Source of the DNA: Acidimicrobiia bacterium
GTDB taxonomy: Bacteria > Actinomycetota > Acidimicrobiia > Spongiisociales > JAENVV01
DNA length: 34,354 nucleotides
NCBI GenBank assembly: GCA_024637275.1
Contig: JAGXFS010000009.1
Location: 1-34,354, forward strand
Direction of reading: 5' to 3'
Below are positions 1 to 34,354 of the stretch, piece after piece. The notes under the pieces were generated by a model, which was given only the letters and a program-made list of their open reading frames with translations, was not told where the DNA came from and made no database searches. Made by a program: the position numbers and the translations under genes. The stretch's first letter is position 1. Every line of letters starts with the position of its first letter.

Positions 1-2177
1 AACTCATCTGGCAGACTGACGAACTGCGGCTCGACCGGCCAGAGCCGATCGACGAAGCCCGATCGATCATCTTCTATTTTGACCAGCTTTTCACCGACGT
101 CATGCCAGGGCTGCTCGAGGAGTACGACGTACAAACCCGGCGGCTCGGCACGGAGCTCGATCCATACGCGACACCGATTCGGTTCGGAACCTGGGTTGGA
201 GGCGACCGGGACGGAAACCCGTACGTGACCCCGGCGGTAACGATGTCCGTGCTGGAGATCCAACACGAGCACGGACTGCGCAACCTCATCAAAGCGATCG
301 AGACCTTGTCCGCCGAACTCTCATCGTCGCTCGCCGTCCACGGTATCTCCGAAGAACTGACCGCTTCGCTGACCCACGATCGCACGCGCCTGCCGAACGT
401 TTACGAACGCTTCGGCGCTATGAACGCCTCCGAGCCCTACCGGCTCAAATGTGCCTACATCCACGAAAAGCTGCGAAACACTCGCGACGGCTTTTCTGAA
501 GGAACCCACCACCGTCCAGGAACCGCCTACGGGTCGGTCGTCGAGTTGCTGGATGATCTCTCAGTCATGCGTCGGTCGCTGCTCGATCATCATGGGACCT
601 TGATCGCTGATGGATCTTTGCTCAGGCTGATTCGCACCGCCGCCGCGTTCGGGTTCCGCCTGGCAACGATGGACATTCGCGAACACTCTTTGCGCCATCA
701 CGAGCTCCTGGCAGTCCTTTACGAACGCCTGGACGTTGACTACAACAGTGTCGCTGTCGGGGATCGGTCACAGTTCCTGGCGGACGAGTTACTGGCGAGA
801 CGCCCGCTGTCATCGCCGACGACCCTCCTGACGGAACAAACCGAAACGACCATGGAGACGTTCCGGACGATCCGCGACGCCCAGGACCGATTCGGTGCCG
901 ACGTGATCGATTCGTACATCGTTTCAATGACCCGTGACGCCGGTGATGTCTTTGCGGCCGTGGTCCTGGCACGTGAGGCGGGACTCGTGGATATCCACAG
1001 CGGCGTGGCGAGGGTCGGATTCGTGCCGCTACTCGAAACCATCGACGAGCTGCGGATTGCCGGGCAGATACTCGACGACATGTTGTCCGACCCGTCATAT
1101 CGTTCGATCGTTGCCCGACATCACGACGTCCAGGAGGTCATGCTCGGGTATTCGGATTCGAATAAGCACGGTGGCATTACCACCTCCCAATGGGAGATCT
1201 ACAAAGCCCAGCGTGACCTCCGGAATGTGGCAACCCGTCATGGGGTGCGGCTCAGGCTGTTTCATGGTCGCGGCGGAACGGTTGGACGTGGTGGCGGCCC
1301 AACCCACGCCGCCATCCTGGCGCAACCCTTTGGCACGATCGATGGGCCGGTAAAGCTCACCGAACAGGGCGAGGTCATCTCCGACAAGTACGGTCTCCCC
1401 CAACTGGCGCGCAAGAACCTCGAACTGACGCTGGCCGCGGTGCTGGAGGCTTCGACGCTGCACAAAGCTCCCCGCCGATCCCAGGACGTGCTCGACAGCT
1501 GGGATGAGGTCATGTCCGTCGTGTCCGATGCGGCCTTCAGTACCTACCGTGACCTTGTGGATGCAGAGTCACTCGTCGACTACTTCCTCTATTCGACTCC
1601 CGTCGATGAGCTCGGTGACCTCAACATCGGATCACGACCGGCCCGGCGCCGCGAGGCAAGTGGGCTGGACGGCCTCCGGGCTATTCCCTGGGTATTTGGA
1701 TGGACCCAAACCCGCCAGATCATTCCGGGATGGTTTGGCGTGGGAAGCGGGTTACGGGCCGCAAGGCAAGCCGGACACCACGACGCACTGGCGTCGATGT
1801 ACACCGATTGGTCATTCTTTTCAACGTTCCTGTCGAATGTCGAGATGACACTCGCCAAGACAGACCTGACGATTGCTGAACGATATGTGGATCTCCTCGT
1901 CAATGACGAGGCCAAGGGGTTGTTTGCTGTCATTCGAGCCGAATACGAACTGACCCTGGCTGAACTAGCCGACGTCACCCACCATGACCTCCTCGCTGAT
2001 ACACCTACCCTCGCCCGCACGTTGTCAGTTCGAGATCGGTATCTCGACCCGATCAACTATCTTCAGGTCACCCTGCTGGCCCGGTCCCGATCAGATGAGG
2101 GAGAAAATCCTCTCCTGCGGCGTGCCCTACTCCTCACGGTGAACGGTATCGCAGCCGGGTTGCGCAATACCGGATGA
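1..2177 (+). CDS. ppc: Phosphoenolpyruvate carboxylase, 5' truncated by window start
   Basis: Reading frame is open from base 3 (LIWQTDELRLDRPEPIDEARSIIFYFDQLFTDVMP...), upstream of the ATG at 102. PEPC motifs GGDRDGNPYVTP, MLGYSDSNKHGG, FHGRGGTVGRGGGPTH and C-terminal NG-IAAGLRNTG are present. Confidence 0.97.
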   Translation, partial: LIWQTDELRLDRPEPIDEARSIIFYFDQLFTDVMPGLLEEYDVQTRRLGTELDPYATPIRFGTWVGGDRDGNPYVTPAVTMSVLEIQHEHGLRNLIKAIETLSAELSSSLAVHGISEELTASLTHDRTRLPNVYERFGAMNASEPYRLKCAYIHEKLRNTRDGFSEGTHHRPGTAYGSVVELLDDLSVMRRSLLDHHGTLIADGSLLRLIRTAAAFGFRLATMDIREHSLRHHELLAVLYERLDVDYNSVAVGDRSQFLADELLARRPLSSPTTLLTEQTETTMETFRTIRDAQDRFGADVIDSYIVSMTRDAGDVFAAVVLAREAGLVDIHSGVARVGFVPLLETIDELRIAGQILDDMLSDPSYRSIVARHHDVQEVMLGYSDSNKHGGITTSQWEIYKAQRDLRNVATRHGVRLRLFHGRGGTVGRGGGPTHAAILAQPFGTIDGPVKLTEQGEVISDKYGLPQLARKNLELTLAAVLEASTLHKAPRRSQDVLDSWDEVMSVVSDAAFSTYRDLVDAESLVDYFLYSTPVDELGDLNIGSRPARRREASGLDGLRAIPWVFGWTQTRQIIPGWFGVGSGLRAARQAGHHDALASMYTDWSFFSTFLSNVEMTLAKTDLTIAERYVDLLVNDEAKGLFAVIRAEYELTLAELADVTHHDLLADTPTLARTLSVRDRYLDPINYLQVTLLARSRSDEGENPLLRRALLLTVNGIAAGLRNTG

Positions 2178-2229
2178 AACTCCCACCGGCGGCGCCCTCC
2201 GCTGGAGCACACCGTTACTATCGGGCACC

Positions 2230-2850
2230 ATGAGCCTTACCGTCGTCGACAATCCCATCACGAACCACTACCTAGCGATCCTGCGCTCGCGTCACTCGAA
2301 CTCGGAGACCTTCCGATCTGCGGCGCGACGCGTCGCGCTATCGCTCGTCCATGAGGCAGCCAGGGGCTTGCTCGAGGACGACATTGAGGTAGAAACGCCG
2401 CTAGAGGGGACTACTGGCAAACGGATCTCGCAAGGCATTGTGGCTGTCCCGGTTTTGCGCTCAGGCCTCGGCATGATTGACGCCGTTCTCGCCTTGCTCC
2501 CCAATGTTTCCGTCGGATACGTGGGCGTGGCCCGCGACGAAGTCACCATCAAGCCGGAGGAGTATTACATCAAGCTCCCGGACATGGCAGGAAAAAAAGT
2601 ATTGGTCCTCGAGCCGATGCTGGCAACGGGCGGATCGCTGGCGTACGCGATCGCCCGGATCAAGGATCGGGGCGGCGAAGACATCACCGCCATCTGCGTC
2701 ATTGCATCTCCGGCGGGCGTGGACCGACTTCAGGAGGAGCACCCTGATGTAGACATCGTCGTTGCCTCTGTCGATCGCGATCTCGACTACCGATACTACA
2801 TCCGTCCTGGTCTCGGCGACATGGGGGATCGTCTGTTCGGCACGGTGTGA
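2230..2850 (+). CDS. upp: Uracil phosphoribosyltransferase
   Basis: MSLTVVDNPITNHYLAILRSRHSNSETFR...; PRPP-binding region VLEPMLATGGSLAYAI; C-terminal YIRPGLGDMGDRLFGT. Confidence 0.96.
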   Translation: MSLTVVDNPITNHYLAILRSRHSNSETFRSAARRVALSLVHEAARGLLEDDIEVETPLEGTTGKRISQGIVAVPVLRSGLGMIDAVLALLPNVSVGYVGVARDEVTIKPEEYYIKLPDMAGKKVLVLEPMLATGGSLAYAIARIKDRGGEDITAICVIASPAGVDRLQEEHPDVDIVVASVDRDLDYRYYIRPGLGDMGDRLFGTV

Positions 2851-2854
2851 GTCG

Positions 2855-3139
2855 ATGCCAAACGAGACCGAGGGCTTCGCGACAGCTGTCCGGGCAGTTC
2901 TCACTGCGCTCCAACCGGGCGATGTGGTTACCTACGGCGAAGTCGCCACCGAAGCCGGCTATCCCGGTGCAGCTCGAGCAGTCGGCAATATCCTGAAGGA
3001 CTCCGAAGGTCTGCCTTGGTGGCGGGTGGTCAACGCGGCCGGCCGACTGGTGCCGGGCCATGAGCGCGAACACGCTCAGCTCCTCCGCTCGGAAGGTATC
3101 ACCGTGAGCGATGGAAAGGTTTTCCGAAAGAGGGCCTAG
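2855..3139 (+). CDS. Alkyltransferase-like (ATL) protein, MGMT/Ogt family lacking the active-site cysteine
   Basis: ATG at 2855 (MPNETEGFATAVRAVL...) just after the upp stop. MGMT DNA-binding fold YGEVATEAGYPGAARAVGNIL; the expected PCHRV motif reads PWWRV. Confidence 0.85.
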   Translation: MPNETEGFATAVRAVLTALQPGDVVTYGEVATEAGYPGAARAVGNILKDSEGLPWWRVVNAAGRLVPGHEREHAQLLRSEGITVSDGKVFRKRA

Positions 3140-3747
3140 CCAGGCGGTAGATCGCTGTCGTTAACGCGACTCGCCACCCAGCTGTGCAAAAGGTCACCTG
3201 CCACCCGCCAGGACGCACCAGACTCAGCCAGAACCTCATCAATGGGTGGCTTCCCTAGCACCGCTTCAGCCTGCACAGGATCGGCGACGACCGCTTCGAT
3301 CTTCCGTTGGACCCAGGTCGCGAGCTGATCATGGTCGAGCCGATCAAGTCGGACAACTGCCGTCGTCATATGCGCGGCCAGGGCCGAGCCCGCCAGGTTG
3401 CGGTGGGTTCCGACAACCACCCTGATCGAACGAAGCTGGGCGGCTAGCAAAGCGCGCCGGACCACTACTCTCGGCAAACGGTCGGCCTCGTCCCAAAATA
3501 CGATCGGAGATTGGATCGGTACCGGACGCCACCGGGCCCGCCCCTGCTCGACGTAGTGATAGGTTCCGCCGTGCAATTGCTGCCACTGCTTCAGGAGCGT
3601 GGTCTTGCCGGCCCCTCGTTCCCCTGCCACCTGAACGAAATCGGCCGCCGGGAGTTCAATGCCGCGCTCCATCGAGACGACCAGATCTGGCCCATCGGCT
3701 ACAAACGGATTCCTCGACAGTCCTGATCGTTCATAGGCCGAAGGCAT
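3136..3747 (-). CDS. P-loop AAA/ExeA-like ATPase of unknown function
   Basis: Walker A GERGAGKTTLLKQW, Walker B-like IVFWDEADRLP; 203 aa. Confidence 0.7.
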   Translation of the reverse strand: MPSAYERSGLSRNPFVADGPDLVVSMERGIELPAADFVQVAGERGAGKTTLLKQWQQLHGGTYHYVEQGRARWRPVPIQSPIVFWDEADRLPRVVVRRALLAAQLRSIRVVVGTHRNLAGSALAAHMTTAVVRLDRLDHDQLATWVQRKIEAVVADPVQAEAVLGKPPIDEVLAESGASWRVAGDLLHSWVASRVNDSDLPPG

Positions 3748-3752
3748 GCCGG

Positions 3753-4103
3753 TCAGGAATCGACGCGAAATCGGGCGGTGGCGTCGATGTCCTTGGCCCA
3801 GGCCAGGTACAACCGGACCTCCACGACCCAGACGATCCGAAGGATCTTGCCATCGTACGACGGAGGAGCGTCTGAGGGAATCTGCAGGGTGAAATCCAGT
3901 CGATCGGGTGTACCGAACTCCGACTCGCCAACGTCAAGTGACGCTTCACCAAAGTATTCGTCATCGCGATCGCCCCTCCCCTCGGTCATCCAGCCCACCC
4001 GGGCCGAAACCCGGTCGGGGGCCTTGTCGGTGTCCGAGGTGGCCGAACCCGAGACGGCGTGGCCAAGCCGAACCTGATTCTGGGTGAGATGTATGTCAAT
4101 CAT
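3753..4103 (-). CDS. Arrestin-like / SpoOM-like beta-sandwich protein
   Basis: 116 aa; LDFTLQIPSDAPPSYDGKILRIVWVVEVRLYLAW resembles the arrestin-fold signature. Start overlaps the stop of the upstream gene by 4 nt. Confidence 0.6.
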   Translation of the reverse strand: MIDIHLTQNQVRLGHAVSGSATSDTDKAPDRVSARVGWMTEGRGDRDDEYFGEASLDVGESEFGTPDRLDFTLQIPSDAPPSYDGKILRIVWVVEVRLYLAWAKDIDATARFRVDS

Positions 4104-4738
4104 CGACTGACCTGCACCTTGAACGACGAACCGTCAATCGCCGAACTGGCAGTCGAGGGCTCTACGAAAACCCACCATTCAATCTGATTGTTGCGGGCAT
4201 GGAATGATTGCGGAACATCCGGGGGGATATCAAACCTCAGTTCTGCCACCAGCGCTCCGGGGGTCGTAAGGACGTGAACCTCGATCGGAAACCTGGCGAT
4301 TTCTTCGGTGACGGTGTGCGTATCGGTGCCCTGTTGGTAACGGGCCACCTCGAGGACTTTGGCGTAGGCGCCCACCGCGTCGACGGCCGGACCCGTGCCG
4401 CGGTGACCGGATCGCCGATGCGTCAACCGGGCGGTTGTACCACGCTGCAGAGGCCATTCGGGAGCGGTGAGCTGCCCGGGACTGAGTCGCCGGATACGCC
4501 AGAGACCAACCAACGGGATGATGAACAGAGCGAGACCAACAAGGATAAAGGGTGTCGCAAATACCCGGTTAAAGAGCGAGTCCTCAATCGTGAAGACGAA
4601 GACCCCGCCGCCTGCAAACACCAATCCGAACAACATGCCAACGAGATGGGAGGAAACCTTGTCCCCACGGTCGGTCAGCACATAGCCGTCAATCGTCTGT
4701 TCGGGTTTTGGGGGGCGATCCGAATCGACTTGCACCAT
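4100..4738 (-). CDS. Membrane protein with C-terminal arrestin-like domain
   Basis: 212 aa; two hydrophobic segments (LVGMLFGLVFAGGGVFVFTI, VFATPFILVGLALFIIPLVGLW) followed by LRFDIPPDVPQSFHARNNQIEWWVFVE. Confidence 0.6.
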   Translation of the reverse strand: MVQVDSDRPPKPEQTIDGYVLTDRGDKVSSHLVGMLFGLVFAGGGVFVFTIEDSLFNRVFATPFILVGLALFIIPLVGLWRIRRLSPGQLTAPEWPLQRGTTARLTHRRSGHRGTGPAVDAVGAYAKVLEVARYQQGTDTHTVTEEIARFPIEVHVLTTPGALVAELRFDIPPDVPQSFHARNNQIEWWVFVEPSTASSAIDGSSFKVQVSR

Positions 4739-4836
4739 CCCATCGTAGAGGTGATTGGTTTCACCGGCCGCCGCACCACAGTCGCGGAGGTGACGGGTTT
4801 CCTTGAGTAGGCTCGACGATCAGGAGGACACACACC

Positions 4837-6003
4837 TTGAAACGAGCCATCATCATCGTCATGGATTCTTGCGGAGCCGGAGAGGCTCCGGATGCCGCCG
4901 ACTACGGAGACAGCGGCTCGGACACCCTCGGCCACACAGCACAGGCGGTCGGAGGATTCGACCTACCCAACTTCAGCGCCGCCGGACTCGGCAACCTGCA
5001 CGGCAACCTTCTGGGAATGCCTCCGGTAGACCAGCCCTCGATGGGATATGGGCGCCTCGCCGAGGCGTCAGCCGCCAAGGACTCCACGACCGGCCATTGG
5101 GAGCTGGCAGGGATAATCACCGAAACGCCGTTCCGTACTTTCACGGATACCGGGTTCCCCGACGAGCTTGTCCATGCCATCGAAGAAGAGACCGGATATA
5201 CCTTCATCGGCAATTACGCCGCATCGGGAACCGTCATCATCGAGGAGCTAGGACCTCGCCACCTTGAGTCTGGCGAGCTGATTCTTTATACATCGGCCGA
5301 CTCGGTCTTCCAGATCGCCGCCCACGAAGACATCGCTCCGATCGACGAGTTGTACCGGATCTGCGAGGTCGCCCGTAAACACTGCGATCGATACTCGATC
5401 GGCCGGGTCATCGCCCGACCCTTCATCGGACGGCCCGGGGAATTCCAACGTACCTACAAACGCCACGACTACGCCATGCCCCCACATTCGGACACCCTTC
5501 TGGACCATGCCAAAGCAGCCGGACTCGCCGTTCACGGGATCGGCAAGATCAACGACCTGTTCGCCGGGCGGGGCTTGACTGAAGTCGTGAAGACCGAAGG
5601 AGACACCGACGGACTTGACCGCACCATCGAAGCTATGGGAACGGTCGGCTCCGGAGTGATCTTCACGAATTTGGTCGACCTGGACATGGTCTACGGCCAC
5701 CGCGAAAACCCCGATGGCTACTACGAAGGCCTCAAAGTGATTGACCGATACCTGCCGCGACTGGTGGCGGCGATGGGCCCCGAGGACATACTGGTGATGT
5801 CTGCCGATCATGGGAACGACCCGACCGACGGGTCGACCGACCACACTCGTGAGTTCGTACCGCTTCTCGTCGCAGGCCTCGATGCAGCAGGGGTCAGCCT
5901 GGGAGATCGCGACCAATACAGCGACGTGGCTGCCACGCTGGCCGAATGGCTGGAACTCCCCGCACCGCAATGCGGCGTCTCGTTTCTGGGAGACGTCCGA
6001 TGA
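4837..6003 (+). CDS. deoB: Phosphopentomutase
   Basis: MKRAIIIVMDSCGAGEAPDAADYGDSGSDTLGH; KDSTTGHWEL; ADHGNDPT...DHTREFVPLL alkaline-phosphatase-superfamily motifs. Confidence 0.97.
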   Translation: MKRAIIIVMDSCGAGEAPDAADYGDSGSDTLGHTAQAVGGFDLPNFSAAGLGNLHGNLLGMPPVDQPSMGYGRLAEASAAKDSTTGHWELAGIITETPFRTFTDTGFPDELVHAIEEETGYTFIGNYAASGTVIIEELGPRHLESGELILYTSADSVFQIAAHEDIAPIDELYRICEVARKHCDRYSIGRVIARPFIGRPGEFQRTYKRHDYAMPPHSDTLLDHAKAAGLAVHGIGKINDLFAGRGLTEVVKTEGDTDGLDRTIEAMGTVGSGVIFTNLVDLDMVYGHRENPDGYYEGLKVIDRYLPRLVAAMGPEDILVMSADHGNDPTDGSTDHTREFVPLLVAGLDAAGVSLGDRDQYSDVAATLAEWLELPAPQCGVSFLGDVR

Positions 6004-7304
6004 CTGCCGTAGAACTCATCGAGAAGAAGCGTGATGGCGACACGCTGACGGCCAATGAGATCCGATGGCTCATCGACGCCTACACCAAAGGGGTGGTGAA
6101 GGACTATCAGATGGCAGCCATGACGATGGCGGTATTCCTGAACGGACTCACTGCCGAGGAATTGGCCGTCTGGACCGACGCCATGATGCATTCCGGCGAT
6201 GTCCTCGACCTCGATATGATCGCGAAGCCGAAGGTAGACAAGCACTCAACAGGCGGCGTCGGCGACAAGGTTTCGATACCCCTCGTACCGATGGTTGCCG
6301 CCTGCGGCGTGGCGATCCCCATGATTTCGGGGCGCGGCCTCGGCCACACGGGCGGTACGCTCGACAAATTGGAGTCGATTCCCGGTTTCACGACCAACCT
6401 GGATCGGGAACGGTTCACATCGATTCTTGAACAGTACGGACTCGTGTTGGCCGGCCAATCCAAATCGCTCGTGCCGGCAGATCGGAAACTGTATGCATTG
6501 CGAGATTCAACCGGCACAGTTCCCTCTATCCCACTCATTTCATCGTCAATCATGTCAAAGAAGCTGGCGGAAGATCTCGATGGGTTGGTTCTCGACGTCA
6601 AAGTCGGTATTGGAGCGTTCATGAAGGACGAAGCCTCGGCCCGGACACTGGCCAAGACGATGGTCGGGATCGGATCAGCGCATGGAACCACCACGGTGGC
6701 CTACCTCACGAGGATGGACGAACCACTCGGGCTCGAAGTGGGGAACGCCTCCGAGATCATCGAATCGATCGCGGTCTTGCGTGGTGATGGTCCGGCTGAT
6801 TTGACCGAAGTCACCATGGTCCTTGCCGCAGAAATGCTCGTCCTGGGTGGCATCGAGGGCTCCCTGGAGACGGCCAACAAGCGACTGGCGCAGGTGATCG
6901 CCTCCGGTGAAGCGCTGGAACTCTTCGGCCAGGTAATCGAGGCTCAAGGCGGCAACCGCGACGTGATCGATGACCCCTCGCTGCTCCCGAAGGCCAGCCA
7001 CCGGTTTGAGGTCAAAGCCCCCGCCTCAGGATACGTCAGGGCAGTCAACGCCCTGGCTGTCGGCCGGGCAGCGATGAGCCTTGGCGCCGGCCGGGAGACG
7101 AAGGACCAGAAAGTTGATCCAGGAGTAGGCATCACGCTGCACGCCAAAACCGGGGATTCGGTCGAACAGGGCGCACCTCTGGCGACGCTGGCCTTCAATG
7201 ACCACGACCGCGTCGAAGCTGCGCTCGCTTTGCTTCGAGAAGCCTGGGAGATCGGTGAAGCACTAACTCCCCAGGAGTTAATCATCGATCGGATCGACGG
7301 GTAA
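6000..7304 (+). CDS. deoA: Pyrimidine-nucleoside/thymidine phosphorylase
   Basis: ATG at 6000 overlaps the deoB stop (ATGA). KHSTGGVGDKVSIPLVPMVAACG and ISGRGLGHTGGTLDKLESIPG are diagnostic. The ORF track start 5946 lies inside deoB. Confidence 0.96.
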   Translation: MTAVELIEKKRDGDTLTANEIRWLIDAYTKGVVKDYQMAAMTMAVFLNGLTAEELAVWTDAMMHSGDVLDLDMIAKPKVDKHSTGGVGDKVSIPLVPMVAACGVAIPMISGRGLGHTGGTLDKLESIPGFTTNLDRERFTSILEQYGLVLAGQSKSLVPADRKLYALRDSTGTVPSIPLISSSIMSKKLAEDLDGLVLDVKVGIGAFMKDEASARTLAKTMVGIGSAHGTTTVAYLTRMDEPLGLEVGNASEIIESIAVLRGDGPADLTEVTMVLAAEMLVLGGIEGSLETANKRLAQVIASGEALELFGQVIEAQGGNRDVIDDPSLLPKASHRFEVKAPASGYVRAVNALAVGRAAMSLGAGRETKDQKVDPGVGITLHAKTGDSVEQGAPLATLAFNDHDRVEAALALLREAWEIGEALTPQELIIDRIDG

Positions 7305-7446
7305 CTCGCACTCGGTCGAGTCCAGACCAGCCCTTCAGACCAAGAAAGTACCGCTGCAGAATCGCTGTAATGGACCTACCCAGGATTCCACAACTGCGTG
7401 AACAGCCGTTAACATCGACGCCAGTACACCATTACAAGGAGCTCGC

Positions 7447-8205
7447 ATGAAGATCGCAGTTTGCGTGAAGCAGATCCCCGATCCAGCCTCCCCGTATGAA
7501 CTGGACCCAACTACCTACAACCTGATACGTCCGAACGAGCAGGTCCTCGATGACACGGACCGTTACGGCGTTGAGGTTGGGCTCCAGATTGCCGGCGACA
7601 CCGACGGAACGGTCACCCTGGTATCGATGGGACCGTCCGGAAACCTCAACGGCATTCGCCAGGCGCTGGCGATGGGGGCTGACGGAGCGATCCTGGTCGA
7701 CGACGAGGCGCTCAAGGGATCAGATTCGCTGACCACCGCCAAGATCCTGGCTGCGGCGATCGCACCGGAGTCGTTCGATATCGTCATCGCCGGCACCGAG
7801 TCGACCGATGGATACTCGGGAATACTCCCCCAGCAACTCGCCGAACTCCTCGGCGTGCCGGCGTTGACCTATGCCAAGAAGATCGACGTGGATGGCTCCA
7901 CCGTTCGCATCAACCGCCAGACGGCCACGGGCTTCGATACCATCGAAGCACCCACTCCGGTTCTCGTTTCGGTGACGGCCGGGGTTGTCGAGCCTCGCTA
8001 TCCGACCTTCAAAGGCATTATGGATGCCAAGAAGAAGCCGGTTGACACTAAGACGGCTGGCGACCTGGGCGTCGATATCCAGGTCGATCAGCGAATCGTG
8101 ATGGTGGTTCCGGCTCCGTCGAGGTCCGGAGGCCAGGTCATAGTCGATGAGGGTGACGGCCACGAGAAGATCGTTGCCATGCTCGAACAAGCGAAGGTGA
8201 TTTAG
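7447..8205 (+). CDS. etfB: Electron transfer flavoprotein beta subunit
   Basis: MKIAVCVKQIPDP...; DRYGVEVGLQI; AGTESTDGYSGILPQQLAELLG. SD-like aaggag upstream of the ATG. Confidence 0.95.
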   Translation: MKIAVCVKQIPDPASPYELDPTTYNLIRPNEQVLDDTDRYGVEVGLQIAGDTDGTVTLVSMGPSGNLNGIRQALAMGADGAILVDDEALKGSDSLTTAKILAAAIAPESFDIVIAGTESTDGYSGILPQQLAELLGVPALTYAKKIDVDGSTVRINRQTATGFDTIEAPTPVLVSVTAGVVEPRYPTFKGIMDAKKKPVDTKTAGDLGVDIQVDQRIVMVVPAPSRSGGQVIVDEGDGHEKIVAMLEQAKVI

Positions 8206-8207
8206 CC

Positions 8208-9155
8208 ATGGCGTGGGTATTTATCGAAGAGACCGAGACCGGTCCGGCGGCAGTTGGACTGGAGATTCTCACCAAAGCACGAGAGCTGGGTTCTCCGACG
8301 GTGATCTACTTCGGAGCCGGCTCCGAGGCCGCCTTCGCGACCCTAGGCGACTACGGAGCGACTGAAGTCTTTCACCTCGTACCAGCCGAAGGTTCGACCG
8401 GAATCGCCGCAGCAACCGCCGCCATGGCAGACCTCGCGACCGAACATAACCCGGACGTGATTTTGTTCGGTCAGACCTATACGGACCGCGACGTTGCCGG
8501 TCGACTGTCCGCTCGTATGGGTAAGACGATCATTTCCAACGGAATCGACGTTGCCGTCGACGGCGGCGTTGGCGTGACCACTGAACTCTTCGGTGGCGCC
8601 CAACTCGTCACGACCATGTTTGAGGGGGAAGGACCCCACCTGGTTCTCCTACGGCCCAAGTCGTTTCCTGCCGAGCCTGCTGGCGGAGCGGCACCGACCG
8701 TGACGGCTGTACCGCTCCCCGACCCTGGACACGCTGGCGCGGCCCGGGTCGTCGGCAACTTTATCGAGGAGTCACAAGGACCCAAGCTTGAAGAAGCAGC
8801 CGTCATCATCGCGGGCGGACGAGGCCTTGGGAGCGCCGAGGCGTTCGGGCTGATTGAACAACTAGCTGCCCCGCTCAAGGCAGCCACCGGGGCGACCAGA
8901 GCCATCGTGGACGCCGGGTGGGTCCCGTACTCGAAGCAGGTTGGCCAAACTGGCAAAACGGTCAAACCCGACGTATACATCGCCTGCGGCATATCCGGCG
9001 CCATGCAACACCTGGTTGGCATGAAGGATTCGAAGATGATCATCGCCATCAACAAGGACGAAGAGGCACCGATCTTCGGCGTGGCAGACCTCGGGATCGT
9101 CGGCGACGTGCATCAGGTTCTCCCCAAGCTTATCGAGGCGTTGGAAAACCGCTAG
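8208..9155 (+). CDS. etfA: Electron transfer flavoprotein alpha subunit
   Basis: C-terminal FAD domain: GGRGLGS, GATRAIVDAGWVPYSKQVGQTGKTVKPDVYIACGISGAMQHLVGM, INKDEEAPIFGVADLGIVGD. Confidence 0.97.
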   Translation: MAWVFIEETETGPAAVGLEILTKARELGSPTVIYFGAGSEAAFATLGDYGATEVFHLVPAEGSTGIAAATAAMADLATEHNPDVILFGQTYTDRDVAGRLSARMGKTIISNGIDVAVDGGVGVTTELFGGAQLVTTMFEGEGPHLVLLRPKSFPAEPAGGAAPTVTAVPLPDPGHAGAARVVGNFIEESQGPKLEEAAVIIAGGRGLGSAEAFGLIEQLAAPLKAATGATRAIVDAGWVPYSKQVGQTGKTVKPDVYIACGISGAMQHLVGMKDSKMIIAINKDEEAPIFGVADLGIVGDVHQVLPKLIEALENR

Positions 9156-9174
9156 AAACGAGACGATCTGCAAG

Positions 9175-9213
9175 AAAAAGGGCCGGTGGTCGTTCGACCG
9201 CTGGCCCTTTTTT
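9175..9213. terminator. Bidirectional Rho-independent terminator between convergent etfA and cdd
   Basis: AAAAAGGGCCGGTGGTCG-TT-CGACCGCTGGCCCTTTTTT: long GC-rich stem with one mismatch, A-tract on one side and T-tract on the other. Confidence 0.85.
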
Positions 9214-9216
9214 GGC

Positions 9217-9618
9217 TCAAGGTTCGAGTGTAAATCCGTAGGGGAGCAACTCTGCATCGGAATGCGACCGGCTCTCGCCGACGCCCGTCGTGACGATAAT
9301 CCTCCCAATCCTGAACTCGTTGATCAACTGCCGGCAGTTGCCGCAGGGATAGGCCCCACCAACCGACTCGGCGTCGATGCACGCTACGGCGATGGTGGCC
9401 ATGGCCCGCTCGCCTTGAGCGATGACTGATGTGATGGCGTTGGCCTCAGCACAGATTGAGCTGCCATAGGCAGAGTTCTCGACATTACACCCGGTGACGA
9501 TCTCTCCCGATGCCGTCAAAATGGCTGCCCCAACCCGGAAGTTCGAGTACGGCGCATAAGCTTGCTCGGCGGCGCGTCTGGCGGCCGCCACGAGCACGTC
9601 ATCGTTCTCTACATGCAT
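9217..9618 (-). CDS. cdd: Cytidine deaminase
   Basis: AYAPYSNFRVGAAI, GCNVENSAYGSSICAEANAI, YPCGNCRQLINEF zinc-site motifs. Confidence 0.95.
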   Translation of the reverse strand: MHVENDDVLVAAARRAAEQAYAPYSNFRVGAAILTASGEIVTGCNVENSAYGSSICAEANAITSVIAQGERAMATIAVACIDAESVGGAYPCGNCRQLINEFRIGRIIVTTGVGESRSHSDAELLPYGFTLEP

Positions 9619-10664
9619 CAGGATTCCGCCAGTAGTGCGTCAACAAAGGCTGCCGGCTCGAACCTGACCAGGTCGTCAACCCCTTCACCGACACCAATAA
9701 ATTTCACGGGAACCCCCAACTCTTGCTCGACGCCGATAGCAATGCCTCCCTTGGCGGTGCCATCCATCTTGGTCAGCACGATACCGGTCACACCTACAGC
9801 GTCGGTGAATTGTTTGGTCTGAGCCAGTCCGTTCTGTCCGGTGGTGGCATCGAGGACTAAAAGCACTTCGTCGATTGAGCCGGCTTCGCGCTCAAGGATT
9901 CGAACGATCTTGGTGAGTTCGGCCATCAAATTGGTTTTCGAATGCAACCGCCCGGCCGTGTCAACGATCACGGCACCCTTCTTGCGGGTCTTGGCCGCAT
10001 GATAGGCATCGTGGGCGACCGACGCCGGATCCGAACCCGGTGCGGCCGTGATGATCTCCACTCCCACCCGATCCGCCCAGGTGCGCAGCTGAGTGTCGGC
10101 CGCCGCCCGGAAGGTATCGGCGGCTCCCAGAATCGAATCGGTGCCCTCCTCGCGCAGGCGGGCGGCCAGCTTGGCGATCGTGGTGGTCTTACCAACTCCG
10201 TTGACACCCACGACGACAATCACCGCAGGCGTGTTGATCCGCCGGATCGAACGATCCTGTCCCTCAAGCGTTGCGAGAAGTTCGTTTCTCAGCGCTGACC
10301 GGGCAGCATCGGGCGTGTCGGGATTAGATGCTCTGACCCGGTCGACGATTCGAGTGCTGGTGGCCACCCCAAGGTCGGCGGCAATGAGTGCCTCCTCGAG
10401 CCCCTCGTAGAGGTCGTTGTCGGTCGATCCGAACGCGTCCCGTAAACGGCCACCCAGCGACGACCTGGTCTTCGACAGGCGATCGGCCAACGAAGTGGTC
10501 GCCGCCTCGGGGCGCTTCCTCGCGGTGGGAGCCTCTATCGATGCCTCGGATCGAGCCTTCAGCTGAGCCTGGGTACGGCGCCGGAGCGTGTAAAAGGCCC
10601 CACCGCCCACGACGAGCACGGCGGCGACAATGAGAATGATCGTCAGCGTTGTGTCCACGACCAT
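9618..10664 (-). CDS. ftsY: Signal recognition particle receptor FtsY
   Basis: N-terminal hydrophobic segment; NG-domain GVNGVGKTTTIAKLA, DTFRAAADTQL, VDTAGRLHSKTNLMAEL, TKMDGTAKGG. Confidence 0.96.
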   Translation of the reverse strand: MVVDTTLTIILIVAAVLVVGGGAFYTLRRRTQAQLKARSEASIEAPTARKRPEAATTSLADRLSKTRSSLGGRLRDAFGSTDNDLYEGLEEALIAADLGVATSTRIVDRVRASNPDTPDAARSALRNELLATLEGQDRSIRRINTPAVIVVVGVNGVGKTTTIAKLAARLREEGTDSILGAADTFRAAADTQLRTWADRVGVEIITAAPGSDPASVAHDAYHAAKTRKKGAVIVDTAGRLHSKTNLMAELTKIVRILEREAGSIDEVLLVLDATTGQNGLAQTKQFTDAVGVTGIVLTKMDGTAKGGIAIGVEQELGVPVKFIGVGEGVDDLVRFEPAAFVDALLAES

Positions 10665-10668
10665 GAGG

Positions 10669-13600
10669 TTACGCGCTTTCGAACGCCAGCTGCCCGCTCA
10701 TCTTCTTGGCGATGACCTTCGAGGAGCCACCGGGTTCCATGGTTACCCCGTACAGGACGTCGGCGCACTCCATGGTCTGCTGTTGATGCGTGACGATCAT
10801 CAACTGGGCAGAATCGCGGAAGTTCTCAACCAGATCCAGGAAACGATGCAAGTTGGCGTCGTCCAGGGCGGCCTCCACCTCGTCCATGATGTAGAACGGG
10901 CTCGGCCGAGCTTTGAACACTGCGAACAGGAACGCCAGGGCCGCCAGGGATCGCTCCCCACCCGAAAGTAGCTGGAGGCGGCTGACCTTCTTGCCGAGCG
11001 GTTGGGCTTTGATGTCAACGCCCGTAATGAGCGGATTATCGGGATCGGTCAGCACCAATTCACCGCGACCGCCCGGGAAGAGGATTCCGAAATGCTCCTC
11101 ATAGAACCTGGCGACCTGGCCGAAGGCTTCCATAAACAATTCCACGATCTGCTCGTCGATCGCTTTGATGACCGACCGCAGCTCGTTGCGGGCGTGGTCG
11201 AGGTCGTCGAGCTGGGCTTGCATGAAGTCGTGGCGCTCGTTGAGTTCTCGGTACTCGGCAGCGGCCAGCGGGTTGATCGGCCCCATTCGACGCAGTTCGC
11301 TATCAAGGGTATTGAGACGGCCACGTAGGTCGGCGTTCTCAGGCAGGTCGGGTCGGGGAGCCGCCAAAGCCTGCTCGTCGCTGGCGTCAGCGTCTCTGCG
11401 TAGTCCCTCTTCCGTAGCCTCAAGTCGAACCCGAAGCTCGGCCAGTTCGATACCAAGCGCCGCCAGCTGATCTTTGTTGGAAGCAATGGTGCGCTGAAGT
11501 TCGTCACGGCGAGTTCTCGCATCCCGCAGCTTCCGTCCTGCTTCCCCGGCATCTTCCCGAAGCTTGACCTGGCGTTCCCGAAGGGTGCGAATATGGTCAC
11601 GGACAATGTCGAGCGCCTGACGAGCCTGAGCGTCGACCTGCTGGAGGTGGGCGATATCGGCCGGATCGACCGGATTGGCGTCCAGCTCGGTGGACTCTGT
11701 GGATACTTCAGTCAACCGCCGCTGCAACATGGCTCTACGCTCGACAATGGCACCAAGCGTCGCCGCCGATTCCTGGGCGGCCAGCTTCGCCTCATCACGA
11801 CGATTAGCCACCTCGGTTCGACGCTCCGCCAGTGCCTGCCAGGCTTTCTGTCGCTCGGCTTCTTCACCCTCGAGGGCAGCCAGTCGCTGCTCAAGGCGAG
11901 CGATCTGCTCCTCACGCTCTGAGGCCGATTCGGCGAGCGCAGTTCGCCTACCCTCGAGCCGGGCGATCTCCTCAACCAAACCGTCACGCGAGCGTGTGAG
12001 GCGTCCGAGCGCTTCGGTGGTTCCTGCCAGCTTGGCCTCAATCCGCTCGAGGGCCACCCGGGATTGCTGCTCGGTGGTCTTGGCCTGCTCGGACTCGCGT
12101 TTGGCCGTGAGGTAGCGACTCTTGGTGCGGGCGGCTTCTTGTTCAGCCCGTTCCAGATCGATCAGGGCAACTTCCAACATGGCCGGGGTCGCTCCGTCCG
12201 GGTGGGCGATCCGAATACCGAACGACGTGAGCAGGTCACCCTCCGGTGTCACAACTCGAATGCCGGGATGACGCTGGACGATCTCCCATCCCGATGACCA
12301 GCCTTCGGCAACCACCACATCGCCGAGCAACGCATTCGCCAGAACCGAATCGGTGTTTGGGCCAAGGGCGGCGACGAGGGTCTGCAGTCCCCAGGCGGCG
12401 GCAACTCCGGTGGCTTGGGAATCGTCCGCCGCAACCGGCGTCACCATCGGGACGCCACCAAAACCCTCCGACTTCAGGTCGCCAACAACCGAACCGAGAT
12501 CCGCAACGCTTGTGACTGCCAGCGCGTCAGCCCACGGGCCAAGCGCGGCGTCTACTGCGGCTGCCATGTCAACCGGAATGTCCAGCGCCGCAGCGATCGG
12601 GCCTGTCACCTGGGCCGACGACTCAGCTCGTTGACGTGCCGCCGGATCAGCGAGTCCTGCCACAGCCCCTTCAAGTGCCTCAACTCTTGCGGTCGAAGAG
12701 GCCAGACCGAGTTCTGATGTTTTGTAGGCCGCTTCGGCAGCTTCGTAGCGAACCTGTTCAGAGGATGCGGCCTCGCTGGCGGCCGTGTGGTCCGCTTGAG
12801 CCGTCCCCTGCTCTATATCTAGGTCCAAAATATCTGTATTGGCGCGGTCGATTTCGCTCGTCTCGCGATCGACCTGAGCGACGAGAGCGTCAAGCCGTTT
12901 CGTGATCTGATCACGTTCTCGCCGATCGCGGTCGTTGGCCGCCTGGTTCGATCGCAGGTCCCCGCGGACAATGGCGATCGCACCCTCGGCCGGCATGGCT
13001 TCCTGTTCGGCAAGCGACCGCTCTTCGTCCTCAAGTGTGGCCAGGACCCGGGCGTTGCGTTCGGCTGCATCGGCTGCTGCCGACTGGTCCTCAATCGACA
13101 GGGCAAGGTTGATGCGCAGTTCTTCGGCTTCGGCCAGCAGATCACCACGTCGCTCGCCGGCACCCTCAAGCCGTGCCGTGAGACTCCTACATCTTTCAGC
13201 GGCCACTGTCGAGATGGAGCGCAACCGCTCGGCGGTGGTTTCGAGTCGGGCGGCAGCAGCCGTGTCACGATCGAGCGTCTGGCCCGCCACCCCTGCCAAA
13301 TCTGCGAGTTTCTCAAGTGATGCTTCGATCTGATCGAACTCGCGGACGGTCAGAGCAACTGACTCAACTCGACTCGCCTCCTCAGCACTTGCCTGCGTGA
13401 GTCGCTGTGAGATGCGGCGAAGCGCTTCTCCGCCAAGATACAACCGGAGACCGTGGATCTCGGATCGCACGTCTTCGTAACGGTCGGCATCCTCAGCCTG
13501 CCGCTTCAGTGGCCGGATCTGGCGTTTCAGCTCTTTGAGGATGTCGGTAAGCCGTAGGACGTCAGCGTCGGTGCGTTCAAGCCTTCTGATCGACCGATCT

Positions 13601-14121
13601 TTGCGCTGGCGATGTTTGAGGATTCCCGCGGCTTCTTCAATAATCGCCCGGTGTTCGTCTCCTTTGGCGTTGAGGACCGCATCAAGCTGGCCCTGGCCGA
13701 CGATCACGTGTTGATGCCGCCCAACGCCCGAATCGGCGAGCATCTCCTGAACATCGAGCAAGCGACAGGAAATCCCGTTGATCTCATAGTCCGACGACCC
13801 ATCGCGGTATAAGCGACGGGTGACGGTGACCTCATCGAGGTCGAGGGGCAGCAAACCGGAACCGTTATCGAAGGTGAGTGAAACTTCGGCGCGTCCGAGT
13901 GATGGTCGCGTCGCCGTGCCTGCGAAGATCACGTCTTCCATTTTTTCGGTACGAAGGTTCTTGGTGGACTGCGTTCCCATGACCCAGGCGACCGCGTCCA
14001 CGACGTTGGACTTCCCTGAACCGTTAGGTCCCACGATCACAGTGACGCCCGGTTCGAACTCGATCCGGGTTCTGTCGGCGAACGACTTGAAGCCGGTGAT
14101 CTTCAGCGACTTGAGGTACAC
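10669..14121 (-). CDS. smc: Chromosome segregation protein SMC
   Basis: 1150 aa with GTG start; MYLKSLKITGFKSFADRT, GPNGSGKSNVVDAVAWVMG, central hinge flanked by coiled coil, C-terminal LLSGGERSLAALAFLFA and DEVEAALDDANL. Confidence 0.97.
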   Translation of the reverse strand: MYLKSLKITGFKSFADRTRIEFEPGVTVIVGPNGSGKSNVVDAVAWVMGTQSTKNLRTEKMEDVIFAGTATRPSLGRAEVSLTFDNGSGLLPLDLDEVTVTRRLYRDGSSDYEINGISCRLLDVQEMLADSGVGRHQHVIVGQGQLDAVLNAKGDEHRAIIEEAAGILKHRQRKDRSIRRLERTDADVLRLTDILKELKRQIRPLKRQAEDADRYEDVRSEIHGLRLYLGGEALRRISQRLTQASAEEASRVESVALTVREFDQIEASLEKLADLAGVAGQTLDRDTAAAARLETTAERLRSISTVAAERCRSLTARLEGAGERRGDLLAEAEELRINLALSIEDQSAAADAAERNARVLATLEDEERSLAEQEAMPAEGAIAIVRGDLRSNQAANDRDRRERDQITKRLDALVAQVDRETSEIDRANTDILDLDIEQGTAQADHTAASEAASSEQVRYEAAEAAYKTSELGLASSTARVEALEGAVAGLADPAARQRAESSAQVTGPIAAALDIPVDMAAAVDAALGPWADALAVTSVADLGSVVGDLKSEGFGGVPMVTPVAADDSQATGVAAAWGLQTLVAALGPNTDSVLANALLGDVVVAEGWSSGWEIVQRHPGIRVVTPEGDLLTSFGIRIAHPDGATPAMLEVALIDLERAEQEAARTKSRYLTAKRESEQAKTTEQQSRVALERIEAKLAGTTEALGRLTRSRDGLVEEIARLEGRRTALAESASEREEQIARLEQRLAALEGEEAERQKAWQALAERRTEVANRRDEAKLAAQESAATLGAIVERRAMLQRRLTEVSTESTELDANPVDPADIAHLQQVDAQARQALDIVRDHIRTLRERQVKLREDAGEAGRKLRDARTRRDELQRTIASNKDQLAALGIELAELRVRLEATEEGLRRDADASDEQALAAPRPDLPENADLRGRLNTLDSELRRMGPINPLAAAEYRELNERHDFMQAQLDDLDHARNELRSVIKAIDEQIVELFMEAFGQVARFYEEHFGILFPGGRGELVLTDPDNPLITGVDIKAQPLGKKVSRLQLLSGGERSLAALAFLFAVFKARPSPFYIMDEVEAALDDANLHRFLDLVENFRDSAQLMIVTHQQQTMECADVLYGVTMEPGGSSKVIAKKMSGQLAFESA

Positions 14122-14186
14122 GTAATTACATCCCTGTGATTAGACCAAAAAGAGGATATCACGCGTCCCCGCTGCGCGCACACCCA

Positions 14187-15017
14187 TCACACCTGACAGG
14201 TTTCACACCAGAAACTGGAGCGCCCTCCTAGAACGGTGCGTTTGATAAGCGTGCCACATGTCCGACAGTGCTCCCCTTCCCGGCCGTACACCCGGAGGCG
14301 GCTTGTGAATTGTCCTGCCCGGCCATCGGGAAGCAGATAGGCCAGGTCGTCGAGGCTGGTCCCGCCGTGCTTGAGCCCGGCCCTGAGTACCGGCCCGATC
14401 GCCGCTCGAATGGCCCTGACTTCGTCGACGGTCAAACTCCCGGACTCCCGGTCGCCACGAATCCCCGCCCGGCTGAGTACCTCGTCGGCGTAGATATTGC
14501 CGAGACCCGCCAAAAAGCGTTGATCGAGCAGCAAGGTCTTAATCGCGACTTTCCGGCCAGCCATGACCTTGCCCATCGAAGCCACCGGCGGCAACGCTTC
14601 CAATGCGTCGGGTCCGAGGGACCCGATCGAAGAGAATTCGAGTTCTTCAGGAGTGTGAGCGGCTACAAAACCGAAGGTGCGCGGGTCGACCAGACGGATC
14701 TCCTGACCCGCATCGGTGGTGAATACAACGTTCGTGTGCATGTCCTCGGGCTCCCCGATGTCTTTGATCTGGAACTTGCCGGACATGCCGAGATGGAGAA
14801 TCAATGTGATGTCGCCTTCGACGTCCCCCACCATAAATTTGCCGATCCGACCCAGCCGGTCGAGTCGGCGACCTTCCAAACGATCAACAACGTCGACCGG
14901 TCGAACGTTGCGCCTGGCCATGCGGGGCCGACGAATAGCAACGGATTCGAACCGGCGACCCTCCATGACCGGAACGAGAGAACGCCGGGTTGTCTCGACC
15001 TCAGGTAGCTCTGGCAT
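14187..15017 (-). CDS. mutM: Formamidopyrimidine-DNA glycosylase
   Basis: MPELPEVETTRRSL, HLGMSGKF, GLGNIYADEVL, C-terminal zinc finger CRTCGTLIKRTVLGGRSSFWCETCQ. Confidence 0.97.
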   Translation of the reverse strand: MPELPEVETTRRSLVPVMEGRRFESVAIRRPRMARRNVRPVDVVDRLEGRRLDRLGRIGKFMVGDVEGDITLILHLGMSGKFQIKDIGEPEDMHTNVVFTTDAGQEIRLVDPRTFGFVAAHTPEELEFSSIGSLGPDALEALPPVASMGKVMAGRKVAIKTLLLDQRFLAGLGNIYADEVLSRAGIRGDRESGSLTVDEVRAIRAAIGPVLRAGLKHGGTSLDDLAYLLPDGRAGQFTSRLRVYGREGEHCRTCGTLIKRTVLGGRSSFWCETCQV

Positions 15018-15022
15018 GTGCT

Positions 15023-15685
15023 CTAAAACGAATCAAGCGCTTCGGCCGCAGCCGCCTGCTCGGCTTCCTTTTTGGACTTGCCCTCGCCCGTACCGGCCGG
15101 TTTGCCGTCGACCTCAAGCTGGGCCTCGAATGTCTTGGCATGATCAGGCCCCGATTCTGTAACCCGGTATCTCGGTCTCAGACCCCGGGCAGCGAGTTCC
15201 TCCTGGAGGCGCGTCTTGTAGTCGCGTTTTCCGGGTTCGGCCGCTCGGGCGTCCACCAACGGACCCCACAGTTTCAAGATGACCGCTTTGGCAACCTCAA
15301 TCCCACCATCGAGGTACACGGCAGCAATCACAGCCTCCATGGCATCGGCAAGAATCGAGGCCTTCTTGCGCCCGCCGGAGGCTTCCTCCCCCCGGCCGAG
15401 CGCCAGGTTCGAGCCGAGGTCGAGGCTCAAGGCCAAATGAGCGAGCTCATCACGGTTCACGCAGGCCGCCCGGACCTTGGCCATCGTCCCCTCACTTAGA
15501 TTTGGAAAGGCCGTATACAGGTGATCGGTTATGACCAGTTGCAATACCGCATCCCCCAAAAACTCCATCCGCTCGTTGTCATCACCAGATGGACCTTCGG
15601 CGGCGAAAGAACGATGAAGCAAGGCGTGTTTGAGGAGCCTCTCGTCCGCAAACGCGTGCCCGAGTCTTGTCTGAAGGTCATTCAT
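15023..15685 (-). CDS. rnc: Ribonuclease III
   Basis: NERMEFLGDAVLQLV signature, DAMEAVIAAVYLDGG, dsRBD at the C terminus. Confidence 0.96.
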   Translation of the reverse strand: MNDLQTRLGHAFADERLLKHALLHRSFAAEGPSGDDNERMEFLGDAVLQLVITDHLYTAFPNLSEGTMAKVRAACVNRDELAHLALSLDLGSNLALGRGEEASGGRKKASILADAMEAVIAAVYLDGGIEVAKAVILKLWGPLVDARAAEPGKRDYKTRLQEELAARGLRPRYRVTESGPDHAKTFEAQLEVDGKPAGTGEGKSKKEAEQAAAAEALDSF

Positions 15686-16659
15686 TACGAATCGGATCCG
15701 AGCTGATTAGCGATTTCGGCAACAAGCCCCCGTCGCGCACCGTCGGCAGCCATTTCCAACGCGTTGGCAATGCCTTTGGCGGTCGCCGAACCGTGTCCGA
15801 TGACCACCACGCCCTTGGACCCGACCAGGTGCGCCCCGTTGTCCGCCGACATGGCGTCAGCCATCCGCTTCACGTGTGGCGCAAGTTCGGCCTGGCCGGC
15901 ATCGGACAGCGAGTTGGCTACATCGGAAAACATCCCGAGAGCGATACGAATCATTCCCTCGGCAGTCTTGAGGGTTACGTTTCCGGTGAATCCATCCGTC
16001 ACGAAAACATCGGCAATGTCACTAGCGAGGTCACGGCCCTCGACGTTGCCGACGAAGTTCACGGCCGGATCCCACTCGAGCAGGTCATAGGCAGCCCGCT
16101 CCAGGTCACGGCCCTTGCCACGTTCCTCACCGATGGTGAGCAATCCGACCCGGGGGTTTTCACAACCGATGTACACCCTGGCCACCTGGCTGCCCATGAT
16201 GGCGAATTGGTTGAGATGCTCGGGCTTGCAGTCCGGGTTTGCGCCGCTGTCGAGAACCACCGTTGGCTTAACCGGGGTTGGGAAAATGGTGGCGATGGCC
16301 GGCCGAAGCACACCGGGCAGGCGACCGATCACGATGGCCGCTGCCGCCAAGGCCGCCCCGGTAGACCCGGCCGATACCAGAGCGTCCGCTTCCGCATCGC
16401 GTACCAACTGAGCGGCGCGCACGATTGAAGCGTCTGGACGTTCTCTGATGGCGCGAACCGGATTGTCTGCCATCTCGATACGTTGGCTAGCGTGGACTAC
16501 CGGCAGGTCGGCCTGGTGCTTTTCTAGTTCCGAACGCAGTTGATGCTCATCGCCGACCAGCACGACATCGACGCCTCGCCCGGCGGCCAGGAGCGCACCA
16601 GCGACAGTTTCGACGGGGGCGTAATCGCCACCCATCGCATCGAGCGCTACGCGGGCCAG
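15685..16659 (-). CDS. plsX: Phosphate acyltransferase PlsX; start uncertain (CTG at 16659 or ATG at 16635)
   Basis: ALDAMGGDYAPVETVAGAL..., VSAGSTGAALAAA, DSGANPDCKPEHLNQFA, VTDGFTGNVTLKT. The VALD segment lies upstream of the only in-frame ATG. Confidence 0.9.
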   Translation of the reverse strand: MARVALDAMGGDYAPVETVAGALLAAGRGVDVVLVGDEHQLRSELEKHQADLPVVHASQRIEMADNPVRAIRERPDASIVRAAQLVRDAEADALVSAGSTGAALAAAAIVIGRLPGVLRPAIATIFPTPVKPTVVLDSGANPDCKPEHLNQFAIMGSQVARVYIGCENPRVGLLTIGEERGKGRDLERAAYDLLEWDPAVNFVGNVEGRDLASDIADVFVTDGFTGNVTLKTAEGMIRIALGMFSDVANSLSDAGQAELAPHVKRMADAMSADNGAHLVGSKGVVVIGHGSATAKGIANALEMAADGARRGLVAEIANQLGSDS

Positions 16660-16668
16660 AGCCGCACC

Positions 16669-16851
16669 CTACTTTTCGGCTGGAACCGCGACCGTACGGC
16701 CACGATAGGTACCGCAAGCCGCGCAGGCGCGGTGCGGCATCTTTGGTTCATGACACTGCGGACATGTCGAGGGAGTCGGATGCTCCATCTTCCATTGCGA
16801 CTTACGTCGGCGAGTGCGCGAACGCGACATTTTTTTCTTGGGGACCGCCAC
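16669..16851 (-). CDS. rpmF: 50S ribosomal protein L32
   Basis: MAVPKKKMSRSRTRRRKSQW...CPQCHEPKMPHRACAACGTYRGR. Confidence 0.97.
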   Translation of the reverse strand: MAVPKKKMSRSRTRRRKSQWKMEHPTPSTCPQCHEPKMPHRACAACGTYRGRTVAVPAEK

Positions 16852-16861
16852 GGCGAACTCC

Positions 16862-17359
16862 TTACAGGTCTTCGGGGTCTAAAAGCTGAGCCAATATAGC
16901 GAAGGGCGACGAACTTACGTCCTCGTGGCCTTCGCACGGTTCCCTATTCAAGTCGGTTCCGCACGTAGAACAAAGTCCGGCGCAGTCGGATCGACAGATC
17001 GGCGACAGCGGAAGGCTCAGGAGAACCTCATCCCGGATCGGTTCTTCGATGTCAATCCATCCTGGGTCGTTGATCGCCAGGATGTCCTCGGACTGGGGAT
17101 CCTCGGCGTAGAGCTGACTAAATCGGGCTTTCCCCGGATACTCGAACTCGACCAAACACCGTATGCACGTGGCTGTCGCGACGTAGCGCATACGCCCTGA
17201 TGCCATGATGTCCCGGACGCCCGCGTCGTACCGAACCAGACCGGTTACGGGACCGTCGAGCTTGGCCGCATCCATAATTGCGGTGATGTGAATGGAAACC
17301 TCATCCTCACGGTGCGCACCTGGCGTCCCGATGAGGTCGGTAACAAGTACCTTCATCAT
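16862..17359 (-). CDS. DUF177 (YceD-like) protein
   Basis: 165 aa; CIRCL, ICRSDCAGLCSTCGTDLN cysteine motif; located directly upstream of rpmF, the usual context for this family. Confidence 0.88.
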   Translation of the reverse strand: MMKVLVTDLIGTPGAHREDEVSIHITAIMDAAKLDGPVTGLVRYDAGVRDIMASGRMRYVATATCIRCLVEFEYPGKARFSQLYAEDPQSEDILAINDPGWIDIEEPIRDEVLLSLPLSPICRSDCAGLCSTCGTDLNREPCEGHEDVSSSPFAILAQLLDPEDL

Positions 17360-17383
17360 CAGCTCAGCCTACTCCCGGTGTGC

Positions 17384-18115
17384 TCAATCCAGAATCGGGA
17401 CATCACCGGCCGCGGGCCGCGCCTGATGGAACTCCGAACGGGTTTCGCGGACCTGCCGGACGAGATTCCCAAAAAGGTGCTCTAACTGAACCAGGCGGTC
17501 TTCGGAATAGTCCTCGGCTTGGAGACGGATCCGGCGTCCCTCGCCCTCGGCGTTGCGGACAAGAATGTTGGCCTCTTCAACGGCTTCCGCCACGATATTG
17601 GACTGCGAGACCATCAGATCGGCCTGATGCCTGGCGTTTTCCATGATGGCGTGAGCCTTCTGGTTGGTCTGCGACATGATTTCTTTGGACTTCTCGTTGG
17701 CCCTCGCGACAAAGGCCTCCTGCTCGCGAATCATCCAGCGGGCAGCCCGCACTTCCTCAGGCAGCAACGAAAGGATCCGCTCAAGGTTCGTTATGAATGC
17801 GGCCTTGTTGACGAGGACATTCTGCGATAGCGGCATGGTCTTGGCTTCAAGCAACTGGGCAATGAGCTCTTCGAGCATCGACTCAATCGCCCCAACCTCG
17901 GCGCTGTCCAACGGGTCGCTCGCCAGATCACCCCCCACGCCCGGCATGGGGATGACTTTTGAAAACACGTCGTCGTCGGACTCAACGGCGGCCAGGTCGA
18001 TGAAATCGTCCTTCTCGTCACCAATGATGTCGACAAAGTCGGCAAGCGGGTCCTCCGACGTCCGGGTTCCCGACCCAGCTGGCAGGTCGAATCCACCAAA
18101 TTCGTTATCAGACAT
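17384..18115 (-). CDS. DivIVA-like / coiled-coil cell-division-associated protein
   Basis: 243 aa; acidic N terminus, then SQTNQKAHAIMENARHQADLMVSQSNIVAEAVEEANILVRNAEGEGRRIR coiled coil. Confidence 0.65.
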   Translation of the reverse strand: MSDNEFGGFDLPAGSGTRTSEDPLADFVDIIGDEKDDFIDLAAVESDDDVFSKVIPMPGVGGDLASDPLDSAEVGAIESMLEELIAQLLEAKTMPLSQNVLVNKAAFITNLERILSLLPEEVRAARWMIREQEAFVARANEKSKEIMSQTNQKAHAIMENARHQADLMVSQSNIVAEAVEEANILVRNAEGEGRRIRLQAEDYSEDRLVQLEHLFGNLVRQVRETRSEFHQARPAAGDVPILD

Positions 18116-18119
18116 AGCG

Positions 18120-18584
18120 TTACTCCTCTAGTGCGAGGGCGACCAACGCAGGTACAAGACCTTCGATCGAGCCACCCAGGGCAAATATCTCTTTGACCAA
18201 TGATGATGAAATGTGCGCAACTGCCGGGCTGGTCGGCAGGAAAACGGTATTGATACCCGACAACTGGCGGTTCATGTGGGCCATCCGGGTCTCGGTGTCG
18301 AAATCGGACACTCCCCGAACGCCCTTGACGATGACATCGGCACCCACGGCGGTGGCCAACTCGACAACCAAACCCGAAAACACTTCGATGCGCACGTTTG
18401 CGTGGTCCGACAAGAGATCGGCGAGAAGTTGCTTGCGCCGGTCGGCCGTGAGGCGGGGACTCTTCGACGGATTGGAAACCACCCCAACCACGACGTCGTC
18501 GAACATCGTCACAGCCCGATCGATGAGGTCCAGATGGCCGTTGGTCGGCGGGTCAAAACTGCCCGCACACAAAGCCATCGTCAT
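18120..18584 (-). CDS. coaD: Phosphopantetheine adenylyltransferase
   Basis: MTMALCAGSFDPPTNGHLDLIDRAV; PTSPAVAHISSSLVKEI. ATG at 18584 overlaps the rsmD stop (ATGA); the ORF-track start 18608 is inside rsmD. Confidence 0.95.
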   Translation of the reverse strand: MTMALCAGSFDPPTNGHLDLIDRAVTMFDDVVVGVVSNPSKSPRLTADRRKQLLADLLSDHANVRIEVFSGLVVELATAVGADVIVKGVRGVSDFDTETRMAHMNRQLSGINTVFLPTSPAVAHISSSLVKEIFALGGSIEGLVPALVALALEE

Positions 18585-19120
18585 GTTGACTCCTTTTTGA
18601 AACGCCAAAGTTGTGCACCACCGTATCGCCGCTCGTCCACCAACACGAGGCTTTCCGTTTCCGGGACCGTCGCTTCGACCGGTCGGTGCAGGACCACCAG
18701 GCCATCGGGGGCCGTTCGCCGACTCAATGCCGCCATAGTGGCCAACACAGATTCGTCGCTGTCGGGATAGGGAGGATCGACAAATACCAGGTCGAAAACC
18801 TCCGACCCGCTGGCTAGGAATGGGGCCACATCACCCGCCACCACGTCGCCGCCCAAGGCAACTGCCGCACAGTTGTCGCGCAGAACCGCCAGGGCTTTCC
18901 GGTCCCGCTCGACGAAGACCGCCCGGCTCGCCCCACGACTCAGCGCCTCAAGTCCCATAGAGCCGGTCCCGGCATAAAGATCCAGCACACTGGCTCCGAC
19001 CACGGCCGAACCGAGCGAGGAAAAAACGGCTTCCTTGATGCGATCTTGCATGGGACGAGTACCTTGATCCTTCGGAGCCTTCAGGCGGCGTCCTTTGGCC
19101 TCCCCAGCAATGATCCTCAT
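18581..19120 (-). CDS. rsmD: 16S rRNA (guanine(966)-N(2))-methyltransferase
   Basis: MRIIAGEAKGRRLKAP...TRPMQDRIKEAVFSSL; LDLYAGTGSMGLEALSRGA; FVDPPY. Confidence 0.95.
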   Translation of the reverse strand: MRIIAGEAKGRRLKAPKDQGTRPMQDRIKEAVFSSLGSAVVGASVLDLYAGTGSMGLEALSRGASRAVFVERDRKALAVLRDNCAAVALGGDVVAGDVAPFLASGSEVFDLVFVDPPYPDSDESVLATMAALSRRTAPDGLVVLHRPVEATVPETESLVLVDERRYGGAQLWRFKKEST

Positions 19121-21306
19121 GAGACGAACAGCCAGTCCTTGCGGTCCCCGAGAATCGCCTCGACTTCCCGGCCAACTTCATCATCGAGTGCCAGCCGGTC
19201 CGCAACCATGGCAAACGCCTCACGACGGGCATCAACGAGTATGTCCAGGTCCCGTAACAAGTCGGCGATCCGTAGGTCGGCCGTCCCGGCCTGTCGCGCC
19301 TCAAAGACGGTGCCCTGGCCCCGGATCCGCAGGTCTTCCTCGGCGAGACGGAATCCGTCTGTTGTCTCAACCATGGCCGCAATTCGAGCGATCCCCTCGT
19401 CGGTGGTCGGATCGGCCAGCAACACGCAATACGAAGCGTGCTCACCGCGGCCGACTCGTCCACGCAATTGGTGCAACTGACTGAGTCCGAACCGTTCAGC
19501 GTCTTCGATCACCATCACCGTGGCATTAGTGATGTCGATCCCGACTTCGATGACCGTCGTCGCAACCAGAACATCGATCTGACCACCCCGCATGTCATCC
19601 ATCACGGCTTCTTTTTCGGCGGGTTTCATCTGACCATGCAACAGCCCTACCCGCAGGTCACCAAACACCTTCGACAATCGTGCGTGCTCGGCAGTGGCCG
19701 AAACAGCCTCGATCTTGTCGGACTCCTCGACCAACGGGCAGACCACAAAGGCCTGGCGTCCCGCCGCCGCTTCGCTCCTGATCAACTCATACACCGGTTC
19801 CATGGCGCCCTTCGACAGTTCCGTAGTGACGACCGGCATGCGCCCCGGCGGCATTTCGTCCAACAACGAGACGTCCAGGTCGCCATACAGGGTCATCGAA
19901 AGGGTTCGAGGAATGGGGGTGGCCGTCATGATGAGCAGGTCGGGATCCTGTTCGCCGGCCTTGGCTTTCAAGCTGATCCTTTGGTGTACGCCGAAACGAT
20001 GCTGCTCGTCGATGACGGCCGCGCCAAGCCTGGCGAAATCGACGCCTTCTTGGATCAGCGCGTGCGTGCCGATAACGATATCCACCGCTCCAGACGCGAT
20101 GGCCTCGAGCACGTCGGATCGAGTGGCGTCAATCTGTGTCGAAAGCTCCGAGTTCGATCCGGTCAATAGAGCTACCACCACTGGACGTTCCGGCGCACTT
20201 CTTGCAACCTCGTGCTGCGGATCATCAAACAAGCTCGCCTGGTCTTTGACCGGATGCGATGTCATGCCGGCTCCGACGAGCAGATCCGACACGCCGAGGT
20301 AATGCTGGCCAGCCAGGACCTCGGTCGGAGCCATGATGGCGCCCTGATAGCCACCAGCCACGACCAGGAGCAATGTGGCGACTGCCACGACGGTCTTGCC
20401 AGATCCAACCTCGCCCTGCAACAACCGGTGCATCGGATGCTTGGAGAAAAGATCATCCATGATTTCGCCGAGAACCCGATCCTGTGCGCCGGTGGTCGAG
20501 AACGGGAGGCCAGCCAGGAACGTGTCGGCCAACTCCCGATCTGGCGTATGGGCAATCCCCACCGAGGTATGCGCCCGTTGGTTCTTGGTCAGCGCCAGTG
20601 CCACTTCGAGACGGAAGAACTCGTCGAACACAAGACGCCGACGGGCGGCTCCGAGGTCGCCCATCACCTCGGGAAAGTGGATCGATCCGAACGCCGACTG
20701 GCGATCCATCAAATCCAACCGGTCGAGCAAGGACTCTGGCAGCGGATCAGACATCGGCATCGACCGCAGCAGGGCGTTGTGCATCGCCCGTCGGATATGG
20801 CCGGGACTGACGTCACCGACCGAAGGATGGATCGGCACCACCCGGCCGGTGACAAGTGACTCACTTGCCGCACCCAGCACGTCGACCACCGGCGATTTCA
20901 TCTGTAACCGGCCCCGGTAGCGCTCGACCTTGCCCGACAGAGCAATCTCGGCTCCCTCGCTCAGCTGTTTGGCCCGGAAGGCCTGGTTGAACCACGTCAC
21001 GTTGAGGATGCCAACGCCATCGGTACATACCGCGTCGATGATCGTGAGATTCTTGCGGACCCGGCGGACGTTGACCTTTTGCACCGTGACGATCACGGTT
21101 ACTTCTTCGCCAACGGGCACGTTGGACAATTCAACCTGGGTTGATCGATCGACATAGCGGCGCGGCACATGCAAAAGCAGGTCGGCCACGGTCTCGATCC
21201 CACCCTTCTCGAGGGCGGTTCCGCGCTTGCCGGACAGGCCAGACACTCTTGTGACTGGCACCGTGCTCAGGTAGGCAAGGCTTCGTTCGCTCATGGGCGC
21301 GCTCAT
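19117..21306 (-). CDS. recG: ATP-dependent DNA helicase RecG
   Basis: LLQGEVGSGKTVVA, IDEQHRFGV, TATPIPRTLSMTLYGDLDVS, QLHQLRGRVGRG. Start probably ATG 21306 or 21294; the longer ORF (to 21612) runs antisense over rpmB. Confidence 0.95.
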   Translation of the reverse strand: MSAPMSERSLAYLSTVPVTRVSGLSGKRGTALEKGGIETVADLLLHVPRRYVDRSTQVELSNVPVGEEVTVIVTVQKVNVRRVRKNLTIIDAVCTDGVGILNVTWFNQAFRAKQLSEGAEIALSGKVERYRGRLQMKSPVVDVLGAASESLVTGRVVPIHPSVGDVSPGHIRRAMHNALLRSMPMSDPLPESLLDRLDLMDRQSAFGSIHFPEVMGDLGAARRRLVFDEFFRLEVALALTKNQRAHTSVGIAHTPDRELADTFLAGLPFSTTGAQDRVLGEIMDDLFSKHPMHRLLQGEVGSGKTVVAVATLLLVVAGGYQGAIMAPTEVLAGQHYLGVSDLLVGAGMTSHPVKDQASLFDDPQHEVARSAPERPVVVALLTGSNSELSTQIDATRSDVLEAIASGAVDIVIGTHALIQEGVDFARLGAAVIDEQHRFGVHQRISLKAKAGEQDPDLLIMTATPIPRTLSMTLYGDLDVSLLDEMPPGRMPVVTTELSKGAMEPVYELIRSEAAAGRQAFVVCPLVEESDKIEAVSATAEHARLSKVFGDLRVGLLHGQMKPAEKEAVMDDMRGGQIDVLVATTVIEVGIDITNATVMVIEDAERFGLSQLHQLRGRVGRGEHASYCVLLADPTTDEGIARIAAMVETTDGFRLAEEDLRIRGQGTVFEARQAGTADLRIADLLRDLDILVDARREAFAMVADRLALDDEVGREVEAILGDRKDWLFVS

Positions 21307-21417
21307 GGGCGCATTGTGCCAGCCGATCGTGACAACATTGGTAATCAGGCGGGCGGCAAGCATTTTTCTCCCTCCGTCGGCGCTGCTACGATTCCCCGCC
21401 GATCGAGGAGATCTCAA

Positions 21418-21606
21418 ATGGCAAACCGTTGCGAAATCTGCAGCAAAGAGCCCACGTTCGGTAAGAAAGTCACTTTCTCGCATAAGCGCTCCAGCCGAAC
21501 CTGGACCCCAAACATCCAAAAAGTGCGTGTCAAGCACGGGTCGAACACCCGCCAGGCTCGCGTCTGCACCTCGTGCCTCAAGGCCGGGAAGGTCGAGAAG
21601 GCCTAG
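21418..21606 (+). CDS. rpmB: 50S ribosomal protein L28
   Basis: MANRCEICSKEPTFGKKVTFSHKRSSRTWTPNIQKVRV...; SD gaggag upstream. Confidence 0.97.
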   Translation: MANRCEICSKEPTFGKKVTFSHKRSSRTWTPNIQKVRVKHGSNTRQARVCTSCLKAGKVEKA

Positions 21607-21819
21607 ATGCAAGGAATCGTCAAGCTGTACGACCCCATAACGGGCGCTGGCATTGTTGTCAGTGACAGTGATCGACGAGAAATCTTGCTACGTGCCGGCG
21701 GCCTCCGCGGGTCGGTCTTTCGTTCACTCCGCCAGGGCCAGCGCATTGTTTTTGAAGTCGTCGACGAGGGCGGTCAATCGTTCGCGTCCAACATCCGGCT
21801 CGGCGCAGACGGGTCATAG
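21607..21819 (+). CDS. Divergent cold-shock-domain-like small protein
   Basis: ATG directly follows the rpmB TAG. GIVKLYDPITGAGIVVSDSDRREILLRAGGLRGSVFRSLRQGQRIVFEVVDEGGQSFASNIR follows the CSD strand pattern without canonical RNP motifs. Confidence 0.65.
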   Translation: MQGIVKLYDPITGAGIVVSDSDRREILLRAGGLRGSVFRSLRQGQRIVFEVVDEGGQSFASNIRLGADGS

Positions 21820-21861
21820 CCCTGCCAGGTGCGCGTAGACTCGTTCTCAAAAGGAGATCAC

Positions 21862-22095
21862 ATGGTTGAAGCGTATTTGTTGGTTCAGAGTGAAGTCGGC
21901 CGAGCAGCCCACGTAGCCACCGAAGTCCGAAAGATTCCAGGCGTTCAGTCTGCTGACGACGTCACCGGTCCATACGACGTGATCATCAAGGTAAGTGCCG
22001 ACGACGTCGACCAACTCGGCAAGCTGGTTGTTGCCCGGGTACAGGCCGTTGAGGGCATCACCCGCACCTTGACCTGTGCCGTCGTTAATCTGTAG
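21862..22095 (+). CDS. Stand-alone Lrp/AsnC ligand-binding (RAM) domain protein
   Basis: MVEAYLLVQSEVGRAAHVATEVRKIPGVQSADDVTGPYDVIIKVSADDVDQLGKLVV; SD aaaggagatcac; no HTH domain. Confidence 0.85.
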   Translation: MVEAYLLVQSEVGRAAHVATEVRKIPGVQSADDVTGPYDVIIKVSADDVDQLGKLVVARVQAVEGITRTLTCAVVNL

Positions 22096-22098
22096 CGG

Positions 22099-23184
22099 CT
22101 AGCCCAACTTCGAAGCGATCGTTCCCGCGCTACGCAACGCCGTACCGTCTGCGCCGGCGGTCGTGTACTGCGTTGGTGGCAGCGCGGCGATCTCGTCGAG
22201 CATGTCGCCGAGAAGTTGGGCTCGACTGATCGGCGGATCAATCCACAGGTAGCCAGCCAGGCTTCCCGGAATCGTGTTGACTTCATTGACATAAATGACC
22301 CCATCGTGGGCCAGGAAATCGATCCGGGCAACCGATCGCAACCGGGCAAGCGCGACGACCTGGGCGGCCATCCGACGGATGAGCGCCGCATCCTCGGCGG
22401 GAAGGTTGGCCGGTAATTCACGCTTGGCCGCGTCCATGCCTCCGTCGCCTTCGAGGTATTTTTGGGCGTAGTCGTAGATCTGGTCCGATTCGCGCAGCGG
22501 TGCCTCGATGGCAGACGTTTGAACGGTCGGGTACGTGCGCACGGCGATATTGAGATCCTGGGACCCGGCTAAGAATGGTTCTACGACCGCTCCCTTTCCC
22601 ATATGCGGCGAGGTGTTGAGCAGAGCCAGCGCCGTCTCATAGTCATCGACGACGCTGATCCCGATAGACGAGCCTCCATACCGTGGCTTGACGATGTACG
22701 GGCCATCGAAGGAGGGTGGCGGCCCACCAACCAGGACACGAGCCAGCGTCGGGAGCCCGGCCGCGGCTGTCAGGCCGCCAAAGGCCAACTTGTCCATTCC
22801 GAGTGCCGATGCCGACGAGTCCGGTCCGGTGTACCGGAGTCCAGCCAGGTCGAACATTCCCTGAACGGTTCCATCTTCGCCGGGACCACCATGACAAGCA
22901 TTAAGAACGGCGCCGATATCGAGACGCTTCTTCTTATTGAAGAACCCGCCACCCGGTTCGGCCTCAAAACGAAGCGCCTTTGCTTTGGCGGGGACCCCCT
23001 GAGAGAAGTGCGTCGCTTCCGAATCGGGGTCGACCAAGAACCACTGACCGGTCTTGGTCCAGTAGATCACGTCAACGTCGCGACCGGAGGTGGTGAGAGC
23101 CCTGGCCGCCTGAAGCCCGGTAAGGATCGAAATGTCGTGCTCTGGCGATGGTCCGCCAAAAACGACGGCTGGTCGCGGACTCAT
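22099..23184 (-). CDS. ddl: D-alanine--D-alanine ligase
   Basis: VVFGGPSPEHDISILTG, CHGGPGEDGTVQGMFDLAGLRYTG, YVNEVNTIPGSLAGYLW. Confidence 0.95.
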   Translation of the reverse strand: MSPRPAVVFGGPSPEHDISILTGLQAARALTTSGRDVDVIYWTKTGQWFLVDPDSEATHFSQGVPAKAKALRFEAEPGGGFFNKKKRLDIGAVLNACHGGPGEDGTVQGMFDLAGLRYTGPDSSASALGMDKLAFGGLTAAAGLPTLARVLVGGPPPSFDGPYIVKPRYGGSSIGISVVDDYETALALLNTSPHMGKGAVVEPFLAGSQDLNIAVRTYPTVQTSAIEAPLRESDQIYDYAQKYLEGDGGMDAAKRELPANLPAEDAALIRRMAAQVVALARLRSVARIDFLAHDGVIYVNEVNTIPGSLAGYLWIDPPISRAQLLGDMLDEIAALPPTQYTTAGADGTALRSAGTIASKLG

Positions 23185-23193
23185 GGGATGCTC

Positions 23194-24708
23194 CTAGGGA
23201 TGATGATCAGGCAGGTCGTTTTCATAGAGAACGGCATCGCCCTCCCCCAGGTGTTCGCGTACCCAGGCCACCGCTGCCTCTCGTGACGCAACAACGATAA
23301 CCGGAAGCGCCACGTTCGCGGCGCCTTCCAGGAGCGCCGCCCGATTCGTTTTGGCGACCACAATCAACTGATCAGCAACGGCACCCGCCTGCGCGGCGAA
23401 ACGTGTGTTCTCTTTGACCTGTAAATCACCGAGTTCGACCATGCCGGGCGTAACGACAACTCGGCGACCTGAGCCGACGGCTGCCAGTCGGTCAAGGGCT
23501 GCCTGAGCCCCAGCCGGGTTCGAGTTGTAGGTGTCGTCAATAATGACCACGCCCGCATCGGACGTGAAGACCGTTTGTCGGTGATCAGGCGTCCCGGCCC
23601 CTTTGAGAGCTTCACCGATACCATCCAGCGGCAGATCGAGAGCGACCAGGACGCCAATTGCGCACGCCAGATTCGACAGAAGGGGAAGCACCGGTACCGT
23701 GCCGACCTCAGAACCGTTGACGTAAACGGCCGCCCTGTGCCCGTCAGGGACCAACCGAACGTCAGCGTTGCCGACTCCTCCGGCCGAAACCTTGATGACA
23801 CGTCTATCGGTAATCGTCCCTGCCAGGCTGGCTAACCGGTCGTCATCGACATTGAGGACCACCACGTCTGCTCGTCCGAAGATCTCGGATTTGGCTTCGA
23901 CGACTCGATCGATGGACCCGAAGCGCTCGAGGTGAACGGGACCTATGGCCGTGAGGACGGCAACGTTGGGGGACACCCACGCACACATGTCGGCAATTTC
24001 GCCGGGGCCGTAGGTTCCCATTTCGGCGATGAAGAACCTGGTGCCGTCGCTCAGATGCTCGTTGATCGCTCTGGCGAGTCCCATCTTGTTGTTGAAACTG
24101 GCCGGGGTGGCAACGGTAGGCGCATGCCGGGCTAACAGCTGGCGCGCATACTCTTTGGTGGTCGTCTTGCCATACGAGCCGGTGATCGCAACAACGGTCG
24201 GACTCACCAGCAACATCCGCTCGGTTGCCTGATCGATCCATTTCTTCTGCGACTTCATCTCGAACGGCCACATAATGGCCAACGCCAGATCAATGACGAG
24301 CGGGAGAGCCACGGCCTCGTAGGCAAGGAGGCCGATCGATCCGGTAACGCCCCCGATCGCCACCATCACCGCCCAGATCCCGCCACTGGCTATGGCCACG
24401 CGCCGCAGGCGAGCGGTCCACATGAGCGGAGACGAAATTCCTTTGATCGAAAGCCCCACCGGCCCTACCAGCACACACACCAAGGTGACACTGCCGGTTA
24501 CGAGGGGCAACACGCCGATCAGTGCCAGCGCCGCCGATGTGGCGGCCAGCGCGATGATCGCGAGGTTCGTTGGGTCGATGAGCCACCACCGCTTGGCGAA
24601 GACCGCCACCGACCAGGGTAAATAGTGTTCTCGCTGGGCGACGCGCAACCACCGCAGGGCGGAGATCGCACTGACCACGGTTGCCGCTACGACAAAGACG
24701 CCGCTCAC
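23194..24708 (-). CDS. MurF-like Mur ligase with N-terminal transmembrane region
   Basis: Mur ligase P-loop VVAITGSYGKTTTKEYARQLL, ASFNNKMGL, EMGTYGPGEIADMC, DDTYNSNPAG; first ~150 aa strongly hydrophobic. Confidence 0.85.
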   Translation of the reverse strand: MSGVFVVAATVVSAISALRWLRVAQREHYLPWSVAVFAKRWWLIDPTNLAIIALAATSAALALIGVLPLVTGSVTLVCVLVGPVGLSIKGISSPLMWTARLRRVAIASGGIWAVMVAIGGVTGSIGLLAYEAVALPLVIDLALAIMWPFEMKSQKKWIDQATERMLLVSPTVVAITGSYGKTTTKEYARQLLARHAPTVATPASFNNKMGLARAINEHLSDGTRFFIAEMGTYGPGEIADMCAWVSPNVAVLTAIGPVHLERFGSIDRVVEAKSEIFGRADVVVLNVDDDRLASLAGTITDRRVIKVSAGGVGNADVRLVPDGHRAAVYVNGSEVGTVPVLPLLSNLACAIGVLVALDLPLDGIGEALKGAGTPDHRQTVFTSDAGVVIIDDTYNSNPAGAQAALDRLAAVGSGRRVVVTPGMVELGDLQVKENTRFAAQAGAVADQLIVVAKTNRAALLEGAANVALPVIVVASREAAVAWVREHLGEGDAVLYENDLPDHHP

Positions 24709-25442
24709 GTCAGCAACTCCTCGATCAAATCGGTCACGACCTGCGGACGTTCCGCCATTACATGGTGCCCGACGCCGTCGAGCACCCGCAGTTCTACGTC
24801 GGTACCCCGGTCGGCCAAGCGACGATAGGCGATCTGTGCCTGCTCGAGCGGAGCTGCCGTGTCGTTGGCTCCCCAGAGCATACGTACCGGGATCGCCAGC
24901 CGATCAAGCTGTTCGTCGTACGTTTCGTTGACAACCCGGACAAACACTTCTCGCATAACCCCGGCGGTCGCCCGGTAGTCAGCCGACCCGTACCTCTGGC
25001 GAAAAGCCTCCATACGTCCGTCCGACAGCACGCCAAGACGATGCAGCCGCCTTGCCACCCGAAACGCCGTGGCGGGTTGGGTCGTGTTCCCGGGCCGAAC
25101 CAGCGGCACCCCGATCAAAACCAGCGAACGCATCGGCAGGTCCTGGGCCAGATGCACCGCAACCCGACCGCCAAAAGAGTGGGCCACAACTACCGGGGGT
25201 TCGTCGAAGACCGACCACACGTCACGAATCGCGGCGGCGTACTCCGCTGACCCCCAGCCCGCCGCAGGCGGCGGCGAGCTTCCGAATCCGGGAAAGTCGA
25301 CGGCGACAGCTCCCATACCGAAAAGTACCGATCGAAAATCAACATTGGATCGGCCCCAACCATGAAGGGCCAAAACCTGGGGAGCCGCGGGCCCGCTTAC
25401 CTCAGCAAACACCGCTCCCCCACTAAACGCTTTTAGCGCCAT
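24705..25442 (-). CDS. Alpha/beta hydrolase
   Basis: VLALHGWGRSNVDFR, nucleophile elbow VVAHSFGGRVAVHLA, LDGVGHHVMAERP. Confidence 0.9.
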   Translation of the reverse strand: MALKAFSGGAVFAEVSGPAAPQVLALHGWGRSNVDFRSVLFGMGAVAVDFPGFGSSPPPAAGWGSAEYAAAIRDVWSVFDEPPVVVAHSFGGRVAVHLAQDLPMRSLVLIGVPLVRPGNTTQPATAFRVARRLHRLGVLSDGRMEAFRQRYGSADYRATAGVMREVFVRVVNETYDEQLDRLAIPVRMLWGANDTAAPLEQAQIAYRRLADRGTDVELRVLDGVGHHVMAERPQVVTDLIEELLT

Positions 25443-25602
25443 CAGAAATCGGCCGATGTCTTTGGCAAGCGCGTTTGCTCGAGATTCATGGCGGGCAGGT
25501 TACCCTTGCCGGTGAGAGGAACCGACTATCGCCGTTCATCTGACACATCAGCAAAGACGAGAGATCCTGGCTCCGTTTCGAGCCCGGCTCTGGCGAATCG
25601 CC

Positions 25603-27378
25603 ATGGGGGCGGTTTGGTTTCTGCTGGCCCTGACTTCGTTCGGCGCGTACCGGCTACGAGTTCCCCTTAGCGAGCCACGATTCTGGGCACCGGTGCTGGC
25701 GGTAGCAATCACGTTTGGCATCCTGCCCTTTATTCCATGGGAGTCGGCTCTAAACCGTATAGGTGGCGAGATCCTCATGGGACTCAGCGCCATTCTGGTC
25801 ATCGCCGGCCTGGCCTTGCTTTCTACCCTGGCTCCGATCAGCACCCTGGTGTTCATCGACTACTTCGCCGTCATTTCCTTCACGGCAGCTCTCGGAGGAA
25901 GATGGATCCACTTCTCGGCAACGACGATCCTCCTGATACTCAATATCGTGATGCCCTTCGCCTTTGGACAGGAGCTGCGACCCTCTCAAGAGATCATCGT
26001 CCAGAGCGCCACTCTGATCGTCGTGGCCATCGTCCTGAGTGCCGTGACCAGTGAATTTCGTTGGGAGGCCTATCAGAGTCATACCCGGGAGCTGGAACTA
26101 CGTCGGCGCGAGACCCAGTTGGAACGGTTGTACGAAGTGTCCCGAACCATGGCCGACGGCCACAGCCTTGGTGACGTGCTGCCGACCCTGGTCGGCAAAA
26201 TCGGGCGGTTCCTCGAGGCCCAACTCGGTTTTGTTCTACTCCATCAACCACGCTTCGGATCCCTCGTCGTGGTGAGCCCGATCTGGACCTCTGGGAACGA
26301 GTTGGACATCGGTAACTACGACATCTCGCTTCGGGACCGCAACTACCTGACGTCTGTTTTTCTCAATAGGGAATCGGCCTTCTATAACGAGCAGTCTGAG
26401 ACCGAAGCGGGACTGCTGTCCGAATTGGGGATCACGACCGCGATGGCGGTGCCGCTGCTGGTCGATCAGCGGCCTCTAGGAGTACTTGTCGTCGCCGACA
26501 AGCTGACGGGAGAATTCACAGCAGACGACCGCGAGATGTTCGAATCCTTGGCGGCGCCGGCGGCCCTCATACTGGCTCAACTCGAGCGCTACGAAGCCGC
26601 CGCTGAGACCTCAAAACGCATGGAGGAACTCGCTCAGATGAAAACGGACTTTGTGAGTGTCGTAAGCCACGAACTCCGAACCCCCCTCACGTCGATCATC
26701 GGCTCCCTGGCCACGCTGGCAAGACCCGAGCTACTCCCACCCGTTCCGGCCGCCCGGGATCTTCTGCAATCGGCACGCACGCAATCGGACCGACTCCGGC
26801 GGCTGATTGAGGACCTTCTCATGGTCTCAAGGATCGACAACAACGCCCTGCCCCAACATCCGGTGCCCGTCAACCTGCGAACATTCGTAAGCGAAACAGC
26901 CGCAATCATCCCCGGCGCCGAGGGCCTGGTGCGTTCGTCGGTTCACAAGGATGTCGGCCTCGAGGTTGATCCCGATCATCTCGCCCGGATCCTGCGCAAC
27001 CTCATCGAAAACGCCTTGAAGTACGCCCCCGACCAGGTGATCGACATCAGCGCCCAACAGACCGGAAGCACCGTGCGCATTCAGGTCATCGATCACGGGG
27101 AGGGCATCCACGAAGATCTACGCGACGTCGCGTTTGAACGATTCGCTCAGCTGGCACCTGCCTCAACCCGGCTCCAGGGCGGCACCGGTCTCGGCCTGTG
27201 GATTGTCCGATCGTTGACGGAAGCGATGGGCGGCCTCATCGACCTAACCGACACACCAGGCGGAGGAGCCACGTTTACGGTCACCTTGCCCCTGCGCGCC
27301 GGTTTTATGACGAACCGCTCGGACCCCGAATTCGCTCCGCTTGGCAACATGCCCGGGCGCCCCGCCGCCCGCGAATAG
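25603..27378 (+). CDS. Membrane sensor histidine kinase (TM, GAF, HisKA, HATPase)
   Basis: Several TM helices, GAF-like domain, H-box VSVVSHELRTPLTSIIG, N-box LRNLIENALKYAP, G-boxes DHGEGI and GGTGLGLWIVRSL. Confidence 0.92.
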   Translation: MGAVWFLLALTSFGAYRLRVPLSEPRFWAPVLAVAITFGILPFIPWESALNRIGGEILMGLSAILVIAGLALLSTLAPISTLVFIDYFAVISFTAALGGRWIHFSATTILLILNIVMPFAFGQELRPSQEIIVQSATLIVVAIVLSAVTSEFRWEAYQSHTRELELRRRETQLERLYEVSRTMADGHSLGDVLPTLVGKIGRFLEAQLGFVLLHQPRFGSLVVVSPIWTSGNELDIGNYDISLRDRNYLTSVFLNRESAFYNEQSETEAGLLSELGITTAMAVPLLVDQRPLGVLVVADKLTGEFTADDREMFESLAAPAALILAQLERYEAAAETSKRMEELAQMKTDFVSVVSHELRTPLTSIIGSLATLARPELLPPVPAARDLLQSARTQSDRLRRLIEDLLMVSRIDNNALPQHPVPVNLRTFVSETAAIIPGAEGLVRSSVHKDVGLEVDPDHLARILRNLIENALKYAPDQVIDISAQQTGSTVRIQVIDHGEGIHEDLRDVAFERFAQLAPASTRLQGGTGLGLWIVRSLTEAMGGLIDLTDTPGGGATFTVTLPLRAGFMTNRSDPEFAPLGNMPGRPAARE

Positions 27379-27392
27379 CGACCAGACCCGTC

Positions 27393-28178
27393 CTACTCTT
27401 CGGGCGCCGCCGCGATGGCGTCAAAACCGCCGTCGACATGCACAAACTCGCCCGATGTCATCAGCGCCCAATCCGACATGAGAACGCACGCCATCCGGGC
27501 CACAGGCTCAGGATCGGTCGGGTCCCAACCCAACGGGGCACGAGTCTCCCAGATGGCCTCGAACCCCTTGAACCCGGGAATGGATTTGGCCGCGACCGTG
27601 CTCAACGGTCCCGCTGAAACGCCGTTGACACGAATACTGTCGCCTCCGAGATCACGAGCGAGATACCTGGTTACGGTTCGCAAGGCCATTTTGGAGACCC
27701 CCATCCAGTCGTACACGGGCCACGCTTTGGAATTGTCGAAGTCGAGCGTGACGAGACCCCCACCGCCGGCCGCTTGTAACAGAGGTCGCAAACCGACCGC
27801 CAGGGTCTTGTACGAGAACGCCGACGTCACAAACGCCACCTGGGCGCTTTCAGCCGGCGTGTTGAGGAAGTTCCCGCCCAGGGCGTCTTCAGGCGCATAG
27901 GCAATGGCGTGGAGCGCTCCATCGATCTTGCCCCACTTTTTGGTGAGCGCGGCCACCAACGCCTCCATGTGGGATGGATCGTTGATATCGAGCTCATGTA
28001 CCTCGGCGGGCTGCGGCAAACGAGCAGCGGTTCGCTCGGTAAGACGGAGTCCCCGGCCGAAACCGGTCAATACCAATTCGGCCCCCTCTTCCTGGGCAAT
28101 CCGGGCGATATGGAAGGCGATTGAGTCGTTCGTGAGCACTCCGGTGATCAGAAGTTTCTTGTCCGTAAGGATTCCCAT
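27393..28178 (-). CDS. fabI: Enoyl-ACP reductase (FabI/InhA type)
   Basis: MGILTDKKLLITGVLTNDSIAFHIARIAQEEGAELVLTGF; YDWMGVSKMALRTVTRYLARDLG; VNGVSAGPLSTVAAKSIPGF. Confidence 0.93.
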   Translation of the reverse strand: MGILTDKKLLITGVLTNDSIAFHIARIAQEEGAELVLTGFGRGLRLTERTAARLPQPAEVHELDINDPSHMEALVAALTKKWGKIDGALHAIAYAPEDALGGNFLNTPAESAQVAFVTSAFSYKTLAVGLRPLLQAAGGGGLVTLDFDNSKAWPVYDWMGVSKMALRTVTRYLARDLGGDSIRVNGVSAGPLSTVAAKSIPGFKGFEAIWETRAPLGWDPTDPEPVARMACVLMSDWALMTSGEFVHVDGGFDAIAAAPEE

Positions 28179-28190
28179 GTCATTGTCCTC

Positions 28191-28589
28191 CTAGAAACTC
28201 TGTCCGAAATTCATCCAACCCCGGATCCCCAAACCCATGACGAACAGCAGCAGCAGCCCCCATCGCAGACCGGGTCGCCCCGCCAGTGTCGACCGGTAGA
28301 TATAGGCGAATGCCAGGGCAAACAGCGTGACGATTCCGTAGAACATATGGATCGACCCGGGGTTGTTGTCTTGACCGTACATGATGAGACCGAGTGACAC
28401 TTGCACAAGTGCCGATCCGAGCGCTACGTATTTGGCAGCGGTAAACCACCGGGGCAGGTCTCGCTTGGCGACCGCCAAGCCGATACCCACGAGGCCGGTC
28501 ACACCGCACGCACCCACGACGAAGTACGCAAGGCTCCGATGTATCTCTGCAATCACCAATGCGCTCCAAGCAGTAGGACGAAGCCACAC
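28191..28589 (-). CDS. Small integral membrane protein, unknown function
   Basis: 132 aa with about four hydrophobic helices; start codon uncertain. Confidence 0.65.
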   Translation of the reverse strand: MWLRPTAWSALVIAEIHRSLAYFVVGACGVTGLVGIGLAVAKRDLPRWFTAAKYVALGSALVQVSLGLIMYGQDNNPGSIHMFYGIVTLFALAFAYIYRSTLAGRPGLRWGLLLLFVMGLGIRGWMNFGQSF

Positions 28590-28604
28590 TAGACGGATGG
28601 TCGC

Positions 28605-29156
28605 TCAGACTATCCCCACGAGGACACTGGTTACTGCAGCCACAATTCCGGGCATCGGAACGCGTTGGCGCATTGAACGGGGCAGCTCCAGCTGCACCCC
28701 GGCCTCGGTGGGTCCGTTGACCGGGTTACGGGAATGCTGGCCGCGTAGGGCTTTTGGAATAAGCCCGAGATCAGATACGGCCGGAATACCCTGATCGCTG
28801 AGCGCCCGATGCAGGGTACGAGCCAATGGTCGATTATTTCCGCCAAGAAGAACGACATCGGGCAACTCAGGACGGTGGTATCCGTGAAACGAAAAGACTG
28901 TCCGAACGTGCAACAGGAACCGACTCAGATTGGAGCTCACGGTCGGGTCATACTGGGTAGAAGGAAGATGCCAGGCGAGGTCGGATCCCTGCACTACCGC
29001 ATACAAGCTGGCCGCAGTGTGTTGAGCGATCGACTTAGCCAGGCGACTCGTGCCGTACTCGAGTCCTCCATGGAGAGCCATCACGCCGACTCCGGCATCC
29101 ATGATGACTTCTTCTCGCACACCTTCGGTTGCGAGGAACTCACTAAAGGGGCTCAC
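28605..29156 (-). CDS. Poly-gamma-glutamate hydrolase-like family protein
   Basis: GVMALHGGLEYGTSRLAKSIA and SFHGYHRP...VLLGGNN resemble the PGA hydrolase family metal-binding motifs. Confidence 0.65.
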   Translation of the reverse strand: MSPFSEFLATEGVREEVIMDAGVGVMALHGGLEYGTSRLAKSIAQHTAASLYAVVQGSDLAWHLPSTQYDPTVSSNLSRFLLHVRTVFSFHGYHRPELPDVVLLGGNNRPLARTLHRALSDQGIPAVSDLGLIPKALRGQHSRNPVNGPTEAGVQLELPRSMRQRVPMPGIVAAVTSVLVGIV

Positions 29157-29431
29157 TCCATTTCAACGAGCTCACCGGTGGTGAGATCGAGCATGAACTC
29201 CTTAGGTGAGTGAGAATCAGCAATCCAGTTGGCCAGGCGCGAACCGGGCTGGCGCACCGTCCACCACGTGTAGTCCGGTCGATCGGATTCGATGAATTCT
29301 GTCCGAACCGCGCGCCCGGCTTCCACCGCGTCTTGCTCGACCTCGAACACGCCGATTGACCGCTCCAACGGAGTCGGATTCGGGTTGTCAACCGACGGCC
29401 GTACGTCGGTGTACTCCATCACTTCGTACAT
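29153..29431 (-). CDS. Conserved hypothetical protein, 92 aa
   Basis: Good coding character, 4-nt overlap with the downstream gene; no family recognised. Confidence 0.6.
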   Translation of the reverse strand: MYEVMEYTDVRPSVDNPNPTPLERSIGVFEVEQDAVEAGRAVRTEFIESDRPDYTWWTVRQPGSRLANWIADSHSPKEFMLDLTTGELVEME

Positions 29432-29510
29432 GCTGTTCTTGGCCCCTTTGCCACCGTTACTACTCAGCCTGTTACCCAGGATACGTGATCGGACGTGTAA
29501 ACGTCCAGCT

Positions 29511-29981
29511 TCAACCCGATTTCGTCACGTCGGCGATTCGCGCGTCGAAAGCTTCCACCAGGTCGGTCGGGTCGAGATGGATGCCCAACCCCGCCCCGCC
29601 GCCACCAATCGCCACCTCGTCCAGTTCGGTCAGGCTGGAGTCCATGACGACCGGCCATGGCCGCGATGACCCGAACGGGGTGATCGTTCCACGCACATAC
29701 CCAGTGACCTCGAACGCTTCTTCGGCCGATGGCAACGACAGGCGCGACACCTCGAGCTCTGAGCGCAGTTTGGGCCATTCGATCGCCCGATCGCCGGGGA
29801 CGAGCACAAACACGTAGTCATCGTCGGAACGGCGGATCACGATCGACTTGATGAGCGCTCCGACCGGCACTCCCCGAGCTGCCGCGGCTTCCTCAGCATT
29901 CGAAACGCTTCCGATGACCGTCAAACGGTGCGGGATTCCTCGCGCCTCGATATCGATGGTGGCCCGCGTCGAAGCTGACAC
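29511..29981 (-). CDS. YbaK/aminoacyl-tRNA deacylase (ProX-like) domain protein
   Basis: GVPVGALIKSIVIRRSDDDYVFVLVPGDRAIEWPKL and GYVRGTITPFG are typical of YbaK/EbsC editing domains. Confidence 0.88.
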   Translation of the reverse strand: MSASTRATIDIEARGIPHRLTVIGSVSNAEEAAAARGVPVGALIKSIVIRRSDDDYVFVLVPGDRAIEWPKLRSELEVSRLSLPSAEEAFEVTGYVRGTITPFGSSRPWPVVMDSSLTELDEVAIGGGGAGLGIHLDPTDLVEAFDARIADVTKSG

Positions 29982-30010
29982 TTAGCGGTCGTCTCCGGCC
30001 GTAGACACCA

Positions 30011-30601
30011 CTAGATCTCGCCGAGCAGCTTTTGCTTCTTGGTCGCGAATTCCTCGTCCGTAAGCACTCCGTCGCGATGTAGCTGAGCAAGCGTTGCCAA
30101 CGTACTCACTGGAGTGGCACCCGAATTGAGCGCGGCCATCCGATCCTCACGCGCACGATAAATCAGCGTCTGGATGTCTTCGGGCGTTGGGACGTCGGTG
30201 AATCTCGACTGGCCAAGTTCCCCGGCCGACTCGAGCAACAGATCGCCCGACCCGAACATCCGTTCCAGGAGGCTTTGCGAGAACGCCACGTCATTGATGA
30301 CTTCTAGAGGGATCTCCTTGCCCTGCCTGGCCAGAACACCTGATCGGACGATCACCCGTTCGTTGGTAATCACGTACTTCGTGAAAGCCCATACGGCCAG
30401 TTTGGGAAGTACCACTGCCAGACCGATGACGAGGCCGACCACTGTCGGTATCGGGCCTTGCGCCAGGACCGCCCCGACCACGGCGCCGATGACTGTGAGG
30501 CCACCTGCGATCGCCACCGGAACCGCGATGGCCTGCCAATGCGGGCGAAATTCTCGGATAACAGCTTCGCCTTCGCTGAGTAAACGGGTGGGATATGCCA
30601 T
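30011..30601 (-). CDS. Bacterial PH-domain membrane protein with C-terminal SHOCT domain
   Basis: MAYPTRLLSEGEAVIREFRPHW, two TM helices, TKYVITNERVIVRSGVLARQGKEIPLEVINDVAFSQ, C-terminal LAQLHRDGVLTDEEFATKKQKLLGE. Confidence 0.85.
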   Translation of the reverse strand: MAYPTRLLSEGEAVIREFRPHWQAIAVPVAIAGGLTVIGAVVGAVLAQGPIPTVVGLVIGLAVVLPKLAVWAFTKYVITNERVIVRSGVLARQGKEIPLEVINDVAFSQSLLERMFGSGDLLLESAGELGQSRFTDVPTPEDIQTLIYRAREDRMAALNSGATPVSTLATLAQLHRDGVLTDEEFATKKQKLLGEI

Positions 30602-30662
30602 GGGCCAAACCCTACCGTCATTGTCCAACCCGTGGATGAAAAACGACGCCTTGAACGCGAGA

Positions 30663-31133
30663 AACCCCGAGTAAGTTCCGACCGAAGTCTTCACCCTCTC
30701 GGGGTTGTCTCGTCGCCGGTGGGGGTATCCCGAAGGACTCCTTCACTGGCGTGCACCGTCGCCCAAAGGCTTCGATGCGACCAACTGGCCCGAGGGCCAG
30801 ATGGCAGGCGGTGAAGTCTCCCGTTTCCGCTCGACTGTCACCAGCGTTCGTGTGCTCTTCCTTGCGGTCCAACACAGTCACACTTTGCCCAAAAAGGGCG
30901 GACCCTTGCGGGCCTCGGCGGTCAGTTCGAACGAACCCGAAGGTCCATCCCCCCTTTCCACCTACCGGTCGTTCAGTGGCGCCACCCGAAGGTGATTCCA
31001 GCCGTTCGTCCGGCTGTCCCGTTGCCGGGACTCCGGCTCCGACCCGAGGGCCAGGCCTGTCGCCCGAAGGTTCCAGGTTGCCGGTGCTCTCCGCGAGTCG
31101 CCTCGCTTCGAACAAGAAGAAAAGTAGAGCACC
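30663..31133 (-). ncRNA. Candidate large structured noncoding RNA (RNA-2)
   Basis: Minus strand: begins with GGUGCUCU...AGAGCACC (31133-31126/31090-31083), ends with AACCCCGAG...CUCGGGGUU type stem (30706-30698/30671-30663). About ten internal hairpins, most closed by UUCG, GNRA or CUCG tetraloops. No credible ORF. Confidence 0.7.
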
Positions 31134-31166
31134 AATTCGGAGTTCGCAAGCTGAGAAGGTGGTTAA

Positions 31167-31196
31167 ATTTCGCGACTTGAAAGTAGATTTCGCGAC
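31167..31196. promoter_or_regulatory. Paired TTTCGCG boxes upstream of RNA-2
   Basis: ATTTCGCGAC at 31167-31176 and 31187-31196, exactly 20 nt apart. Confidence 0.5.
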
Positions 31197-31230
31197 CAGC
31201 TCAAAGTTGGTGGATTGGCCAGGAAATCAA

Positions 31231-31290
31231 GGTTAAAAGCAAGAAGCCCTGCCGAGACTCAGACTTGCGCCTGTGCCACTTCAGGGCTTC
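31231..31290 (-). terminator. Terminator-like stem at the 3' end of RNA-1
   Basis: Minus GAAGCCCTG-N30-CAGGGCTTC then TTGCTTTTAACC. The loop is long (30 nt), so termination is not certain. Confidence 0.5.
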
Positions 31291-31440
31291 CCCGCTTTCT
31301 GGAACTCCGCTGCCCGAAGGCCTCGTTCTCCCAGTAGCTTTCACTGATCCCTCTCGGTTTCAGCAATCCGCTCCGTCGCTAGTTCCGGTGAGTTGCCCCT
31401 CCGGCATTCCCGTCGATGCGGTTCAAGTAACGTAACCCAC
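31243..31440 (-). ncRNA. Candidate structured noncoding RNA (RNA-1), possibly separate from or continuous with RNA-2
   Basis: Minus strand: GCC-UUCG-GGC hairpin (31321-31312), CUGA-AA-CC-GAGA-GG-GA-UCAG (31363-31344), and a 9-bp GAAGCCCTG/CAGGGCTTC stem (31290-31282/31251-31243) followed by TTGCTTTT. 5' end is approximate. Confidence 0.6.
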
Positions 31441-31471
31441 CGAGGGCTGACTTGGCAAATTATTCGGCTAT

Positions 31472-31503
31472 CTAGTTTTCGCGAACTAGCAAAAGGTTTC
31501 GCG
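31472..31503. promoter_or_regulatory. Paired TTTCGCG boxes plus CTAGTT-TTCGCG-AACTAG palindrome, upstream of RNA-1 and the nuclease gene
   Basis: TTTCGCG at 31477-31483 and 31497-31503, exactly 20 nt apart; perfect 6-bp arms CTAGTT/AACTAG at 31472-31489. Confidence 0.5.
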
Positions 31504-31570
31504 CTTTCTTGCGAATCGCCCGTCGACATGGGATTTGGCCGGTTTCGATCGATACAACAAATCAGGCGAA

Positions 31571-31601
31571 TGACAAACGTGTCACTCGCTTGTCGTATAG
31601 T
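31571..31601 (+). promoter_or_regulatory. Promoter of the nuclease gene (TATAGT -10) with TGACA-AACG-TGTCA dyad
   Basis: TATAGT at 31596-31601, 6 nt before the ATG at 31608, giving a leaderless configuration; inverted repeat at 31571-31584. Confidence 0.6.
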
Positions 31602-31607
31602 CACCCT

Positions 31608-32393
31608 ATGCCATTAGAGACCCTGTCCCCCAGCCGAGCGAGCGACTTCAAGCTGTGTCCGCAGCTGTACAAGTTCCGGTCGATCGACAAACTCCCTGAG
31701 CCAACCACCGTGCACCAGGCACGTGGAACCACCGCGCACCTTGCCCTTCAGAACCTTTATGACCTGGAACCGGCCGAGCGAACCCCCGAGAAGCTCTATG
31801 ACCTGTTCCGAGAAGCCTGGACCGAGATCCGGGGTGAAGAAGAGTTTCTTGACCTCTTCACGACCATGGAAGAGGAGCGCGACTGGGGCGTCGACAGCAT
31901 GAAACTGTTGGCCAACTATTTCTCGGTTGAGAATCCCCTGGAAGTCCATCCGCTCGAGCGAGAAATGGACATGCTCGAACCACTTGGTGACATCACGATT
32001 CGGGGCATCCTGGACCGGATCGATGAGACCCCTACCGGCGAGCTGATCATCACCGATTACAAGACCGGAAAAGCACCCCCCGAACGCTTCGCCGAGCCGG
32101 CCTTCTTCGCGCTCAAGATCTATGCACTGCTCATTCGGGAGAAGCTCGGTCGAACTCCGGCTGAAGTCCGTTTGCTCTACTTGAACGGTCCGACGCTCTA
32201 TCGACTGGCCATCACGGACGGCCAACTCGATGCCATGAACCAGCAGCTGCAGGCATTGTGGAAAGCGATCGATCGGGCCATCGAGAGCCAGACGTTCCCG
32301 CCCCGGGTCAACAAGCTCTGCGACTGGTGTTCCTACCAAGACCTTTGCCCGGCGTTTGCCGAGGTCACGGCGCCCGCAGCCGCAGTCGGATAG
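31608..32393 (+). CDS. RecB/Cas4-like PD-(D/E)XK exonuclease with putative Fe-S cysteines
   Basis: MPLETLSPSRASDFKLCPQLYKFRSIDKLP, GTTAHLALQNLY, GILDRID, LIITDYKTGK, C-terminal KLCDWCSYQDLCPAF. Confidence 0.88.
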   Translation: MPLETLSPSRASDFKLCPQLYKFRSIDKLPEPTTVHQARGTTAHLALQNLYDLEPAERTPEKLYDLFREAWTEIRGEEEFLDLFTTMEEERDWGVDSMKLLANYFSVENPLEVHPLEREMDMLEPLGDITIRGILDRIDETPTGELIITDYKTGKAPPERFAEPAFFALKIYALLIREKLGRTPAEVRLLYLNGPTLYRLAITDGQLDAMNQQLQALWKAIDRAIESQTFPPRVNKLCDWCSYQDLCPAFAEVTAPAAAVG

Positions 32394-32458
32394 TCGCGCC
32401 AAGCACTACGAACTCGCTGATCTGCACCCGCAACCGGGTTTTTGTCCCACCGACCAGG

Positions 32459-32464
32459 TATAAT
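32459..32464 (+). promoter_or_regulatory. Consensus -10 TATAAT, leaderless promoter of the small zinc-ribbon ORF
   Basis: TATAAT ends 7 nt before the ATG at 32472; no Shine-Dalgarno. Confidence 0.6.
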
Positions 32465-32471
32465 TACACGT

Positions 32472-32645
32472 ATGGAATTCACCGAGCTACTAGCCGAATT
32501 GGAGATTGGCGTAGTGGTCGAATTTGACGGCCCAGCCCCCTCTTGCCCGATTTGTGACGGCACGTACGATCACACCGCCCTGGTGTTTGACATTGCCGGA
32601 ATCGACGCGCTCGAGTGCTGGACCTGCGGAGTCGTGGCGGCCTAG
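32472..32645 (+). CDS. Small zinc-ribbon-like protein (57 aa)
   Basis: MEFTELLAELEIGVVVEFDGPAPSCPICDGTYDHTALVFDIAGIDALECWTCGVVAA with two CxxC pairs. Confidence 0.65.
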   Translation: MEFTELLAELEIGVVVEFDGPAPSCPICDGTYDHTALVFDIAGIDALECWTCGVVAA

Positions 32646-32682
32646 CCAGTCAGAGCCGCTTCTCCGAGGAGTCGGATCGGCG

Positions 32683-33033
32683 CTATTTGTTGGAAGCGTT
32701 CGCCGTGTTGTCTGAGGGCAAGTACAGCTCGATGCCGTACCACCGGGCTTGCGGATTCAACGAGTCACCCCACAGCGTCTTCAGACAGATTGAGTCATCG
32801 CCGTTGCGGTCGTAAGGACGGACAGCAGTTTCTTGGAAGTCCTCAACACTGGCCCATGGGGACTGGTCAATCAGGCCTGCCCAAATTTTGGCGGCGGCAT
32901 CTCCGACACTTTCCTGCGCCCACCCGGTCCCGACCGGGCATCCTGTCTTCGGCGCCGCAGATGCTGCGGACGCGGCGAACATGAGGCCAACAACTAGCAG
33001 AAAGCTCATCCCAACAGACCCATACCGTGTCAT
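32683..33033 (-). CDS. Secreted protein of unknown function
   Basis: MTRYGSVGMSFLLVVGLMFAASAASAA signal peptide; two cysteines and DRNGDDSICLK in the mature region. Confidence 0.65.
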   Translation of the reverse strand: MTRYGSVGMSFLLVVGLMFAASAASAAPKTGCPVGTGWAQESVGDAAAKIWAGLIDQSPWASVEDFQETAVRPYDRNGDDSICLKTLWGDSLNPQARWYGIELYLPSDNTANASNK

Positions 33034-33409
33034 TTTTCGCACCTCCCATGCCACCGAGCTGGTTGCTCAGACTGATCGGATTATCTGCCTGTTGACTGAG
33101 TAAAACAAGGACGATCTCACAATCCTCCAAGAAATCCTCAAGCCTGAAATGTCACGGTATCGCTGAGCCCGGACTCACCGGGTCAATCGTTCTCACAAGG
33201 AGAGAAGAATGATGCGGTACAACCTCAGGTATGCAGCTGTCGATCGAGGCCACTTGGTTCCCAGATTCCCCAGAGGGAGACCTCGCCCAGCTACGCAGCA
33301 CCATCGAATCGGTCACGATCACGCCTTAAGCCACATGTCTCGAGGCCTGGCTTGTCGGGTAGTCAAACCGCAACGAGAGCAAGGAGGTCGTGACAGGCAA
33401 CTACCGGGT

Positions 33410-33427
33410 CTCCCTTTGCCAAAGGAG
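33410..33427 (+). promoter_or_regulatory. Hairpin occluding the Shine-Dalgarno of the downstream gene
   Basis: CTCC-c-TTT-GCC-AAA-GGAG: the SD AAAGGAG is paired in a local hairpin 7 nt before the ATG at 33434. Confidence 0.5.
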
Positions 33428-33433
33428 TAGAAC

Positions 33434-33979
33434 ATGAACCACACATCAGGAACCTCCGCCAAACGTCAAAGACTGGTGACCGTTGGCATCTTGCTGGCAG
33501 CCCTGCTCGTACCCACAGGCGCCAGTGCTCGCCAGGACGAACTCGCCGAGATCCGGCGAGCCACCGCCCAATATCACCGGGTTGATGCTGCCATCGCGGC
33601 AGGCTACGAACTCGGCTACGTGAGAGGGGATGGGGTACGGATCATCTCCGGCTGTATCGCCCATCCAACATCAGGTGCCATGGGCTATCACTATTTCAAC
33701 AAAGCACTCATCGACGACCTGGTCGTCGACCCGCTGACCCCCGAAGGCCTGCTCTACGAAATGGGGCCGAATGGGAAGCTGAAATTGATGGCCGTTGAAT
33801 ACATCGTGCCAGGCGAAGGCGCCAACCCGCCAGGCGTCTCAGAAGCGCCGTCTGTCCTCGGAATGGAGATGCACATCCTCGTCCCGGCGGTCGGTTGGTA
33901 CATCCAGCACGCATGGATCTGGAGCACCAATCCGTCAGGAATATTTACGGATTGGAGCCCGGAGGTGGTCTGCCCGTAA
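33434..33979 (+). CDS. Secreted conserved hypothetical protein
   Basis: 181 aa; signal peptide RLVTVGILLAALLVPTGASA, mature domain with GCIAHPTSGAMGYHYFN and MEMHILVPAVGWYIQHAWIW. Confidence 0.8.
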   Translation: MNHTSGTSAKRQRLVTVGILLAALLVPTGASARQDELAEIRRATAQYHRVDAAIAAGYELGYVRGDGVRIISGCIAHPTSGAMGYHYFNKALIDDLVVDPLTPEGLLYEMGPNGKLKLMAVEYIVPGEGANPPGVSEAPSVLGMEMHILVPAVGWYIQHAWIWSTNPSGIFTDWSPEVVCP

Positions 33980-34000
33980 GGGTACGACCGAGGAGAGGGT

Positions 34001-34037
34001 GGTCTGGCGAGCCTCGGCTCGCCAGACCCTCGTTTTC
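34001..34037 (+). terminator. Rho-independent terminator after the secreted protein gene
   Basis: GGTCTGGCGAGC-CTCG-GCTCGCCAGACC perfect 12-bp stem followed by CTCGTTTTCT. Confidence 0.9.
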
Positions 34038-34090
34038 TCCGATCGCCATACACCGTAGGGACCCCTAATATGGTCCGTCGGAGGTCATCA

Positions 34091-34354
34091 ATGTTCGAAC
34101 AAACCAGCCCGATTCCGGTCAGCCAGACCACGGTTGAGCGACGCGCCGTCTTCATCGCGAAGACCTATCGACTTCTCTTCCTGTCGATTCTGGCGTTCGC
34201 CGGAGTCGAATATGTGTTGTTCACCACCGGAATCGCTGAGCGGGTGGCAGATTTTGCCTTCAACACCAACTGGTTGTTGTTCATGGGCGGATTTATTCTT
34301 CTGGCCAGCCTGAGCCGCCGATTCGCCCGGTCGGGTGCCTCCACCCCCACCCAG
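34091..34354 (+). CDS. BI-1/YccA-like membrane protein, 3' truncated by window end
   Basis: MFEQTSPIPVSQTTVERRAVFIAKTYRLLFLSILAFAGVEYVLF...NWLLFMGGFILLASLSRRFARS; frame open to the end. Confidence 0.7.
   Translation, partial: MFEQTSPIPVSQTTVERRAVFIAKTYRLLFLSILAFAGVEYVLFTTGIAERVADFAFNTNWLLFMGGFILLASLSRRFARSGASTPTQ

Follow-up and report, generated by a model that had tools for sequence, protein, structure and literature searches.

A candidate family of tandem, tetraloop-rich structured RNAs in Acidimicrobiia with a promoter common to nrdJ, dnaA and dnaB

Two tandem RNA genes on the minus strand

The window (the whole stretch of 34,354 nucleotides that was analysed, from an Acidimicrobiia bacterium) carries two RNA genes in tandem on its minus strand, and each of them has a promoter and a terminator to itself. 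These two gene-like units, with deduced start sites, occupy positions 31503-30655 (minus strand) and are flanked by two protein genes. In the order of transcription of the RNAs, the features are as follows.

31608..32393, plus strand: gene for a PD-(D/E)XK (RecB/Cas4-like) nuclease, divergent from RNA 1 (Pfam PF12705, E 1e-35)
31477..31503, minus strand: RNA 1 promoter boxes, tandem CGCGAAA, 20 bp apart; exact pattern, one of only two in this genome
31429..31458, minus strand: RNA 1 promoter, -35 TTGCCA (31458-31453), 18-bp spacer, -10 TACGTT (31434-31429)
31234..31422, minus strand: RNA 1, short type, about 189 nt; hairpin array with loops CC-GAGA-GG and GGCCUUCGGGC, long terminator hairpin at its end
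31297-31234, minus strand: RNA 1 terminator, a long hairpin and U-run
31168..31194, minus strand: RNA 2 promoter boxes, tandem CGCGAAA, 20 bp apart; exact pattern, the other of the two in this genome
31121..31149, minus strand: RNA 2 promoter, -35 TTGCGA (31149-31144), 17-bp spacer, -10 TACTTT (31126-31121)
30660..31114, minus strand: RNA 2, long type, about 455 nt; branched, with a 5'/3' closing helix and about 10 tetraloop hairpins, then the terminator
30655..30708, minus strand: RNA 2 terminator hairpin, conserved, 3' flank UUUCUCGCGU; family hallmark, matched by model R1, with covariation in 84 copies
30011..30601, minus strand: gene for a protein with bPH_2 and SHOCT domains (Pfam), directly 3' of RNA 2 and on the same strand

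The promoter elements were read from the sequence, and transcription of both RNAs is predicted from promoter and terminator sequence alone. An earlier note on this DNA had described a single RNA of about 780 nt. Instead there are two genes, and a second double-CGCGAAA promoter, at about 31194-31121, lies between them. The 13 minus-strand hairpins listed in that note are all present, letter for letter and in place. For the hairpin at 31133-31083, the inner GCGAG-GCGA-CUCGC stands, but the outer stem drawn around it, GGUGCUCU/AGAGCACC, probably does not exist in the RNA because its bases form the spacer and -10 element of the RNA 2 promoter.

The density of tetraloop hairpins, which had been called unusual, is indeed far above chance. 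Counting UUCG and GNRA loops on 3-bp stems, a 771-base stretch holds 14 minus-strand hairpins and a single plus-strand one, compared with a mean of 1.6 (sd 1.2, maximum 6) when a frame of that size is slid along the other parts of the 34 kb. This loop bias marks the minus strand as the sense strand, as had been argued, and the accompanying remark about the plus strand was correct. The sequence CCTTCGGG is also recurrent (each of its eight copies in the window is on the minus strand, and five lie in the RNA stretch; 2.3 expected from shuffles). The folding z-scores are -4.86 for RNA 1 and -5.22 for RNA 2.

Conserved structure and distribution

The proposal that the minus strand encodes a structured non-coding RNA is supported, with covariation among homologs. 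A search found no match among 4227 Rfam families, in keeping with the suggestion that the class might be new. At the Rfam 15 gathering threshold the whole window gives no matches (GOLLD, ROOL, OLE, HEARO, raiA, 6C, RNase P and tmRNA included), a relaxed search of 30400-31700 returns chance matches only (E 4.8-9), and the related loci yield a tRNA only. Kinship with GOLLD, ROOL, OLE or HEARO, which had been considered, is not borne out: none of them scores even in the relaxed search, and the relatives are chromosomal. Protein coding was also rejected. No conserved frame emerged, as the sense frame is open in three members of the genus and interrupted by stops in two of the five, and single-base indels are present. 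One antisense frame is open in all five genus genomes, which we read as a likely by-product of GC-rich structured sequence. A literature search on Acidimicrobiia non-coding RNA found no paper for the terms used. The best reading is that this RNA family, being absent from Rfam, is new and that its carriers belong to one class of Actinomycetota, the Acidimicrobiia.

The region aligns across genomes of the genus at 82-94%, with RNA 1 about 94% conserved, and a 52-nt 3' motif recurs among relatives, some match to it occurring in 52 of 99 genomes. In a sample of the class, the terminator model R1 (54 positions) matches 66 of the 71 genomes of the same order. It also matches members of a family in another order (f23), one of which has two tandem copies. 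A covariance model of the short (type-S) RNA, R2, was built without the window sequence and matches both window units: RNA 1 (31379-31237, E 1.7e-8) and RNA 2 at its 3' end (E 8.6e-18). The exact pattern occurs in 58 stretches of named genomes, whose records are mostly Acidimicrobiia or Actinomycetota (a few of the others say 'bacterium' only, and one says 'Acidobacteria'). The class of the relatives is deduced from the named records, and most of the genomes are MAGs.

In a sample of the phylum, strong R1 matches are confined to the order and weak ones lie elsewhere. The weak matches in other classes (G360, G397, G315) were set aside, as they come without boxes or hairpin array, and f57 has a seemingly separate conserved small RNA. 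That f57 RNA, from the same phylum, starts with GCAGGAGGCAAC, has a CCCCGAG terminator at its end (L319, L320, L321) and gives no credible Rfam match. A viral origin was rejected as well: the terminator pattern is absent from all IMG/VR contigs tested (0 of 2.9 million viral contigs).

One mark of the family is a CCCCGAG...CUCGGGG terminator hairpin with a covarying apical helix. RNA 2 carries it, and the RNA 1 terminator has a divergent sequence and a like shape. The covariation that the earlier note had named as a check was found in both the terminator hairpin and the long-RNA fold. Across 84 copies the terminator hairpin is 97.5% paired, with both-side changes in 72 cells versus 12 when shuffled, and its covariation score exceeds those of all 500 shuffles and of all slides. 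The invariant terminator core points to a putative bound partner, though the invariance is partly a matter of ascertainment, as the search pattern fixes the core. The core can change, as it does in f7 relatives (L123). The long-RNA consensus from five genus genomes has 152 pairs with 97% of cells paired and 9 compensatory pairs. Its compensatory cells number 17 versus 7 shuffled and 0-3 slid in these five sequences, controls that are not decisive because kinship inflates the shuffles and a structure drawn from the same sequences favours the unslid version.

A four-hairpin plan is common to the short RNAs. The number of hairpins differs freely from one species to another. Twelve units form a subgroup that was itself defined by the string GGGCCCGCUUUCC; all of them have this same H3 apex, and the stems around it vary. 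Over 119 units of related loci, tetraloop hairpins number 814 in the sense orientation versus 46 in the antisense (sense, UUCG 299 and GNRA 515; antisense, 19 and 27; shuffled, 12 and 97).

The double-box promoter

The second mark of the family, a double CGCGAAA promoter with 20-21 bp spacing, is present in the window, and both promoters there have the geometry found in relatives (that of RNA 1 as in most other units). In 100 of the 119 units the spacing of the boxes is 20 or 21 bp. The distance from box to -35 is 18 nt in 117 of 119 and the -35/-10 spacer is 17 or 18 in 119 of 119. The promoter pattern used to pick these units had broader bounds (16-20 nt and 15-19 nt), and the tightness rather than the presence is therefore the result.

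The regulon pattern, CGCGAAAN12-15CGCGAAAN17-19TTG, occurs in 62 of 247 genomes of the class, nearly all of them from the same order. A reversed-pattern control gives 0 matches in all genomes of the order and one outside it (G101). An R1 terminator lies no more than 1.2 kb away from 84 of the 114 matches in the order. Judged by their downstream frames, the other promoters belong to nrdJ (18), dnaA (3), dnaB (1), a CpaB/CpaE-like pair (3, by eye; no Pfam match in the fragments), a coiled-coil-like protein (2) and PadR/inositol-phosphate synthase (1), and two lie at contig ends. The nrdJ assignment was checked once by Pfam (PF08471), and dnaA and dnaB were assigned by sequence recognition.

A pattern scan of the window's own genome finds the exact double box twice, both times at the RNA pair. 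Its dnaA has a near-match box pair upstream, 20 bp apart, and nrdJ of the genus has two convergent boxes. In all eight genomes of the order examined, this one and seven others (L233, which is G000:C169, and L234-L240), dnaA is preceded by CGCGAAA boxes. A reading of these as variant DnaA boxes was rejected, since ordinary TGTGGA-type boxes occupy sites of their own, close to the start of dnaA and shortly past its end. Beyond the order, the pattern precedes dnaA in f12 and rplM in f24.

Several further observations concern these promoters and their genes. The f23 RNAs have no CGCGAAA in front and carry instead, by eye, the repeats GGATAAG / GGGCAAAAG about 20 bp apart (L161-L168). A CUUCCC motif lies within 60 nt past the promoter in 15 of 28 leaders of CGCGAAA-controlled genes, with examples from nrdJ and dnaB (L247, L250-L252, L254, L256, L311, L313, L318), and is nearly absent from the RNAs. 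One nrdJ (L281, G026:C1:1598073-1602818) is a single frame of about 2000 aa in which the matched stretches are widely separated, which suggests a possible insertion such as an intein. In eukaryotes, E2F sites (TTTCGCGC) and the yeast SCB sites (CACGAAA) control replication and ribonucleotide reductase genes. The CGCGAAA box resembles both, presumably by convergence, and we do not claim homology.

Candidate functions

Comparison across genomes establishes, at the level of sequence, RNAs that are structured, non-coding and tandem and whose CGCGAAA promoter is common to nrdJ, dnaA and dnaB. Because the promoter is common to these genes, one putative regulator probably times the production of the RNAs to DNA replication and to the supply of dNTPs. 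It would read the double CGCGAAA boxes at the RNA, nrdJ, dnaA and dnaB promoters, and the RNAs would be abundant, long-lived and co-expressed with replication genes.

The interpretation that we favor, with a confidence that stops a little short of even, is that two tandem, structured, tetraloop-rich non-coding RNA genes represent a new Acidimicrobiia family with a replication-linked promoter, and that the RNAs act in trans as a protein decoy or scaffold. Protein binding, our leading guess for their action, would take place on a surface made up of the stable hairpins, which recur, and of the conserved core of the terminator, and the number of hairpins could then vary freely, as is seen. However, no single short loop motif was found to repeat beyond the generic stable tetraloops, the tetraloops might serve only to protect the RNA and leave the action to a short unpaired segment, and the long-RNA covariation comes from 5 sequences.

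Some known RNAs offer partial parallels for such a decoy or scaffold. CsrB and RsmX-Y-Z RNAs occur in multiple copies with repeated hairpins, and their promoters, which serve them alone, have upstream a dedicated activating site with few other targets. The RNA pair is alike in its multiple copies, repeated hairpins, own promoters with an upstream site, and few other targets, but its loops are closed tetraloops rather than exposed GGA. A sponge for CsrA itself was rejected: CsrA (PF02599) was found in 1 of 13 genomes searched, and not in this one. The raiA-motif RNA (ModT) is a structured, trans-acting RNA of Actinomycetota that is abundant and stable in growing cells (PMC11706538). The RNA pair is similarly structured, comes from the same phylum and may likewise act in trans, but it has no Rfam match and differs in its hairpin-array architecture and double-box promoter.

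A bolder reading, which we regard as possible though rather improbable, is that of an S-phase-like regulon. The CGCGAAA regulator would switch on dnaA, ribonucleotide reductase, DnaB and the RNAs together, and the RNAs, as one of the chief products of the regulon, would gate replication or growth via a bound protein.

It is distinctly less likely that the RNAs form RNA-only homo-oligomers, in which hairpins and loops dock copies to one another to build a protein-free cage or scaffold. OLE, ROOL and GOLLD provide the precedent for such assembly (PMC12286853). Like them, the RNAs described here are highly structured and lack a coding frame, and the long RNA approaches this model in its size, its ornate branched fold with a 5'/3' closing helix, and its very high GNRA/UUCG content. 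However, there is no covariance-model match or Rfam score to OLE, ROOL or GOLLD, and the arrangement here is a short and long tandem pair with replication-gene promoters. The partner RNAs, at about 150 nt, seem too simple to build a cage, the number of hairpins differs freely across species, and the 11-nt GNRA receptor is absent from every unit examined. Moreover, ROOL and GOLLD are phage-linked (PMC12286853), whereas these RNAs are chromosomal.

We give the same low standing to an antisense sRNA acting in trans to adjust the dnaA or nrdJ mRNAs of the same regulon. A precedent is EcpR1 of Sinorhizobium, a stress-induced, base-pairing small RNA tied to cell-cycle regulation, including that of dnaA (PMC4414408). 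The promoter common to nrdJ and dnaA and the CUUCCC just past it in the leaders would fit such a role. The proposed pairing of CUUCCCC in the nrdJ, dnaA and dnaB leaders with GGGGAAG was nonetheless rejected, as this complement shows no enrichment among the RNAs (8 copies versus 15.7 in shuffles). The RNA pair differs from EcpR1 in that no antisense site was found with this one candidate seed. There are also few long unpaired conserved stretches, nearly everything lying in stable hairpins.

An RNA polymerase-binding RNA, as a functional stand-in for 6S or Ms1, appears less probable still. Canonical 6S is missing from the 13 genomes searched (RF00013, 0 of 13, controls positive), Actinobacteria use Ms1 instead (PMC9130861), and a growth-linked promoter and structured RNAs of a few hundred nt would fit. 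However, 6S and Ms1 are each one long rod with a central bubble, while these RNAs are predicted hairpin arrays, and membership of the 6S family was rejected on this ground and for lack of an RF00013 match. The neighbors in the window also differ: a HAD hydrolase gene accompanies Ms1 (PMC9130861), and the two genes flanking the RNA pair, for the PD-(D/E)XK nuclease and the bPH_2-SHOCT protein, belong to other families.

The proximity of the bPH_2-SHOCT gene raises the quite improbable reading of a cis-acting leader or attenuator. In many genomes this gene comes soon after the terminator (27 of 58 related loci), in each case on the strand of the RNAs and never in the opposite orientation. Yet there are up to three complete tandem units with their own promoters and terminators (L031), and in 31 of 58 loci the 1.5 kb downstream contain no gene of this kind, some of these loci being cut by contig ends. 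Finally, a repetitive or mobile piece of DNA, with a terminator-like hairpin that is a DNA structure only, as the near-identical tandem copies in G009 might suggest, is very improbable given the few copies per genome, a neighborhood in which either flanking gene is present in 47 of 58 loci (the nuclease gene divergent upstream in 33 of 58), the strand-specific loop bias, the promoter geometry and the covariation.

The candidate family adds structured RNA to a bacterial class known mostly from metagenomes, and genomics alone gives it a functional address, namely a promoter architecture that is the same as that of nrdJ, dnaA and dnaB. If the S-phase-like regulon were true, these RNAs would represent a cell-cycle RNA of a new kind and not solely a new family. 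Two questions become testable as a result: what reads the CGCGAAA boxes in Acidimicrobiia, and whether an RNA takes part in the control of replication in these bacteria.
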